Source: Gloeomargaritales cyanobacterium VI4D9 (GTDB lineage: Bacteria; Cyanobacteriota; Cyanobacteriia; Gloeomargaritales; Gloeomargaritaceae). From it: DNA of 64,000 nt. The notes under the pieces were generated by a model. That model worked only from the letters and a program-made list of their open reading frames with translations. It did not search any database and had not been told where the DNA came from. The translations under genes and the position numbers were made by a program. Shown here one piece after another: positions 1 through 64,000 of the stretch. The stretch's first letter is position 1. Each line of letters opens with the position of its first letter. Location: the NCBI GenBank assembly GCA_927797885.1, contig OV696605.1, positions 372,001 to 436,000 on the forward strand, given 5' to 3'.

Positions 1-668
1 CTATCGCCAAGTAAAGTTAATAACCACTTTGAATCAAGATACGAAATCTACTGGTCATTTAATTGTTAGTCCTGGACAGGCACATGAGATTAATTTTGGT
101 GAAGATATTGTGAAAATGCTACCGGAAAATGGAGTCGCAGTCGGGGATAGAGGGTTTTGCAGTCACAAAGTATTTGAACAATTTATCGAAAATGATGCCC
201 TTTTTATTATCCGTATTAAGTCGAATTGGAAATGGGATGAAAACTATCATATCACCACAGAACGAGGTAAGGCGAGAGTAGTTTGTTTTGGCAATGTTCA
301 ACAGAAAGTAGACTATTATTTAGCTACCAATATTCCTGAGGATGTAATGAGTAATGAAGAGATAGGGGAAGCCTATAGACAACGCTGGGCGATAGAGGTA
401 CTATGGAAATTTCTAAAGATGAACTTAAAGCTCGATAAAATGATGAGTAAAAATTTGAATGGAATTACCATTCAAATTTATGTAATTTTAATAGTTTACT
501 TGATATTGCAACTGTTAAAAGTTCCACGGATGTACGGAAGTAAATTGGCAGATAAGTTCCGATATATACAAATCTTAATACGGCAGGAGTGGAATTTTGT
601 CCATTGGCTCAATCGGGTCGTCCCACGCCTAAATATGTAAAGTTTTATTGCAGGATTCAACACTTGTG
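1..668 (+). mobile_element. IS4-family insertion sequence, copy 1 (left end outside window)
   Basis: The window opens inside an insertion sequence whose other copy lies in inverted orientation at 19153-20259. The two copies give identical translations over all of the shared transposase, so they appear nearly identical at the DNA level. The right end is fixed by comparison: both copies run to the octamer CACTTGTG (661-668 here) and then diverge. Sequence after the end begins GATTGCTATA, which resembles the terminus of the dispersed repeat found elsewhere in the window, so this copy may have landed in or next to one. The left end and any target duplication cannot be seen. Confidence 0.85.
2..640 (+). 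CDS. IS4-family DDE transposase (C-terminal part)
   Basis: Partial gene; the reading frame is open from base 2, so the start lies upstream of the window. It would catalyse cut-and-paste transposition of its own element. The second catalytic aspartate is visible in GDRGF. The third acidic residue lies in the IS4 signature Y-x2-R-x3-E-x6-K, read here as YRQRWAIEVLWKFLK. The C-terminal region is hydrophobic and basic, as usual for the family. The first aspartate lies before the window but can be read in the other copy (CPFDATVIPL). Whether this copy is functional cannot be judged, because copy 2 carries a frameshift in the part not visible here. Confidence 0.85.
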   Translation, partial: YRQVKLITTLNQDTKSTGHLIVSPGQAHEINFGEDIVKMLPENGVAVGDRGFCSHKVFEQFIENDALFIIRIKSNWKWDENYHITTERGKARVVCFGNVQQKVDYYLATNIPEDVMSNEEIGEAYRQRWAIEVLWKFLKMNLKLDKMMSKNLNGITIQIYVILIVYLILQLLKVPRMYGSKLADKFRYIQILIRQEWNFVHWLNRVVPRLNM

Positions 669-836
669 GATTGCTATATATCTGCACGGATTCAGCAACA
701 TCCAAAAAACAAGAATCGCCTCGGGGCATTTCCCAAAATAGGCACTAGGGCAATGCCCCTGTAGTTGGTTCTGTAGAATTTCTGTTCGTTAAATGTCTCT
801 GGCATACAAGTTAATGAGTAAGATTGCTGTGCCATT
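669..836. other. intergenic stretch with a degenerate dispersed repeat
   Basis: No gene seen. Bases ~715-780 are a decayed inverse copy of the repeat also found at about 9530-9590 and 18344-18453: the order GGGCATTT..AAAATAGG..GCCCCTG..TTGGTTCT is recognisable. The stretch ends at the 3' end of glk on the other strand. Confidence 0.5.
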
Positions 837-1814
837 TTAGCTAGACTCTTTAATATATTGCCGTGCCGCCTCAATCGCTCCCAATAAACCCACCCGGGTC
901 GCTGTTACCAAAAATATCGGTATGGTAACCAACAACGGCCCCATCCGCCCCTTGTCCAAAAACGCCCGCATAAACCCCCCCTGTTGAAACCGCTCCACCA
1001 AACGGGGGGCAATTCCACCTGTCAAATAAATCCCCCCCCGGGCGAGGAGTTTGAGAGCCAGATTTCCCGCTTCACTGCCATAATTTGCGATGAATATATC
1101 CACTGCTTGGCTACACAGGGGGTCGTGTAGATTCTCAGTAATCAAAGCCGGGTTCTTGGCGGTTAGAATTTCCGGGCGTGCCTGTTCGGGAAACACCTGG
1201 GCGAGATAGTTATAAATATTCCACAACCCTGGACCGGAGACCACCCGCTCCGCCGATACCCGACCAAATTGGGATTGTAAATACTTCCACAACCCCAACT
1301 CCCGGTCATTGCGGGGCGCAAAATCCGTATGCCCCCCCTCCGAAGGCCAGACCCGGTATTTTTGCCCATCCCAGGTGAGAAAACATTCCCCCAACCCGGT
1401 GCCCGCCGCCACCACCCCAATCGGCGCATGGGGGACAACCGTTCCTTCCTGGAGCACCACCCAGTCCTGGGGATGGAGAAAGCGAATCCCGTAGCCCACT
1501 GCTTCCAGGTCGTTGATCAGATGGACGTGGGGAATCCCCATCTGGACGGCCAATTCCGAGCCGGTCACCTGCCAGCCCCGGTTGGTTAAATTCATAGAAT
1601 TATCTTCCACGGGGCCAGCCACAGCTAAGCAGGCCAAATCCGGCGAGACAGGACTTTGACTCAAAAACTCCCGACCGATGGTACCCAAATCCGGGTAGTC
1701 GTCGTTTTGGTAATTTTGCACCAACAGAACTTGAGGGGGGTCAGCCAGACGCAACAGTTCAAAACGGGTATTTGTCCCGCCAATATCCCCCACCAATACC
1801 ACGGGTTTCGCCAC
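837..1814 (-). CDS. glk: glucokinase
   Basis: 325-residue cytoplasmic glucokinase, ATP:glucose 6-phosphotransferase, feeding glucose into glycolysis and the oxidative pentose phosphate route. The N-terminus has the phosphate-binding signature of the Glk family (GDIGGTNTRFELL, about residues 9-21), followed by AVAGPV and the glucose-site segment with HLINDLEAVGYG. A GTGLGECFL motif lies near residue 137, and a glycine-rich nucleotide segment (GGIYLTGGIAPRL) lies towards the C-terminus. Length matches the bacterial Glk family (COG0837), not the ROK family. It stands alone, with repeat-rich DNA on both sides. The ATG at 1814 directly precedes the family-typical start of the fold. Confidence 0.93.
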   Translation of the reverse strand: MAKPVVLVGDIGGTNTRFELLRLADPPQVLLVQNYQNDDYPDLGTIGREFLSQSPVSPDLACLAVAGPVEDNSMNLTNRGWQVTGSELAVQMGIPHVHLINDLEAVGYGIRFLHPQDWVVLQEGTVVPHAPIGVVAAGTGLGECFLTWDGQKYRVWPSEGGHTDFAPRNDRELGLWKYLQSQFGRVSAERVVSGPGLWNIYNYLAQVFPEQARPEILTAKNPALITENLHDPLCSQAVDIFIANYGSEAGNLALKLLARGGIYLTGGIAPRLVERFQQGGFMRAFLDKGRMGPLLVTIPIFLVTATRVGLLGAIEAARQYIKESS

Positions 1815-1990
1815 TGGATTGACCCCAACTGGTCTTCAGGTTGATTATGCCACTTCTCGGCTGGTTGACCTAACCTTTGGGAACCCAATTGGGGATGATT
1901 TTCAGGATTCTACTGGGCTGAGGCGGCGGATGATAGGCAATTCTGGGAATAGAAACAGGATGCTATCCGACTTTGGGATCATGTTGGCTA
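1815..1990. other. intergenic, nothing recognised
   Basis: Upstream region of glk, which is read leftwards. No gene, hairpin or repeat recognised before the tandem array begins at about 1991. Confidence 0.5.
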
Positions 1991-2397
1991 TAGCAGTCAC
2001 ACCTGAATTGCAAGTGGAATTTTATACTCAAAAAAACAAGGGTCGCAGGGCACCGCCCCGTCCTGGTTCTGAGTAACTTGATGACTCACACATAGCAATC
2101 ACACCTGAATTGCAAGTGGAATTTTATACTGAAAAAATTAAGGGTCGCAGGGCACCGCCCCGCCCTGGTTCTGAGTAACTTGATGACTCACACATAGCAA
2201 TCACACCTGAATTGCAAGTGGAATTTTATACTGAAAAAAACAAGGGTCGCAGGGCACCGCCCCGCCCTGGTTCTGAGCAACCTTATTACTCATATAGAGT
2301 TGTCACACCTGAATTGTAAGCAAAATTTTATACTGAAAAAAACAAGGGTCGCAGGGCACCGCCCCGTCCTGGTTCTGAGCAACCTGATGACTCACAT
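1991..2397. repeat. four tandem ~102-bp repeats
   Basis: Units start at about 1991, 2093, 2195 and 2295, giving spacings of 102, 102 and 100 bp, and the array ends near 2397. Each unit reads TAGCAATCACACCTGAATTG, then an A/T-rich stretch, then GGGTCGCAGGGCACCGCCCC and CCTGGTTCTGAG. The middle contains the hairpin GGGC-ACC-GCCC. Units 2 and 3 differ by a few bases; unit 4 is the most divergent. The same hairpin core recurs in the repeats at 51591-53160 and, in longer form, in the dispersed elements at 10839, 17513, 40391, 50248 and 57204. There are no unique spacers, so this is not a CRISPR array. It lies upstream of the RND operon. Confidence 0.92.
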
Positions 2398-2515
2398 GGA
2401 ACCTCCGAGGTGGCGATAGATCATGGGATGCAAAACATTTGATTAAGAAAACTACGGCAAACCGGGAAACCAAGGAACCCCTTTGTTATAGTAACTGAGA
2501 TATATTGCCGGTCAT

Positions 2516-3757
2516 GTGGGGATGATGAAAACCTGGAAACGGGGAGCATGGGGCGGGGTTTTGAGCCTACTGGTCTTAGTCACCGCCGCCTGTAGCACCA
2601 AAAAAGCCGCTGGTCCCAGGGAAATCCCCGTCAAGACCCAGGAAGTGGTAAGCGGTCTATTGGAGGATAGTTCCCAATTTGTCGGCAATTTGGAAGCCCT
2701 GGCGCGGGTCTCCCTACGTCCCCAAATCAATGGTCGGATTACCCAAATTCCCGTGACCAATGGGGCACAGGTGCGCGCCGGGACGGTCATTGCCCGTTTG
2801 GAGCCGGATCAGACCGCCACGGAACTGGCGGGAGCTTTGGCCGGGGTGCAGGCGGCTCAGGATGGGGTGCGCCAAGCCCAAGCGAATTTGCGGGCGGCTC
2901 GTTCCCAACAAAATGCCGCTCAAGCCACCCTGGAGTTACAGAAATTAGAGTATCAACGGGCGGTGGAATTGTTGGCGGAAGGGGTCATTGCCCAACAGAC
3001 GAAGGACACGGCCACCAAAAATTTGGAAGTGGCGCAGGCGAATTTGCAAGCCACAGCGGATCAGGTGAAAGCCGCCGAAGCCGCCCTGGAACAGGCCAAT
3101 GCCAATTTGCGCCAAGCCCAGGCGAATGCGGGTACGGCCCGGGTGAGTTTTGATTTTAAGGCGGTTCTGTCCCCCATTGATGGCATGGTGGGGGATATTC
3201 CTGCGCGGGTGGGGGATTTTGTCCAGACCGGGCAACAGATCACCCAAATTGTGAGAAATGATGTGCTGGATTTGCGGATTGCCGTGCCCACCAGCCGGTT
3301 GAACCAACTGCGCCTGGACTTGCCGGTGATTTTAGCAGACCCCAATACCGGTGAACGCCTGTCCCAAGGACGGCTGTATTTCATTTCTCCAGAGGTGGAT
3401 ACGGGCGCGCAAACGGTTCTCACCAAGGCGCAATTTCGCAATCCCCAGGGACAATTGCGGGATGGACAATATGTGCAAGCCCGGCTGGTCTGGAACCGGC
3501 AACCGGGTTTATTGGTGCCCGTGGTCGCCGTCACCCCCGTGGGGGCCCAAGCCTTCGTTTTTACCGTCGGGCAGAAAGATGGTCGCCCCGTGGCTCGCAA
3601 AAAACCGGTGCAGTTGGGAGCCATCCAGGGGCAACAGTACCAAGTCCGCTCCGGTTTACAGCCGAATGAACAGGTGATTGTCTCCGGCTTGTTGGGGTTG
3701 GTGGATGGTGCCCCGATCCGTCCCACCGCCCAGACTGCGACCAACCCTACCCCCTGA
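2516..3757 (+). CDS. RND efflux periplasmic adaptor (HlyD/AcrA family), probable lipoprotein
   Basis: 413 residues, the membrane-fusion subunit of a tripartite resistance-nodulation-division pump. An N-terminal hydrophobic signal ends at LVTAACSTKK, a plausible lipobox with the lipidated cysteine near residue 26. Then come a barrel-sandwich half (RPQINGRITQIPVTNGAQV), a long alanine/glutamine-rich coiled-coil hairpin (about residues 110-215), the second lipoyl half (SPIDGMVGDIPARVGDFVQTGQ), a beta-barrel and a C-terminal membrane-proximal domain ending in IVSGLLGLVDGAPI. The first possible start is GTG at 2516, with ATG codons at 2522 and 2525 equally possible. The pump gene follows 8 bp downstream. 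No outer-membrane TolC partner is present in the window. The substrate is unknown. Confidence 0.92.
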   Translation: MGMMKTWKRGAWGGVLSLLVLVTAACSTKKAAGPREIPVKTQEVVSGLLEDSSQFVGNLEALARVSLRPQINGRITQIPVTNGAQVRAGTVIARLEPDQTATELAGALAGVQAAQDGVRQAQANLRAARSQQNAAQATLELQKLEYQRAVELLAEGVIAQQTKDTATKNLEVAQANLQATADQVKAAEAALEQANANLRQAQANAGTARVSFDFKAVLSPIDGMVGDIPARVGDFVQTGQQITQIVRNDVLDLRIAVPTSRLNQLRLDLPVILADPNTGERLSQGRLYFISPEVDTGAQTVLTKAQFRNPQGQLRDGQYVQARLVWNRQPGLLVPVVAVTPVGAQAFVFTVGQKDGRPVARKKPVQLGAIQGQQYQVRSGLQPNEQVIVSGLLGLVDGAPIRPTAQTATNPTP

Positions 3758-3765
3758 GTTGATTC

Positions 3766-6700
3766 ATGTTCAATCTTGCCGCTGGTTTCATCAAACGCCC
3801 GGTACTGACCACGGTTTGCTCGTTGTTGATTATTTTGTTGGGGGGGATCGCCATTCCCCTGTTACCTCTGGCAAAATTGCCGGATTTAGCTCCCAAACAG
3901 GTGCAGGTGTCGGCTAATTTCCAAGGGGCGGATGCCCAAACCACGGCGGACAATGTGACCACGGTTTTGGAACGGCAAATCAACGGCACGGAAGATATGT
4001 TGTATATGTCTTCCTACACGGATAGCACGGGCAATGCCACCATTAATGTTGCCTTTCCGGTGGAAATTGATGCGAATATCGCCCAGGTTTTGGTGCAAAA
4101 CAATGTGTCAACCGCCCAACCCCAATTACCGGAATCCGTAAATCGCACCGGCGTTGTTACCAATAAACAATCCCCCAGTATTACCATTGCCTATGGGATT
4201 TATTCGGAGAAAAACGACCAAGGGGAATTTATCTACGACAACACATTTTTAAGCAATTACGTTGACCGTTATATTACGGATGAAATCAAACGCCTGAATG
4301 GGGTCGGAGCGGTCACCATTGCGGGACAACGGCAGTACGCTATGCGGATTTGGCTAAATCCCGATGCCCTGGCGGCCCGGGGGGTAACCGCCCAGGAGGT
4401 GGTGAATGCGATCAATCAGCAAAATGTCCAGGTGGGGGCGGGGGTGATCGGCCAAGAACCGGCTCCCCCTGGGCAACAATACCAGTTGAATTTGCGGGCG
4501 GTGGGGCGGTTTACCACGCCCCAGGAAGCGGAAGAGATCGTGGTGAAAACGGGGAGCGATGGGGCGTTAATCCGGATCAAGGATGTGGGGCGGGCGGAGG
4601 TGGGTGCCCAGAACTACAGCGTGACGGCGATTTTCAACCAATCCCCGGCAGTGGCCTTGTTGGTGTATCAGTTACCGGGTTCCAACGCCTGGAATACGGG
4701 TCAACTGGTGCGCGCCAAAATGGACGAACTGGCACGGGACTTTCCGCCAGGACTCAAGGCCACCGTGGCGTTGGACAATACGGACTTTGTGGCCGCCGCC
4801 TTACAGGAAGCCTTCAAGACCCTGTTTGAGGCGATTCTGCTGGTCTTTTTGGTGATTTTGCTCTTTTTGCAGGATTGGCGCACCACGATTATTCCCTCCA
4901 TTGCCATTCCCGTCTCCCTGATTGGGGCGATGGCCTTTGCCCTGGCTTTTGGATTTAGCATGAACCAACTCACCTTGTTTGGGGTGATTTTGGCAACTGG
5001 GCTGGTGGTGGATGATGGGATTTTGGTGGTGGAGGCGGTGGCGCACAAAATTGGGCAAGGGTTGCGGCCTGTGCAGGCGGCGCTGGACTCGATGGGGGAA
5101 TTGTTGGGGGCGATTATTGCCACGTCCTTGGTGCTGGTGGCGGTGTTTATCCCGGTGACTTTTTTCCCTGGTACGACCGGGATTGTGTATAAACAATTTG
5201 CCCTGATTATCGTTTTTGCGATTGTGATTTCGACGTTTAATGCTATGAGTTTTTCCCCGACGATGGCGGCGATTTTGATGCGCCCCAACCAGGGAATGCA
5301 CGAGCCGTTGGCGAGTCTATTTCACCACTTTAACCAGGGGTTTGAATGGGTCAAACAGGGTTATACGGGGTTGGTCACCCAGGTGATCCGCTGGCGTTGG
5401 TTGGTGATACCGGTCTTTGTGGTGGGGTTGATCGCCTCGGGTTGGATTTACCAGGTCACGCCCCAGGGGTTTATCCCGGAGGAGGACCAGGGCTATTTCT
5501 TTATGCTGGGGGAAGCGCCTGCGACCGTTTCCTTGCAGTACACCACCGAGCAGGTCAAGCGGGTGGAGGAACTGATGCTCCAGAAGGAGGAAGTGGCGAG
5601 TGTCATGGGAGTGAGCGGTTTTAGTTTTACGGGGAATGCCAGCAATAAAGCCCTGTTTTTTGTGAAGCTCAAACCCTGGGAGGAACGCAAAGGGATTCAA
5701 AAATCCGTGTTTGGTCTCCTGCGCTGGGCGAATCGGCTGATGGCGACGGAAATCACCGGGATGCGGGTGTCGGCGGTAAATGCCCCGGCGATTGATGGGT
5801 TGGGCAGTACGGGGGGGATGGAGTTTTATCTCCAGGATCGGGCGTACCGGGGGATGGATGCCCTGATTGGCAATGGGCTGAAATTCCTGGAAGCGGCCAA
5901 GCAACGCCCGGAAATTGCCAGTATTTTTCCCAATTTCACCCCCAGTGCGCCTCTACTGCAGGTGAGTATTGACCGGAATTTAGCCAATGCTCAAAATGTG
6001 GACATCAATACGGTGTTCAATACCATGCAGACCTACCTGGGGGCGACCTATGTGAATCAGTATGTGTTGGGCGGCTTTTTGTACCGGGTCTATGCCCAGG
6101 CGGATGCCCAATACCGCTCCGACCCCCAGGCGATTGACCAGTTGTATGTGCGTTCCCGGGATGGCCGTTCGGTGCAACTCAGCCAGGTGGTACGGTTAGA
6201 AAAAATTACCTATCCGCCGATTGTACAGCATTACAATATCTATACAGCTATTGACATTCTTGCCAGTCCTGCCCCTGGGTATAGTACGGGGGATGCCATG
6301 CGGGCGATTGAGGAGGTGGCTAAGGAGGAATTGGCACCGGGGTTTGCGATTGCCTGGACGGGGATGGCGTTTCAGGAACGGGCGGCGGCGGGGGCGGCTC
6401 CCCTTGTGTTTGGGTTGTCGTTTGTGATTGTGTTTTTGGTGTTGGCGGCGCAGTACGAAAGCTATATTGACCCATTAATTATTATGCTGACGGTGCCCCT
6501 GTCGATCCTGGGGGCGTTGGGGGCGATCCAACTGCGGGCGAATCTCCTGCAATCCTGGAGCGGCTGGCCGGCGGTGAATAACAATATGTACACCCAAATT
6601 GCCCTGGTGATGCTGATTGCGTTGGCGAGTAAAAATGCGATTTTGATCGTGGAATTTGCCAACCAGTCCCACAAGGAGACGGGGATGAATTTCACCCAGG

Positions 6701-7032
6701 CGGCTATTCATGCCTGTCAGGAACGGTTGCGCCCGATTTTGATGACCGTGTTTTCCGGGTTGGTGGGGTTTGCGCCGCTGTTGGTGGCGAAGGGGGCGGG
6801 GGCGATGAGCCGTTGGTCCTTGGGAACGGCCTTGTTTGGGGGTTATCTGATTTCTACGGTGCTGAGTTTATTCCTGGTGCCGGTGCTGTACGTGGTGATC
6901 AAAAATCTGGAGCGGCAATTTTTCTCCGATGATGAAGGGGCAACTCCGGCAGAAACGCCTGCCCCCACGCCCACGGAACAGCCTGCGCCGGTGATGCGCT
7001 TTGAGGGGGGTTCCTCGGAGGGGCAAAGTTAG
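3766..7032 (+). CDS. RND efflux pump, AcrB/HAE1 family inner-membrane transporter
   Basis: 1088 residues, proton-driven multidrug or hydrophobe exporter of the inner membrane; length is typical of AcrB-like pumps. It starts with the usual N-terminal helix (FIKRPVLTTVCSLLIILLGG). The first large periplasmic loop follows, then membrane helices carrying the proton-relay aspartate pair in GLVVDDGILVVE. After a second periplasmic domain comes the conserved relay lysine in ALASKNAILIVEFANQ. The last ~40 residues are proline- and threonine-rich and probably disordered. It is downstream of its adaptor by 8 bp and directly upstream of a dehydrogenase gene, suggesting a three-gene transcript. Classification is firm; substrate is not deducible. 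Confidence 0.94.
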   Translation: MFNLAAGFIKRPVLTTVCSLLIILLGGIAIPLLPLAKLPDLAPKQVQVSANFQGADAQTTADNVTTVLERQINGTEDMLYMSSYTDSTGNATINVAFPVEIDANIAQVLVQNNVSTAQPQLPESVNRTGVVTNKQSPSITIAYGIYSEKNDQGEFIYDNTFLSNYVDRYITDEIKRLNGVGAVTIAGQRQYAMRIWLNPDALAARGVTAQEVVNAINQQNVQVGAGVIGQEPAPPGQQYQLNLRAVGRFTTPQEAEEIVVKTGSDGALIRIKDVGRAEVGAQNYSVTAIFNQSPAVALLVYQLPGSNAWNTGQLVRAKMDELARDFPPGLKATVALDNTDFVAAALQEAFKTLFEAILLVFLVILLFLQDWRTTIIPSIAIPVSLIGAMAFALAFGFSMNQLTLFGVILATGLVVDDGILVVEAVAHKIGQGLRPVQAALDSMGELLGAIIATSLVLVAVFIPVTFFPGTTGIVYKQFALIIVFAIVISTFNAMSFSPTMAAILMRPNQGMHEPLASLFHHFNQGFEWVKQGYTGLVTQVIRWRWLVIPVFVVGLIASGWIYQVTPQGFIPEEDQGYFFMLGEAPATVSLQYTTEQVKRVEELMLQKEEVASVMGVSGFSFTGNASNKALFFVKLKPWEERKGIQKSVFGLLRWANRLMATEITGMRVSAVNAPAIDGLGSTGGMEFYLQDRAYRGMDALIGNGLKFLEAAKQRPEIASIFPNFTPSAPLLQVSIDRNLANAQNVDINTVFNTMQTYLGATYVNQYVLGGFLYRVYAQADAQYRSDPQAIDQLYVRSRDGRSVQLSQVVRLEKITYPPIVQHYNIYTAIDILASPAPGYSTGDAMRAIEEVAKEELAPGFAIAWTGMAFQERAAAGAAPLVFGLSFVIVFLVLAAQYESYIDPLIIMLTVPLSILGALGAIQLRANLLQSWSGWPAVNNNMYTQIALVMLIALASKNAILIVEFANQSHKETGMNFTQAAIHACQERLRPILMTVFSGLVGFAPLLVAKGAGAMSRWSLGTALFGGYLISTVLSLFLVPVLYVVIKNLERQFFSDDEGATPAETPAPTPTEQPAPVMRFEGGSSEGQS

Positions 7033-7033
7033 G

Positions 7034-7804
7034 GTGACACTAGCAGGTCAAACGGTATTGATCACGGGCGCCAGTAGCGGCATCGGGTTGGAATGCGCCC
7101 GGGTGTTGGCTCCTCTGGGGGTGCGGTTACTGCTGGTGGCACGGCGGTATGAGCGGTTGGTGGCATTGGCGGAAGAATTACAAACGCAGTATAAAATTCC
7201 CTGTTTTGCCCAAGCCCTGGATGTGCGGGAGCGTCTGGGGGTGCAAACCTGGTTTCAGAATCTACCGCCCGACTGGCAGTGTATTGATGTTGTGATTAAT
7301 AATGCGGGACTGAGCCGGGGATTAGACAAACTCCAGGACGGGCATATAAACGACTGGGAGGAAATGATTGATACCAACCTCAAGGGCTTGCTTTATGTGA
7401 CCCGCCTGGTGTTGCCGGGCATGATCCAACGGGGGCGGGGTCATGTGGTGAACATTGCTTCCATTGCCGGACTGGCCGCCTATCCGGGGGGCAATGTGTA
7501 CTGTGCGACCAAGGCCGCCGTGCGGATTTTGGGGGATGCCCTGAAACAGGATTTGTTGGGGACACCGGTGCGGGTGACGACCATTAACCCCGGTCTGGTG
7601 GATACGGAATTTTCGCCGGTACGGTTTCACGGGGATACGGAGCGGGCGCAACAGGTCTATCGGGGGTTGACTCCCTTAACCGGGCGGGATGTGGCGGAGA
7701 CGGTGGCCTTTTGCCTGACCCGTCCCCCCCATGTCAACATTCAGGAACTCACCCTACTGCCCACCGACCAGGCTAACGCCCTCCTGGTGCATCGTCGAGA
7801 ATAG
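7034..7804 (+). CDS. short-chain dehydrogenase/reductase (YdfG-like)
   Basis: 256 residues if translation starts at the GTG at 7034, which follows the pump's stop codon by one base. A start at 7001 would add 11 residues with no homology value and overlap the pump. The Rossmann nucleotide motif TGASSGIG, the NNAG motif, the catalytic serine region (NIASIAG) and YCATK with catalytic Tyr and Lys are all present. The C-terminal part with DVAETVAFCLTRPPHVNIQELTLLP is typical of NADP-dependent serine/3-hydroxy acid dehydrogenases. Substrate unknown. The 3' end overlaps the convergent ndhD gene by 51 bp. Confidence 0.88.
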   Translation: MTLAGQTVLITGASSGIGLECARVLAPLGVRLLLVARRYERLVALAEELQTQYKIPCFAQALDVRERLGVQTWFQNLPPDWQCIDVVINNAGLSRGLDKLQDGHINDWEEMIDTNLKGLLYVTRLVLPGMIQRGRGHVVNIASIAGLAAYPGGNVYCATKAAVRILGDALKQDLLGTPVRVTTINPGLVDTEFSPVRFHGDTERAQQVYRGLTPLTGRDVAETVAFCLTRPPHVNIQELTLLPTDQANALLVHRRE

Positions 7805-9334
7805 CACCGGCGGCACGGTTAGGGGTTGCGCCACCAAGGGAGCCGGGGTTTGCCATTGAGCCGCCATCACCGTCGTGGCGGGATTTGACCAATCGCTGAG
7901 ACTGCGGGGATAAATGCCCACCCACAGCACCGGCACCAGCAAACTCAGGGCGATGAACAATTCCCGGGGATTGGCATCCGTGCCCGTCCAAACCGCCGCC
8001 CCCGGTGCCCCGTAAAACACCCGCCGCAGGGCATCCAGCAGATAAATGGGCGTGAGAATCAAGCCCACCGCCCCCAAGCTGACCACCACCCCTTTGAACA
8101 GGGCATTGTAGGGAGCATCCACCAGCCCCAAAAACACCGACAGTTCGCTGATAAAGCCACTCATCCCCGGCAGTGCCAAAGAAGCAAAACTCGCCGCCGT
8201 AAACAGGGCAAAAATCCGAGGTGCGGCTTGTGCCAGACCCCCCAACTGCCCCATGTCCAGGGTATGCGTCCGTTCGTAAGCCACCCCCGCCAGGAAAAAC
8301 AACACGGCGGCAATCAGCCCGTGGGACACCATTTGCAACATCGCCCCCTGCAACCCCCAATCATGCAAGGTTCCCAACCCCACCAACACAAACCCCATGT
8401 GGGAAATCGAGGAATAGGCTAACCGCTTTTTCAGATGGGTCTGGCTGTAGGCGGTCAACGCCCCATAGAGGATATTCACCACCCCCAACACCACCAACAT
8501 CGGTGCCAAAAACTGGTGCGCCTGGGACAACATCTGCCCATTCACCCGCAGTAACCCATAGCCCCCCAACTTCAACAGCACCCCCGCCAACACCATCGAA
8601 ACCGGTGCCGAAGCCTCACTGTGGGCAAAGGGCAACCAGGTATGGAGCGGGAAAATCGGCAATTTCACCCCAAAAGCCACCAAAAACGCCAGATAGGCAA
8701 AAATCTCCAATCCCAGGGGCAAAGACCGCTCCCGCAAAACCGCCATATCCCAGGTGAAGGGACTCCCCGCCAACGCCAACGCCAACCCCCCCACCAAAAT
8801 CAGCACCGAACCCAGCGCCGTGTAGAGGATAAACTTGGTCGCCGCATACTGCCGCTGTTGCCCACCCCAAATGGCAATCAACAGATACACCGGCACCAAC
8901 TCCAACTCCCACATCAGGAAAAACAACAGCACATCCTTAGCCGCAAACACCCCCAACTGCGCCCCGTACAACACCAACATCAGGGCATAGAACAGCCGGG
9001 GACGGTGTTCCACCCGCCACGCCGCCGCCATCGCCAACGTGGTCACCAACGCCCCCAGCACCAGCAACGGCAGGGACAACCCATCCACCGCCATCGCCCA
9101 ATGCCAACCCAACTGGGGCAACCACGCCCACTGCTCCACCAACTGATACCCCGGGAGCGCCGGGTCATAGCCCTGCCACAACCCCGTCACCAACCAAGCA
9201 AAATCCAATAAACCCACCCCCAACGCATACCAGCGTACCGTGCGCCCCGATTTGGCGGGCAAAAAAGGCATTCCTAGTGCCGCCCCCATCGGAACCAGCA
9301 CCGCCACCGTCAGCCAAGGAATCTGTGTGTCCAT
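7754..9334 (-). CDS. ndhD: NAD(P)H-quinone oxidoreductase (NDH-1) chain 4
   Basis: 526-residue membrane subunit of the photosynthetic NDH-1 complex, acting in respiration and cyclic electron flow in the thylakoid. About fourteen hydrophobic segments can be read. The Mrp/ND4-type proton-translocation region includes the glutamates in FFLMWELELVPVYLL and lysine-bearing helices such as FGVKLPIFPLHTWLPFAHSEA. The N-terminus (PWLTVAVLVPMGAAL) resembles the NdhD1/chloroplast NdhD type more than the CO2-uptake variants. It stands alone rather than with ndhF. Its last 51 bp lie inside the 3' end of the opposing dehydrogenase gene, so the two transcripts must overlap. Confidence 0.93.
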   Translation of the reverse strand: MDTQIPWLTVAVLVPMGAALGMPFLPAKSGRTVRWYALGVGLLDFAWLVTGLWQGYDPALPGYQLVEQWAWLPQLGWHWAMAVDGLSLPLLVLGALVTTLAMAAAWRVEHRPRLFYALMLVLYGAQLGVFAAKDVLLFFLMWELELVPVYLLIAIWGGQQRQYAATKFILYTALGSVLILVGGLALALAGSPFTWDMAVLRERSLPLGLEIFAYLAFLVAFGVKLPIFPLHTWLPFAHSEASAPVSMVLAGVLLKLGGYGLLRVNGQMLSQAHQFLAPMLVVLGVVNILYGALTAYSQTHLKKRLAYSSISHMGFVLVGLGTLHDWGLQGAMLQMVSHGLIAAVLFFLAGVAYERTHTLDMGQLGGLAQAAPRIFALFTAASFASLALPGMSGFISELSVFLGLVDAPYNALFKGVVVSLGAVGLILTPIYLLDALRRVFYGAPGAAVWTGTDANPRELFIALSLLVPVLWVGIYPRSLSDWSNPATTVMAAQWQTPAPLVAQPLTVPPVLFSTMHQEGVSLVGGQ

Positions 9335-9680
9335 TAGGAATAAATACCTAGAAGTGATTTGTTAAACATTGTAACGGTTGTAGGGGATAAAAAAACATAT
9401 ATAGGTAGCGTTAATCAGAAAATTAAGCAAACATAAAAAAAATAAATGACATTGAGGGGTAGGCTGATGTGGCATTGGCTTGTGCCGTTCCTCTGCATCA
9501 CTGGCAGGTTGTCGCGTTGCAACACCCACATGATCGAGAACCAAAGACTGGGGCTACGCCCCTGTGACCTATTTTTAGAAGTGCCCTTACTTTGCCTCCA
9601 TAGCTTATTCATAAAAGTACCCATAGGAATCTGCCCAGTGATGCGTACAATATTGTAGAAGTTTTGATACCATTTGCCCC
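9335..9680. other. divergent intergenic region with a dispersed repeat
   Basis: Lies between the start of ndhD (leftward) and the ABC permease (rightward), so it must hold both promoters. The A/T-rich part at 9360-9450 suits promoter DNA. No ORF with protein-like character was seen. The repeat at about 9525-9590 is listed separately. Confidence 0.5.
9525..9590 (+). repeat. dispersed repeat, GGCACTTCTA-ended type (copy 1)
   Basis: Matches, in opposite orientation, the element at 18344-18453. The shared order is CACATGATCGAGAACCA, then GGGGCTACGCCCC, then CTGTGACCTATTTTTAGAAG and TGCC. It contains the small GGGGC-TAC-GCCCC hairpin preceded by AGAACCAAAGAC, the same arrangement as in the other repeat groups of this window. 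Confidence 0.75.
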
Positions 9681-10517
9681 ATGAATCTATCCCGATGGCT
9701 CACCGGATTAATGTTATTTCCTGCTCTGGTGATCCTGGGATTATTTTCATTTTGGCCGATGGTTTATCTGTTGGGTTTAAGTTTTACCCAGGGGACGTTG
9801 ACCCGTTTGGGTTCCCATTGGGTTGGCTTAGAAAATTATTTTCGTTTGTTCACAGATACCGACTTTTGGCAAGTCTTGATCAATACCAGTGTCTTCACTG
9901 TAGGCACGGTCATTCCTGCGGTGTTGATACCCTTGGTTTTAGCTGTCTTGTTGAATCAGGGAATTTGGGGGCAGGGACTATGGCGATTGCTTTATTTTTT
10001 GCCCTCGATTATCTCCCTTGTAGCTGCTGGTTTAGCCTTTCGGTGGTTATTGCAAACCCAAGGCCCGCTGAATCAATTGTTAGGCATCTCTACTGCTTGG
10101 CTTAGTGAACCGGGGACAGCCATGTTCGCTCTGATTATCGTCAGTGTTTGGCATCAAATTGGCTTTAATCTAGTTGTTTTTTTAGCTGGTTTACAAACGA
10201 TTCCTTCCACCCAATACGAGGCGGCCTGTTTAGATGGGGCGAATGCTTGGCAACGGTTTTGGTATGTGACAATTCCTGGACTGCGACCTACTTTAATCTT
10301 AGTAGTTATAACCACAACCCTATTCACGTTACGCAGTTTTGAACCGGTTTATGTGATGACGGGGGGTGGGCCTTTGAATCGCACGAATATCCTGGTTTAT
10401 TATGTCTATGACCAGGCATTTAATCAGTTTGATTTGGGCTATGCTGCCGCCGCTGCTGTGGTGTTATTTGCGTTAGTTTTCGGTCTGTTGATCTGGCGTT
10501 TACAGAATCTCCGTTAG
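9681..10517 (+). CDS. sugar ABC transporter permease (MalF/UgpA type)
   Basis: 278-residue inner-membrane permease with six predicted helices, half of the channel of a carbohydrate importer. The coupling motif that contacts the ATPase is clear (EAACLDGANAWQRFWYVTIP, about residues 184-203). The C-terminal PVYVMTGGGPLNRTNILVYY segment is typical of the MalF/UgpA class. Partner permease, binding protein and ATPase are absent from the window; the next gene downstream is a broken glycosylase on the other strand. Cyanobacteria often keep such genes as orphans serving glucosylglycerol or trehalose/sucrose uptake, but nothing here identifies the substrate. Confidence 0.9.
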   Translation: MNLSRWLTGLMLFPALVILGLFSFWPMVYLLGLSFTQGTLTRLGSHWVGLENYFRLFTDTDFWQVLINTSVFTVGTVIPAVLIPLVLAVLLNQGIWGQGLWRLLYFLPSIISLVAAGLAFRWLLQTQGPLNQLLGISTAWLSEPGTAMFALIIVSVWHQIGFNLVVFLAGLQTIPSTQYEAACLDGANAWQRFWYVTIPGLRPTLILVVITTTLFTLRSFEPVYVMTGGGPLNRTNILVYYVYDQAFNQFDLGYAAAAAVVLFALVFGLLIWRLQNLR

Positions 10518-10524
10518 GATATGC

Positions 10525-10872
10525 TCAACGAAGCACGTGCAGATCATATTGCCACAATAGACGAGCCGCTACCGCCCGCCAGGGTTGCCAGGATGTAATG
10601 ATTTTCTGCCGCTCTTTTTCCTGAGATTTACCCAGCAAACCATACAATTGATTGAGGCTGATAACGAGGGCTAAATCTCCCGTTGGCCAAACATCAGGAC
10701 GAGTGAGTGCCATGAGTAAATAAATGTTAGCGATCCAAGTACCAATGCCGTGAATTCGGGTCAATTGTTGATATACCAATTCATCATCTAAAGCCATTAA
10801 TGCCTCTAAATCCAGAGTTTTTGCTTCTAAAGCTCTCGCTAAATGAGAATGGAACAGGGGTCGCGGGGGCAC
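10525..10872 (-). pseudogene. truncated AlkA-like DNA-3-methyladenine glycosylase (C-terminal half)
   Basis: A 115-codon frame that looks like the C-terminal ~105 residues of an HhH-GPD base-excision repair glycosylase. It has the helix-hairpin-helix (LTRIHGIGTWIANIYLLMAL) and the glycine/proline-rich loop with the catalytic aspartate (PTGDLAL). It ends with the usual WQPWRAVAARLLWQYDLH. The N-terminal ~90 residues of the family are missing. In their place the frame runs into the repeat at 10839-10930, which supplies the GTG and the first ~11 codons. I read it as a gene decapitated by repeat insertion with deletion. Without its N-terminal domain it is unlikely to work, though expression from within the repeat cannot be excluded. 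Confidence 0.8.
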
Positions 10873-10930
10873 CGCCCCCGTCCTTGGTTCCGAGGAATTT
10901 ATGTTTGTTAATCAAGTAGGATTGCTATAG
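10839..10930 (-). repeat. MITE-like dispersed repeat, AGCAATCC type (left terminus lost)
   Basis: About 92 bp. In the orientation of the complete copy at 40467-40568 this is the reverse complement. It has TAGGATTGCTATA at the right, the hairpin GGGGGC-ACC-GCCCCC with CGTCCTTGGTTC, and AATGAGAATGGAACAGGGGTCG. The expected TATAGCAATCC at the other end is missing, and the glycosylase coding sequence begins there instead. Confidence 0.85.
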
Positions 10931-10932
10931 AA

Positions 10933-11097
10933 CTAATTTGGCAATGTTGACATTTGAATCCGAACCCCCTTCTTGCCGGTCAAAGATAAGAGGTTCCGGT
11001 GTGCCCGATGGTCGATATTCAAGACTGCTTGCTCCACCTGATTATGGCTCAGTTTGCCCGTCGCTGCTGAGTAAGCCAAGGGGGGCGCCCCAAGCAT
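10933..11097 (-). CDS. possible 54-aa protein or C-terminal gene remnant, unknown function
   Basis: A short frame from ATG 11097 to a TAG at 10933-10935. Its composition looks protein-like: a hydrophobic/proline start (MLGAPPLAYSAATGKLSHNQ), a helical stretch (VEQAVLNIDHRAHRNLLSLT) and a basic GKKGVRIQ. The frame is open for a further ~14 codons upstream before a stop. I do not recognise the family. It could be a genuine small gene, or the tail of a larger gene cut by neighbouring rearrangements, since a MITE-like repeat ends 3 bp from its stop codon and the adjacent glycosylase is truncated. No strong ribosome-binding site is visible. Confidence 0.35.
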   Translation of the reverse strand: MLGAPPLAYSAATGKLSHNQVEQAVLNIDHRAHRNLLSLTGKKGVRIQMSTLPN

Positions 11098-11127
11098 GGG
11101 CTGGGGCGATGAGGGAGATGGGCGGAT

Positions 11128-11141
11128 GAGTATATATACTC
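11128..11141. promoter_or_regulatory. 14-bp perfect palindrome upstream of cphB
   Basis: GAGTATATATACTC is a perfect palindrome 81 bp before the cphB start. It could be an operator or part of the promoter. It lacks the GTA-N8-TAC spacing of an NtcA site (the inner gap is 4). Function is a guess. Confidence 0.3.
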
Positions 11142-11221
11142 AAATTGCATCCTGGAACACTGTTTCTGAGACCGACTATGATTAACTGAAGATTAAATTT
11201 CGTGAGCAGACTGACGGGGAC

Positions 11222-12043
11222 ATGGAGCAAGCCTCAACCTTAGTGATTGGTGGTGCGGAGGACAAGGTCAACGGGTTAGAAATTTTGCAAACCTTTTGGC
11301 GGCGGGCAGGGGGGGAGGATGCCCGGTTGGGGATTATCCCGGCGGCTTCCGGGGAACCGGCGATCATCGGCGGTATTTACCAGCGGTTGTTTGAGAATTT
11401 GGGGTGTAAGTCGGTGCAGGTCTTGGATGTGCGGGAGCGGGAACAGAGCGAAGACCCACATTGGTTAACCCGGTTGCGGGATATGACGGGGATTTTTTTG
11501 ACCGGGGGGGATCAACTGCGCTTGGCGACCCTGTTGGCGGATTCACCCCTGTTGGATGCCTTGCACTTTTATCGGGAACGGGGGACACTGACCTTGGCGG
11601 GGACGAGTGCGGGGGCGGCGGCGATGGGGTATCACATGATTGCTGGGGGAGGGAATGGGGAATGTCCCCATCCGGCGTTGGTGAATATGGCGGGGGGATT
11701 GGGGTTTTTGCCGGGGGTGATCGTGGATCAGCATTTTCACAATCGCAACCGGGTGGCGCGGTTATTTAGTGCGGTGGTGATGCACCCGGAATGTTTGGGG
11801 ATTGGGGTGGATGAGGATACCTGTGCCGTGTTTGAACCGACGGGGGAATTGCAGGTGGTGGGACGGGGGACGGTGATGATCCTGGATGCGGGGGAGGCAT
11901 CCTATTTTTGTGAACCCCAACCCCACAGCACCACCCCGATCAGCGCGCACAATCTACGGGTACATCTCCTGCGGCGGGGGGACCGGTTTGATGTGGAACG
12001 TCGCCGGGTGTTGCCCCCGGTGTTGCACCATTGTCCTGTTTGA
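11222..12043 (+). CDS. cphB: cyanophycinase
   Basis: 273-residue cytoplasmic serine exopeptidase of the S51 family that releases beta-Asp-Arg dipeptides from cyanophycin, the nitrogen reserve polymer. The nucleophile elbow GTSAGAAAMG places the catalytic serine at residue 129. The glycine-rich IFLTGGDQLRL segment, the substrate-pocket stretch and DQHFHNRNRVARL are as in characterised cyanophycinases, and full length is retained. Translation starts at ATG 11222. The synthetase gene begins 10 bp after the stop, so storage and mobilisation genes share a transcript. Confidence 0.95.
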   Translation: MEQASTLVIGGAEDKVNGLEILQTFWRRAGGEDARLGIIPAASGEPAIIGGIYQRLFENLGCKSVQVLDVREREQSEDPHWLTRLRDMTGIFLTGGDQLRLATLLADSPLLDALHFYRERGTLTLAGTSAGAAAMGYHMIAGGGNGECPHPALVNMAGGLGFLPGVIVDQHFHNRNRVARLFSAVVMHPECLGIGVDEDTCAVFEPTGELQVVGRGTVMILDAGEASYFCEPQPHSTTPISAHNLRVHLLRRGDRFDVERRRVLPPVLHHCPV

Positions 12044-12053
12044 GGAACCTGGG

Positions 12054-14687
12054 GTGGAGATTTTACGCATCTTGACCTTGACTGGTCCCAATTACTGGAG
12101 TGTGGAACGCCCGCATTTGATTGTCCTGCGCTTGGATTTGGGGGCGTGGGCGGGGGTAAAAACCCAGGATATACCGGGGTTCCATGTCCGTCTGACCCGA
12201 TTACTGCCGGGGCTGGAGTCCCACTATTGCATTCCGGGGCACTGGGGCGGTTTTTTGGAGGAGGTGGCGCAGGGCACGTCTTTAGCCCATGTGGTGGAGC
12301 ATATTGCCCTGGAGCTGCAGTACATCGCCGGGATGGATGTGAGTTTTAGCCGCACCCATTGGACGAGTACGGCGGGGGTGGCGCTGGTGGTGTTTGAGTA
12401 TGAACAGGCGGCGGCGGGACGGGCGGCGGGACGGGCGGCGGTGCGGTTGGTCAAAACCCTGGCGCAGGGGGAGGATTATCCCCTGGAGGAGTTGATCGCC
12501 GATTTGGGGGAATTGCGGCAGATACGGGCGGAGGCGGCTCTGGGACCCAGTACGGAAGCGATTGTCAGAGAATGCGAACGGCGGGGGATTCCCTGGCAGG
12601 AGCGGGCGTTGGGAATGATCCAATTTGGCTATGGCTGTTACCAACGGCGGATTCAGGCCACCCAGACGGACCGCACCAGCATTCTGGGGGTGGAGTTGGC
12701 GGGGGACAAGGAGGGCACCAAACGGATGCTGGCGGAGGCGGGGATTCCCATTCCCCGGGGCACGGTGATCCGCCGGGAGGAGGATTTACCAGCGGCGATC
12801 CAGGCGGTGGGAGGCTATCCGGTGGTGCTGAAGCCCCTGGATGGGAATCATGGGCGGGGGATTACCCTGGATATTCACACCCTAGAGCAGGCGCAGGTGG
12901 CCTACGATGTGGCGATGGCGGCATCCCGGGCGGGGCGGGTGATTGTGGAGCGGTTTCACCGGGGGCATGACCATCGGATTTTGGTGGTGAATGGGCAAGT
13001 GGTGGCGGTGGCGCAACGGGTGCCTGCCCATGTGACGGGAGATGGGAATCATACCATTGCCGAGTTGGTGGCGCAGGTGAATCGGGACCCGCAACGGGGG
13101 GATGGGCATGACAATGTATTGACTAAAATTATTTGGGATGAAACGACGGAAAGTGTTTTGTCCCAACAGGGCTACCAGCCGGGGACGGTGTTGCGCCGGG
13201 GGGAGGTGGCCTATCTGAAACGCACGGCGAATTTGAGTACGGGGGGTACGGCAGTAGATTGTACCGATGAAATTCACCCGGAGAATGCCTGGTTGGCGGT
13301 GCGGGCGGCGGCGGCGGTGGGGCTGGATATTGCTGGGATTGATGTGGTAACGACGGATATTCGCCAACCCCTGCGGGTGACGGATGGGGTGGTGGTGGAG
13401 GTGAATGCCGCCCCGGGGTTTCGGATGCACTATCGCCCCAGCGAGGGTTTGGCTCGGAATGTGGCCGCACCAGTGGTGGATGCCCTCTTTCCGCCGGGGG
13501 TGCCCCACCGGGTGCCCATCATTGCGATTACGGGTACGAACGGCAAAACCACGACCACCCGCTTGACGGCGCATTTGGTCAAACAGATGGGAAAGGTGGT
13601 GGGATTTACCACGACCGATGGGACGTATGTTGGGGATTATCTGGTGGAGCCGGGGGACAATACGGGACCCCAGAGTGCCCGGTTGGTGTTGAACGACCCG
13701 TTGGTGGAGGTGGCGGTGTTGGAGAGTGCCCGGGGGGGGATTTTGCGCTCGGGGTTGGCGTTTCGGGAATGTGATGTGGGGGTGGTGTTGAACGTGGCGG
13801 CCGACCATTTGGGCAGTTACGACATTGACACCCTGGAGGAGATGGCGAAGGTAAAAGGGGTGGTTGCCGAGGTGGTACGTCCGGGGGGCACGGTGGTGTT
13901 GAATGCGGACGATGAGCGGGTGGCACCGATGGCTGAACGTTCCCGGGGGCGGGCGGCCTATTTTTCCCTGCGGGCGGATCATCCCCTGATTGCCTCCCAT
14001 CGGCGGCGGGGGGGCTTGGCCGCCGTGTACGACCAGGGGGATTTGTGGCTCTACCAGGGGGAATGGACCTTACGCATTCTGCGGGCAGCGGAGGTGCCGT
14101 TGACCCTGGGGGGGCGGGTGCCGTTTATGATTGCCAATGCGTTGGCGGCGAGCTTGGCGGCGTTTGCCCTGGGGGTGACCTTGGAGCAGATTCGCCAGGG
14201 GTTACGCAGTTTTACCGCTTCAGCGCAACAGACCCCGGGGCGGATGAATTTGCTGTCCGTCGGAGCGTTTCACGTGCTGGTGGATTATGCCCACAACCCG
14301 CATGGGTATGCGGCGGTGGCGGATTTTGTCCGTTCCTGGCACGAGGGCTTACGCATTGGGGTGATTGGTGGCCCTGGGGACCGGCGGGACGAGGATTTGG
14401 TCGAGTTGGGGGCAATTGCCGGGCGGGTGTTTGACTGGGTGATTATCAAAGAGGATGACGACCGGCGGGGACGGGATTTGGGGGAAGCTGCGGAACTGAT
14501 CCGGGCGGGGTTGACCCAGGTGGGGAGTGCCTGCCGTTGGGAAATGATCTTGGATGAAACCACGGCGATTCGCACCGCCTTGAGCAAGGCACCGGCGGGG
14601 AGTTTGGTGGTGATATTTCCCGAAAAGGTGCAACGGGCGTTAGAATTGATCCGTGCCGATGGTTCTGGGTTGCCCGCCCAACCATGA
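12054..14687 (+). CDS. cphA: cyanophycin synthetase
   Basis: 877 residues from the GTG at 12054, preceded by GAGG about 10 bp upstream. The upstream in-frame extension reads through cphB and is not family-like. The enzyme polymerises aspartate and arginine into multi-L-arginyl-poly-L-aspartate using ATP. The N-terminal domain starts ILRILTLTGPNYWS. An ATP-grasp domain carries KPLDGNHGRG (arguably residues 255-265). The C-terminal Mur-ligase-like half has the P-loop ITGTNGKTTTTRL, the DNTGPQSA segment and the LVDYAHNPHGY motif. Length matches cyanobacterial CphA. Its stop overlaps the polA start by 4 bp (ATGA). Confidence 0.96.
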   Translation: MEILRILTLTGPNYWSVERPHLIVLRLDLGAWAGVKTQDIPGFHVRLTRLLPGLESHYCIPGHWGGFLEEVAQGTSLAHVVEHIALELQYIAGMDVSFSRTHWTSTAGVALVVFEYEQAAAGRAAGRAAVRLVKTLAQGEDYPLEELIADLGELRQIRAEAALGPSTEAIVRECERRGIPWQERALGMIQFGYGCYQRRIQATQTDRTSILGVELAGDKEGTKRMLAEAGIPIPRGTVIRREEDLPAAIQAVGGYPVVLKPLDGNHGRGITLDIHTLEQAQVAYDVAMAASRAGRVIVERFHRGHDHRILVVNGQVVAVAQRVPAHVTGDGNHTIAELVAQVNRDPQRGDGHDNVLTKIIWDETTESVLSQQGYQPGTVLRRGEVAYLKRTANLSTGGTAVDCTDEIHPENAWLAVRAAAAVGLDIAGIDVVTTDIRQPLRVTDGVVVEVNAAPGFRMHYRPSEGLARNVAAPVVDALFPPGVPHRVPIIAITGTNGKTTTTRLTAHLVKQMGKVVGFTTTDGTYVGDYLVEPGDNTGPQSARLVLNDPLVEVAVLESARGGILRSGLAFRECDVGVVLNVAADHLGSYDIDTLEEMAKVKGVVAEVVRPGGTVVLNADDERVAPMAERSRGRAAYFSLRADHPLIASHRRRGGLAAVYDQGDLWLYQGEWTLRILRAAEVPLTLGGRVPFMIANALAASLAAFALGVTLEQIRQGLRSFTASAQQTPGRMNLLSVGAFHVLVDYAHNPHGYAAVADFVRSWHEGLRIGVIGGPGDRRDEDLVELGAIAGRVFDWVIIKEDDDRRGRDLGEAAELIRAGLTQVGSACRWEMILDETTAIRTALSKAPAGSLVVIFPEKVQRALELIRADGSGLPAQP

Positions 14688-17503
14688 ATTCTCCCCAAAT
14701 ACTTTTAGTTGACGGTCATTCCCTGGCGTTTCGTGCCTACTATGCGTTTGCCAAGGGACGGGACGGGGGACTGCGTACCAAAACCGGCATTCCCACCAGC
14801 ATTACCTACGGGTTTTTGAAGGCGGTTTTAGAAGTATTAAATCAACAAAATTTTACCCATCTTGCCGTGGCATTTGACCGGGGAGAACCCACGTTTCGCC
14901 ATGCGGTGGATGCGGATTATAAAGCGGGGCGGGTGGAAACACCGGCGGATTTTCAGGTGGATATGGCGAATTTACAAGCCCTACTCACCGCCTTGAATAT
15001 CCCGATTGTGGCTGTGCCCGGTTATGAAGCGGATGATGTGTTGGGCACCTTAGCCAAAAAGGCGGCGGCGGATGGATTTATGGTAAAAATTCTCTCTGGG
15101 GATCAGGATTTATTTCAGTTAGTTAATGAGCGGGTGAAAGTTTTACATTTGAGTAACCAAACCAGCCGCCCGGTGGAATTTGCCCCGGAACAGGTGGTGG
15201 AAAAATTGGGAATCACACCAGCGCAAATTGTGGACTATAAAGCCCTATGTGGGGACAGTTCAGATAACATTCCCGGCGTGCGCGGCATTGGGGCAAAAAC
15301 CGCTGTGGCATTGCTGAAACAATATCAGAATTTGGATGAACTTTACGCCCATTTAGACCAGTTACCCAAAGCCCAGAAACAAAAACTTATGGAGGGCAAA
15401 AATGATGCCTATCATTCGCAATTTATGGCGAGGATTCATCAGGATGTGCCCTTAGAAATTAACTGGTCAGAATGCCAATTGGTGGGATTTGATATACTAG
15501 GCGTGATGCCCCTACTAGAAACCCTAGAGTTACAAGTATTTCAACGGCAAATTGACCAACTTTATACCCGGCTTGGGGGTGTTTCCCAGTTAGAAATGGA
15601 TGGGGACTTATCCTTTTTTACAGCGGCAGATACGGCACAAAGGAAACCCGTTGATCTGCCATTTCAGGTACAAATTATCACCGAGTTATCCCAACTAGAG
15701 CAACTGGTACATTCCCTCAAAAACTGCACGGCAATCCCCGTCGCCTGGGATACGGAAACGACTGCCCTTGACCCTCGGGATGCCCAATTGGTCGGGATTG
15801 GGTGCTGTTGGGGTAAAGAACAGGTTGCCTATATTCCGGTCGGGCATCGGCAGGGGTCACAATTACCTTTAGACGTGGTTTTAACCCACTTGAAGCCAAT
15901 TTTAGAAAGTCCTGATGCCCCCAAAGTTTTACAAAATGCCAAATTTGACCGCAATATTTTCTTAGTACAGGGAATTGCCCTCCAAGGGGTGGTTTTTGAT
16001 ACCCTCCTTGCCAGTTATGTACTCGACCCGGAAGGGAGTCATAAATTAGCAGATTTGGGCGAAAAATATCTGGGGATCACCTCCCAATCCTATCAGGATT
16101 TAGTCCCCAAGGGGCAGACCATGGCGGATGTGGCGATTCCCTTAGTTGCTAACTATTGTGGAATGGATGTATATGTAACCTTTCAGTTAATGAGTATTCT
16201 TAGAAATGAACTGGCAAAAATTCCTGAACTGGAACGAGTTTTTACTGAGATCGAACTGCCTTTAGAACCGGTTTTAGCCGCTATGGAATATCGGGGCATT
16301 ACCTTGGACTTAGATTTCTTAAAACAGCTTTCTAAGGAATTTGACCAAGCCCTCCAGCACATTGAATCCCAAGCCCATGCGTTGGTGGGTCAACCTATTA
16401 ACTTAAATTCTCCCAAACAGTTAGGGGTGCTTCTGTTTGAAACCTTAGGGCTAGATAAAAAAAAGACCCGCAAGACCCAATCGGGTTACGCTACGGATGC
16501 GGCTACTTTGGAAAAACTCAAGGGGGAACATCCGGTCATTGATTTAATTTTGGAACATCGCACCTTAGCTAAACTCAAATCTACTTATGTGGATGCTTTG
16601 GCGGAATTATGCCGACCAGATACGGGGCGAGTCCATACGGATTTTAATCAAACGGTTGCCGCCACCGGTCGTTTATCGTCCTCTAATCCCAACTTACAAA
16701 ACATTCCCATTCGCACGAAAATTGGCCGACAAATTCGGCGGGCATTTATCCCCCAGTCTAACTGGCTTTTGGTTTCAGCGGATTACTCCCAAATTGAATT
16801 GCGAATTTTAGCCCATCTAAGCCAAGAACCAGTACTGATTACCGCCTTTCAACGGCAGGATGACATCCACCGACTGACTGCCCAATTACTCCTAGAGAAA
16901 GAAGAGATTACCCCTGATGAACGGCGGCTCGCTAAGATTATCAACTATGGGGTGATTTATGGCATGGGACCCCAGCGTTTTATGCGGGAAGCAGGGGTTT
17001 CATTTGCCGAAGCGAAAGCATTCATTGAGCGATTTAATCAACGTTATCCCGCCGTATTTGATTACTTACAAAATACCGAACGCCAGGCAATTGTCCAGGG
17101 CTATGTGGCAACTATTACGGGGCGGCGCAGGTATTTCCGGTTTACCAGTCCCTTACTGCAACAATTGCGGGGTAAAACATTAACCGAAGTGGATTGGGAA
17201 ACGGTACAAAAACGGTTAAATCCCGTAGATGCGGGTTTATTACGAGCGGCGGCCAATGCACCCATTCAAGGTTCCAGTGCGGATATTATAAAAATTGCTA
17301 TGATTCGCATCCATCAATTATTAGCTAACTATCAAGCCCATTTACTTTTACAAGTTCACGATGAATTAGTATTTGAAATCCCCCCGTCTGAATGGCCGGA
17401 ATTAGAGCCACAAATCAAACACATTATGTCCCAAGCGATGACTTTAGCCGTTCCTTTGGAAGTAGATATTCATAGCGGTTCTAATTGGCAAGAGGCTAAG
17501 TAG
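14684..17503 (+). CDS. polA: DNA polymerase I
   Basis: 939 residues with all three domains. The 5'-nuclease at residues 1-~290 has LLVDGHSLAFRAYYAF and the GDSSDNIPGVRGIGAKTA helix-hairpin-helix. The proofreading 3'-5' exonuclease has intact metal ligands (VAWDTETTALD, NAKFDRNIF, YCGMDVYVTF). The family-A polymerase domain has SADYSQIELRILAHLS (motif A), RRLAKIINYGVIYGMG (motif B, O-helix) and LLQVHDELVFE (motif C). It fills gaps in repair and removes RNA primers. Coupling to cphA by a 4-bp ATGA overlap is unexpected for a repair polymerase. A MITE-like repeat begins about 10 bp after its stop codon. Confidence 0.97.
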   Translation: MNSPQILLVDGHSLAFRAYYAFAKGRDGGLRTKTGIPTSITYGFLKAVLEVLNQQNFTHLAVAFDRGEPTFRHAVDADYKAGRVETPADFQVDMANLQALLTALNIPIVAVPGYEADDVLGTLAKKAAADGFMVKILSGDQDLFQLVNERVKVLHLSNQTSRPVEFAPEQVVEKLGITPAQIVDYKALCGDSSDNIPGVRGIGAKTAVALLKQYQNLDELYAHLDQLPKAQKQKLMEGKNDAYHSQFMARIHQDVPLEINWSECQLVGFDILGVMPLLETLELQVFQRQIDQLYTRLGGVSQLEMDGDLSFFTAADTAQRKPVDLPFQVQIITELSQLEQLVHSLKNCTAIPVAWDTETTALDPRDAQLVGIGCCWGKEQVAYIPVGHRQGSQLPLDVVLTHLKPILESPDAPKVLQNAKFDRNIFLVQGIALQGVVFDTLLASYVLDPEGSHKLADLGEKYLGITSQSYQDLVPKGQTMADVAIPLVANYCGMDVYVTFQLMSILRNELAKIPELERVFTEIELPLEPVLAAMEYRGITLDLDFLKQLSKEFDQALQHIESQAHALVGQPINLNSPKQLGVLLFETLGLDKKKTRKTQSGYATDAATLEKLKGEHPVIDLILEHRTLAKLKSTYVDALAELCRPDTGRVHTDFNQTVAATGRLSSSNPNLQNIPIRTKIGRQIRRAFIPQSNWLLVSADYSQIELRILAHLSQEPVLITAFQRQDDIHRLTAQLLLEKEEITPDERRLAKIINYGVIYGMGPQRFMREAGVSFAEAKAFIERFNQRYPAVFDYLQNTERQAIVQGYVATITGRRRYFRFTSPLLQQLRGKTLTEVDWETVQKRLNPVDAGLLRAAANAPIQGSSADIIKIAMIRIHQLLANYQAHLLLQVHDELVFEIPPSEWPELEPQIKHIMSQAMTLAVPLEVDIHSGSNWQEAK

Positions 17504-17512
17504 TGTACTACA

Positions 17513-17634
17513 CAGCAATCCTATTTGATTAACGTTAGCTTGCGTGCCGTAGGTATACAAAAATTCCCTAGAACAAAAGATGGGGGACGGTGCCCCTGCG
17601 ACCCTTGTTCCATTCTCATTTAGGATTGCTATAT
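17513..17634 (+). repeat. MITE-like dispersed repeat, AGCAATCC type (with insertion)
   Basis: Begins ACAGCAATCCTATTTGATTAAC and ends CATTTAGGATTGCTATA, with the core CTAGAACAAAAGATGGGGGA, CGGTGCCCCTGCGACC. It is ~20 bp longer than the copy at 40467 because of an insert around 17531-17556. The terminal inverted repeat is TAGCAATCCTA/TAGGATTGCTA. It sits directly behind polA, where the hairpin could affect the 3' end of the message, but there is no T-tract. Confidence 0.88.
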
Positions 17635-17773
17635 ATCAAAAGTTAGACTGACATCCTAGCATATTCATATGAAATAAGCGGTAATCGGCTGTGTCTGAAT
17701 ATTTGTTCACGAATTGGGTGGTATTGCGATATCTTTGGTATAGTATGAAGCGGTACTTATCAGGAACTGCGCC
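17635..17773. other. intergenic, probable promoter region
   Basis: A/T-rich DNA before the SLOG-like gene. TATAGTATGA at about 17748 could supply a -10 element. Nothing else seen. Confidence 0.4.
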
Positions 17774-18277
17774 TTGCCTTCCACGTTTGACCCACCCAAG
17801 ATTGACGAGTTTTTGGCAGAACTTGCCGCCATTCAACAAACTGGCTCCAAACGCATTGCCCTGTTAGGTTCTCGTCACGTTCCCATTACCCATCAATATC
17901 TGATTGAATTGTTAGCCTATGCTTTGGTGTTGGCGGGCAATCGGGTGTTAACTTCCGGGGCAACGGGAGTAAATGCGGCGGTCATTCGAGGGGCAATGCG
18001 GGCTGACCCGAATTTATTAACAGTGATTTTGCCCCAAAGTTTAAGTAAGCAACCTCCTGAATCCCAGGAGCAACTCAAACAGGTAATGCATTTGGTGGAA
18101 AAACCCGAATACGATGAACTTCCCCTCGCCGAAGCCAGCACCCTTTGCAACAATGAAATTGTCTCCCGTTGTCAACAGTTAGTGTGTTTTGCATTTCACG
18201 ATAGTCATACCCTAATGGTCACCTGTCGGGAAGCGGAAGAGCAACGGAAAATCGTAACTTTGTTTTATTTCGATTGA
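17774..18277 (+). CDS. SLOG/DprA-like Rossmann-fold protein
   Basis: 167 residues, start taken as the TTG at 17774 because no ATG precedes the conserved region. The protein has a nucleotide-binding Rossmann-like core: KRIALLGSRHVPITHQYLIE, then VLTSGATGVNAAVIRGAMRA, LLTVILPQSL and a C-terminal CREAEEQRKIVTLFYFD. This pattern is that of the SLOG superfamily, to which DprA and LOG-type proteins belong. Cyanobacterial copies are often annotated as DNA recombination-mediator protein A, but it lacks the DprA winged-helix domain. A function in DNA uptake is unproven. Single gene, preceded by a repeat and a possible -10 element. Confidence 0.75.
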   Translation: MPSTFDPPKIDEFLAELAAIQQTGSKRIALLGSRHVPITHQYLIELLAYALVLAGNRVLTSGATGVNAAVIRGAMRADPNLLTVILPQSLSKQPPESQEQLKQVMHLVEKPEYDELPLAEASTLCNNEIVSRCQQLVCFAFHDSHTLMVTCREAEEQRKIVTLFYFD

Positions 18278-18343
18278 GGCTCAGTGAGGACGCACAAGAT
18301 TATTGAATAGTGAAGGTATTGGTAACTCCGGTTCCACCTTTAA

Positions 18344-18453
18344 GGCACTTCTAAAAATAGGTCACAGGAACATAGCCGCTGTCAAGCAAGCACCTGTGGT
18401 GTATGGTTCTCGATAATATGGGTACTCCAATGAGATGACCTTCTAGAGGTGCC
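18344..18453 (-). repeat. MITE-like element with GGCACTTCTA termini
   Basis: 110 bp bounded by GGCACTTCTA at 18344 and TAGAGGTGCC at 18453, an imperfect inverted repeat close to the GGGCACCTCTA ends of the IS5-family element at 51780-53022. The interior is homologous to 9525-9590 in the other orientation, including CTGTGACCTATTTTTAGAAG (read on the minus strand). No coding capacity. No convincing target duplication. It abuts the stop codon of the interrupted hydrolase gene. Confidence 0.72.
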
Positions 18454-18455
18454 GC

Positions 18456-19152
18456 TTAGTAACTCTGCCAACCCGTGTGAATTTGTTCTTTCTGTATTGC
18501 TTCCATATCCCCTTGTAGTAATAGGGCGGTCAACTTAGCCGTAATCTCATTTTCCCAATAAGAATTATGGGCATCAATTACCCCTAAAGCCATCCCCGCA
18601 TGAAGTTGTCCGAGCCACAATGCACTTAATTCGGGGAGATTGCCAAATTGCCAAATGTACTGATCCATAAATAAAAAAAAGGGTTGATTGCAATCATGTT
18701 TGATGGCACTCCCTAGTAGGTAGGCAACTGAGTCGGACGCATGAATTAAATTGAGCCATATTAATGGAGTTGGATTCTTACCATAGAGGTAATCAACAAT
18801 AGAAAAGTTAATATCTTGTTTTATTTTCATAAACAACAGGGGTGAACCCATCGTGACCAGTCCATGTAATTCAAGCTGGTATGATTCGTCCTGAAACAAT
18901 TGGCGAAACTCATGGGCAGGGTCGGTGGATGGCACATTTTGAGCGAAGAGCAAATCCCATAGGATTAAAGTACCTAAAGAATGGGCAATAATCACGATTT
19001 TTTGATCCCTGGGATGTTGTTTTACAAATGATTGGAATTGCTCTAAAATTTGTTTACGAATTTCAGCCCCTTTCTCCGTGTGCATATAGGTCAAAAAATC
19101 ACCAAAGAATTTACCAATAAAATCTTCTCGTAATTCTTGATAGCGATAAATA
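18456..19152 (-). pseudogene. alpha/beta-hydrolase gene, C-terminal fragment cut by IS4
   Basis: About 232 codons that read directly out of the insertion sequence (apparent N-terminal residues before IYRYQELRED are IS sequence). The lipase-type nucleophile elbow is present (VIIAHSLGTLILWDLL, serine in HSLG). A histidine-bearing C-terminus (VIDAHNSYWENEITAKL) could complete the triad. The N-terminal piece is at 20260-20514 on the same strand: the fragments are collinear and separated only by the 1107-bp element. The intact protein would be about 315-320 residues, an esterase/lipase-like protein of unknown substrate. Confidence 0.82.
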
Positions 19153-20259
19153 CACAAGTGTTGAATCCTGCAATAAAACTTTACATATTTAGGCGTGGGA
19201 CGACCCGATTGAGCCAATGGACAAAATTCCACTCCTGCCGTATTAAGATTTGTATATATCGGAACTTATCTGCCAATTTACTTCCGTACATCCGTGGAAC
19301 TTTTAACAGTTGCAATATCAAGTAAACTATTAAAATTACATAAATTTGAATGGTAATTCCATTCAAATTTTTACTCATCATTTTATCGAGCTTTAAGTTC
19401 ATCTTTAGAAATTTCCATAGTACCTCTATCGCCCAGCGTTGTCTATAGGCTTCCCCTATCTCTTCATTACTCATTACATCCTCAGGAATATTGGTAGCTA
19501 AATAATAGTCTACTTTCTGTTGAACATTGCCAAAACAAACTACTCTCGCCTTACCTCGTTCTGTGGTGATATGATAGTTTTCATCCCATTTCCAATTCGA
19601 CTTAATACGGATAATAAAAAGGGCATCATTTTCGATAAATTGTTCAAATACTTTGTGACTGCAAAACCCTCTATCCCCGACTGCGACTCCATTTTCCGGT
19701 AGCATTTTCACAATATCTTCACCAAAATTAATCTCATGTGCCTGTCCAGGACTAACAATTAAATGACCAGTAGATTTCGTATCTTGATTCAAAGTGGTTA
19801 TTAACTTTACTTGGCGATAGCCTTGGAGCCAAAATAACTTACTCATCAGCGGTATTACGGTAGCATCAAAAGGACATAAAACCAACCTCTTTTCAGGATG
19901 AGCTTCCTCAATATAATGCAATAATTATGATAAAGATGCATAAAAATTTGTGGGTCTCTTGTCTTGTTCGCCTTAGAAAACGTGGATAAGTCAACCTTAA
20001 TGCCCGCATGATTTAATTGGTAAAATAAGTCCCGTAAACTGTTGATTCCTTTGTCTAAAATGCCAGCAAACCAGATTGAACAAAATAAGCGAGAATTTAG
20101 AACTGGATAATCATTAGTTGGCAGGTCTTTGAGTAAAAATTTGACAATCCCGGGAAAAGAATTGAATTTCATAGTTGTTTCATGTTTTGGTTTATATGAA
20201 TTAGAATACCATATTTTGACCCCTCTTTTTCTGCCTTTACCTACCTTTCAACACTTCTG
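19153..20259 (-). mobile_element. IS4-family insertion sequence, copy 2 (complete, 1107 bp)
   Basis: Ends are set by comparison with copy 1 and by imperfect terminal inverted repeats: CACAAGTGTTGAATCC at 19153 inward and CAGAAGTGTTGAAAGG read inward from 20259. It carries one transposase frame with a -1 break. It splits a hydrolase gene. The bases flanking the two ends (GAAATAACC and TATTTATCG in transposase orientation) do not form a direct repeat, unlike a fresh IS4 insertion, so the site has probably been rearranged since. Confidence 0.88.
19181..20172 (-). pseudogene. IS4-family transposase with a -1 frame break
   Basis: Read from ATG 20172 the N-terminal part runs in one frame (start MKFNSFPGIVKFLLKDLP, typical for this IS4 group) to about 19925. 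Homology then continues in the -1 frame from HYIEEAHPEK to the stop at 19181. The catalytic triad is complete in the second frame: D in CPFDATVIPL, D in GDRGF, E in the YRQRWAIEVLWKFLK signature. No obvious slippery heptamer or stimulatory structure was seen at the join (AATTATTGCATT), so I favour a mutation over programmed frameshifting. The identity of the rest to copy 1 suggests recent spread. Confidence 0.8.
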
Positions 20260-20514
20260 GGTTATTTCTTTGATGTCCGAACGTACCCAATTAAAAAGTT
20301 GATCCGTTTGATTTTTGAACGTATGTCCCCAAAAACTAGAATAAAAGACTGGTATGGGGATGTTATTCGCTTTGTGATTCTTCTTGCTGGTTTCTTTTAC
20401 CACCGCATTGTGATTGGCTTTGGCTTCTAGGATCAACTCTTTGACTTTCTTCTTAAATTTGTCACCATAACCCGCATTTTGAGTGGCGACCCCGTGAATT
20501 AAAAATACCAACAT
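20260..20514 (-). pseudogene. alpha/beta-hydrolase gene, N-terminal fragment cut by IS4
   Basis: 85 codons from ATG 20514 (MLVFLIHGVATQNAGYGDKF), opening with the beta-strand and HG oxyanion segment typical of lipase-like alpha/beta hydrolases. It continues through PVFYSSFWGHTF to SDIKEIT, where the insertion sequence begins; the frame ends three codons inside the element. The C-terminal part is at 18456-19152. The promoter probably lies in the 150 bp towards 20665. Confidence 0.82.
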
Positions 20515-20664
20515 AAAAAGATGGAATTACCCGGTAAGCGGTTTTCCCCCAATTATACACAGGCTGATTCCCTGGTTCTGCTCAAGTGCTTTCTCAATCC
20601 AGGAAACCCCTGATGTACCCATTCCAGGGCATAATAATCAAGTGAATATGCTTATGGAAATCCA

Positions 20665-21141
20665 ATGGCAATCGAACAATTAACCCGTGGGCAGGCGTGG
20701 CTCCAGGAAGTTCTGAAATTGATGAGGATACCGGCATCGGTGACCCTTGACCCCCAACGGCAATGGCTGGTGATTGACACCCAAGACCCCCCAATGGTCA
20801 ATGCGCTCCTAGGCGACCAAGGAACGGTGTTGGATGCGTTGCAGTATTTGGCAAATGTGAATCTGAATCTGCATCTGCCGCCGGAGGAGCAATTTCCTTT
20901 TACCATCGAACTGGCTGGGTATCGGGCGAAACGTCAGCAGGAATTGGCAAATCTCGTCAGCCAAGTCGCCGCCCAGGTGCGTTCTACGGGGCAGGAGGTC
21001 GCCATCCCCAACCTCTCCGCCGCCGAACGTCGTCAGGTGCATACCCTCTTCCAGCAGTACCCGGACTTGGAAACGGTCAGTCGGGGTCAAGAACCGGAGC
21101 GCTATCTGGTGGTCTTACCCAAAACCAACACGCTAAGCTAA
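20665..21141 (+). CDS. Jag/KhpB-like RNA-binding protein (KH + R3H)
   Basis: 158 residues. A KH-type domain occupies roughly residues 20-80, with the GxxG loop as GDQG in ALLGDQGTVLDALQYLAN. It is followed by an R3H-like region (YRAKRQQELANLVSQ, then NLSAAERRQVHTLFQQYPDL). This two-domain order is that of KhpB/Jag, a cytoplasmic RNA-binding protein that partners KhpA and affects cell division and small-RNA biology in Firmicutes. The cyanobacterial role is not settled. psb28 follows after 25 bp, so the two are probably cotranscribed. Confidence 0.82.
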   Translation: MAIEQLTRGQAWLQEVLKLMRIPASVTLDPQRQWLVIDTQDPPMVNALLGDQGTVLDALQYLANVNLNLHLPPEEQFPFTIELAGYRAKRQQELANLVSQVAAQVRSTGQEVAIPNLSAAERRQVHTLFQQYPDLETVSRGQEPERYLVVLPKTNTLS

Positions 21142-21166
21142 ACAAACGGTTTTTTTGTAGGTGGTT

Positions 21167-21508
21167 ATGGCTTCTATTCAGTTTATCCGCGGGTTGGACG
21201 AAGAAACGGTGCCCGAAGTGTACCTGACCCGGGCGAAGGATGGCACGAATGGGACGGCACGGTTCCGGTTTGACCAGCCCAGAGCGTTTGACCGGGCGGA
21301 TGCCAGTATTGGCGACATTACTGGGATGTACCTGGTGGATGATGAGGGGGAGTTGGTGACCCGGGATGTGAACGCCCGGTTCTTGAATGGGAAACCCCAG
21401 GCGATTGAAGCCCGTTACATCATGCGTTCCCCCCAGGAGTGGGACCGGTTTATGCGTTTTATGGAGCGGTACGCCCGGGACATGGGGTTGGAATTTAGCC
21501 AAGCCTAG
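21167..21508 (+). CDS. psb28: photosystem II assembly protein Psb28
   Basis: 113 residues from ATG 21167 ([13 protein letters not shown]...). A GTG two codons upstream is possible but not family-like. Psb28 binds transiently to the CP47 side of photosystem II assembly intermediates on the cytoplasmic face of the thylakoid and protects the acceptor side. Diagnostic stretches are present: [17 protein letters not shown] near the middle and [21 protein letters not shown] at the C-terminus. It lies behind the KhpB-like gene. Its stop codon overlaps that of the convergent ctp gene by 4 bp. Confidence 0.95.
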
Positions 21509-22824
21509 CCGGGGTTGCGCCCCGGTTGGGGAGTGCGGCTTTGGTTGCTGGCGGGTTTGGGTGGGGTACCGGCGGTGGTTTTGGTCAATAGTTCCACGGC
21601 ACGGGCGTAGGCGGGGTCCCGGCTCGTCGTGGTGTCCGCTGGGCGTTGGGCGAGGGCTTGCCGTTGCGCCCGGGAAATTTCCACGGTGACGTTGGGGCTG
21701 ATGCCTTTGCGGGCGATGTCCCGACCGGAGGGGGTGTAGTAGTGGGCAATGGTGACCGCCAGACCGGAACCGTCACTGAGCCGATGCACGGATTGCACCA
21801 GGGCTTTACCAAAGGTGGGACTGCCCACCACCACCGCCCGTTTGTGGTCCTGCAAGGCACCCGCCACGATTTCACTGGCACTGGCGGATTGGTGATCGAC
21901 GAGGATGGCGAGGGGTTCTCGGGCAAAGGCGGTGCCATTGGCATGGAAGACTTCCCGTTCCCCTTGCCGCCCCACGGTGCTGACGATCCGCCCCCGATCC
22001 AGCCACATCCGGGTAATTTCGATGCTGGAACTCAGCAGTCCGCCGGGATTGCCCCGTAAATCCAGGACGTAGGCTTGGGCACCCTGCCGCTGTAGGGATT
22101 GGATCGCCTGCCGCATTTGCTCCGTGGCGTGGGCGTTGAATCCCTGGAGGCGAATTAAACCGATGGCGCGCCCCTGCTCCCGTTTCAGGGCGTAATCCAC
22201 GATTTTGGTTTCAATCCACGCCCGGGTGACCTGGAGGGGGATGGTTTCGTTGGCGCGGCGAATTTCCAGCCGTAATACAGTCCCCACGGGACCCCGGATC
22301 AACTTGCTGGCATCCTCCAGGGTCATCCCCTTGGCACTCCGACCGGCCACGGAGACCAATTCATCCCCAGGGCGAATCCCCGCTTTAGCCGCCGGGGAAT
22401 TTTCCACCACATCGGCGATGAGAATGCGTTTTTCTTCCCGTTCCTCATCCAGCTTTAACCGTACCCCCACCCCGGAAAACTCCCCCGCCGTTTGGTTGGC
22501 CAGGGCTTGAAATTCCTGGGGGTCGAGAAAGCGGGTGTAGGGGTCGCCTAGTTTGCTAATTTCTGCCCGCAAGGCGGCGTAGGCCTGGGCGGTGGTGCTG
22601 TACTCCCTAGACAGCAAATCCTGCCGCACCTGTTGCCAATTCACCCGGTTGAATTTGGGGTCCACGTAGTGGGTGTTGATGATCTGCCACGCCTCATCCA
22701 AAATCCCTTTGGGGCTGTTTTCCAGGGGGGTTTGGGCCCCCAAGGGCATGGCCAGCCCGACGGTGGTTAGCCCGACCAATAAGCCTGTCCATGATGGTTT
22801 GGTTGGTTGTTTGGTTCTATCCAT
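21505..22824 (-). CDS. ctpB: carboxyl-terminal processing protease (S41A)
   Basis: 439 residues with a signal peptide (hydrophobic [17 protein letters not shown]), so lumenal or periplasmic. Order of domains: N-terminal helical part with [14 protein letters not shown]; a PDZ domain around residues 105-195 ([25 protein letters not shown]); the S41 catalytic core with [11 protein letters not shown], the serine in [14 protein letters not shown] and the lysine in [11 protein letters not shown]. The C-terminus is a proline-rich tail. CtpA matures the D1 protein and has CtpB/CtpC paralogues; the family is certain, the exact paralogue is not. Confidence 0.9.
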
Positions 22825-22946
22825 AGCCCACCCACTGTACTCACAAAGAATTCCTTTTAATGTAACCCATATTTTCGGGAGTCGCCCCCTTTTTCACTTC
22901 TTTTCACTTCAGGCTAAAATGGCGTTACCTACTCTATTTGCTTGCC

Positions 22947-23375
22947 ATGAGTCCCCCGTCCCGACCCTTGGAAGTCACCCCGGAAAATCTGGGGCGCATT
23001 TTGGATATTGTTGAGCGTCTCGCCCACGACAACCAGGCGCTCACCCACCAGGTGGAGTTGCTGATTCAGCAGGTGGAAGATGCCCACAATTGCATTCGGG
23101 AATTATCCAAACTGATCCGGGAAATCTGGGACAATTTGGAGGGACGCTGGGACCGCCTGGAGCAGGGGTTAGAGCATATTGATTCCCAACAGGATGGGCT
23201 ACAAGGCCGCTGTGACCATTTGATTACCCTGATGAGCCGCCCGTTTTGGCAACAACTCCAGGAAGCCAGTGCCCCGGAATGGATGGTGAAACAGGCCTTT
23301 GAGGAGTATGTCCGCCGGTTGAACCACGCCCTGGAGCAGGAACCGGAATCGCCGCCGGAGGAGGAACAGACCTAA
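22947..23375 (+). CDS. predicted coiled-coil protein, unknown function
   Basis: 142 residues from ATG 22947 (a TTG-type start three codons upstream is possible). Residues ~12-90 are rich in heptad-like leucines and polar residues (ILDIVERLAHDNQALTHQVE and following), suggesting a coiled coil. The C-terminus is acidic (PESPPEEEQT). A plausible -10 element, TAAAAT, lies at about 22913. I do not recognise a domain. The stop is followed after 3 bp by the start of the CobN-like gene, so the two are very probably translated from one message; the products may act together. Confidence 0.7.
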   Translation: MSPPSRPLEVTPENLGRILDIVERLAHDNQALTHQVELLIQQVEDAHNCIRELSKLIREIWDNLEGRWDRLEQGLEHIDSQQDGLQGRCDHLITLMSRPFWQQLQEASAPEWMVKQAFEEYVRRLNHALEQEPESPPEEEQT

Positions 23376-23378
23376 CCT

Positions 23379-24830
23379 ATGCCCGCTGGCCGTCGGGAGC
23401 AAATTGCGGCTTTGGAAACCCAGGCGGCTGTTTGGGTGGGGCAACTCTTGGCAGACGAACCCTATGACCCCCCTCCAGGCCCCCAAGCCCAACAGGTTTT
23501 GGATTGGGTGAAAACGACCCTTTTGCCCCGGGTACGGCAAACGCCCCAGGAATTGACCCATCTCTTGCGGGGGTTACAGGGGCATTATGTGCCCAGTGGC
23601 CCCGCGGGGGCACCCACCCGGGGTCGACCAGAGGTACTGCCCACGGGACGGAATTTTTACGGGGTGGATGGGCGGGCGATTCCCACGGAAACGGCTTGGC
23701 AGGTGGGGCAACGGGGGGCGCAGGCGGTGATTGACCGCTACACCCAAGACCAGGGGGAATACCCCCGCAGTTTGGCTCTGTCCGTGTGGGGAACGGCGAC
23801 GTTGCGGACGGGGGGGGAGGATTTTGCGGAAGCCCTGGCGCTGTTGGGGGTGCGCCCGGTGTGGGCTGGGCCGAGCCGCCGGGTGGTGGATTTTGAGATT
23901 TTGCCCCTGGAGTTCCTGGGTCGCCCGCGGGTGGATGTGACCCTGCGGGTGTCGGGGTTCTTTCGGGATAGTTTTCCCCACCTGCTGGATTTGTTTGACC
24001 AGGCGGTGCGGGCGGTGGCCCAGTTGCCCGAGTCCCCCCAGGAGAACCCTTTGGTGGTGCCAGCAACGGGATTGCCGTTAGAACAGATGTACCTGCGGGT
24101 GTTTGGCCCCAAACCGGGAAGCTACGGGGCGGGGTTGCAGGGATTGATTGCCGCCCAAAATTGGGAAACCCCTGCGGATTTGGCGACGGCTTTTATCAAT
24201 TGGAGTGGCTATGGTTATACTGGCTCGACCTGGGGGGAACCGGCCCGAGAGGCACTGATTCAACGGTTACAAAATACGCAAATTGTCTTGCATAACCAGG
24301 ACAATCGGGAGCATGATATTTTAGATTCCGATGATTATTACCAGTTTCAGGGCGGGTTGAGCGTGGCGATTCGCAGTTTAACCGGCCGATACCCCATCCT
24401 GTATCACGGGGACCACAGCCGCCCCCCCTACCTGAAAATCCGCACCCTCCAGGAGGAACTTCAGCGGGTCTATCGCTCCCGGGTGGTGAACCCCAAATGG
24501 ATTCAGGCGATGGTGCGCCACGGGTACAAGGGGGCGTTGGAATTGGCGGCTACGGTGGATTATCTGTTTGCCTACGATGCCACCACGGCCTGCGGCAGGG
24601 ACTATATGTATGCGGGCATGGCCCAAGCGTACCTGCTTGACCCGGCGGTGCAGGCGTTTTTGCGCCAGGCAAACCCCTGGGCCCTACGGGGGATGGCGGA
24701 ACGGTTGTGGGAGGCGCACCAGCGGGGTCAATGGTCGAACCCGGGCCCAAAGATATTAGCCGCCCTGCGCCATTTAATCCATGAAACGGAAGCCCTTATT
24801 GAACAACGGGGACAAACTGCCCCACCGTAG
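23379..24830 (+). CDS. CobN/ChlH-family chelatase, C-terminal part only
   Basis: 483 residues that align with the last third of CobN, the large subunit of aerobic cobaltochelatase. Recognisable stretches are GHYVPSGPAGAPTRGRPEVL, PTGRNFYGVDGRAIPTETAW, LSVWGTATLRTGGEDFAEAL, GRPRVDVTLRVSGFFRDSFP, and YGAGLQGLIA with YGYTGSTWG. Full CobN and ChlH proteins are about 1,250-1,400 residues; the N-terminal ~800 are absent. The start is supported by the preceding coiled-coil gene ending 3 bp upstream, and there is no insertion sequence nearby. It could be a split subunit or a paralogue with a new role. The 3' end overlaps the cheA-like gene by 35 bp, tail to tail. Confidence 0.85.
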   Translation: MPAGRREQIAALETQAAVWVGQLLADEPYDPPPGPQAQQVLDWVKTTLLPRVRQTPQELTHLLRGLQGHYVPSGPAGAPTRGRPEVLPTGRNFYGVDGRAIPTETAWQVGQRGAQAVIDRYTQDQGEYPRSLALSVWGTATLRTGGEDFAEALALLGVRPVWAGPSRRVVDFEILPLEFLGRPRVDVTLRVSGFFRDSFPHLLDLFDQAVRAVAQLPESPQENPLVVPATGLPLEQMYLRVFGPKPGSYGAGLQGLIAAQNWETPADLATAFINWSGYGYTGSTWGEPAREALIQRLQNTQIVLHNQDNREHDILDSDDYYQFQGGLSVAIRSLTGRYPILYHGDHSRPPYLKIRTLQEELQRVYRSRVVNPKWIQAMVRHGYKGALELAATVDYLFAYDATTACGRDYMYAGMAQAYLLDPAVQAFLRQANPWALRGMAERLWEAHQRGQWSNPGPKILAALRHLIHETEALIEQRGQTAPP

Positions 24831-27321
24831 CTAGGAGTTCGCTGGGGTTGCAGGGTTTGCCCAGATAGCCGTTCACCCCCAAACTGCTGGCCTTGGTGCG
24901 GTGGCGGTCGCCGGTGCGGGAGGTGAGCATGACCACGGGCAGACGGCTGACCTGGGAATGCTCCCGGATGCTCTGGAGCAGGTCTAACCCATTCAAGCGG
25001 GGCATTTCCAAATCCGTCAAAACCAGCTTAACTTTATTGGTATTTTGTAATAAAACTTCCCAGGCTTCTTGCCCGTCTCTGCACGCTAAAATTTCGTATC
25101 CCGCTTGCCCCAACACACTAGACAGAATCCGGCGGGTATAGACGGAGTCTTCGGCGATGAGAATGGTGGGGCGTTGGCTGGTGGGTTCCTCCCCCACGGG
25201 GAGCAGGGCAGGGGTCACGGTTTCTCCCGGTCGCCGCATTTGGCTGGGGAGCAGTACCGGGATGGATTCCCCCGAGGGCAGGACGGCCGCCCCCACGAAG
25301 TAGGGAGGGAGGGGGAAAATTTCTTCCACCCGTTTCACCATCCGTTGTCGCACCTCGCTGAGTTCGTCCACCACCAGGCCGATGGGTTGCTCCTGGGGGC
25401 CACGCAACACTAGGATCGCCTGCGCCAGCGGGGGTTCCAGGGGAACGGCGTATGCCAGCAGGTGTTCCGGTAGGTACACGGGCAAATCCTGGTCTTGCCA
25501 GGTCACGCTCAGGGGGTGGTCAAAGTTGCGTTCCACCGGGACTTCCCGCAGAATATCCAGCACACTGTCCGCCAAAAAGCCCAACTGCCGCCCCTGGGCA
25601 CGGACGATCAGCAGGGGCAAAAGGCTCACCGCCAGGGGCAAGCGCAGGGTAAAGCGGGTGCCTTGGCCGGGGGTGGAGGCGATTTCTACCATGCCCCCCA
25701 ACTGGCGGATTTCCGTGCGTACCGCATCCAAGCCCACCCCCCGCCCGGAGAGTTCCGAGACCTGGGCACTGGTGGAAAACCCTGGCATAAACAGAAAATC
25801 CAGCAGTTCCTGCGGGCTGAGTTGCTCAAAAGCGGCCTGGGTCAACCCCCGCTCCTGCGCCTTGCGATACACCCGTTCCAAATCCACGCCCCGGCCATCG
25901 TCCTGGATGCTGATCAGGGCTTGGTTCCCCTGCACCTGAGCGCACAGCCAAATCTGGGCGGTGGGGGATTTGCCCCGTGCCAAGCGTTCCTGGGGGGGTT
26001 CGATGCCGTGGTCAAAGGCGTTGTTCACCAGGTGGGTCAAGGAGCCTTTGAGTTGCTCCAACAGCACCCGGTCCAGTAGGACTTCCGCCCCCTCAATCCG
26101 ACATTGCACCTGTTTCCCATACCGTTGCCCCAACCGGTGGATTTTGTTGGCAAAGGGGCTGGCGAGGGTACTAAAGGGATTCAACCGGGCTTTGGTGGAT
26201 TCGCTGTAGATTTGGTTCAAATTGCGCCGCAAACTCACCAATTCCCGGGCGGCACTGCGGGTGACCAGGTCTAAATCCTCGGCGTTTTCGCTGATCTGGG
26301 CGACAAATTCCTGGCAGGCTTGCAGGGTTTGGTGCAGGGCACTGAAACGGTCCATCTCCAGGGGGTCAAATTCCGTGCCTTCCGCGGCTCGGTATTGCAA
26401 AGCCAGTTGTTCGTACACCTCGTCCATCTGCTCCCGCACCGGTTCAAATCCCTGCACCAGGTCTTTCAAATGGCGGATGGTGGCTTCCACCTGCTCCTGT
26501 TGACCGCTGAGTTTTTCCAGATAGAGCAGTAAATCCCCGCCGGTGTTGGCGAGGAATTCGATGGTCCGCAGGGGCAAACGGACATGGGTGAGAACCGTGG
26601 CGGCTTCCACCGGGGGGGCGGGTTCCGGTTCCAGGCGGGTGGCGGCGGCAGGGGGGGCGACCGGAGCAATGCCCAAAAATTCATCCCGTTCCCGGCGAAT
26701 CTGGGCAATCACCTGCGTTGCCGTGGCCATGTCGGCGGTGTCCTGCAGGGGGGCAAGGGCGGTTGTTAACCAGGGCAATTGCAATTCTTCCGCCAGGAAG
26801 GTGCAGTTTTCCAGCAGTTCCGTGACCGCCCCCAAATCCCCTTGCTGTAACCGTCCTTCCGCCACCTGCAGACAGTCCTCCAGGGCACCGGTGAGGGCAG
26901 CCCGCCGTTCCTCCTCCGGGCTGGGTTCGGTGGGGCGTTCCTGAGCCACCAAATGGGCAATGGCTTCCAAAAGCTGGGGGTCGCCGGTGACTTCGGGATG
27001 TGCCACGTTATCCAACAGCCAAGCCAGTTCCTCCACGCCCCGCCGCACCAAGGGTTCCCCCCCAGGTAGGTGCCGTTGCCCCATCAGTTCCAGCAAATCC
27101 TCTAACTGGTGCGCCAGTTTTTGTAAGGCAGGCATTTGGAAGGTACCCGCTCCCCCCTTGAGGGTATGGGCCGCCCGCATCAGTTTTTCGTAGTCCCACT
27201 GGGGGGCCGTGATCCCCTGGCGGAGGATGTCCAGGTACTGGGGCGCTTCCTCCTCCAAAAACCCCTGGCGGGCTTCGGCCATCAAGCTGGCGAGGGTGTC
27301 GTTGTCAAAGGGACTGCTCAT
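24796..27321 (-). CDS. pilL: CheA-like hybrid histidine kinase with receiver domain (PilL type)
   Basis: 841 residues from ATG 27321 (or 27327, two codons earlier). The longer open frame upstream is the shadow of the MCP gene. Domains in order: Hpt with phosphorylatable His52 (AAHTLKGGAGTF); a linker; dimerisation region; HATPase (N-box HLVNNAFDHGIEPP, G1 DDGRGVDLERVY, G2 SGRGVGLDAVRTE); CheW-like domain; C-terminal receiver with acidic residues in LIAEDS, phospho-acceptor Asp in LTDLEMPRL and Lys in GKPC. The order matches the CheA-type kinase (slr0322/PilL-like) controlling type IV pilus motility in Synechocystis. The start overlaps the MCP stop by 17 bp, implying translational coupling. 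Confidence 0.92.
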   Translation of the reverse strand: MSSPFDNDTLASLMAEARQGFLEEEAPQYLDILRQGITAPQWDYEKLMRAAHTLKGGAGTFQMPALQKLAHQLEDLLELMGQRHLPGGEPLVRRGVEELAWLLDNVAHPEVTGDPQLLEAIAHLVAQERPTEPSPEEERRAALTGALEDCLQVAEGRLQQGDLGAVTELLENCTFLAEELQLPWLTTALAPLQDTADMATATQVIAQIRRERDEFLGIAPVAPPAAATRLEPEPAPPVEAATVLTHVRLPLRTIEFLANTGGDLLLYLEKLSGQQEQVEATIRHLKDLVQGFEPVREQMDEVYEQLALQYRAAEGTEFDPLEMDRFSALHQTLQACQEFVAQISENAEDLDLVTRSAARELVSLRRNLNQIYSESTKARLNPFSTLASPFANKIHRLGQRYGKQVQCRIEGAEVLLDRVLLEQLKGSLTHLVNNAFDHGIEPPQERLARGKSPTAQIWLCAQVQGNQALISIQDDGRGVDLERVYRKAQERGLTQAAFEQLSPQELLDFLFMPGFSTSAQVSELSGRGVGLDAVRTEIRQLGGMVEIASTPGQGTRFTLRLPLAVSLLPLLIVRAQGRQLGFLADSVLDILREVPVERNFDHPLSVTWQDQDLPVYLPEHLLAYAVPLEPPLAQAILVLRGPQEQPIGLVVDELSEVRQRMVKRVEEIFPLPPYFVGAAVLPSGESIPVLLPSQMRRPGETVTPALLPVGEEPTSQRPTILIAEDSVYTRRILSSVLGQAGYEILACRDGQEAWEVLLQNTNKVKLVLTDLEMPRLNGLDLLQSIREHSQVSRLPVVMLTSRTGDRHRTKASSLGVNGYLGKPCNPSELLATVGQFVPVVQ

Positions 27322-29956
27322 GGGCATCGTGTTGCAGGCGGAATTGCAGGACAAATTGCTGTAATTGGTGGACTTCTTCCCCCAGTTCCTGGAGGGCAGA
27401 CCCCACCTCCTGGGCGGCTCCCGAAGTGGTAGCGGCGATGGCGGCCACGTTTTCCATGGCGGTTTGCACCCGGCTGGAGACCCGGGAGTGGCTCTGGGTT
27501 TGCGCGGCAATTGCCTCCTGGTATTCCGCCATTTGCCCGGAGAGGTCGGCGAGTTTTTGCAGTACCTGCTGGGTTTTCTGCACCAGGAGGGAACCTTCCA
27601 CCACTGCGCTGGTACTGCTTTCCATGGCGTTGGACACATCGGCGGTGTCCTGTTGGATATTGCGCACCAGGGCTTCGATGCGGCTGGTTTCCTTGCGAAC
27701 CAGGTTGGCCAACTGCCCAATTTCGTCGGCAATCAGGCGAAACCCCTGCCCGTGTTCCCCCGCCCGGTCGGATTCCAAGGAGGCGTTAAAGGACAGCAGG
27801 TTGGTTTGCACACTGATTTCCTGAATAATCGCCAACACCTGGCTGATTTCCTGGCTGGAGCCGACCAAATGTTTGACCTTTTTGGAGGTTTTCCCCACCG
27901 CCTCCCGAATCTGGTCGTACAAACTGGCGGTGGCATCCATGGCCCGTTGCCCTTCCCGGGCGGCTTCCAAGGAAGATTGCGCCGTGGTGGTGGCTTCGGC
28001 GGCCTGCTGGGCAATGGTCTGAATGGCTTGGGTGTTTTCGGCGGCCAACTCCAGGGCTTGGGTGAGTTCCAACTCCTGGGACTGGGCGGCCTGGGCTAAA
28101 TCCACCACGGCGGCCTCCGAATGCCCCGCTAAGGTGCCCACCCGGTCAGTCGTCGCCCGCACATTCCCCACCAGGGTACGCAGGCTGGCCAGGGTGACAT
28201 TAAACGCATCGGCAATGGCGGCAATCTGCCCCCTGTCCGTCTGGGCTCGCACGGTCAAATCCCCCTGTTGTGCCCCCTCGATGTCCATCAGCAGTTGGAT
28301 CACATCCGCTTCCAATTGCATCCGAGCCTGTTCCGCCTCCTGCTGTTGCCGTTGCAGGGTGTCCATCTGGTCAGTCACCTGGGCGGCCATCTGGTTCATC
28401 TCCTGAGCCAACAGAGCCAATTCATCCTGACTGGTGAGCGTCAGGGGTGGCTGGCGGGGATTTTGCCCCAGGGCCCGGGCGTACAGCGCCAACCGCCGCA
28501 CCGGCTCCGCCAAAAGATTCGCCGCTCCCAACCCCAACCCCCAGGCCAATAGCAAAATCACCAACCCCAACAGGTAGGTATTGCGGGTGCGCTCCCACAG
28601 CAATTGCTCCAATTCCTGAGCCGGTTGCCCCACCGCCATCATCCCCACGGGTTGGTCATTGAGGTCCCGCAGGACTTGGAACCGCACCAGATACTTTTGC
28701 CCATCGGTGGTATCGGGAACCCTCAGGGTCGCCAATTGGTCGTTTTGCCTCTGTTTCAGCAATGCTTCCGCCACCGACCGGGGAGCCAAACTGCCCAGAG
28801 CCCGGGTACTGCCGTCATCATCCGGGAAATTGGTCGCCACCTGCATATCCCGGGCGTAAATGGCCACCAGCGGGAAACCGTACAAGCGTTGCGCCTGATC
28901 CACCAGCCAGTGATTGCGGTTGAGCAGACTGCCCACCAGCACCACCCCCAGCACCTGCCCCCGTTGCACCACCGGTTGAGCCGCCACCGCCACCAGCGCC
29001 ACCCCCCGGTTCAATTCCTCGGCGTACACACTGCCCCGATTCCGCAAGGGGATTTTCGCCTGGGGAGCCAGCCCCAACTTTTGCGCCTGTTCCAAAGGCA
29101 TCAGCACCAACCCCGCCACGGGTTTTTGGGATTGCATCGCCCGTTTTACCCAGGGCAACTGCCCCAGGTTTTGATTGGCGGGCAAGGTCACCCGTTGGGT
29201 GTCGTAGGGGGGGAGGGGTTGCTCCGGCTCCAGCACCTGGGGATAGGTGCGAAAATCCTCCCGGGACAATACCACCGCCTGCTGGCGCACCCGCCCCTGT
29301 GGGTCTAAAATGAGGCGAAAATTCTTGGTCAATTCCGGGTATTGGGACTCATTGGCCGCCAACCCCCGGCTCAAAAGGGTTTGGAGCAAAGGATTCGGTT
29401 CTGGGATCAGCTCCGGGTTGGTTGACAATAACTGCGCCACCGTCCGAGCCTGCGCCAAGGACTCCTGGGGCAACCAATCCAGATATTCCTTCTGCAAGGT
29501 ATTGGTTCCCTGGGCGAGGGTGGCTGTAAACTTATCAACCACCGTCTGGCGCACCGAACGCACCTGCGCTTGGGTCAAGACCACCACCGGCACCGCCGTC
29601 CACAGGAGCAAAATGGCTGCCAATTTCGTGCGAAACGGGGTACGCTGCCACCACCGCACCGGTTGCAACCAGGGTTGGGTTCGCACCGTCGGCAACGGCT
29701 CGATCACCAAGGGGGGCGGTAATTCTTCCAGCGCCGCCCGTGCCGCTACCCCATAGGCACCCTCCGGGTCCTGGGCCACCACCTCCTGCCACAGCCGCCG
29801 TGCCCCCTCCACATCCCCCGCCTCCCGGGCATCCTGACCCTGGAGATAGAGTGTCAAGAGGGGATCCGCCTCCGCCTCGGGTTGGGGACGGGTGCCGGGC
29901 ACCTCATCGGGGCTGGCGGTGAACCACTCGGGGGTGGGGGAAGGGGATGGTTCCAT
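27305..29956 (-). CDS. pilJ: methyl-accepting chemotaxis protein (PilJ type)
   Basis: 883 residues. A cytoplasmic N-terminal extension (about residues 1-105) contains a single TPR-like helix pair (LTLYLQGQDAREAGDVEGAR). TM1 lies near 110-128 (KLAAILLLWTAVPVVVLTQA). A large periplasmic domain runs from ~130 to 460. TM2 is near 465-485 (YLLGLVILLLAWGLGLGAAN), then a HAMP segment and a long coiled-coil signalling domain whose tip reads EISVQTNLLSFNASLESDRA, GEHGQGFRLIADEIGQLA. It senses an unknown cue and passes it to the CheA-like kinase through CheW. It is the fourth gene of the operon, 4 bp after cheW. Confidence 0.93.
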   Translation of the reverse strand: MEPSPSPTPEWFTASPDEVPGTRPQPEAEADPLLTLYLQGQDAREAGDVEGARRLWQEVVAQDPEGAYGVAARAALEELPPPLVIEPLPTVRTQPWLQPVRWWQRTPFRTKLAAILLLWTAVPVVVLTQAQVRSVRQTVVDKFTATLAQGTNTLQKEYLDWLPQESLAQARTVAQLLSTNPELIPEPNPLLQTLLSRGLAANESQYPELTKNFRLILDPQGRVRQQAVVLSREDFRTYPQVLEPEQPLPPYDTQRVTLPANQNLGQLPWVKRAMQSQKPVAGLVLMPLEQAQKLGLAPQAKIPLRNRGSVYAEELNRGVALVAVAAQPVVQRGQVLGVVLVGSLLNRNHWLVDQAQRLYGFPLVAIYARDMQVATNFPDDDGSTRALGSLAPRSVAEALLKQRQNDQLATLRVPDTTDGQKYLVRFQVLRDLNDQPVGMMAVGQPAQELEQLLWERTRNTYLLGLVILLLAWGLGLGAANLLAEPVRRLALYARALGQNPRQPPLTLTSQDELALLAQEMNQMAAQVTDQMDTLQRQQQEAEQARMQLEADVIQLLMDIEGAQQGDLTVRAQTDRGQIAAIADAFNVTLASLRTLVGNVRATTDRVGTLAGHSEAAVVDLAQAAQSQELELTQALELAAENTQAIQTIAQQAAEATTTAQSSLEAAREGQRAMDATASLYDQIREAVGKTSKKVKHLVGSSQEISQVLAIIQEISVQTNLLSFNASLESDRAGEHGQGFRLIADEIGQLANLVRKETSRIEALVRNIQQDTADVSNAMESSTSAVVEGSLLVQKTQQVLQKLADLSGQMAEYQEAIAAQTQSHSRVSSRVQTAMENVAAIAATTSGAAQEVGSALQELGEEVHQLQQFVLQFRLQHDAHEQSL

Positions 29957-29960
29957 CGGG

Positions 29961-30449
29961 CTACCTCGCTGACGATTGACGCAAAACTTGAAACAACGCG
30001 GTGGGGTCCAGCAAGGCCACCGGTTGCCCCTCCCAGCGCACCAGGCCGGGGAACAAATGCTTGTGGCGCAGATGGGGCAGGGGTTGAATATCCCTGGGGG
30101 TCAATGGCAAAAACCCTTCCCGGCCCTGGATGGTCACCACCACCGACCGCTGGCCCCCCTGGACGACCAACCCCTCCCGGTGTGGGGTCACGGGCAAGGG
30201 CAAATCCGGTTCCAACTGGCGCAATAAACGTCCCAAATCCAGCACCCAGAGGAAATTCCCCCGCACGTTGGCAATACCCTGAAAAATCGCCGCCGCCCCC
30301 GGCATCGGTGCCACCACCACACTCGCCATGTCCAACCCCTCCCGCACCGCCAGCTGGGGCAACGCCAACCGCACCGCCCCCCCCAGACGAAACACCACAT
30401 ACTTCACGGGGGGAGCCTGCACGGTTGCATTAACTGTACTAGTTGACAT
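29961..30449 (-). CDS. pilI: CheW-like coupling protein (PilI type)
   Basis: 162 residues, a single CheW/SH3-like domain (KYVVFRLGGAVRLALPQLAV, IANVRGNFLWVLDLGRLL, and GREGFLPLTPRDIQPLPHL). It bridges the chemoreceptor and the CheA-like kinase on the cytoplasmic side of the membrane. The start (ATG 30449) overlaps the end of the CheY-like gene by 11 bp, and the MCP gene starts 4 bp after its stop, so its expression is locked into the operon. Confidence 0.9.
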   Translation of the reverse strand: MSTSTVNATVQAPPVKYVVFRLGGAVRLALPQLAVREGLDMASVVVAPMPGAAAIFQGIANVRGNFLWVLDLGRLLRQLEPDLPLPVTPHREGLVVQGGQRSVVVTIQGREGFLPLTPRDIQPLPHLRHKHLFPGLVRWEGQPVALLDPTALFQVLRQSSAR

Positions 30450-30819
30450 ATTTTTGCACCATCGTAATTAACTGTTGGGGCGTGTAGGGTTTGGTGAGAT
30501 AGTCCGTCGCCCCCTGTTTTTGCGCCCAAAACCGATCCGCCTCCCGATTCCGGGAACTACACATCACCACCGGCAGGTTCCGCCAATCGGGATGGGCACG
30601 GATGCGGCGACACAAATCCAACCCACTTTCCCCCGGCAGACCAATATCCGCCAGCACCAAAGCGGGCAGTCCTTGACGTTCCAGCCACCCCCAGGCCGCC
30701 TCCGCCGAGGATTGCCCCACCGCCTTGTACCCCGCCCGTTGCAACAGCGCTACCATCAACTTCTGCTCCGCCGCCACATCTTCCACCACCAACACCAACC
30801 GGGGCAGGGCTTCCATCAT
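30439..30819 (-). CDS. pilH: CheY-like response regulator (PilH type)
   Basis: 126 residues, one receiver domain without output. Acidic pocket residues are in VVEDVAA, the phospho-acceptor is Asp58 in LVLADIGLPGESGLDL, and the conserved lysine is in YLTKPYTPQQL. It starts immediately at the end of the PATAN regulator stop codon (TAG followed directly by ATG). In the pil chemosensory systems the PilH-type regulator acts with a PATAN regulator downstream of the kinase to control pilus extension and retraction. Confidence 0.92.
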   Translation of the reverse strand: MMEALPRLVLVVEDVAAEQKLMVALLQRAGYKAVGQSSAEAAWGWLERQGLPALVLADIGLPGESGLDLCRRIRAHPDWRNLPVVMCSSRNREADRFWAQKQGATDYLTKPYTPQQLITMVQKYVN

Positions 30820-31950
30820 CTACACCGACCCCTGGGACAGAACGTGTTGCACACACCGGCGCAGTTGCTCCGCATCCACTGGCTTGGTCAGGTATTCCTT
30901 CACCCCCAACAACTTCGCCCGCATCTTGTCCACCAAACCGTCTTTGCCCGTCAAAAACACAATCGGTGTCTGGCGCAATTCGGGATGCTGGCGGATCAGT
31001 TTACACAGGTCGTAGCCATTCAGGTCGGGCATGAGGAGGTCCAGCAACACCAGCGCCGGTTTTTCCCGCTCCAAGGTCGCCATCACCTGATTGGGTTCCC
31101 CGATGGGAATCACCTGGTAGCCGCCGCTGTGCAAAATCTGGGTCACACTGGTCAAAATCGCCGGACTGTCATCCACACAAGCTACCTTTGGCCCCTGGGG
31201 TTTGGGCGGCTCCGGCACCTCAAAGGGCCGCACCAGCAATATCCCCTGCTGCACCAACGGCAGAAAACACTGCACCGCCACCGCCGGACTGACCTTCAAT
31301 TCCCTCGCCAAATCGTAACCACAGGCAGACTGGGTAAATAATTCCACACACCGTTGCAACTGAGGGGGCGGCAATTTCGCCAGATAGCTCTCCCGGGGAC
31401 AAACCGACCAAAACTCATACACCTGATTCACCCGCTGGGGCGCTAGGTGGAACCGGGCAAAGGGAGACGGCACCCGGTAGCGCAACCCCGCCCAGGTCTT
31501 CACCTCGTTTTGTACCGACTTCGCCACATCCGCCAGATTCACCGCCAACAAAATCGGATTCAGGGGAATCCGGGGATGCTCCTCCCGTTTGAGTTGCTGG
31601 GATTTGTGCTGGGACAACACCAAAAAATGGGTCAACCCCTCCTGGGTCAACCGCAGTAAAATCTGCCGCACATCCGCCAAATTCAGCCGCCCCACCTGGG
31701 TTTGCTGGTAGAGAAACTCGTACTCATCTTGTCCCGGCGGCAACACCAAATCCCCCAACTTGGGGAAAAAGAGGGGCAACAAACAATTGAACCGGCTGGC
31801 TCGCCCCACGCTCGTACCCGCATAGTGCAACCGGGTACCCGCCGAGCCCACATACACATCCCACCGCACCGAAGGATCGGCTGGGTCGTAAAGGGTGACG
31901 TGCCCAGTCAAAGGTCGGTTAACTGCGGAAACTTCCTGACCGGATTCCAT
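30820..31950 (-). CDS. pilG: PatA/PilG-type response regulator (PATAN + receiver)
   Basis: 376 residues. The N-terminal ~230 residues form a PATAN/DUF4388-like region (start GHVTLYDPADPSVRWDVYVG) with a helical middle, characteristic of cyanobacterial taxis regulators. The C-terminal receiver (about 250-370) has ACVDDSPAIL, the phosphoacceptor Asp in LVLLDLLMPDLNGYDL and YLTKPVDAEQL. In Synechocystis such proteins set the direction and use of type IV pili by binding pilus motor ATPases; that role is inferred here from domain order and operon position. First gene of the five-gene operon; its promoter must lie in 31951-32333. Confidence 0.92.
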   Translation of the reverse strand: MESGQEVSAVNRPLTGHVTLYDPADPSVRWDVYVGSAGTRLHYAGTSVGRASRFNCLLPLFFPKLGDLVLPPGQDEYEFLYQQTQVGRLNLADVRQILLRLTQEGLTHFLVLSQHKSQQLKREEHPRIPLNPILLAVNLADVAKSVQNEVKTWAGLRYRVPSPFARFHLAPQRVNQVYEFWSVCPRESYLAKLPPPQLQRCVELFTQSACGYDLARELKVSPAVAVQCFLPLVQQGILLVRPFEVPEPPKPQGPKVACVDDSPAILTSVTQILHSGGYQVIPIGEPNQVMATLEREKPALVLLDLLMPDLNGYDLCKLIRQHPELRQTPIVFLTGKDGLVDKMRAKLLGVKEYLTKPVDAEQLRRCVQHVLSQGSV

Positions 31951-32002
31951 TATGAAACTTGGCTGAATTTTACCAAGGAGCTATTCACCCCAATTTTAAC
32001 CC

Positions 32003-32108
32003 TATAATCCCCATCGGTAAACCCTATCCCTGGAAATCATCCTATTAAACTATCTCAAAAGGGTTCCACCGGGAAAAACCCCTGAAGGGACAAGGGTTCC
32101 CGGTTTTT
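32003..32108 (+). ncRNA. candidate small RNA with own promoter and terminator
   Basis: A perfect TATAAT sits at 32003-32008 on the plus strand, which would start a transcript at about 32014-32016. About 55 bp on there is a strong intrinsic terminator (32069-32108). No ORF lies between them and no plus-strand gene lies upstream, so the pair would define a transcript of about 90-95 nt. The sequence lacks the conserved Yfr1 motif ACTCCTCAC, so it is not that RNA. No clear -35 box is seen. Inference only. Confidence 0.4.
32069..32108 (+). terminator. rho-independent terminator
   Basis: CCGGGAA at 32069-32075 pairs with TTCCCGG at 32097-32103, with further inner pairing of CCC to GGG, followed by TTTTT. 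The T-tract is on the plus strand only. No annotated plus-strand gene precedes it. Confidence 0.65.
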
Positions 32109-32333
32109 ATCAATGGTAAAATTTATCTGAAATTCCATACAGCGTTTTTCAGCAATTTATTACTATAATCAACCAAGATTAAGATTATATTAAGTTGGGG
32201 TAAATACTAGGTAAATGTTCATTTGTTTGAAGATGCTGGGAAGGGAACAGGGGGAGACTGTTCACCGGGAACGCCGAATCCCGACATTCTGCTCTAAACT
32301 AAGAATCTAAAAATCCATCCCCCGAACCTTGCG

Positions 32334-34865
32334 ATGGCACAGAACCCCCAGCAACGGGTAGCATTGGGCATTCCCCCGTTACCTCTGGATGCCGCCCAGA
32401 CCGCCGACCTCTGCCAACGTCTGCAAACCTCGGACAGCACCCCCACCGACCGTTGGTTACTCCAGGAACGGGTGCCCCCCGGCGTGGATCAGGCGGCCTA
32501 TGTCAAAGCGGGATTTTTGGGGGAAATTGCCCAGGGACGCCGCACCAGCCCCCAAATTACCCCCCTGGAAGCGGTAGCCATGCTGGGGCAAATGGTGGGT
32601 GGCTATAACGTACCAGTCTTGATTGAATTATTACAAAATCCAGATAATATCATTCAACAGGCGGCGCAGGAGGCTTTATCCCAAATCACCCTGGTCTATG
32701 ATGCGTTTAACGATGTGTGGGAATTGGCGCAGAAAAATCCCTATGCTCAGGGGGTGATCGAGGCGTGGGCAGAAGCCACTTGGTTTACCCGCAAGCCAGC
32801 GGTGCCGGAGGTGGTGACGGTGCGGGTGTTTAAGGTGGCGGGGGAGATTAATACGGATGATTTATCCCCGGCGATCCATGCCACCACCCGCCCGGACATT
32901 CCCTTGCACGCTTTGAGTATGTTGGAAACCCGGACACCGGGGGCGATTGCCACGATCCGGGAACTGAAGGAATTGGGACAGCCGGTGGCTTTTGTGGGGG
33001 ATGTGGTGGGCACGGGTTCGTCCCGCAAATCGGCGATCAATTCCCTGTTGTGGCATATCGGGGAGGACATTCCGGGGGTGCCGAACAAACGCCGGGGCGG
33101 GGTGATCCTGGGGGGGACGATTGCGCCCATTTTCTTTAATACCGCCGAAGATGCGGGGGCGTTGCCGATTGAGTGTGATGTGACAGGGTTGACCACCGGG
33201 CAGGTGATCCATCTCTATCCCTACCGGGGGGAACTGCGGGATGAACAGGGTCATGTCATTACAACATTTTGCTTAAAACCGGAAACTTTGCTAGATGAGG
33301 TGCGGGCGGGGGGACGGATTCCCCTGTTGATTGGGCGGGGGTTGACGGATAAAACCCGCAGTCGTTTGGGGTTGCCCCCCCATCCGGGGTTTGTGCGCCC
33401 CAGGCTTCCGGCGGATACGGGCAAGGGCTTTACCCTGGCGCAGAAAATCGTCGGGCGGGCCTGTGGGGTGGCGGGGGTGCGGCCTGGTACCGCCTGTGAG
33501 CCGGTGATGACGACGGTGGGTTCCCAGGATACGACGGGGCCAATGACCCGGGATGAACTCAAGGAATTGGCCTGTTTGGGGTTTAGTGCGGATTTGGTAC
33601 TGCAAAGTTTTTGTCATACGGCGGCCTATCCCAAGCCGGTGGATATTCAAACCCAGCGGGAATTGCCGGATTTTTTTGCGACCCGGGGCGGGGTAGCCCT
33701 GCGACCTGGGGATGGGATTATCCATTCCTGGTTGAACCGGATGCTATTGCCGGATACGGTGGGCACGGGCGGGGATTCCCACACCCGGTTCCCTCTGGGG
33801 ATTTCCTTCCCGGCGGGGTCGGGGTTGGTGGCGTTTGCGGCGGCGATTGGCTCCATGCCGCTGAATATGCCGGAGTCGGTGCGGGTGCGGTTTACGGGTC
33901 AGTTGCAACCGGGGGTGACCCTGCGGGACATTGTCAATGCCATTCCTTACGTGGCGTTGCAGACGGGATACCTGACCCTGGGCAAGGCGAATAAGCGAAA
34001 CATTTTTGCCGGGCGGATTATGGAGATGGAGGGACTGCCGGATTTGCAGGTGGAGCAGGCGTTTGAACTGACGGATGCGACGGCGGAACGCTCCTGTGCT
34101 GGCTGTACAATTCACCTGGGGGTGGCGACGGTGAGCGAATACCTGCGCTCGAATGTGGCGTTGATCCAGGATATGCTCGCCCGGGGGTACGAGGATCGGC
34201 GGACGTTGCAACGGCGCATGGAGAAAATGCAGGACTGGTTGGCCGACCCCCAATTGCTGACGGCGGACCCGGATGCGGAGTACGTGGCGACCCTGGAGGT
34301 GAATTTGGATGAGATTAGGGAACCTTTGGTGGCGGCTCCCAACGACCCGGACAATATCAAAACCCTGAGCGAATGTGCAGGCGACCCCATTGATGAGGTG
34401 TTTATTGGTTCCTGTATGACCAATATCGGCCACTACCGGGCGGCGGCCAAGGTACTGGAGGGGGCGGGGCAGGTCAAGGTGCGGTTGTGGGTCTGTCCTC
34501 CCACCCGGATGGATGAGCAGGTGTTACGGGAAGAGGGGTACTACAGCATTTTTGCGGCGGCGGGGGCCCGGTTGGAAATGCCCGGCTGTTCCCTGTGCAT
34601 GGGCAATCAGGCCCGGGTGGCGGACAATACCACCGTATTTTCCACCTCTACCCGCAATTTCAACAACCGCATGGGGAACAATGCCCGGGTCTATTTAGGT
34701 TCAGCGGAATTGGCCGCCGTCTGTGCCCTCCTGGGACGCATCCCCACCCTGGCGGAATATCGGGCGATTGTCACAGAGAAAATCGATCCGTTGGCGGCGG
34801 ATATTTATCGCTATTTGCACTTTGACCGAATGTTGGCATGTGCGAGTGGGGTGGGCGGTCGTTAG
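32334..34865 (+). CDS. acnB: bifunctional aconitate hydratase 2 / 2-methylisocitrate dehydratase
   Basis: 843 residues, AcnB type, with the helical HEAT-like domain first (residues ~1-160) and the swivel domain next. This is the order that distinguishes AcnB from AcnA. It interconverts citrate and isocitrate in the TCA cycle. Iron-sulfur ligands are recognisable: a cysteine in SCMTNIGHYRAAAKVL and two in GCSLCMGNQARV. Substrate-site segments VGDVVGTGSSRKSAINSLLW and GGDSHTRFPLGISFPAGSG are intact. Length is close to the ~860 of the family. It is single, with its own upstream region. Confidence 0.95.
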   Translation: MAQNPQQRVALGIPPLPLDAAQTADLCQRLQTSDSTPTDRWLLQERVPPGVDQAAYVKAGFLGEIAQGRRTSPQITPLEAVAMLGQMVGGYNVPVLIELLQNPDNIIQQAAQEALSQITLVYDAFNDVWELAQKNPYAQGVIEAWAEATWFTRKPAVPEVVTVRVFKVAGEINTDDLSPAIHATTRPDIPLHALSMLETRTPGAIATIRELKELGQPVAFVGDVVGTGSSRKSAINSLLWHIGEDIPGVPNKRRGGVILGGTIAPIFFNTAEDAGALPIECDVTGLTTGQVIHLYPYRGELRDEQGHVITTFCLKPETLLDEVRAGGRIPLLIGRGLTDKTRSRLGLPPHPGFVRPRLPADTGKGFTLAQKIVGRACGVAGVRPGTACEPVMTTVGSQDTTGPMTRDELKELACLGFSADLVLQSFCHTAAYPKPVDIQTQRELPDFFATRGGVALRPGDGIIHSWLNRMLLPDTVGTGGDSHTRFPLGISFPAGSGLVAFAAAIGSMPLNMPESVRVRFTGQLQPGVTLRDIVNAIPYVALQTGYLTLGKANKRNIFAGRIMEMEGLPDLQVEQAFELTDATAERSCAGCTIHLGVATVSEYLRSNVALIQDMLARGYEDRRTLQRRMEKMQDWLADPQLLTADPDAEYVATLEVNLDEIREPLVAAPNDPDNIKTLSECAGDPIDEVFIGSCMTNIGHYRAAAKVLEGAGQVKVRLWVCPPTRMDEQVLREEGYYSIFAAAGARLEMPGCSLCMGNQARVADNTTVFSTSTRNFNNRMGNNARVYLGSAELAAVCALLGRIPTLAEYRAIVTEKIDPLAADIYRYLHFDRMLACASGVGGR

Positions 34866-34921
34866 AAGATTCATGTGTTGCTATTGAATAGGGGGTTCTA
34901 AACTAAAATAAATGGGTAATA

Positions 34922-35530
34922 ATGGTGGTCGCTGTGCATTCCCCCCTGATTGTCGTTATTGATAACTACGACAGTTTTACCTACAATTTGGTGCAGTATT
35001 TGGCGGAGTTGGGGGCGGAGGTGAAGGTCTTTCGTAATGACCACATCACCATCCCCGAAATCCAGGCACTCCAACCCGATGGCGTGGTGATTTCCCCTGG
35101 TCCAGGTCGCCCGGAAGACGCGGGGATTTCCCTGGCGTTGATTGCGGAAATCGGGAGTACTGTCCCCCTGTTGGGAGTCTGTTTGGGACATCAAAGTATC
35201 GGTCAGGTTTTCGGGGGTAAAATTGTGTCTGCCCCTACCCTCATGCACGGCAAAACTTCGGAAATTTATCATCGGGGCATTGGGGTTTTTGCAGGGTTAC
35301 CGATGCCCTTTACTGCCACCCGTTACCATAGCCTGGTGATTGAGAAAAACTCCTGCCCCGAGGTGCTGGAAATCACTGCTTGGACGGAGGATGGCACGAT
35401 TATGGGGGTCAGACATCGGCAGTATCCCCACCTGCAAGGGGTGCAGTTTCATCCCGAAAGTATTTTGACTGCTGTGGGACCGGCATTGTTAAGGAATTTC
35501 TTAAGCAGTATTCCCCCACGCCAGGGGTAA
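34922..35530 (+). CDS. trpG: anthranilate/aminodeoxychorismate synthase glutaminase subunit
   Basis: 202 residues, class I glutamine amidotransferase that supplies ammonia to TrpE (tryptophan synthesis) or PabB (folate); many bacteria use one protein for both. The N-terminus [22 protein letters not shown] is diagnostic. The catalytic cysteine is in [17 protein letters not shown] and the His-Glu pair in [11 protein letters not shown]. Two starts are possible, ATG 34922 and GTG 34934. The partner chorismate-binding subunit is not in the window. Confidence 0.92.
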
Positions 35531-35560
35531 AATATACCTAGAAGCCTGTGAGGTTTATCT

Positions 35561-35767
35561 ATGCAGATTTGGGTAAATGAACAACTCGACCCCGGCGGTT
35601 TGGTTCACGCTTGTCTCGCAACCTGTGATGAAGCCGCCGCCCGTCAGTGCCACGTTAATTTTGAAAACAACCTCACCCCAGAACAGCGTGCCCAGGGGTG
35701 GCAAGCCCGTCTGCGAGCGGTGGAATCCTGGGATCAGGTGCCCGTGACCGCCCTCAAACTGAGTTAA
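35561..35767 (+). CDS. small protein of unknown function (68 aa)
   Basis: 68 residues, start ATG 35561 preceded by GTGAGG. It begins MQIWVNEQLDPGGLVHACLA and ends SWDQVPVTALKLS. It is acidic, contains three cysteines (two close together, a third eleven residues on) and has no signal or membrane segment. I do not know the family by name; the ordered composition and clean spacing (30 bp after trpG, 40 bp before the Fur-family gene) support a real gene. No function is proposed. Confidence 0.7.
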   Translation: MQIWVNEQLDPGGLVHACLATCDEAAARQCHVNFENNLTPEQRAQGWQARLRAVESWDQVPVTALKLS

Positions 35768-35807
35768 AATCATAGAACAAATTGGGGGTTTACTACCTGG
35801 TTTTGCG

Positions 35808-36197
35808 ATGGCGACCGTCCCGTTAACGCCCAGCCAACAGCGTATCCTCAAACTTTTGCAGGGACAATCCCAGGCACTCTCTGCCCAAGCGATTTATCTG
35901 CGCCTCAAGCAACAACAGCAAGGGGTGGGGCTGGCAACGGTGTACCGGGCGTTGGAAGTGTTGAAAAAAACCGGGGCGATCCAAGCCCGGCTCCTGCCCA
36001 GCGGCGAAGCGGTGTACAGCGGTTTACCGGACGACCGGCACCATCTCACCTGTTTGCGGTGTAATTGCTCCATTCCCCTGGGGGACTGCCCGGTGCAAGA
36101 CCTGGAACAGCACCTGCGGCTGGCGCACAAGTTTCAAGTCTATTACCACACCCTGGAATTTTTTGGGCTTTGCCAGAACTGCCAGGACTCCGCCTAA
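35808..36197 (+). CDS. Fur-family transcriptional regulator
   Basis: 129 residues. A winged-helix DNA-binding domain covers about residues 7-75 ([14 protein letters not shown], then [20 protein letters not shown]). The C-terminal dimerisation/metal domain has [20 protein letters not shown] and [12 protein letters not shown], giving two CxxC pairs that would bind structural zinc, with histidines for the sensing site. Members sense iron (Fur), zinc (Zur) or peroxide (PerR); the sequence does not decide which, though the sparse histidines fit Zur better than Fur. The stop overlaps the convergent chlB stop by 4 bp. Confidence 0.85.
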
Positions 36198-37720
36198 GCC
36201 CCCACCGCTTCCTTGGCGGCATACATAACTTCAACGGTAATGGTGGTCAACCCCTGCTCCCGGGCGAATTTTTCCGTATTGCGTTTGACCTTACCCCGCA
36301 CAAAACCGGGCACTTTGTTTAACTCCTTTTGCGCCTCCGGTGTCCACGCCAAATCCGTAGCCGCCGAAAGGGTTTTGGTAATCACTTCCTTGGTATCGTG
36401 ACCGCCGAAAATTTCCAATAGGTGATCCTCCATCCCCAAGGTGAAGGAGTTATAGACCAAATCGGCAATTTGATTGGTGCCTTCGTAACCGAGAAACGGG
36501 CGGTACCCCAAGGGGAAATTTTGGATATGCACCGGGGCGGAAATCACCCCACAGGGGATGTGCAGGCGTTTCCCCACATGGCGTTCCATCTGGGTGCCAA
36601 AAATTGCGGCTGGTTCCGCCTGGGCAATGGCATCCCCAATCCGGGTATGGTCATCAGTAATGATTACGTCATCACAATAGGGGGACACCTGCGCCCGGAA
36701 CCAATCCCCATCATAGGTACAATAGGTGCCCGCCCAAACCACATGGATGCCCATTTCCCTAGCTAAAATTTGGGTCATGGCGGCGGCGTGGGTATTGTCC
36801 CCAAAAACGACCGCTTTTTTGCCCGTCAAATTTTGGCAATCAATCGAACGGGAAAACCAAGCCGCCTGGGAAATAAACCGGGTTTGCTCATCAATATAGG
36901 ATTCATAATCCACCGCCTGTCCCTGGGCGTTTAAGACCTGTTGAATTTCTCGAATACAGTGCGCCGTTGCCATCACTCCCATTGGCGTTGTCTGTACCAT
37001 TGGCAGACCAAATTCCGCTTGCAGATATTGGGCGGCGAGCAAGCCAATTTCCCGGTAGGGGACGAGATTAAACCAGGCTTGGGGGAGCAGGGCAATTTGG
37101 TCAACGGTGGCTCCCTCCGGCAGAACCACATTCACCTGAATCCCTAGTTCACCCATTAATTTTTTTAATTCTTTTAGGTCATGTTGGTTATGAAAGCCGA
37201 GGGTCGTTATTCCTAAGATATTCACCGAAGGTTGTGCGGTTTTTTGGGTGATTAATGTGCCTTTTTTTGCCGCTTTTTGCAGATAAAAACGGATGATTTG
37301 TTCAAGGGTGCGGTCGGCGGCTTGGAGTTCATTCACCCGGTAATGGTTCACATCCGCCAAAAGTACATCACAGCGGGTTTGTTCCGTCGCCCGTTCCACA
37401 AAATTCTGCAAATCTTCCTGCAAAATACTGGAGGTACAAGTCGGGGTCAAAACAATCAAATCGGGATGTTCTTCCGCATCCTTGCGGGTGATATTGTCCA
37501 CCACCTTTTCCTGGGAACCCTGCGCCAGCACATGGCGGTCCACAATGCTCGCCGTGACGGGGGTAAAATGGCGCTCCCGCTCCAGCATCGAACGCATGAC
37601 ATTGAAATAATCATCCCCCAAGGGGGCGTGCATGATGGCGTGTACCCGGCGAAAGGAACTCGCCACCCGGAGCGTCCCAATGTGGGCAGGCCCGGCATAC
37701 ATCCAATAGGCTAATTTCAT
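36194..37720 (-). CDS. chlB: light-independent protochlorophyllide reductase subunit B
   Basis: 508 residues from ATG 37720 ([15 protein letters not shown], the conserved start; an ATG two codons earlier is in frame). With ChlN it forms the catalytic heterotetramer that reduces protochlorophyllide in the dark using electrons from ChlL, allowing chlorophyll synthesis without light. Recognisable stretches: [20 protein letters not shown] (cofactor cysteine), the [20 protein letters not shown] nucleotide-fold segment and the C-terminal [13 protein letters not shown] with [16 protein letters not shown]. chlL and chlN are not in the window. Confidence 0.97.
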
Positions 37721-37805
37721 GGGCATTCCCCGCTATTTGGTGACTTTGTTCAGCTTAAAGGGAACGGGTGACATCCACCGACAAGATGCAAGGATTTTTA
37801 ATGTT

Positions 37806-38552
37806 TTACGCTTGGGCAAACGCCAGTGCCACCTGGAGGTCAGCGGTTACCTGGGGGTAGTTTATCGCTGGGCGTTGAAGCAAATGCAGTCCCACCCCCA
37901 ATGCCTGTGCCAATTCCCGTTTCACATCTTCGCCACCGGGACTACCGGAAGCCTTGGCAATCACCTGGGTAATGCCCCAATGTTGCCAAATTGCCCGTTC
38001 CAAATCCCGACTCACGGGGGGCCAAAGGGCGATGATCTGTTGGGGTAAAAAACCCGTTTCTAAGGCAGTCGCTAAGGCAATTTGATCCGGGATAATCCGC
38101 ACAAACCAAGTATGTTCCCCCCAAAAATTTTTCAGAATAGGTAATTGCCGGTAGCCGAGGGTAACTAAAATCCGCTCTTGATGAAATTTCGCTTGGGTCA
38201 AGAGTTCGGTTAAATTTGCCCAGTAGTAACAACCAGGATAATTAGTAACCAGAGCGGGACGTTCATAGCGGAGATAGGGTAAATGATAATCTTGAGAACA
38301 TTGAATGGCTAGTTGGGAAATTGCCGCCGCATGGGGATGGGAAACATCTAGGATTTTACTAATGTGATAATGCTGGATAAAAGCACCGATATTCTCCAGC
38401 GTCAAACGGGTCACCAATACGGGGCAGGGGGTGTGGGCGTAAAGCTGTTTTGCCCGTGCTGTGGTTACGGTAATGACGCAATTGGGATGTTCCCCTAATG
38501 CGGTTGCCAATTGGGCACTTTCTTGGGTGCCGCCGATCAACCACAGGGTCAC
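37806..38552 (-). CDS. cobK: precorrin-6A / cobalt-precorrin-6A reductase
   Basis: 248 residues if translated from the GTG at 38552, which overlaps the upstream stop codon as GTGA. The ATG at 38606 would give 18 extra proline/serine-rich residues. This NADPH-dependent enzyme of the corrin ring pathway (also called CbiJ) starts with TLWLIGGTQESAQLATALG. It carries ISKILDVSHPHAAAISQLAI, YLRYERPAL and the C-terminal ASGSPGGEDVKRELAQALG, all typical. It sits behind the DUF4340 gene; other cobalamin genes are absent except the CobN-like fragment at 23379. Confidence 0.9.
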   Translation of the reverse strand: MTLWLIGGTQESAQLATALGEHPNCVITVTTARAKQLYAHTPCPVLVTRLTLENIGAFIQHYHISKILDVSHPHAAAISQLAIQCSQDYHLPYLRYERPALVTNYPGCYYWANLTELLTQAKFHQERILVTLGYRQLPILKNFWGEHTWFVRIIPDQIALATALETGFLPQQIIALWPPVSRDLERAIWQHWGITQVIAKASGSPGGEDVKRELAQALGVGLHLLQRPAINYPQVTADLQVALAFAQA

Positions 38553-39145
38553 GGTTTGGGGGATGGACTCGCTTTCGGGGTCGGCTTTTGGGCTGGGGCT
38601 TGCCATTCCTGCAATTCCCGATTCACCGCATTTTGTAAATCAATCGGCACCAGGGCAACTTGTCTGGTAGTTCCCTCGGCGGGCGGGTCAATTTCGGCGT
38701 ACAATGCCGTGCCACTAAAATCCGTATTTCCCAAAATTAAACGGTGATTGTTGCCGTTTTCTAAGGTGACTTGGATGGTGGCACTGGGAACCGCTAAACC
38801 AAATTTCGCCTGATCCTGTACCGGGATGGTGATGTCCTTGTCCTGCACCCGTTCCACATTGGTCAATTGCCCTAATAAAAATGCAATCGGGGCATCATTA
38901 GCTGGCGTTTTTTGCGGGGCGACCATGCGCCATTCCCCCACCTTGACCCGCTCAAATTTCAGAGTTTCCTTCGGCTTGATAATCGTAATTGCTGTTACGT
39001 CTTTTTCCGTAAAATTAAATAATTTCGCTTGTTTTATTTGTTGCTCTTGACGCTGGGGTTTGCCCACGAATTCCCAATAGCTGACCCCCCCTGCCAACCC
39101 AATCGCCAGACCGAGAATGATCAATGTACTTGGGGCAAGTTTCAT
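38549..39145 (-). CDS. DUF4340-like membrane-anchored protein
   Basis: 198 residues with one N-terminal membrane anchor (STLIILGLAIGLAGGVSYWE), a short linker and a soluble beta-rich domain (VTAITIIKPKETLKFERV, FSGTALYAEIDPP). The tail (PKASPSPKP) is proline-rich. The pattern resembles DUF4340 proteins, often found next to ABC-type gliding/export components, but no such genes are nearby. It starts 3 bp after the amidohydrolase gene, and cobK starts inside its stop codon, so the three form one transcript. Confidence 0.7.
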   Translation of the reverse strand: MKLAPSTLIILGLAIGLAGGVSYWEFVGKPQRQEQQIKQAKLFNFTEKDVTAITIIKPKETLKFERVKVGEWRMVAPQKTPANDAPIAFLLGQLTNVERVQDKDITIPVQDQAKFGLAVPSATIQVTLENGNNHRLILGNTDFSGTALYAEIDPPAEGTTRQVALVPIDLQNAVNRELQEWQAPAQKPTPKASPSPKP

Positions 39146-39148
39146 GGT

Positions 39149-40363
39149 TTAACGACCGTATTGTTCCAAACAGCGGATAAATAATTCTACCCCCAAACTG
39201 AGTACCGCTTCATCAAAATCAAACCGGGGATGGTGGTGGGGAAAATCTAATCCTTTGCTGGGATTCGCCGACCCCAAAAAGAAATAACACCCCGGCACTT
39301 CCTGGAGAAAAAAGCTCATATCCTCGCCCCCCAGGGTTTGACAATCGGGCAGGATACCCAACCCCGGTTCCACCACCTGTTGCGCCACACTACGCACCAA
39401 CTCGGTCATGGCTGGGTCATTCACCAAGGGCGGATAAAGGTATTCGTAATCCCAGCGGTAGGTGGCACCATAGGCGTGACAAATCCCCTGGATGATGCTC
39501 TCAAGTTTTTGGGGGATCACCTTGGCTAAATCCGGGTTGAAGTAGCGCACCGTCCCCCCCAGGGTCGCCTGGTCGGCAATGACATTCCGGGCATGACCGC
39601 TGTGGAATTCGCCCACCGTCACCACCGCCGGTTCCAGGGGGCTGATTTGCCGTGCCACCACACTTTGCAACGCCACCACCACCTGCGCCGCCACCACCAG
39701 GGCATCCACGGTTTGTTGGGGTTTAGCCCCATGCCCCCCCCGCCCCTGAATCTGGCACCGAAAAAAGTCAGAAGCCGCCATCAACGGTCCGGAGCGCACC
39801 CCCACCGACCCCGCAGGCAGGTCATTCCACAGGTGCAGACCAAACATGGCTTCCACCCGGGGATTCTCCAACACCCCCGCCTCGATCATCGGTTTTGCAC
39901 CGCCAGGGCCTTCCTCCGCCGGTTGAAAGATGAGCTTCACTGTCCCCCGCAGGTGTTCCCGGTGGTGAGCCAGATAATGCGCCACCCCTAGTAAAATCGC
40001 CGTATGTCCGTCATGGCCGCAGGCGTGCATCACCCCATCAATTTGGGAACGGTAGGGCACCGTGTTTAATTCCTGAATGGGCAGGGCATCCATATCCGCC
40101 CGCAGCCCAATCACTGGCCCTGGTCTCGACCCAGAAATCACCGCCACCACCCCGGTTTGGGCGATGCCCGTCTGCGGTTGATACCCCCATTGGCGGAGCA
40201 ATTCCACCACCCGTGCCGCCGTTTCCACCTCCCGAAACCCCAATTCCGGGCGTTGGTGCAATGTCCTGCGCCATTGGACAAGCTGGGGTTGCAGTGCTTG
40301 AATCGCAGGGCGAATGGGGGTCAAAGCGGTCGCTAAGGTCAAGGTTCCTGCCCCTCCATACAA
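39149..40363 (-). CDS. M20D amidohydrolase (N-acyl-amino-acid/hippurate hydrolase type)
   Basis: 404 residues, zinc- or manganese-dependent peptidase-like amidohydrolase, cytoplasmic. Metal ligands are in MHACGHDGHTAILLG and in QPAEEGPGGAKPMIEAG, with a further His in MFGLHLWNDLP and a C-terminal ligand in FPHHHPRFDFDEA. A lid/dimerisation domain lies at about residues 190-305. The family includes IAA-amino acid hydrolases, hippurate hydrolase and N-acetyl-diaminopimelate deacetylase; the substrate is not determined. First gene of the set with DUF4340 and cobK. Confidence 0.9.
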   Translation of the reverse strand: MYGGAGTLTLATALTPIRPAIQALQPQLVQWRRTLHQRPELGFREVETAARVVELLRQWGYQPQTGIAQTGVVAVISGSRPGPVIGLRADMDALPIQELNTVPYRSQIDGVMHACGHDGHTAILLGVAHYLAHHREHLRGTVKLIFQPAEEGPGGAKPMIEAGVLENPRVEAMFGLHLWNDLPAGSVGVRSGPLMAASDFFRCQIQGRGGHGAKPQQTVDALVVAAQVVVALQSVVARQISPLEPAVVTVGEFHSGHARNVIADQATLGGTVRYFNPDLAKVIPQKLESIIQGICHAYGATYRWDYEYLYPPLVNDPAMTELVRSVAQQVVEPGLGILPDCQTLGGEDMSFFLQEVPGCYFFLGSANPSKGLDFPHHHPRFDFDEAVLSLGVELFIRCLEQYGR

Positions 40364-40390
40364 AGATTTTCATCTTAATTTTACAATTTT

Positions 40391-40470
40391 AGAATAGAAA
40401 CCCCCAGAACCAAATACGGGGGCGGTGCTCCTGCCACCAGTATTCTCAATTCATTTAGGATTGCTATATA
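40391..40470 (+). repeat. MITE-like dispersed repeat, AGCAATCC type (5' part missing)
   Basis: CCCCCAGAACCAAATACGGG, GGCGGTGCTCCTG and TTCATTTAGGATTGCTATA are recognisable, but the left terminus is gone. It is joined head-to-tail to the complete copy at 40467, the two sharing the TATA junction. Confidence 0.82.
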
Positions 40471-40568
40471 GCAATCCTATTTGATTAACCAACAAAAATT
40501 TCCCAGAACCAAGGACGGGGGCGGTGCCCCTGCGACTCCCTGTTCCATTCTCATTTAGGATTGCTATA
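40467..40568 (+). repeat. MITE-like dispersed repeat, AGCAATCC type (complete copy)
   Basis: 102 bp. TATAGCAATCCTATTTGATT at the left and TCATTTAGGATTGCTATA at the right give an inverted terminal repeat of about 13 bp ending in TA. The middle carries CCCAGAACCAAGGACGGGGG, CGGTGCCCCTGCGACTCC and TGTTCCATTCTCA. This is the best copy from which to define the family. There is no coding capacity. Confidence 0.9.
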
Positions 40569-40661
40569 GTTACAGCTTTTGCATTTGTATCTCTGCTTCT
40601 GGAGAATAAATCCATGCTTGATAATGTTTTTATGTCCCCATTTAGAGCAGGCTTCTGGCAT
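40566..40661 (-). pseudogene. transposase N-terminal zinc-finger remnant
   Basis: Reading leftwards from ATG 40661 gives 32 codons: MPEACSKWGHKNIIKHGF, a short spacer, then QKQRYKCKSCNY. The C-x-x-W/C...C-x-x-C pattern with GH and KQRYKC is that of the N-terminal zinc ribbon of IS1-like transposases (InsA type). The first pair is degenerate (CSKWG, where the family has CPxCG). The frame runs straight into the AGCAATCC repeat and ends there. The rest of the element is gone. Confidence 0.65.
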
Positions 40662-40937
40662 TTGACGTAATCAATCTTTATCACATTAATATTATACCAT
40701 TATAAAGTTGAAACTCTCATATTTTTATCTCCAGCACTAGGGAGCGTTGACAAGTACGAGAATAAAACACTAAGATACAGGATATATCTGTTTATAGATT
40801 TTTGTACTTACATGGCAGATTTAGAAGCCCCATGCTTTCGTTAGCAATCATCAACAACATAGGGATCATTCTCAATAGCTATGAGTTAATAGAGGTGTAC
40901 ACAATATCTTATCATCCATAAGGTTGAAAGAATTTAA
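40662..40937. other. A/T-rich intergenic stretch before the glycosyltransferase
   Basis: Distinctly A/T-rich compared with the housekeeping regions. It holds a 29-codon frame (40832-40921, MLSLAIINNIGIILNSYELI...) that may be chance or the remnant of an upstream glycosyltransferase-like gene. Possible -10 elements (TATAGA near 40794) precede it. No repeat of the dispersed families beyond 40568. Confidence 0.4.
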
Positions 40938-43933
<2,996 letters not shown>

Positions 43934-44018
43934 TTAAATCTGCTCAAATTTTAACACAAAACGCCTAAAAGCTCTCTCAGAATGGAAATAAGGCAAATTT
44001 TAGTTAGGGGGTGCAATC

Positions 44019-44921
44019 CTGGCTTTAATTGTGATCAGCGGACCTACGGCGACCGGGAAAACCGCATTGGGGATTGCTTTAGCACAAAAGTTGGACAGTG
44101 TCATTATTAATGCGGATTCCCGACAGGTCTATCGGGAGTTGGACATTGGCACGGCTAAACCAACGCCGCTTCAACAAGCCCAGGTTCCCCACTATCTGAT
44201 TGACTGGGTGGCTCCCACCAGCCCGGTGACGGTTGCCCAGTATCAGCGGGAAGCCCAGGGGGTGATTGCCCAGATGCAGGGGCGAGGGAAAATCCCGTTG
44301 TTGGTAGGTGGGAGTGGTCTGTATGTACAGGCGGTGACGCGGGGACTATGTATCCCGCCGGTGGCGCCCCAACCGGAATTGCGTCAGCAATTATCTATTT
44401 ATAGTCAACGGGAGCGGTATGAATGGCTCCAGCAGATTGACCCGGCGAGTGCCGCTAAAATCCATCCCCATGACCCAGTGCGTACCCTGCGTGCCTTGGA
44501 AGTATATTACGTTACCGGGACACCCCTATCCCAACTCCAGGGACAAAAGATACCCGATTATCCAGTTCTATATTTATATTTGGACAGCGAACAACTGCCG
44601 CACCGAATTCGCCAACGTACCCGCAAAATGATTGCCCTGGGATTAGTTGCGGAAACCCAGCGATTGCAAGTGAAATATGGGGCTGATTTACCCCTATTAA
44701 AAACCCTTGGCTATCAAGAAATTAGCCATTATTTAGCGGGGGATTATTCTTTAGAAACGGCAGAAGAACTGATTGTCCAACACACCTGCCAGTTGGTGAA
44801 GCGGCAAAGGACTTGGTTCCGGGCACAAACGGGTTTGGTTTTTATCAATAGCGACCGGGCTGATTTAATTGCTTATACTTGGGCAAAAGTGCAGGAATTT
44901 CTCATTGCTATTGGTTATTGA
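44019..44921 (+). CDS. miaA: tRNA dimethylallyltransferase
   Basis: Transfers a dimethylallyl group to A37 of tRNAs reading UNN codons. The P-loop GPTATGKTALGIALAQ, INADSRQVYRELDIGTAKPT (catalytic Asp region), the DYQREA-like QYQREAQ segment and VGGSGLYVQAVTRGL are all present. The frame's first conventional start is GTG 44031, but this would begin inside the first beta-strand and sits 20 bp from the AGGGGG ribosome-binding site. CTG at 44019 lies about 8 bp from it and adds LALI, restoring the usual start, so a CTG start is plausible (300 residues). With GTG the product is 296 residues. Confidence 0.9.
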   Translation: MALIVISGPTATGKTALGIALAQKLDSVIINADSRQVYRELDIGTAKPTPLQQAQVPHYLIDWVAPTSPVTVAQYQREAQGVIAQMQGRGKIPLLVGGSGLYVQAVTRGLCIPPVAPQPELRQQLSIYSQRERYEWLQQIDPASAAKIHPHDPVRTLRALEVYYVTGTPLSQLQGQKIPDYPVLYLYLDSEQLPHRIRQRTRKMIALGLVAETQRLQVKYGADLPLLKTLGYQEISHYLAGDYSLETAEELIVQHTCQLVKRQRTWFRAQTGLVFINSDRADLIAYTWAKVQEFLIAIGY

Positions 44922-45011
44922 ATTATGGTTTTTCTTATGGAAATGGGACACTGCCCTAGTTCTAGATCAATTTATTGTTCGGATAGTTTGAGATGGGTGA
45001 ATATGACTAAA

Positions 45012-48000
45012 TTATTCAATATTACAACGTGGATATTCACCCATTTGCCATTGAATATCTACAATAGGAACATTCGCAGTTTTCAAAACCAAGGGTTGGG
45101 TCAATCGAGTTGATTCTGAAGTTTGATTCACCGGCACATTCGCGCACAATAGGTCTTCGGGGAACAAGACTGCCTCTCCTAAATCTGATAAATCCCGCCA
45201 TTCTTGCTCATTGAAATTCAAGTTAATAAAACTGAATGTTACCGGTTCTGTCTTAAATAAATTTCCATTCACTGGGGATAGTAGTCCGACTTTGTAAAGA
45301 AAGCCATTTCCCGTGAAGAGAGCGGGTTGAGGATAGGTTGTGCCGAATTGTTGAGAACCTCCGAGAATCGGCCAGCCATTCACATTTCCCGTTGGACTTG
45401 TTGCATAGACCAGCCACTTGCCATTTGGTGCAGACAATGCGCCCGCTCCCACATTATTAATGAAATTATCTTCTGCTACCAAGGTAATGTTTCCTGAGCC
45501 AGATGAAACGCTCTTGTTCAGAACAACATTACCGGTTTTTGTCTGGATAAATACCGTTCCCGTAGCTGTAACCGCAGTAGTGGTTAACGTATCTAATGTA
45601 ATCGTGCTGGTTACCGTATCCACCGTCACCGTATCGCTATTTACCAAGCTCACATCACCCGTCACCTGAGCGGCAAAAATGTCAATATTATTATTACTGT
45701 TATTCAAAATAAAGTTATTGCTACCCTGTAATCCTAACCCCTTAGCAATAATTTGCCCATTGGCATTTTGCGTTACGCCGCCACCAGATTTTAATGTCAG
45801 GTTGCCCGTGCCCAAATTAGTTACCTTATTTAGAGTTAAGGTATTCCCTGTACGAATAATTCCATCACCGTTGCCAGTCGTAAAGCCCGTAACCGTCAGA
45901 GCAAGAGCCGTACTCGTAACCGTATCAAGTGTGAGGGCATTGACATCCTGATAGGTGACACCACCAATCACATTGGCGGCAAAGAAATTAACATCGTTAT
46001 TGGGGGCATTGAGAATGTAATTTGCACCAATACCACTCCCTTTAAGAGCTAAGCCATCAGCTAATATCTTACTCACACTATTTTGGCGAACAGTATCGTT
46101 AGAAACAATGATCACATCTTCGCCATTACTTTGAATAATTACATCATTGAGAGTAACATTTCCCCCCTGGGAAATCAGTCTAATTTCTCCAGTGGTACCA
46201 TTACCGATTAAGTTTGTACCCATTTCTGTCCGAATGGCATCGGCATTAGCACCTTTACCCATATAGATAATGTCACTTGATACACTACTTACTTCTGCAC
46301 TATCCCGTTGCCAAATACCGTAATTATCTACTCCAGTACCTTGTCCTTTACCAGTGATAGTAATCGTCCCACTATTGGTAATAATTTTTGTATTTGTATT
46401 TTCTATCTTTATACCCACATTATTATCGGTTCCATTACCCCCTATTCCCTGGTAAGTGATGCTACTCGAAGTTGTCGTTACTTGAGCTTGATTTTTTTGA
46501 AAAATTCCGTAATTTTTGAAACCTGAACCGTTGCCTTGACCAGCGATACTGATTGCCCCGGTATCACTTTTGGTTTGAGTATCTGTGCCTGTGAAATAAA
46601 CTCCGTAATTGTAATTTGTCCCATTACCGCCAGTACCTGTATAAGTGATAGTTCCGCTGGTACTAATCACTTTAGCACCCTGTTGCTGAGCGATGCCGTA
46701 ATTAAATTCAGTGCTACCCTGGCCTATCCCAGTAATCTTAATTGCCCCTGCATCGGTGCTAATTTTGGTATCCACGCCAAAGAGAAATACACCTAAATTG
46801 GTATCTGTGCCATTGCCACCGGTGCCTGTATAGGTAATATCCCCCTTGCCAGAAACGTTAGTAGTGGTAAGCACCTGAGCCTTGTTTTGTTGTAAAATTC
46901 CGTAGTTAAAATTACCACTGCCTTGACCGATACCAGTAATTTTAATTTCGCCTGTATCACTGCTAATTTTAGTGTCTTGACTTGATAAAAATACACCAAT
47001 GTTGGTACTTCCCCCATTAGCACCTGTACCCATATAAGTAATTTTGCCGCTGGTCGTTTGGACTTGGGCGGACTGAAACTGAAAAATGCCGTAATTACCA
47101 TTACCTGAACCGTTGCCAGTTCCTGTAATTGTGATTGTTCCTGTGTCACTAGTGACTTTGGTATCCGTACCTTGCAACCTTACACCATGATTACTATTGA
47201 CACCATTTCCACCCTTACCTTCATAGGTGATATTACCACTGATAGTTTTGACTTGAGCACCATTTTGTTGCCAAATTCCGTGGTTTTGAATGCTTGAGCC
47301 ATTCCCTGTACCTTTGATGCTAATTGACCCGTTGTCACTTGTAATTTTAGTGTTTACACCTTGTAATAAAATGCCATAATTATCAAGTGTCCCATTCCCC
47401 CCTGTACCTTCGTAAATAATATCGCCGCTAGTCGTTGCTACTTGAGCAGAGTTTTCTTGTAAAATTCCAAAGTTAGAATTTCCTGTACCGTTGCCAATCC
47501 CCGTGATGCTAATCGTTCCACTATCACTTTTAACCTGAGTACCTGACTTATTTAAAAATACACCAAAATTGGCATCCGTTCCCTTTCCCCCTGTGCCTTC
47601 GTAAGTAATATTGCCAGTAGTTGTTTCCACTTGAGCAGTATTGGTTTGAAAAATGCCAAAGTTGGCACTCCCCGTACCGTTGCCAATTCCTTTAATACTA
47701 ATGGCTCCACTATCACTTTTAATCTTGGTGCCCGTTTGATCCAGAAATACACCAAAGTTACTATTTGTTCCATTCCCCCCCGTGCCATCGTAAGTAATAT
47801 TGCCAGTGGTTGTTTGCACTTGAGCGGCATCATTTTGAAAAATTCCAAAGTTTGCAGTCCCTGAACCGTTGCCAATTCCTTTAATACTAATGGCTCCTGT
47901 ATTACTGATAATCTTAGTATCTGTATTTTGCAATAGTACACCATTATTATCATTGGTACCATTACCAGCTGTACCTGTGTAGGTAATATCACCACTATCA

Positions 48001-50153
48001 GTACTCACTTGAGTACCACTAAATTGGGCAATCCCATGATTAAAAGAGCCTGTGCCATTACCCGTACCTGTGAGACTAATTGCTCCCGTATTACTGGTGA
48101 TCACAGTGCCTGTATCCATCAGCAATACTCCATTGTTAAAATTGATGCCATTTCCGGCTGTGCCTTGATAGGTGATTTTGCCAGTGGTGGTACTCACTTC
48201 GGCACCTTGAAGTTGGGCAATTCCATGATTGAATGAGCCTGTACCTTGGCTCATGCCTGTGATGGAAATTTCTCCACTTTGAGTCGCTATTTTGGTATTG
48301 CTATGTTCCAATAACACACCATAATTAAAATCTTTTCCATTTCCTGATGTGCCTTGGTATGTAATTTTGCCAGTAGTAGTCGTTACCTGGGCACCACTAA
48401 GTTGATGAATGCCATAATTATTATCGTTTACACTGCCTCCTTTGCCAATAAGTTGGATATTTCCACCTTGGGTAGAAATCGTAGAATTATTAAGTTCAAT
48501 TCCTGAAAAATTACCAGCAATGTTATCAAGATTGGATTGAAAAATAACCGCATCAAAACTCCCTGAGTTCGTGCTGGTTATTTTACTCCCAGGTTGCATT
48601 ACAATTCGTCTGGCGGCTTGCACTGTAAATGTATTCGCTGTTGACCAATTCACATGGGCATCATTAGCAAAAATAATGTCACCATTCTCCAGCCCTACTG
48701 TGCCTGATGTTGTTACGGTCACATTAGTTGTACTTAAAGCTGTGTTCAGGGTAGCATTGCTTAAATTTGACCCGGTGCCAGTCGGTACAAAAGGAGTAGT
48801 TGGTGAAACATTATTATCTGCCAGGGCACTAATGGTTAAATTCAATGGGTCAAGTAACCAAGTGCCCGTTTCGCCAACTCGTCCGGTTGTATCTACTCTG
48901 GCATTATCACCAATTTCTAATATGTTTTTACCGGAGGTTTCCACAAAACCACCATTGTCTCCCCTTGCCGTAATCGTACCATCAAAACGGGTGAAATTAT
49001 CCGCCCAAACAATCACTTCCCCACCATTACCTGTGACCTTGGCATCGGCATTAATCACACTGCCGCTACTCAGAAATGTATTTTGGGCATTCAAACTAGA
49101 ATCAATTCTCTGCTTGTCCGCTCGCCCGCCTAAATAATCCCCACCTACAAAAACCAACCCGCCCGCTTTATCCCCAGAAGCATCTACTTTTGCTGACCCA
49201 AATAACCCCACATTCTCCCCGGTAATTTGAACCTTACCCCCCTTTTCACCGGATACATCCAATACACCCCGAACGGCAACCGTACCCTTGGTACCCCCCG
49301 CTAAAATGATTTCCCCATTCCGATTTTCCGCATACTTTGCTTCAATAATTCCCCCGGTGTTAATCACCTGTTCTATAATTTGTCCCGCCGCTTGAGCAGT
49401 TAAGGTAACAATCCCGCCCGGCGCAGTGATGGTGCCCTGGTTATCAATTAAAGAACTCAATTTATTGCCATAAATATCCGTAATTTGCCCTGCTAATTGG
49501 GGATCAACCGTTACACTTAATAACCCATCTCCATAGAAATCCAAACTCACAGTGGTTCCCGAAGCCAAAACCACCTTACCCAACCGGGCGGAAATCACCC
49601 CGCTATTTTGCACTGCCGGAGCCACCAAAGCCGCAAAACCCGCTTCTTTGACGGTAATCAACCCTTCGTTAATGACACGAGCAGGCGGTTTCCCTGGCAT
49701 TTGTTCAAACCGCAGAATCCCCTGCATGAAATCACTATCTTTGATATTCAAGGTACTGGCGACCAGACCCGCCACATCCACTTGAGCAGTAGGCAAAAAG
49801 GCGATGCCATTTGGGTTAATCAAAAAGATTTGCCCATTGGCGGTGAGTTTCCCAGCGATGGAAGAAGGAGTATTGCCCGTGACCCGATTAAGTGTAGCGG
49901 AGGTACTGCTAGGCTGTTGGAAATTCACCCACTCCGGCGCACTGATACTAAAACTATTCCAGTTGATAATGGCTCGGTCGGAGGACTGGTGAATGTTGAG
50001 CTTAGTGGGACTTTCTTGCTGAATCGTTGCTACCCCCTGGGTAACCACACCGCCCTGGGGGAGAGCAAGAACTGAGGGCTGGTAGAGAACCACCGCCAGC
50101 AGTAATTTGAAGGGCAAAACCAGGATGCGCCAAACACAAGGAATGAGGTACAT
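45012..50153 (-). CDS. secreted filamentous-haemagglutinin-type repeat protein (TPS-A)
   Basis: 1713 residues. A signal peptide (ILVLPFKLLLAVVLYQPSVL, cleavage after ...LA) is followed by a haemagglutinin-activity/TPS domain of ~300 residues: LPQGGVVTQGVATIQQES, SSIAGKLTANGQIFLINPNG, FLPTAQVDVAGLVAST. This domain directs two-partner secretion by an outer-membrane TpsB, not found in the window. Residues ~581-1278 are eleven tandem 63-residue repeats plus a degenerate twelfth, each itself a doublet of 31-32 residues, predicted to form a right-handed beta-helix. A second region with further TPS-like repeats and a poorly conserved C-terminus follows. A role in adhesion, aggregation or contact is an inference. 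Confidence 0.9.
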   Translation of the reverse strand: MYLIPCVWRILVLPFKLLLAVVLYQPSVLALPQGGVVTQGVATIQQESPTKLNIHQSSDRAIINWNSFSISAPEWVNFQQPSSTSATLNRVTGNTPSSIAGKLTANGQIFLINPNGIAFLPTAQVDVAGLVASTLNIKDSDFMQGILRFEQMPGKPPARVINEGLITVKEAGFAALVAPAVQNSGVISARLGKVVLASGTTVSLDFYGDGLLSVTVDPQLAGQITDIYGNKLSSLIDNQGTITAPGGIVTLTAQAAGQIIEQVINTGGIIEAKYAENRNGEIILAGGTKGTVAVRGVLDVSGEKGGKVQITGENVGLFGSAKVDASGDKAGGLVFVGGDYLGGRADKQRIDSSLNAQNTFLSSGSVINADAKVTGNGGEVIVWADNFTRFDGTITARGDNGGFVETSGKNILEIGDNARVDTTGRVGETGTWLLDPLNLTISALADNNVSPTTPFVPTGTGSNLSNATLNTALSTTNVTVTTSGTVGLENGDIIFANDAHVNWSTANTFTVQAARRIVMQPGSKITSTNSGSFDAVIFQSNLDNIAGNFSGIELNNSTISTQGGNIQLIGKGGSVNDNNYGIHQLSGAQVTTTTGKITYQGTSGNGKDFNYGVLLEHSNTKIATQSGEISITGMSQGTGSFNHGIAQLQGAEVSTTTGKITYQGTAGNGINFNNGVLLMDTGTVITSNTGAISLTGTGNGTGSFNHGIAQFSGTQVSTDSGDITYTGTAGNGTNDNNGVLLQNTDTKIISNTGAISIKGIGNGSGTANFGIFQNDAAQVQTTTGNITYDGTGGNGTNSNFGVFLDQTGTKIKSDSGAISIKGIGNGTGSANFGIFQTNTAQVETTTGNITYEGTGGKGTDANFGVFLNKSGTQVKSDSGTISITGIGNGTGNSNFGILQENSAQVATTSGDIIYEGTGGNGTLDNYGILLQGVNTKITSDNGSISIKGTGNGSSIQNHGIWQQNGAQVKTISGNITYEGKGGNGVNSNHGVRLQGTDTKVTSDTGTITITGTGNGSGNGNYGIFQFQSAQVQTTSGKITYMGTGANGGSTNIGVFLSSQDTKISSDTGEIKITGIGQGSGNFNYGILQQNKAQVLTTTNVSGKGDITYTGTGGNGTDTNLGVFLFGVDTKISTDAGAIKITGIGQGSTEFNYGIAQQQGAKVISTSGTITYTGTGGNGTNYNYGVYFTGTDTQTKSDTGAISIAGQGNGSGFKNYGIFQKNQAQVTTTSSSITYQGIGGNGTDNNVGIKIENTNTKIITNSGTITITGKGQGTGVDNYGIWQRDSAEVSSVSSDIIYMGKGANADAIRTEMGTNLIGNGTTGEIRLISQGGNVTLNDVIIQSNGEDVIIVSNDTVRQNSVSKILADGLALKGSGIGANYILNAPNNDVNFFAANVIGGVTYQDVNALTLDTVTSTALALTVTGFTTGNGDGIIRTGNTLTLNKVTNLGTGNLTLKSGGGVTQNANGQIIAKGLGLQGSNNFILNNSNNNIDIFAAQVTGDVSLVNSDTVTVDTVTSTITLDTLTTTAVTATGTVFIQTKTGNVVLNKSVSSGSGNITLVAEDNFINNVGAGALSAPNGKWLVYATSPTGNVNGWPILGGSQQFGTTYPQPALFTGNGFLYKVGLLSPVNGNLFKTEPVTFSFINLNFNEQEWRDLSDLGEAVLFPEDLLCANVPVNQTSESTRLTQPLVLKTANVPIVDIQWQMGEYPRCNIE
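46319..48413 (-). repeat. eleven 63-residue coding repeats in the haemagglutinin-like gene
   Basis: Unit boundaries fall at GIHQLSG (48413) through GIWQRDS (46319): 11 units spanning 698 codons, i.e. eleven of 63 residues, one (unit 9) with 5 extra residues (NVSGK region). Consensus half-repeats are GI-x-Q-x3-AQV-x-TT-x-G-x-ITY-x-GTGGNGT and GV-x-L-x3-TKI-x-SDTGAI-x-ITGIGNGSG. A twelfth, decayed unit follows to ~46190. Confidence 0.92.
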
Positions 50154-50247
50154 ACGAACCGATGAACTCTTGAACTTGTAATGAATCTCTGTAGATAATT
50201 TTTTAGCATAAAACCTTGTAGTAAGCTATAGGGCAACTAAATAATTA

Positions 50248-50370
50248 CAGCAATCCTACTTGCATTTGCGAACCAAACTTCCCTAGAACCAGGGACGGGA
50301 GCCGGTGCCCCTGCGACCGCTGTTCTCATAGGGATAGTGTGGCGTAGCCATACTCAATTAGGGTTGCTAC
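50248..50370 (+). repeat. MITE-like dispersed repeat, AGCAATCC type (with insertion)
   Basis: Starts ACAGCAATCCTACTTGCATT and ends CAATTAGGGTTGCTAC, with the core CCCTAGAACCAGGGACGGGA and CCGGTGCCCCTGCGACCGCT. About 25 extra bases lie before the right terminus. It is downstream of the truncated Uma2 copy and upstream of the haemagglutinin-like gene. Confidence 0.85.
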
Positions 50371-50658
50371 GGCAATCCTATCGGAGATTGAAACAGCAAT
50401 CACAAGCCCGCTGGAAACTGATTTCTGTGAGTACCTGTTGCGGGTAATGCTCTCTTTATAATGCTCAAGAAATGATAAAAGCAGTGCATGGTCATTGGCA
50501 TGGTCGGAGCCGGTGGACATGGGTTCAAAACGGCAGTGTCCCTGGTAATAATACCCCTTGAGTTTGCTATTTTTGGGGTCATCGGCAATTTGCACAAATT
50601 CATCCCAATTGGCTTTTTGCCAGGTATTTAAGGGGGTTTGGGTCAAGCTCAAAGTCAT
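50326..50658 (-). pseudogene. truncated duplicate of the Uma2-family gene
   Basis: 110-codon frame whose first ~61 residues (MTLSLTQTPLNTWQKANWDE, then KGYYYQGHCRFEPMSTGSD) equal the start of the neighbouring 219-residue Uma2-type protein with one change at residue 8. It then departs into an unrelated tail (FLEHYKESITRNRYSQKSVS) and ends inside the dispersed repeat at 50248-50370. It lacks the nuclease motif. The DNA of 50488-50658 is almost the same as 51150-51323. Confidence 0.8.
50488..50658 (-). repeat. direct repeat A (5' end of Uma2 gene, second copy)
   Basis: About 171 bp nearly identical to 51150-51323, both on the minus strand. Together they bracket the Uma2 body as a direct repeat with a ~663-bp period, so recombination between them would delete or amplify the gene. 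Confidence 0.85.
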
Positions 50659-50663
50659 GGGTT

Positions 50664-51323
50664 TTAGGGGTGATTAAATTGATGTTTTACCTGTTCCATA
50701 AACCAAGCGGTGACGGCGGCTTGATGTTCCGTGCGACTGCGTTGTAAGGCTTGTTCCAGTAAATTTAACCCTAATCCGGGCAATACTTGGGAGGTACGAA
50801 TACGGCGACTACTGCCATCCGGGCTAATGGCAAAACCAAAAATTTGCTGAATTTCCACCGCCACAATCCAATACTCGGGAATCCCCAAATCCTCATACTG
50901 CAAGCGTTTGGCACCCAGGTCATCCGCCAGGGACGTATCGCTAATTTCAATCACTAAATCGGGCAGGGGATAAGTATCTAAATCCACCACCCGTGTTCCC
51001 CAGGGAATCCGATTGGCCTTTTCCCCCACATAAACGGAAATATCCGGTTGGAATTCATGGCGCCCCGACTGCCGATAGGAACAGGCATCCTTGACCGTGG
51101 CGAATAGGTGCCTTTGCCCGACCCAAAACGTGAGCATAAATAAAAGCAGTGCATGGTCATTGGCATGGTCGGAGCCGGTGGACATGGGTTCAAAACGGCA
51201 GTGTCCCTGGTAATAATACCCCTTGAGTTTGCTATTTTTGGGGTCATCGGCAATTTGCACAAATTCATCCCAATTGGCTTTTTGCCAGGTATTTAAGGGG
51301 AATTGGGTCAAACTCAAGGTCAT
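50664..51323 (-). CDS. Uma2-family putative restriction-like endonuclease (DUF820)
   Basis: 219 residues with the Uma2/PD-(D/E)xK-like core: QPDISVYVGEKANRIPWG, then DLVIEISDTSLADDLGAKRL and QYEDLGIPEYWIVAVEIQ. These proteins are greatly expanded in cyanobacteria, commonly in repeat-rich regions; the biochemical function of most is unknown. The catalytic-type residues (Asp, Glu in VIEIS, Lys in GAKRLQYEDLG) are present. A partial duplicate of its 5' end lies immediately downstream. Start ATG 51323. Confidence 0.82.
   Translation of the reverse strand: MTLSLTQFPLNTWQKANWDEFVQIADDPKNSKLKGYYYQGHCRFEPMSTGSDHANDHALLLFMLTFWVGQRHLFATVKDACSYRQSGRHEFQPDISVYVGEKANRIPWGTRVVDLDTYPLPDLVIEISDTSLADDLGAKRLQYEDLGIPEYWIVAVEIQQIFGFAISPDGSSRRIRTSQVLPGLGLNLLEQALQRSRTEHQAAVTAWFMEQVKHQFNHP
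51150..51323 (-). repeat. direct repeat B (5' end of Uma2 gene, first copy)
   Basis: Partner of 50488-50658. The match covers the first ~61 codons of the Uma2 gene, differing at codon 8 and a few silent positions. Confidence 0.85.
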
Positions 51324-51444
51324 GGGAATTATGCGAATCGCTATAACAATCTTAACCGATGAATGAACAGATATTCAAAACAATTAGGGATGGGAACCAT
51401 GCCTTTATTATCATATATAAATACAGCAACTGTCATCAAATTGT
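51324..51444. other. intergenic, nothing recognised
   Basis: A/T-rich; upstream region of the Uma2 gene. Ends in TTGT, the left target-site duplicate of the next element. Confidence 0.4.
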
Positions 51445-51588
51445 GGGCACCTCTATAAATTCAAAGTTAGCAGTCGCAGGCGGCACCCCCTACCCTTAGT
51501 TCTGGGTAATATGACTATTTATTCCAAAGATGAGATTTATGGCTACGCCACGCAGGCTATGGACTGGCTCAAATAAATAGAGATGCCC
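51445..51588. mobile_element. 144-bp MITE-like element with IS5-type ends
   Basis: Termini GGGCACCTCTATAAATT (51445) and AAATAAATAGAGATGCCC (51588) match the IS5-family element beside it (GGGCACCTCTATTTATT...AATAGAGGTGCCC). It is flanked by TTGT on both sides (51441-51444 and 51589-51592), a 4-bp target-site duplication. The interior holds a version of the hairpin core (AGTCGCAGGCGGCACCCCCT, then TTAGTTCTGGG) and no gene. It looks like a non-autonomous relative that could be moved by the IS5 transposase. Confidence 0.82.
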
Positions 51589-51779
51589 TTGTGAGTAAAA
51601 AATTTATACTTAAAAAATCAAGGGTCGCAGGGCACCGCCCCGTTCTTGGTTCTCAAGTAACCTCATGATGTCCAGAAATAGCATTACCGTATAACAGCAG
51701 TTTGTAATTGTTCAGAAATTGCCCGTAGGTTTTGCCCAAACTTTGGCAATCGAATTGTGAGTAAAAAATTTATACTTAA

Positions 51780-53022
51780 GGGCACCTCTATTTATTCAAA
51801 ATATGAGAACGAAACACAAAAACAGCATAGCATTGCTCAGTACTTTTTTGTACTAAGATGACTGGGTTTTATAGATTGCTGTAGATATGATTGAAAAGAG
51901 ACTTAGTAGGGGGTCAAAACTCACAGATTATCGGCCAGGGACTGCCGCTCCCAAAACGCATAACGGCGGAAATTATAAGCCAGATTTTTCAACCCAATTG
52001 CCGCTTCTACTCTGGTTTTACCAATCAGACGCATGAACTTACCCCCAAGACACATCACCCACTGACCAAATACGTGTTCCACCTTGGCTCTCACTTTAGA
52101 TTTGATGCGATTCTTTTCATTTTGCTCTGCGGTTAGGGGCTGATTTCGGTAGCCTTTTTCATGGATGTGACTGGTAAATCCAATCCTGGCTAACGTCCAT
52201 TCTAAATCCGTGCTGTGATAGGCACTATCTCCCCAGATTTCCGACCCATCAATATCCACCAGTTGACTGAATACTTGTGAGTCATGCACGGAGGCATCCG
52301 TGACCACATAATGACGCACAAAACCATATTTTACATCCACACTGATATGATTTTTATAGCCAAAATAGCTGACACCATTTTTCTTTACCCAACGGGCATC
52401 TCTATCCTTTTGCCGTAAAACCTGGAGTTTTTCCTCCCATTGCTTAGGAATTTTCCCTTCCTTTACTTCTTGATTTTCTTGCCGAGTATTTCGTTGGACT
52501 GGCACGGGAATGAGAGTGGCATCCACAATCTGACCAACTTCGACAATATATCCTTTTTCTCTCAGGTAATTATCAAAGTGAGCAAATACTTCTTTGACTA
52601 GATCGTGCTTGGCGAGATTATCCCGAAATAGCCAGACCGTTTTGGCATCAGGGATAGCGTCTTCGATACCCAATCCTAGGAATTCCATGAACGAGATACG
52701 GTCATTCACTTGAAACTCGAGTTCATCGTCACTAAGGGCATACATTTGTTGGAGAATCAACAATTTAAACATCACAATGACGTCGGTGGGTTTTCGACCC
52801 GCATTACTCTTTCTTTCCTTGTCATATATGGTTTCTAATATGGGTCGGAAATCTTCCCAGTTAATATTTTCATTGAGCCACTTCAGCATGGGCTTTTTCT
52901 GATTGAGTTTTTCCCGCCGCTCTTGCTCATCCCAAAATCCTTTTTGACCCATTTTCCCTCTCCACGTCGTTAATACTAATTATCTCACAAATCCCTCCCA
53001 AAATCAATTAATAGAGGTGCCC
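51780..53022 (-). mobile_element. IS5-family insertion sequence, complete (1243 bp)
   Basis: Bounded by terminal inverted repeats GGGCACCTCTATT...AATAGAGGTGCCC and flanked by the 4-bp direct repeat TTAA (51776-51779 and 53023-53026). This fits the YTAR target of the IS5 subgroup. It carries one transposase gene and sits inside the second unit of a 166-bp tandem repeat, so it arrived after the repeat was duplicated. Confidence 0.93.
51921..52952 (-). CDS. IS5-family DDE transposase
   Basis: 343 residues, apparently intact. The N-terminal part has the family segments for target recognition (NAGRKPTDVIVMFKLLILQQ, then DRISFMEFLGLGIEDAIPDA). Catalytic acids are in GQIVDATLIPVPVQR, IWGDSAYHSTDLEW and RAKVEHVFGQWVM, and ISVDVKYGFVRHYVVTDASV lies between the first two. 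It would also be the candidate transposase for the 144-bp element at 51445. Confidence 0.93.
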   Translation of the reverse strand: MGQKGFWDEQERREKLNQKKPMLKWLNENINWEDFRPILETIYDKERKSNAGRKPTDVIVMFKLLILQQMYALSDDELEFQVNDRISFMEFLGLGIEDAIPDAKTVWLFRDNLAKHDLVKEVFAHFDNYLREKGYIVEVGQIVDATLIPVPVQRNTRQENQEVKEGKIPKQWEEKLQVLRQKDRDARWVKKNGVSYFGYKNHISVDVKYGFVRHYVVTDASVHDSQVFSQLVDIDGSEIWGDSAYHSTDLEWTLARIGFTSHIHEKGYRNQPLTAEQNEKNRIKSKVRAKVEHVFGQWVMCLGGKFMRLIGKTRVEAAIGLKNLAYNFRRYAFWERQSLADNL

Positions 53023-53168
53023 TTAAAAAATCAAGGGTCGCAGGGCACCGCCCCGTCCTTGGTTCTCAGTAACCCTATGATGCCCAGAAATAGCATTACC
53101 GTATAACAGCAGTTTGTAATTGTTCAGAAATTGCCCGTAGGTTTTGCCCAAACTTTGGCACAAAAAAT

Positions 53169-53867
53169 TTAGAAAAAGAGATGACTTTCCGGTTGGATAT
53201 TGATTTCCATTGGCACGGCGGCAGGTTCACTTTGCAGGGCGTAAAGAATCGCTTGGGCGGCAGTTTCCGGGCGTAACATTTTCGTGCGATCCACCTTCAG
53301 GGGAATCTCATCCCAAAAAGGCGTATCCACCCCACCGAAATAAAACAAAGTGACTTTGATACTGTAGCGGCGCAATTCATCAGCCAAGACTTTGCTCAAC
53401 CCCACCGCCCCAAATTTGGACGCACAGTACGCCGCCGCCATCGGCATGGTATGTTTGCCCAAAATGCCAATCACATTGCAAATATGACCAGCCCGCTGGG
53501 TTTTCATCACCTGCGCCGCCGCCTGCAAGGTGTAAAAATTCCCCTGGAGATTCACCGCCAATTGGGTCGCCAAATCCGCCGGTGTCAGCTTGTCCCAGGG
53601 TTTGAGAATCCCTACCCCAGCGGCATTCACCAGTACGTCAATCCGGCCAAAGGCAGACACCGCCTCATTCATCAGATGGTGCACCTGCGCTGGGTCGGTA
53701 ATATCGGTAGGAATCGCCAAATCCCCGATGCCAGCCAACGCCTGTAATGGCTCCGGTCGCCGGGCGGCCAAAACTAATTTCGCCCCCAAGGGATGCAACC
53801 GCTCGACCACAGCGCGCCCAATTCCCCCGGTAGCACCCACCACGACAATAACTTTATCCTGGAGCAT
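53169..53867 (-). CDS. short-chain dehydrogenase/reductase
   Basis: 232 residues, NAD(P)-dependent oxidoreductase of the classical SDR type. TGxxxGxG equivalent GATGGIGRAV at the N-terminus, DVLVNAAGVG, and the catalytic YCASKFGAVGL are present. The serine position reads GHICNVIGI, i.e. the usual Ser appears to be absent or shifted, which may lower activity. Substrate unknown. The 3' end lies only 8 bp from the repeat tail. It is divergently arranged with the transporter gene at 53923. Confidence 0.85.
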   Translation of the reverse strand: MLQDKVIVVVGATGGIGRAVVERLHPLGAKLVLAARRPEPLQALAGIGDLAIPTDITDPAQVHHLMNEAVSAFGRIDVLVNAAGVGILKPWDKLTPADLATQLAVNLQGNFYTLQAAAQVMKTQRAGHICNVIGILGKHTMPMAAAYCASKFGAVGLSKVLADELRRYSIKVTLFYFGGVDTPFWDEIPLKVDRTKMLRPETAAQAILYALQSEPAAVPMEINIQPESHLFF

Positions 53868-53922
53868 CTGTTACATTTCTTAAAACTCTGTCCAATATAG
53901 CAAACCGGGTGAGCGTGTCACA

Positions 53923-55146
53923 ATGGGCGGGGAGTGGGGGGCAAAGCGGGTGCGAACGGGACTGCTGGTGGCGGTGGTGGTGGCAACCTATGTGGGGTTG
54001 GGGCTGGGGCGTTGGCCGGGGGTGGGGCTGAACCGACCGACGATTGCCTGGGTGGGGGTGGCGGGGGTGGTGGCCTTGGGGGGCATGACGGTGTCAGGGG
54101 CGTGGCAGGCGGTGGATGGGCGGACGATGGTGTTTCTGCTGAGCATGATGCTGGTGAATGGGGCGTTGACCGAGGCGGGGGTGTTTGGGTGGTTGTTGCA
54201 GGGGTTGGTGCGCCACAGTCGGCATCCCCTGGGGCTACTGCTGGTGGTGACGGGGGGGACGGGGGTGCTGTCGGCGTTTTTGCTGAATGATACGTTGGCT
54301 TTAGTGGCAACACCGTTGCTTCTGCGGGTGACGCAAGCCCTGGGGGTGAACCCGGTGCCCTACCTGTTGGCCTTGGCGGGGGCAACGAATGTGGGTTCCG
54401 TGGCGACCCTGGGCGGCAATCCCCAAAATATTTTGGTGGGGGCGTTGTCTGGGATTGGTTATGGGGTTTTTGCTCAGGTAATGGTGCCGGTGGCGGCGGT
54501 GGGCTTGCTCCTGTTGGTGGGGTGGGTGTGGCTGTTGTATCCCGAGGTGCGTTCCCGGCGGCGGTTCCCGGCGGTGACCTTGGCGTGGACAGCACCGCAT
54601 CAGGGGTTGGGGTTCCATCTGGTGGTGACAGGGGGGTTACTGCTGGGGTTTGCCGCGGGGGTGCCTCTGGCGGAAGCGGCGTGGGTGGGGGCGGCGGTGT
54701 TGCTGTGTCGCCACGGGCGGCATCCTGAAGCACTGTTAGCGCAGGTGAATTGGGGACTGCTGGTGTTGTTTGGGGGGTTGTTTATCTTGACCCAGACCAC
54801 CCGGGATTTGGGGATTCTCCAGCCCCTGGCGGATTTGGCGGCCCACCCGTGGGAGTTGCTGGGGGTGACAACGGTGCTGTCCAATTTGATTTCCAATGTA
54901 CCGACGGTTTTGCTCCTGTCTGCGGTCATCCCAGCGGCGGATACCCAGGGCTGGCTGTTGTTGGCGGCGGGGTCAACCCTGGCGGGGAATTTGACCCTGT
55001 TTGGGGCGGTAGCCAATCTGATTACCGTGGAGGCGGCGGGGCGGGCGGGGTATCCCGTCTCCTTTGTCAGCCATCTGCGCCTGGGGCTACCGGTGACCCT
55101 TTCCACCTTAGGGGTGGCTTACCTGTGGATTCGGGCGGTCGGGTAG
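53923..55146 (+). CDS. ArsB/NhaD-type ion transporter (IT superfamily)
   Basis: 407 residues with about 10-11 hydrophobic segments. Conserved stretches in order are GRTMVFLLSMMLVNGALTEAG, VLSAFLLNDTLALVATPLLL, ATNVGSVATLGGNPQNILVG and VLSNLISNVPTVLLLSAVIP. The paired Asn/Asp-bearing loops (LNDTLA and ISNVPT) and TLGGNPQN are the family signature shared by arsenite, Na+/H+ (NhaD) and dicarboxylate carriers. The ion cannot be chosen from sequence. The stop is separated by 1 bp from the convergent RNase gene. Confidence 0.88.
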   Translation: MGGEWGAKRVRTGLLVAVVVATYVGLGLGRWPGVGLNRPTIAWVGVAGVVALGGMTVSGAWQAVDGRTMVFLLSMMLVNGALTEAGVFGWLLQGLVRHSRHPLGLLLVVTGGTGVLSAFLLNDTLALVATPLLLRVTQALGVNPVPYLLALAGATNVGSVATLGGNPQNILVGALSGIGYGVFAQVMVPVAAVGLLLLVGWVWLLYPEVRSRRRFPAVTLAWTAPHQGLGFHLVVTGGLLLGFAAGVPLAEAAWVGAAVLLCRHGRHPEALLAQVNWGLLVLFGGLFILTQTTRDLGILQPLADLAAHPWELLGVTTVLSNLISNVPTVLLLSAVIPAADTQGWLLLAAGSTLAGNLTLFGAVANLITVEAAGRAGYPVSFVSHLRLGLPVTLSTLGVAYLWIRAVG

Positions 55147-55147
55147 G

Positions 55148-57139
55148 TCAGGGGGTCACTTCCCGCAGGTGAATCACATCCCGGTAGGGATCCACGTGGG
55201 TCACTTGCACCTGGAGGTGTTCCCCCAATTTCACCGGCCGTTGCACCCGCATCCCCAATTCCAACCCCAGTTCTTCCAACAGCACCAGCACCAGGTCCAT
55301 ATCCTCCCGCAACCAGCGCAACACCAGGGCGATCCACACCCCCTGGCCGTGGCGGCGTAGGTATTCCAGACTCCAATAGCGGTTGGTTTGCCGTTCCACC
55401 AGACTCGCCTCCTGGGTAGCCGCCGTCACACTCTGGAGAATGCTCTGCAATTCCGCCGCCGCAAATACCGGGGCTTCCCCCCGCAGGTGCGCCTTGATCT
55501 GCCAATGGGCGAGCAAATCCCCATAGCGGCGAATCGGGGAGGTGGCTTGCACATAGGCTTCTAAGCCCAAACTGGCATGACGACCGGGGGTAATGCTCAC
55601 CTCGCTTTTGGTCAAACAGCGGCGAATCGCACAGGTCCGCACCGGCCCCCCCGGCAGTTGCAACAATTCCTCCTCCGGGGGCAATTCCGGCTGGGCTTGG
55701 GAACGAAAGGGCATGGCTAACCCGGCATTTTGGGCGTAGCGAGCCGTCACCTCCCCCGCCAGGATCATCATTTCTGCAACCATAAACCGGGCTGGGGAAG
55801 GCTGTTGCACCCGCACCTCCACCTGGTCATCGGTAACTTTGATCTCCGCCTCCGGCATCTGAATCTGGATCGCCCCTTGTGCCAACCGCCAATGTAACCG
55901 CCGTTCCGCCCATTCGGATAGGTGTAGCAGTTCCCGTTCCCGCTCAATCTGCAACTGGAGCAATTCATCCACATCCTCATAGGTGAGGCGGTAGGTGGGG
56001 CGCACCCAACTGGCGGTGATCTGAAACTCGGCAATTGCCCCGGACGGCTCTAAAATCACCCCGAAACTGAGGGCGCAACAGGTCTGCCCCTGCTGTAAAC
56101 TCATGGGTCCAGTCGCCAAAACCTCCGGGAACATGGGAATTACCCCGGTGGGCAAATACACGCTGGTACTGCGGCGGCGGGCTTCCTGGTCCAAAATGTC
56201 CCCCGGGGTCAGCCACCGCCCTGGGTCGGCAATGTGAATCCACAACCGCTCCCGCCCATCGGGCAACAGCTCCCAACTCAACCCGTCATCAATTTCTTTG
56301 GTGCTAATATCGTCAATGGTATAGACCTTCAGGGCGGTCAAATCCACCCGCCAAGGGGCATCCAGGTCGGTGGGCGGGTTTTCAATACGCATGGCAACCG
56401 CCTCCAAAACAGCCGGGGGAAAGGTGGTGGGCAGGGAACTGCGCCGCAGTGCTAGGTTTTCGTGGGGGTGCCACCAACCCAAAGCCACGAGTAATTCCTG
56501 CGCCCCCGCTGGCGTCACCGGCCGCTCCAGATGGGTCAGCAACTCCGCCACCGCCCGGGACTCCTGCCCCTCTAGGATAACAAATTGTTCCAATTGTTCC
56601 AGCAGATGCCGTTCTTTCCCAGACCAGGTGACGGTTTCCCCCTGGAGTGCCTGCTGAATTTTGCTGTAAAATGTACTAACTTCTTCCTGCTTTTGCGCCG
56701 CTTTTTCCAACTGATGGCGAATGTCCTGCACCTGTTGGGGGGAGCGGGGTTCGTAGTAGTCCCCCTTTTGTTTGAAAAAAATCCGGTCCTCACGCAGCAG
56801 GCGGTGGGCGGCGTAGCAGATGGGCGGGTCGGTTTGGTTAAAAATTAATTGCGCCAGTTCCTGGGGGTTGGTGAGCCGGTGGTCGGGGCTGAGCAATTCC
56901 CAGGCTAATTCCAGGGCATCCGGGTCCTGGTAGGCACGGGCGGTCTGCTCAAACTCGGGAATATCCTCGGCGAGGTAGGTGCGCCCCGGCACGGTAAAAC
57001 TGATTTGGCGGGGATGCAGGCTGTAACTGCGCCCCTGGGCATCGCTGGCGATCCAGTTTTTTTTGCCATCCGGGCGTTGGATCACCCCCAAGCGGGTGCC
57101 GCCGTCGGTCTGAAATTCGATTAAGGTGCCCTTGTCCAC
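55148..57139 (-). CDS. RNase II/R-family exoribonuclease
   Basis: 663 residues, a processive 3'-5' exoribonuclease. After an N-terminal region with a cold-shock-like fold comes the RNB catalytic domain. Its four-acid metal site is visible in YTIDDISTKEIDDGLSWE, and other parts in WIHIADPGRWLTPGDILDQE and YVQATSPIRRYGDLLAHWQI. A C-terminal S1-like domain (GMRVQRPVKLGEHLQVQV...) follows. The single cyanobacterial RNase II/R homologue degrades mRNA and trims stable RNAs. rnr and rnb cannot be separated with certainty. Confidence 0.92.
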   Translation of the reverse strand: MDKGTLIEFQTDGGTRLGVIQRPDGKKNWIASDAQGRSYSLHPRQISFTVPGRTYLAEDIPEFEQTARAYQDPDALELAWELLSPDHRLTNPQELAQLIFNQTDPPICYAAHRLLREDRIFFKQKGDYYEPRSPQQVQDIRHQLEKAAQKQEEVSTFYSKIQQALQGETVTWSGKERHLLEQLEQFVILEGQESRAVAELLTHLERPVTPAGAQELLVALGWWHPHENLALRRSSLPTTFPPAVLEAVAMRIENPPTDLDAPWRVDLTALKVYTIDDISTKEIDDGLSWELLPDGRERLWIHIADPGRWLTPGDILDQEARRRSTSVYLPTGVIPMFPEVLATGPMSLQQGQTCCALSFGVILEPSGAIAEFQITASWVRPTYRLTYEDVDELLQLQIERERELLHLSEWAERRLHWRLAQGAIQIQMPEAEIKVTDDQVEVRVQQPSPARFMVAEMMILAGEVTARYAQNAGLAMPFRSQAQPELPPEEELLQLPGGPVRTCAIRRCLTKSEVSITPGRHASLGLEAYVQATSPIRRYGDLLAHWQIKAHLRGEAPVFAAAELQSILQSVTAATQEASLVERQTNRYWSLEYLRRHGQGVWIALVLRWLREDMDLVLVLLEELGLELGMRVQRPVKLGEHLQVQVTHVDPYRDVIHLREVTP

Positions 57140-57203
57140 GGTGGCGTTCGGTTACCTGGCCTTTGGTTTCATCAGTGCTGTTCCTATTATGTTTGATGCT
57201 GTG

Positions 57204-57298
57204 GTAATCCTACTTGATGAGTGAACAAAAATTCCCCAGAACTAAACATGGGGGCGATGCCCCTGCGACCCCTGTTCCATTCTCATTTAGAATTGCTA
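57204..57298 (+). repeat. MITE-like dispersed repeat, AGCAATCC type (diverged ends)
   Basis: GGTAATCCTACTTGATGAGT at the left, ATTCCCCAGAACTAAACATG, GGGGGCGATGCCCCTGCGAC, and CATTTAGAATTGCTA at the right. Both termini have changed (GTAATCC, GAATTGCT), so this copy is probably immobile. It lies between the upstream region of the RNase gene and recR. Confidence 0.85.
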
Positions 57299-57329
57299 GA
57301 TGTTTTTGTTTTGATTATGAACCGGGGGG

Positions 57330-57947
57330 TCACAGTTCCCGGCGGCCTTCCAGGGCTTTGGCGAGGGTGAGTTCGTCCGCATACTCCAAATCCCCCCCCA
57401 CGGGCAGACCGGAGGCGATGCGGGTCACCCGGGTCAGGGGTTGCAACAGCCGCCCTAGGTATAAAATCGTGGTCTCTCCTTCGATGGTGGGGCTGAGGGC
57501 GAGAATGACTTCCTTGGCTTGGGTTTCCCCCACCCGTTTGACCAGGGCGGTGATGGTCAGTTGTTCGGGGCCGATGCCATCCATTGGGGAAATCACGCCC
57601 CCCAGCACGTGGTATTTGCCCCGGTATTCCCGGGTTTTTTCCAGGGCAATCACGTCTCGGGAGTCGGTGACCACGCAAATGGTCTGGTTGTCCCGCTCCG
57701 GGTTGGCGCAAATCTCGCAGATGGGTTCCGCCGACAGGTGATAACAGATTTGGCAGTGCCCCACCTGTTGTTTGGCTTCCAACAGGGCATTGGCGAGGGC
57801 GTGGATTTCCTGGTCGGGTTGTTTGAGCAGGTGGAGGGCTAACCGTTGTGCCGATTTGGGGCCGATGCCAGGGAGCCGTTGCAGGCGTTCGATCAAGCGG
57901 GCGAGGGGACGGGTGTAGGCGGAACTCAAGGAGCAACCCCAGGGCAA
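57330..57947 (-). CDS. recR: recombination mediator protein RecR
   Basis: 205 residues. Helix-hairpin-helix near the start ([20 protein letters not shown]), a C4 zinc finger ([16 protein letters not shown]) and a TOPRIM domain ([20 protein letters not shown], and the C-terminal [13 protein letters not shown]). It helps RecF/RecO load RecA at gaps. Family members usually begin near [10 protein letters not shown]; the ATG at 57947 adds ten residues and a TTG four codons before that segment is an alternative. Confidence 0.93.
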
Positions 57948-57968
57948 TCCCTTTATGTTATCGCTATC

Positions 57969-58406
57969 TTAGCGGCTGATCACCGGGGCGGGTTCTCCCT
58001 CTGGGACAAAAATCAAGGCGACCCCATTGATGCAATAGCGTTCGCCAGTGGGGAGAGGACCATCGGGGAATACGTGCCCCAAATGGCCGCCGCAGGTGTT
58101 GCAGTGGACTTCGACCCGGCGCATCCCGTAGGAAAAGTCTTCGCTGGTGCCCACCGCTCCGGGCACTGGGGCGTAGAAACTCGGCCAGCCGGTGCCGCTG
58201 TTGAACTTGGTGTCCGAGGTGAATAGGAGCGTGCCACACCCGGCGCAGTAATAATTCCCCGGGGCGTAATTTTTATCCAGGGGGCTACTGCCTGGCCGTT
58301 CCGTGCCGTGCTGGCGGAGGATGCGAAATTGCTCCGGTTTCAGGATTTTTTGCCATTCCTCATCGGTGCGGGGCAAAGGGGCGGGTGTGTCCATCGGATA
58401 ACTCAC
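57969..58406 (-). CDS. msrB: peptide-methionine (R)-S-oxide reductase
   Basis: 145 residues, repairs the R epimer of oxidised methionine with thioredoxin as donor. Two CxxC pairs for zinc (YYCAGCGT and VHCNTCGGH), the fold segment FNSGTGWPSFY and the catalytic cysteine in GERYCINGVALIF are present. Start at ATG 58406, or the second ATG four codons later. Transcribed divergently from guaA; promoters of both lie in 58407-58519. Confidence 0.94.
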   Translation of the reverse strand: MSYPMDTPAPLPRTDEEWQKILKPEQFRILRQHGTERPGSSPLDKNYAPGNYYCAGCGTLLFTSDTKFNSGTGWPSFYAPVPGAVGTSEDFSYGMRRVEVHCNTCGGHLGHVFPDGPLPTGERYCINGVALIFVPEGEPAPVISR

Positions 58407-58519
58407 AGGGGGGAGGTCAATCGGTTGCTAACGGTTTCTAATATAACGTTACAGCCAGGGCAGGCGGTGGGTTTAGGGGCAGTTAGAATTGAAAAAATGA
58501 GTTTCCCCGTGCGCCAACC

Positions 58520-60127
58520 GTGCTTGCCGACCACCCTACGCCCAACTCCCCTGCCACGCCGCTGGTGCCCCACCGGCAGATGATCGCCATTTTGGATTTT
58601 GGCTCCCAGTATTCGGAATTGATCGCCCGCCGCATCCGGGAAACCCAAGTTTACTCAGAAGTCCTGCCCTACCACACCACCGCCGAGCAGTTGCGGGCTT
58701 GGCAACCCCGGGGGATTATCCTCTCCGGGGGCCCCAATTCCGTCTATGACCGGGGGGCGCCCCAGTGTGACCCGGGGATTTGGCAGTTGGGGATTCCCAT
58801 CCTGGGGGTGTGTTACGGGATGCAGTTGATGGTGCAACAGTTGGGGGGCAGAGTGGTGCGCTCGGCCCTGGGGGAATACGGCAAGGCGGCACTGCACATT
58901 GACGACCCGACGGATTTATTGACCAATGTGGAGGACGGCACCACCATGTGGATGAGCCACGGGGACAGTGTGGTGCAGTTGCCGGAGGGTTTTGCCATCT
59001 TGGCGCATACGGAAAATTGCCCCTGTGCCGCCATTGCTGACCACGCGCACAACCTGTATGGGGTGCAGTTTCACCCGGAGGTGGTGCATTCCCAGGGGGG
59101 GATGGCGCTGATCCGCAATTTTGTCTATCACATCTGCGGCTGTGAACCCACCTGGACGACGGCGGCGTTTGTGGAAGAGGCGATTAATGAAATCCGGGTG
59201 AAGGTGGGGGACAAGCGGGTGTTGCTGGCTCTGTCCGGCGGGGTGGATTCCTCGACCTTGGCGTTTTTATTGCACCGGGCGATTGGCAATCAACTCACCT
59301 GTGTGTTTATTGACCAGGGCTTTATGCGCAAGTTGGAACCGGAGCGGTTGGTCAAACTTTTCCATGAGCAATTTCATATCCCGGTGGAGTATGTCAATGC
59401 CCGGGAGCGGTTTTTACAGGCGATCAAGGGGGTGACGGACCCGGAGGAAAAACGGCGGGTAATCGGGCATGAATTTATCCGGGTGTTTGAAAATGAGTCC
59501 AAGCGTTTGGGACCGTTTGACTATCTCGCCCAGGGGACGCTTTACCCGGATGTGATCGAATCGGCGGGGGGTGCCATTGACCCCCAAACCGGGGAGCGGG
59601 TGGCGGTGAAAATCAAGAGCCATCACAACGTGGGCGGACTGCCCAAGGATTTGCAATTCAAGCTCATTGAACCCCTGCGCCGCCTGTTCAAGGACGAGGT
59701 CCGCAAGGTCGCCCGGGCTCTGAAACTCCCGGATGAGATTGTCCAGCGGCAACCGTTTCCAGGGCCGGGTCTAGCGATTCGCATCCTGGGGGAAGTCACG
59801 CCAGAACGGTTGGAAACCCTGCGGGAAGCGGATTGGATCGTCCGGCAGGAAATCAACCGGCATGGTCTGTACAACCAACTCTGGCAATCCTTTGCGGTGC
59901 TGTTGCCCGTGCGTTCCGTGGGGGTGATGGGGGACAAACGCACCTATGCCTACCCGATTGTCCTGCGGTTTGTCACCAGCGAAGACGGAATGACGGCGGA
60001 CTGGGCGAAGGTGCCCCACGAGTTTTTGGAACTGGTTTCCAACCGGATTGTCAATGAGGTGCCGGGGGTGAATCGGGTGGTGTATGACATTACCTCCAAA
60101 CCGCCGGGGACGATTGAGTGGGAATAG
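58520..60127 (+). CDS. guaA: GMP synthase (glutamine-hydrolysing)
   Basis: 535 residues from GTG 58520; ATG 58580 would leave 515 and still hold the conserved start [20 protein letters not shown]. It turns XMP to GMP with ATP and glutamine-derived ammonia. The amidotransferase domain has the nucleophile in [16 protein letters not shown] and the His-Glu pair in [12 protein letters not shown]. The ATP-pyrophosphatase domain has the PP-loop [20 protein letters not shown]. The C-terminal dimer domain ends with [13 protein letters not shown]. First gene of a plus-strand cluster. Confidence 0.95.
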
Positions 60128-60151
60128 GTAGCCGCCCAGGCGGGGATGGGT

Positions 60152-60303
60152 TATACTGCTCTCTTGGTGGCTGGCGTTGCCCCTAGGGAACCGCCGGAAA
60201 CCGCTTGATTTCTTCCCAGTCGTGGGGGTTGCTTGAGGTACACCAAGGTACCGGTGCGGCGGTAGCTTCCCGAGGCGGATGCTGTTCACCTTTACCCAGT
60301 TTT
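60152..60303 (+). promoter_or_regulatory. folE promoter and long 5' leader
   Basis: An extended -10-like element, GGTTATACTGC (TATACT at 60152-60157), would give a transcript starting near 60164 and an untranslated leader of ~140 nt before the folE ATG. The leader is rich in short inverted segments (e.g. GGTACC, AACCGCC/GGCGG-like) but I do not recognise a known riboswitch; it does not show the THF-riboswitch core. Confidence 0.4.
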
Positions 60304-61122
60304 ATGACTTTGACCCCTCGCTTGATTCATCCGGTTGCCAATGGTCATCTGCCCAAATTAGCTGATGGGGCTACATCCGGGGAGAATGGTTTCGTCATCG
60401 TCACCAACCCTGACCCGGAAGTTTATTTAGACGACGAACCGGTCATCCGCAGTCAAAAAACCGACCCGGAGTTGGGGCAACGGGTGGCGGAATTTTTAAT
60501 CGCCAAGGGGGTAGCCACGCCCCAGGTGGAAACGGGCTGGGATGATACCCAAAAGCGCACCTTGATTGCCCGCCATTTCGCCGAAATTATGCGGGTTCTG
60601 GGTTTGGATTTGCGGGATGACAGTTTGGCGGATACCCCCCGCCGGGTGGCGCAGATGTATGTGGATGAGATTTTCTACGGTTTGGACTGGCGCAATTTCC
60701 CCAAATGCACCACGGTGGACAACAAGATGGGCTATAGCTCGATGGTGGTGGAGCGGAATATCAATGTCCAGAGCAATTGCGAGCATCACTTTGTGATCAT
60801 TGACGGTCGTGCCCATGTGGCGTATATTCCCAAGCAGAAGGTTTTGGGGTTATCCAAGATCAACCGGGTTGTCGAGTATTTTGCCAAGCGTCCCCAGATT
60901 CAGGAGCGGTTGACGGAGCAAATTTTCTATGCCCTGTCCTACATTCTGGAAACGGAGGACATTGCCGTTTTAATCCAAGCCAAGCATTACTGTGTGAAGT
61001 CCCGGGGGGTGGAAGATGTGAATTCCGACACGGTGACCAGCAAGTTGGGCGGGGTCTTTTTGCACAATACGGCCACCCGTTCGGAGTTTATGCGGGTGGT
61101 GCATGGGGCGGTGATTTCCTAG
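60304..61122 (+). CDS. folE: GTP cyclohydrolase I
   Basis: 272 residues from ATG 60304; the frame is open further upstream but the extra residues look like untranslated leader. It catalyses the first step of folate and pterin synthesis. Conserved parts: LGLDLRDDSLADTPRRVAQM, zinc ligand and active-site stretch VQSNCEHHFVIIDGRAHVAY, KVLGLSKINRVVEYFAKRPQ, and the second cysteine in QAKHYCVKSRGVED. The N-terminal ~75 residues are a poorly conserved extension, common in cyanobacterial FolE. Confidence 0.94.
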   Translation: MTLTPRLIHPVANGHLPKLADGATSGENGFVIVTNPDPEVYLDDEPVIRSQKTDPELGQRVAEFLIAKGVATPQVETGWDDTQKRTLIARHFAEIMRVLGLDLRDDSLADTPRRVAQMYVDEIFYGLDWRNFPKCTTVDNKMGYSSMVVERNINVQSNCEHHFVIIDGRAHVAYIPKQKVLGLSKINRVVEYFAKRPQIQERLTEQIFYALSYILETEDIAVLIQAKHYCVKSRGVEDVNSDTVTSKLGGVFLHNTATRSEFMRVVHGAVIS

Positions 61123-61163
61123 GGATTTTGGTGTAATCTGCAATTAGACCCAGAGGAGTTCCT

Positions 61164-61607
61164 ATGGATGTAGCATTCCCAGAACTGGCAGACTATACGA
61201 ACCCGATGGATGACGTGGAGACGGTGATTAGTTCCCTAGCGGAACCGGATTCTGCCCAGGTCAGCCATTTGGAGCAGGGGTATTTGTGGCGGTTTCGGTA
61301 TGGTACGGCGGAAATCTACGTGCAGATGACCGGGGTAAGTCCTGATGATACGTTTACCGTCTGGTCGGCGATTCTGAAGTTGCCGGTACAAAATCAATTG
61401 GAATTGTATCAACAACTGTTGGAATTAAATTGGGCGACCACGATGGAAGCCCGCTTTGCCATTTTGGATCAGGAGGTGGTGGTGGTGGGCACCCGCTCGG
61501 TGATGGAATTAGACCCCTCGGAAATTGCCCGCATGATTACGATTGTGGCTTCCTTGGCCGACCTGTACGACGAGGAGTTGCAGGCGAAATTCCCGGCGGT
61601 GGCATGA
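61164..61607 (+). CDS. YbjN-domain-like protein
   Basis: 147 residues, acidic and cytoplasmic, no signal. The mid-region (LWRFRYGTAEIYVQMTGVSP, VWSAILKLPVQNQLELYQQL) and the acidic helix at the end (MITIVASLADLYDEELQAKF) resemble the YbjN/chaperone-like fold common in cyanobacteria, where function is unknown. The last 4 bp (ATGA) overlap the start of the ABC exporter, so the two are translationally coupled. Confidence 0.65.
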   Translation: MDVAFPELADYTNPMDDVETVISSLAEPDSAQVSHLEQGYLWRFRYGTAEIYVQMTGVSPDDTFTVWSAILKLPVQNQLELYQQLLELNWATTMEARFAILDQEVVVVGTRSVMELDPSEIARMITIVASLADLYDEELQAKFPAVA

Positions 61608-63445
61608 ACCGTTGGCGTAGCCGGATCAAGGGTTGGGTCAAGCAACCCGCCTACCGCCTAGTTCTAAGTGTCGTTAATAAGTATCGGCTCCGGTTGTTGT
61701 TTACATTTTTACTCAGCACCGGAGTAGCATTTTTGGAGGGGTCAACCTATGTGTTGATCTACTTCGCCTTGAGTGTATTGGGGGATGCCCAAATCCGAGT
61801 GCCCTTGGTAGGGGACTGGTTAAATCGTCAGCCCAAACTGGAACTGGTGGCGGTTTTAGTGGGTGTGGCGCTGTTGGTGCAGGTGATCCAAAGTGCCCTG
61901 AAATACGCCAGTAATCTGGTGAGTAGCTATCTGGGCAATCGTATTAATGTCTATCTAATGGAGCGGCAATTTGGGCGGGTTTTAAGCCTCAGTTATCCCT
62001 GTGTCAGCCGCTATCGTTATGGGGAGTTGTTGGACTATATCAACTCCGGTGGTACAGTGAGTATGTTGATTCAGACCTGGAATCGGCTAGTGTTATCGGT
62101 GCTGTTGGCACTGGCCTATTTGACGGTTTTGGTCTGGATTTCGCCAATTTTATTGGGGGCAACGCTGATTGTATCTGTAGGGTTGGTGGCGATTCAACGG
62201 CGGGTTATTCCCAAAATTGAAAAAATCTCCAGGAAATTGGCGAATGATTCTGTGCAGGCAGGTAGCTTTGTGGTGGAAAGTGTCCAGGCATTGCGCGTGG
62301 TGTACAGCTTTAATCGCCAGCAGCAAATTCTGACGCAATTGCACCGTCTGCAATGGGATTTGCTTAAACTCAGTGACCGGCAAACCGCCTGGAGTAACCT
62401 GCCGCAACCCCTGTCCCAGGTCTTGGTTACGTTCGTTTTGGGGGTAATGTTGCTGACCAGTTTGTGGGTGTTGAGCCAAGACCGCCCATTGAATTTAATT
62501 TTGCCCGCCCTGGCAACCTTTATCTCTGCCTATAATCGCTTTGCCAATCAAGGACAGTTAATTGCCAATACCTTCACTAGCTTGGCAGGGTCATTTGGCA
62601 GTATTACACGGTTGAACGAGTTTTTGAGCAATGAGGATAAGGAATTTTTGCGGACGGAGGGCTTGCCGTTTGCGGGCATCCAGCGGGAAATCCGGTTTGA
62701 CCGGGTGACCTTGCAGTATCCGGGGACGGCGGCACCGGCGGTGGTGGATTTGAGTTTTACCCTCCCGGCGGGGCAGGTGACGGCTTTGGTGGGGGCTTCC
62801 GGGGCAGGGAAATCCTCCGTTGCCGACCTGCTGATTGCCCTGTATGAACCGACGGCGGGGCGAATTTTGGTGGATGGGGTGGATCGGCGGGAATTGTCTC
62901 TAGCGGATTGGTGGCACCATCTGGGGGTGGTGAGTCAGGACAATTTTGTGTTCAATGCCACGATTCGGGAAAATATCCGCTTTGGCCGGTTGGAGGCGAC
63001 GGATACGGAGGTGGAACGGGCGGCAGCGGCGGCCTATGCGGCAGAATTTATCGAGCGGTTGCCCCAGGGGTACGATACGGTGGTGGGGGAACGGGGCTAC
63101 CGGCTTTCCGGGGGACAGCGGCAACGTTTGGCTCTGGCACGGGCGATTTTGCGCCAGCCCAAGCTGTTAGTACTGGATGAGGCCACCTCGGCTCTGGATT
63201 CCCAATCGGAGGCTTTGGTGCAACAGGCTTTGTACGCTTTTCAACAAAACCGCACGGTACTGGTGATTGCCCACCGGTTGTCCACGATTCGCAACGCCGA
63301 CCAAATCCTGGTGCTGGAGCAGGGGCGCTTGGTGGAGCAGGGCACCCATGAACAATTGCTCCGCCAGGGAGGACACTACGCCCACTACTGGCAGTTGCAG
63401 GTGGCGGGGCAAAAACCGACTCCGGAGTTAGGGGCGAGGGCGTAA
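61604..63445 (+). CDS. ABC exporter (MsbA-like, fused membrane and ATPase domains)
   Basis: 613 residues from ATG 61604; an apparent earlier open stretch is a shadow of the preceding gene. The N-terminal ~320 residues hold six transmembrane helices. The C-terminal nucleotide-binding domain has Walker A in LVGASGAGKSSVADLLIALY, the signature RLSGGQRQRLALARAIL, Walker B in LLVLDEATSALDSQSE and an H-loop in VLVIAHRLSTIRNADQ. It should work as a homodimeric exporter of lipids, peptides or drugs; substrate unknown. Confidence 0.93.
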   Translation: MNRWRSRIKGWVKQPAYRLVLSVVNKYRLRLLFTFLLSTGVAFLEGSTYVLIYFALSVLGDAQIRVPLVGDWLNRQPKLELVAVLVGVALLVQVIQSALKYASNLVSSYLGNRINVYLMERQFGRVLSLSYPCVSRYRYGELLDYINSGGTVSMLIQTWNRLVLSVLLALAYLTVLVWISPILLGATLIVSVGLVAIQRRVIPKIEKISRKLANDSVQAGSFVVESVQALRVVYSFNRQQQILTQLHRLQWDLLKLSDRQTAWSNLPQPLSQVLVTFVLGVMLLTSLWVLSQDRPLNLILPALATFISAYNRFANQGQLIANTFTSLAGSFGSITRLNEFLSNEDKEFLRTEGLPFAGIQREIRFDRVTLQYPGTAAPAVVDLSFTLPAGQVTALVGASGAGKSSVADLLIALYEPTAGRILVDGVDRRELSLADWWHHLGVVSQDNFVFNATIRENIRFGRLEATDTEVERAAAAAYAAEFIERLPQGYDTVVGERGYRLSGGQRQRLALARAILRQPKLLVLDEATSALDSQSEALVQQALYAFQQNRTVLVIAHRLSTIRNADQILVLEQGRLVEQGTHEQLLRQGGHYAHYWQLQVAGQKPTPELGARA

Positions 63446-63483
63446 ATGCTATTCTGGGGCTAACCCTTCGCTGAGAACTAGTC

Positions 63484-63834
63484 ATGACGTGGGCAACGGT
63501 AACGGTCTGTGGTTACGTGGCGGCCAAACCGACGATTCGCCATTTTGAACGGGGCACGGTGCTGTGCAGTTTCCCCCTGTATGTGAACCGCCGCAAAACG
63601 GAAGGGGAGGAGGTTCCCCCCTTGAAATTTCAGGTGGAAATTTGGGGCAATCAGGCAGAAACGGCCATGAATTTATTGGATAAGGGGGCACGCACCACCG
63701 TCACCGGGCGGCTGGATGAAGACCATTACACGGATAAAGAGGGACAACCGGCCACGGCGTTGAAAATCCGCTTTGCCGAGGTGTTGGATTACGGGGTGAA
63801 ACCGGCGGAGGAACCGGCACCGGCCAATCCATGA
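63484..63834 (+). CDS. ssb: single-stranded DNA-binding protein (short form)
   Basis: 116 residues, one OB fold: [78 protein letters not shown]. It stops right after the OB domain with [10 protein letters not shown] and lacks the acidic DDDIPF-type tail that recruits partner enzymes, so a second, canonical SSB may exist elsewhere. The stop overlaps the ribD start (ATGA). Confidence 0.88.
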
Positions 63835-64000
63835 CCGCAGATGAACGCTACATGACCCGTTGCCTGGAGTTGGCGCAACAGGCGTGGGGGCGTACCAGTC
63901 CCAATCCCCTGGTGGGGGCGGTGATTGTCCAAGCCGGGCAGGTGGTGGGCGAGGGGTTCCATCCCCAGGCGGGACAGCCCCATGCGGAGGTGTTTGCTCT
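63831..64000 (+). CDS. ribD: riboflavin biosynthesis deaminase/reductase RibD (N-terminal part)
   Basis: Partial: 56 codons, cut by the window end. Start ATG 63831, overlapping the ssb stop by 4 bp. The reading [47 protein letters not shown] is typical of the deaminase domain. The SPNPLVGAV segment and the zinc ligand with catalytic Glu in HAE are visible. It acts on the pyrimidine intermediate in riboflavin synthesis; the reductase domain would be beyond 64000. Confidence 0.92.

Follow-up and report, generated by a model that had tools for sequence, protein, structure and literature searches.

A two-gene CobN

This early-branching cyanobacterium very probably makes CobN, the large subunit of cobaltochelatase that binds the substrate, as a working two-polypeptide subunit from two unlinked genes, a reading to which, on gene content and sequence conservation, we give a probability of roughly 0.86. 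The gene for the C-terminal chain lies in the window (the whole 64,000-nucleotide stretch of DNA that was analysed), and the window's genome (G000) is a single contig of 3,162,419 bases. The features of the locus are as follows.

22891..22920, + strand: putative promoter-like site upstream of the coiled-coil gene, recognised by consensus alone
22947..23375, + strand: gene for a genus-specific, mostly helical (predicted coiled-coil) protein of 142 aa (ORF)
23357..23366, + strand: purine-rich, putative Shine-Dalgarno-like stretch within the end of the coiled-coil gene (inferred from the sequence)
23379..24830, + strand: C-terminal part of cobN, 483 aa, second chain of the split CobN (ORF, TIGR02257/PF02514, motifs and predicted fold)

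The 142-aa ORF (22947-23375) ends in a TAA at 23373-23375, and the ATG of the 483-aa ORF (23379-24830, + strand) follows 3 bases on, at 23379, just as an earlier note on this DNA had read from the sequence. The 483-aa protein represents the C-terminal ~38% of CobN and matches positions 762-1225 of 1226 in TIGR02257 (E 1.4e-202) and positions 636-1087 of 1090 in PF02514, far above chance. Its description in that note as the last third of a CobN/ChlH large subunit therefore holds, with exact coordinates and with CobN rather than ChlH as the best family. Three promoter-like sites were found in 22700-25000 compared with 0.6 expected in shuffled sequences, as consensus matches and not as functional evidence. 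Elsewhere in the window, an insertion-sequence transposase seems to disrupt a minus-strand hydrolase-like gene (18456-20514); this transposase copy is split by a frameshift into two overlapping ORFs, and another copy in the same genome (L132:1-720) reads through.

A PF02514 search of G000 returned exactly three places: a full ChlH (identity confirmed by NCBIfam), an N-terminal CobN part and the C-terminal part in the window. The N-part match (C1:3146289-3148064, model positions 1-624) falls in an open frame of 751 aa with no stop, and the gene itself is intact and encodes 731 aa (G000:C1:3145893-3148085; ORF L002:1105-3300). TIGR02257 is the best family of both halves, and the matched ranges are complementary and in order. 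The N-chain covers positions 1-736 with 851 bits, over the cut-off of 822, and the C-chain, because it is partial, stays under that cut-off by itself (675.6 bits). A ChlH/BchH identity of the halves was ruled out, since the CobN model scores far better on both (676 bits for C and 851 for N versus 344 and 330 with the BchH model). Together, the two chains make up a complete CobN except for some linker. The same search detected no full-length CobN in G000, that is, no single polypeptide of ~1,200 aa; with genes of 731 and 483 aa and no full-length copy, the claim is hence one of a split, two-chain CobN and not of an ordinary CobN. The search of the genome for CobN, ChlH and a separate N-terminal part that the earlier note had proposed thus returned the latter two and no full-length CobN.

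The two genes are ~412 kb apart in G000 if the contig is circular and 2.75 Mb apart otherwise, and the distance ranges from 123 to 830 kb, differing from genome to genome, in the five genomes with both halves on one contig. Neither breakage nor an adjacent second fragment, the outcomes that the earlier note had set against its own reading, was observed: the second fragment lies far from the C-part (123-830 kb in those five genomes). A hidden full-length CobN was also considered and rejected, as the additional long matches to PF02514 seen in G001, G002 and G006 are of BchH type. These three genomes carry a second full-length BchH-type H subunit (L212:64-3699, L213:411-4157 and L214:378-4193), which is absent from G000, G003, G004 and G007.

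Distribution of the split among cyanobacteria

We compared the window's order (f1, 8 genomes) and a second family (f5: G011, G035, G048, G071, G081, G092, G101 and G110), which we take to be, most likely, Gloeomargaritales and Thermostichales. G011 and G081 are presumably Synechococcus JA-2-3B'a and JA-3-3Ab, and G004 Gloeomargarita lithophora. A consulted excerpt of PMC11304991 places Synechococcus JA-2-3B'a and JA-3-3Ab in Thermostichales. A separate C-part was found in 8/8 genomes of the order and a separate N-part in seven of these eight, the exception being G005, an 83%-complete MAG; all eight f5 genomes encode both halves, with N-part open frames of 743-831 aa. This gives 16 split genomes and 15 N/C pairs in two families. 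An assembly break or frameshift at the window's locus was ruled out because all eight genomes of the order are alike, some of them assembled in one or few contigs, which upholds the earlier impression of an unbroken locus.

A class-wide search detected a C-part match at E<=1e-110 in 333 of 388 genomes, of which 229 were examined (149 listed and 80 picked to span families and genera). The 16 split genomes in this set comprise 8/8 from f1 and 8/8 from f5. Among the other 213, a CobN frame of >1,000 aa was present in 187 and a shorter one in 26; of these short frames, 22 are cut off by the end of a contig (as judged by contig extent or by a match close to base 1), three result from frameshifts and one (G113) is unchecked. 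Apparent splits in G243, G248 and G239 were ruled out as frameshifts with the N-part next door; G113 aside, further split cases among the examined genomes of the class were likewise rejected, the short frames outside f1 and f5 being contig ends or frameshifts. The split of CobN is old, and, given the arrangement in close relatives and in a second old lineage, the apparent half gene is no broken remnant. No report of a split cobN was found in the literature searched, which took in few subscription journals; the fission is thus real, old and, within that literature, undescribed. The split reading also corrects the likely mistake of taking each half for a truncated CobN.

Two overlapping frames were seen in the CobN of Nodosilinea nodulosa PCC 7104 (L111:3489-7356) and on two filamentous MAG contigs (L055 and L077), as a result of either sequencing errors or real frameshifts. 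In addition, a CobN of cyanobacterial appearance (59.5% identity to the C-part) was seen in two frames on L089, a contig labelled as Chloroflexaceae MAG SM1_2_4; a binning error is the probable cause.

Position of the cut, motifs and predicted structure

The cut falls where the one-chain cyanobacterial CobN is variable and often of low complexity, flanked by the conserved segments ...DFDPL... and ...TVGDAV..LE.... In G000, the N-chain ends ~6 residues past its CobN match and the C-chain begins ~5 residues before its own, just ahead of the next conserved helix, and the N-chains of G001, G002 and G006 have a proline-rich tail of roughly 45 residues. All 15 N-chains contain the motif H(L/V)GKHG, and all 15 C-chains contain LDSDDYYQFQGG; the two cavity motifs, found in 15/15 split pairs, occur in 84/86 and 85/86 full-length ORFs, respectively. 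According to the consulted part of PMC12583661, domains III and V flank the active site of class I chelatases, domain III carrying a motif of the HFG(T/A)HG type and domain V the second motif, and the histidines of both motifs face each other across the cavity in HmuS. As judged from motif positions, the cut separates the conserved active-site motifs, leaving the first on the N-chain and the second on the C-chain.

Of the alignment columns without variation across 38 full-length CobN, 124/149 (N) and 131/151 (C) are also invariant in all 15 split pairs. Changes at such positions in f1 (e.g., N201H and F343H in the C-chain and W133H in the N-chain) could hint at an altered function. The pattern YDP.PG is present in 14/15 split C-chains and 0/86 full-length ORFs, with a similar PPGP stretch in the full-length G021 protein. 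The predicted fold of the C-chain matches CobN (7c6o) and a C-terminal CobN piece (9fpc). Confidence in the C-part model is moderate (mean pLDDT 70.6, pTM 0.66, residues 57-100 poor), as would be expected if the partner chain is needed and equally if the alignment is thin.

Predicted function of the two-chain CobN

Within the genus, substitution rates indicate that both halves are under purifying selection. For G000 versus G003, dN and dS were 0.038 and 0.238 for N and 0.016 and 0.183 for C; G000 versus G004 gave dN/dS values of 0.143/1.080 (N) and 0.118/0.679 (C). The corrin gene product CbiC is encoded in all 16 split genomes, and the B12-dependent MetH in 15, with no match in G001. The B12-independent MetE was detected in 8/16, where B12 is consequently not obviously essential, and was not found in G000, G004 or G007; with MetH present and no MetE detected, G000 appears to need B12. 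The C-part also lies near cbiC in G048 and near a cbiG-methylase fusion gene in G071. CbiC-like genes number two to four per f5 genome versus one per f1 genome.

No CobT (PF06213) was detected in any of the 16 split genomes, and the Caulobacter control was positive; this does not fit a canonical CobNST complex. ChlI/ChlD have been proposed as the chelatase motors of cyanobacteria, according to the consulted part of PMC9227772. As no CobT gene was found, ChlI/ChlD are the likely ATPase partner here. The N- and C-chains would fold separately, dock via an interface of the body and form a cavity like that of the one-chain CobN, and the assembled subunit would insert cobalt during B12 synthesis. 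If so, a metal chelatase of class I can be maintained, functional by all genomic signs, while two independently encoded chains share its active site, and these would offer a natural pair for reconstitution work on cobalt insertion in B12 synthesis.

The coiled-coil gene and alternative readings

The coiled-coil gene lies directly upstream of cobN-C in 7/7 genomes of the genus. Its product is 82-99% identical between the window and the six other genus genomes, and its dN is far below dS where computable. AlphaFold2 predicts a helix at residues 12-97 (mean pLDDT 80.8), and the 142-aa protein matched no Pfam, NCBIfam or PHROG family and no fold at E<=0.001. The gene was not detected in the other 32 genomes in a sequence search of 39, and a profile search of 59 genomes gave no convincing match in the other 52; relatives beyond the genus were rejected, as the weak matches (E 0.004-1) look like chance coiled-coil similarity. 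A genome-wide search for it in four of the nine split genomes outside the genus was also negative, and it precedes the C-part in none of the nine. There, the gene upstream of the C-part is trpC (G007), a transaldolase (G011 and G081) or a DUF3352 gene (G092), or other arrangements occur. The transaldolase of the two f5 genomes has a C-terminal EF-hand pair (L120:5446-6624 and L172:4988-6226).

The coiled-coil and cobN-C ORFs share one frame in G000, G003, G004 and G005, and in G001, G002 and G006 they overlap out of frame with each other; a fusion by read-through of the TAA was accordingly rejected as not conserved. Because cobN-C starts within or almost directly after the end of the coiled-coil gene, the two are probably translated together; in the window, the Shine-Dalgarno-like stretch (23357..23366) is 12 bases from the cobN-C start. 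Conservation of the gene pair, which the earlier note had proposed to check, thus extends to 7/7 genus genomes and to 0/9 other split genomes. A simple reading is that the C-part, promoterless after fission, came to lie downstream of expressed genes that differ between lineages. We regard the coiled-coil protein as a neighbour of CobN confined to this genus and probably co-translated with the C-part; it may aid assembly, with no general requirement for it.

A stronger role for this protein, as a dedicated clamp or assembly factor of a real two-chain CobN in the genus, is possible but less likely than not. Its exclusive adjacency in 7/7 genus genomes, nearly touching or overlapping, is in keeping with such a role, as is its higher conservation (82-99% versus 71-96% for the CobN halves, with G005 only in the former comparison). 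However, searches for the gene were negative in G007, a member of the family, and in the f5 genomes covered, all of which have a split CobN, the unrelated genes ahead of the C-part elsewhere (trpC, transaldolase and DUF3352) fit the use of a neighbour's promoter, and the protein has no family or fold match. The earlier note had also suggested a repurposed half working with the coiled-coil protein; such a half might, for example, bind corrins and have lost its chelatase role. Tight coupling to the coiled-coil gene across the genus (7/7) and a number of changed residues where full-length CobN does not vary are compatible with this, but the N-part is retained under purifying selection, the active-site motifs are kept in 15/15 pairs along with most invariant positions, no other CobN gene is present in the genome and, of the 16 genomes that encode the C-part separately, nine are not from the genus with the coiled-coil gene and do not have that gene upstream. 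We consequently consider repurposing very unlikely, and it was the other option of that note, a split chelatase, that was supported by the separate N-part gene, the absence of a full-length CobN and the 15 N/C pairs in two families.

Decay, with cobN broken by rearrangement and both pieces pseudogenes or on their way out, could account for halves that lie far apart, at differing distances, in five one-contig genomes. Nonetheless, the 15 N/C pairs in two families have open frames and kept motifs, with low dN/dS in the genus, making decay highly improbable. Split inteins join DnaE in cyanobacteria, and this precedent raises the possibility that the CobN halves are ligated after translation. In G000, however, only the ~6 residues after the N-chain match and ~5 before the C-chain match would be available, and Pfam detected no intein domain at the N-chain end or C-chain start of the G000 chains, such that ligation by a split intein is barely conceivable. 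The two-chain chelatase subunit is thus the reading that we retain.

One fission or two

Phylogenetic analysis did not settle on a single placement of the split sequences. A quick LG+G4 tree (53 rows) grouped the 15 split pairs with an SH-aLRT of 98.8, and the C-part alone grouped them at 94.9. The N-part alone did not, though a tree constrained to unite the split sequences scored 23 log units higher (p-AU 0.758). A more extensive search, on 48 rows (L105, L012, L099, L066 and G035 left out), did not group them either, with f5 joining L026, which has a long branch, at 86/65; one change was needed in 12% of 200 bootstrap trees, and the constraint uniting the split sequences raised the likelihood by 21.3 (p-AU 0.715). 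The split was again not grouped in a quick mixture-model tree of 45 rows (L026, L078 and L021 also left out), and the alternative had a support of 17. In a ChlH tree (27 rows), f1 and f5 were not sisters, and a tree constrained to unite them was 23.5 log units worse (p-AU 0.209). The trees of the CobN halves hence lean towards joining f1 and f5, not robustly, and the ChlH tree does not; on these trees, neither one nor two origins of the split is rejected.

We think it rather unlikely that a single ancient cobN fission is common to Gloeomargaritales and Thermostichales, as a rare genomic marker that would either unite these two early orders or record a two-gene transfer between them, and that Gloeomargarita later recruited the coiled-coil protein as an assembly factor. 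If this were true, the CobN large subunit of the Gloeomargarita genus would consist of three polypeptides. With one fission, the split would reflect shared inheritance or the transfer of two unlinked genes, and would be a rare change bearing on the disputed early branching of cyanobacteria, next to the lineage reported as closest to plastids.

Comparison with known systems

The split DnaE of cyanobacteria is, like CobN here, a large enzyme from two distant genes; its halves are joined by an intein, whereas none was seen in the split CobN of G000. The one-chain CobN (TIGR02257; PDB 7c6o and 9uk9) resembles the split form in sequence, domains and both motifs, and differs from the protein described here, which is encoded by two unlinked genes and whose cut falls in the variable linker joining the N- and C-terminal portions of the body. 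ChlH/BchH (4zhj and 6ysg) share superfamily and fold with the CobN halves, but are one chain and, in the window's genome, encoded by a separate gene. Structures of C-terminal pieces alone have been solved for CobN (9fpc) and ChlH (6ys9 and 5ewu). The heme dechelatase HmuS (9d26) has the same six-domain plan according to the consulted part of PMC12583661; our N-chain matches it up to residue 703 and the C-chain from 931, and the disordered, methionine-rich HmuS insertion described there (780-898) falls inside this interval of the CobN cut. In contrast to the two-chain CobN, HmuS is, per the same excerpt, one chain with membrane anchors, and it takes metal out instead of inserting it.

What the first reader, a model, noticed from the sequence alone, without database searches (positions are those of the whole stretch)
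45012..50153. 1713-aa secreted repeat protein with eleven exact-length 63-residue doublet repeats
Eleven units measure 63 residues each (one has +5), each a doublet of ~31-32 residues alternating GIxQ..AQV..TT and GVxL..TKI..SDTG. This suggests a regular beta-helix grown by unit duplication, so length could vary between strains and change surface behaviour.
Basis: partly seen in the sequence, partly recalled or inferred. Interest (0 to 1): 0.6.

Follow-up and report, generated by a model that had tools for sequence, protein, structure and literature searches.

The report
Cyanobacterial two-partner-secreted beta-helix adhesin
This gene makes a large surface protein, a stiff three-sided rod exported by a dedicated outer-membrane pore, and its eleven 63-residue repeats are each two turns of that rod; it is a solid new example of a well-known kind of bacterial adhesin, with a tail that probably locks it to the cell.

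Summary
On the minus strand, 45012-50153 encodes a 1713-aa protein with eleven tandem units, ten of exactly 63 residues and one of 68, each a 32+31-residue doublet. It is a TpsA exoprotein of two-partner (type Vb) secretion: signal sequence, TPS domain, NPNG motif. AlphaFold2 gives a beta-helix with three strands per coil; each 31/32-residue half is one coil. The closest solved structures are EtpA, HxuA and HMW1. The genome has four TpsB genes; a distinct TpsB class (2.99 Mb) tracks this TpsA class across the genus and is the probable partner. The mature protein has only two cysteines, both within 44 residues of the C-terminus and conserved in relatives, as in the HMW1/HxuA disulfide anchor, so it is probably retained on the cell. 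Units are old (53-76% DNA identity), so nothing suggests ongoing slippage; relatives carry fewer such units beside other passengers. Paralogues share nearly the same secretion module and Cys tail but different passengers (one has 19 DUF5649 repeats). The six other genomes of the genus lack the gene at this locus. New member of a known kind.

The parts
45012..50153 (-). tpsA gene, class II, 1713 aa
   Evidence: ORF and translation; TPS domain 4.7e-33
50064..50153 (-). signal sequence, residues about 1-30 (cleavage VLA/LPQGG is inference)
   Evidence: read from sequence; the paralogue L021 has the same region
49251..50063 (-). TPS secretion domain, residues 31-301
   Evidence: PF05860 31-301; TIGR01901; 86-92% identical in class-II relatives
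49806..49817 (-). NPNG motif, residues 113-116
   Evidence: sequence and invariant columns N83-G86 of alignment A1
48366..48500 (-). degenerate partial unit, residues 552-596
   Evidence: unit profile, 23.5 bits
46272..48365 (-). eleven tandem 63-aa doublets (unit 8 is 68 aa), residues 597-1294
   Evidence: the part up to residue 975 modelled as beta-helix
45393..46271 (-). C-terminal part of the beta-helix, residues 1295-1587
   Evidence: AlphaFold2 model of residues 1290-1713, mostly pLDDT 70-94 here; conserved LVYATSP..NGFLYK block
45015..45392 (-). low-confidence tail, residues 1588-1713, with Cys1670 and Cys1710, the proposed pore anchor
   Evidence: pLDDT under 50; Cys pair conserved in relatives

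Best explanation
A TpsA exoprotein (type Vb secretion) of a cyanobacterium. It crosses the inner membrane by its signal sequence, its TPS domain docks on a TpsB pore (most likely the orphan 567-aa TpsB at genome position about 2.991 Mb), and it folds outside into a right-handed, three-sided beta-helix. The eleven doublets add about 22 coils, roughly 10-11 nm of rod at 4.8 A per coil (inference). The last about 45 residues form a disulfide loop that jams in the pore, so the rod stays attached to the cell and acts as an adhesin or cell-cell/biofilm contact protein. Shown by computation: TPS domain, predicted fold, repeat structure, Cys pair, TpsB genes. Inferred: partner choice, disulfide, retention, adhesive function.
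For: TPS domain; PDB sequence hits only EtpA, HMW1, HxuA; three strands per 31/32 residues at pLDDT 90-98; Foldseek hits under 1e-3 are only EtpA, HxuA, HMW1. Four TpsB genes. The TpsB-II class occurs in own, G004, G005, G006; genomes G001-G003 lack it and have no intact class-II TpsA; in G005 both lie on one 6.8-kb contig. Two Cys only in the mature chain, 40-44 apart near the end, in all seven class-II proteins with a complete C-terminus; HMW1/HxuA anchor described in PMC5422565.
Against: The gene is not next to any TpsB. G006 has TpsB-II without a found class-II TpsA, and the pattern over seven genomes is too small to be significant. The G005 contig is a draft assembly. TPS residues about 79-239 were modelled poorly. 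The cysteine tail has no confident structure. No binding or retention data.
Confidence: 0.65

Rival explanations
1. Same TpsA beta-helix, but released into the medium or matrix (like EtpA or FHA) rather than pore-anchored.
For: EtpA, the closest solved protein, is a secreted adhesin (PMC11463764, PMC10284417).
Against: The conserved C-terminal Cys pair in an otherwise Cys-free mature chain has no obvious use in a released rod.
Confidence: 0.2
2. A TpsA that captures a nutrient or ligand at the cell surface (as HxuA does for haem-hemopexin) rather than an adhesin.
For: HxuA is also a structural match and shares the anchored design (PMC5422565).
Against: The repeats are modelled as a smooth solenoid; no insert that would form a receptor was seen, but residues 976-1289 were not modelled.
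Confidence: 0.08
3. A contact-dependent inhibition (CdiA-type) toxin carrier.
For: TPS domain; the best solved relative of its likely TpsB is a CdiB.
Against: No toxin domain in Pfam or NCBIfam; C-terminus conserved rather than variable; the neighbouring gene is miaA, not an immunity gene.
Confidence: 0.02
4. A gene that is no longer secreted because its TpsB partner has been lost.
For: No TpsB beside it; other TPS genes of this genome are split or interrupted by an IS.
Against: Four TpsB genes are present, the reading frame is intact over 1713 codons and the repeat units show codon-position constraint.
Confidence: 0.05

Closest known systems
EtpA (E. coli TpsA adhesin, PDB 8vba/8vbb/8cpk)
   Same: TPS domain and long three-sided beta-helix; best sequence and fold match
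   Different: EtpA repeats are 228 aa with nine strands per side, about 25 aa per coil, against 31-32 here; EtpA is glycosylated by EtpC, whereas no HMW1C N-domain was found here (that search had no positive control) and sequons are at chance
HMW1 and HxuA (Haemophilus influenzae TpsA)
   Same: TPS domain and fold; C-terminal Cys pair like their pore anchor
   Different: Different passengers; partner TpsB is unlinked here; disulfide and anchoring not shown
Class-I (CHAT-like) TpsA proteins of the same genome
   Same: TPS domain; one of them (IS-split, L026) carries the same 63-aa unit at 80-90 bits
   Different: TPS domains about 25-28% identical and in a separate clade; CHAT-like C-terminal end by eye instead of the Cys tail; different TpsB class nearby
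Class-II paralogues of the same genome (2104 and 2937 aa) and of G004
   Same: 87-92% identical TPS domain and the same Cys-pair tail
   Different: Different passengers: 19 DUF5649 repeats in the 2937-aa protein, mostly other repeats in the 2104-aa protein

Membership tests
Two-partner secretion exoproteins (TpsA) | N-terminal TPS domain with NPNG motif behind a signal sequence | tested here: met
   PF05860 4.7e-33, TIGR01901 7.7e-23, NPNG at 113-116
Two-partner secretion exoproteins (TpsA) | Right-handed beta-helix of three strands per coil | tested here: met
   Predicted model and Foldseek hits; prediction only, handedness by homology
Two-partner secretion exoproteins (TpsA) | Cognate TpsB (ShlB barrel with POTRA) in the genome | tested here: inconclusive
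   Four TpsB genes, two without a neighbouring tpsA; cognate pair inferred from co-occurrence
HMW1/HxuA-type anchored TpsA | C-terminal disulfide that holds the protein in the TpsB pore | tested here: inconclusive
   Cys pair conserved; bond and retention not testable here
HMW1C/EtpC-glycosylated adhesins | HMW1C-like N-glycosyltransferase and sequon-rich passenger | tested here: not met
   20 sequons against 18.1 +/- 3.5 in shuffles; no PF18071 in 39 genomes, but no control rang either; the two GT41 proteins lack that domain, and one has TPRs
CDI toxins (CdiA) | C-terminal toxin domain and immunity gene | tested here: not met
   No toxin domain; conserved C-terminus; the neighbouring gene is miaA

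The most novel reading that the evidence does not exclude
The genus keeps a set of TpsA genes with a nearly fixed secretion module and Cys-anchor tail but exchangeable middle passengers (63-aa doublets, DUF5649 repeats, others), kept uniform at the ends by recombination within each genome and all served by one unlinked TpsB: a cassette-like surface-diversification system.
Probability: 0.3. Interest if true: 0.5.

Novelty: new member of a known kind. Interest (0 to 1): 0.3.

Why it matters
It describes an HMW/EtpA-type, apparently anchored TpsA system in a cyanobacterium, gives a very regular two-coil repeat of the TpsA beta-helix, and offers a natural set of paralogues for asking whether one TpsB can serve several TpsAs. 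None of this overturns known biology.

Tried and rejected
Glycosylated-adhesin idea: sequons at chance, no HMW1C N-domain found. Recent or ongoing repeat expansion: units at most 76% DNA-identical, third positions 35-61% identical between neighbours. CDI toxin: no toxin domain or immunity gene. The first genome-contig scan with the whole protein found nothing; the second found only Azohydromonas lata with a 42% TPS domain, so no tool named the organism. RNA families: none in the window. Promoter and terminator scan: no more than in shuffles. Foldseek hits of the C-terminal model (best: a Ca-dependent antifreeze beta-helix, E 0.77) are not significant.

Full report
OBSERVATION. The ORF is on the minus strand (45012-50153) and encodes 1713 aa. 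Residues 597-1294 consist of eleven tandem units, ten of exactly 63 aa and the eighth of 68. Each is a 32-aa half (about ITYxGTGGNGTxxNxGVxLxxTxTKIxSDTGx) followed by a 31-aa half (about ISIxGxGNGxGxxNxGIxQxxxAQVxTTSGx). Identity at lag 63 is 52%; 1000 shuffles never exceed 15%; lag 31/32 gives 20%, so the duplicated module is the doublet. The units are 45-71% identical in protein and 53-76% in DNA; the closest are neighbours 3-4-5 and, in protein, 8-9. First and second codon positions are 72% identical on average and third positions 43%, with 30% expected by chance: old duplications under constraint.

WHAT IT IS. Pfam finds only the TPS domain (4.7e-33). Sequence searches of the PDB return EtpA, HMW1 and HxuA only. 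AlphaFold2, on an alignment of this protein with six pieces of relatives, models residues 31-975: three strands recur every 31/32 residues through the repeats, mostly at pLDDT 90-98, so one half-unit is one coil and one doublet is two coils. Residues about 79-239 of the TPS domain were modelled poorly, despite clear homology. Foldseek's hits under 1e-3 are EtpA (9.4e-20), HxuA and HMW1; their TM-scores are low (0.15-0.35), as expected for long bent rods with a poorly modelled end. EtpA's 228-aa repeats have nine strands per side (PMC11463764), about 25 aa per coil, so the coils here are wider.

THE C-TERMINUS. Residues 1290-1587 are modelled as beta-helix and the last about 125 at low confidence. 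The mature protein has two cysteines only, C1670 and C1710. In all seven class-II proteins with a complete C-terminus that were compared this way (three in this genome, three in G004, one in G005) the two Cys are 40-44 residues apart near the end, with no other Cys in the mature part available (the third G004 protein is split by a frame break into 1777+580 aa and the G005 one is cut by its contig end). A further G005 fragment (L079) has extra Cys and a differing end. In HMW1 and HxuA such a disulfide loop locks the C-terminus in the TpsB pore (PMC5422565). I infer the same here.

PARTNER. The genome has nine TPS-domain genes and four ShlB-type genes. TPS domains fall into two strongly separated clades (100/100). 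The window's class II groups with two more genes of this genome, with G004 and G005, with G021 and with the betaproteobacterium Azohydromonas lata (long branch, so its position is unsure); class I holds the other cyanobacterial ones. The TpsBs also fall into two groups at about 27% identity. The class at 2.991 Mb is found in own, G004, G005 and G006. G001, G002 and G003 lack it and lack an intact class-II TpsA; G003 keeps what looks like a decayed C-terminal remnant. In G005, TpsB-II and a class-II TpsA share a 6.8-kb contig. Class-I TpsBs lie beside class-I TpsAs (L023, L024, L087). The pairing is therefore likely, but seven genomes do not make it significant, and G006 is an exception (its TpsB lies near a contig end).

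REPEAT NUMBER AND PASSENGERS. With a unit profile at 25 bits, other proteins carry one to seven matching units per open frame, of which at most four or five in a run score well. The 2937-aa paralogue has two units, then 19 DUF5649 repeats. The 2104-aa paralogue has mostly other repeats. The 1713- and 2937-aa paralogues are 77-92% identical in DNA per 40-codon block over the first 440 codons, with similarity reaching about 80 bp upstream of the start; then identity drops to 68% and below. TPS modules of one genome are more alike at third positions (0.64-0.66 own; 0.72-0.83 G004) than between genomes (0.49-0.60). This fits recombination between paralogues or lineage-specific duplication; I ran no formal test. 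Beside gyrB-miaA the gene is absent in the six other genomes of the genus examined; in the closest, G003 (94.5% DNA identity), homology stops at the end of miaA.

ORGANISM. A cyanobacterium, by my reading of neighbouring genes (e.g. an IsiA/Pcb-like protein beside a TpsB locus in G004).

VERDICT. A well-supported new TpsA, probably surface-anchored, in a paralogue family with differing passengers. Ordinary in kind, tidy in detail.

Noticed in passing
L026:5745-15060 (own genome about 1.650-1.659 Mb): A class-I TpsA gene with the same 63-aa units is interrupted by an IS-like ORF (330 aa) that also occurs beside several other loci of this genome.
   Followed up: partly
L021:6024-14837: A 2937-aa paralogue has a 92%-identical TPS domain but 19 DUF5649 repeats (PF18886, 4.9e-239) as passenger.
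   Followed up: partly
L031:5633-12712 (G004): A class-II TpsA gene is split into two reading frames (1777 and 580 aa).
   Followed up: no
L104:5735-6520 (G003): A 261-aa ORF holds a probable decayed class-II TpsA C-terminus in a genome that also lacks TpsB-II.
   Followed up: partly
L091:6391-11478 and L092:5507-10669 (family f26): Class-I TPS proteins of another cyanobacterial family also end in a Cys pair, with 25-26-residue spacing: perhaps an anchor gained independently.
   Followed up: no
window 50664-51323 and 51921-52952: A Uma2-family gene and a DDE transposase lie just upstream of the tpsA gene.
   Followed up: no
L032:1441-3462 and L033:1444-3480 (own genome about 2.83 and 2.08 Mb): Two GT41-family glycosyltransferases without the HMW1C N-terminal domain, one with TPRs; targets unknown.
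   Followed up: partly
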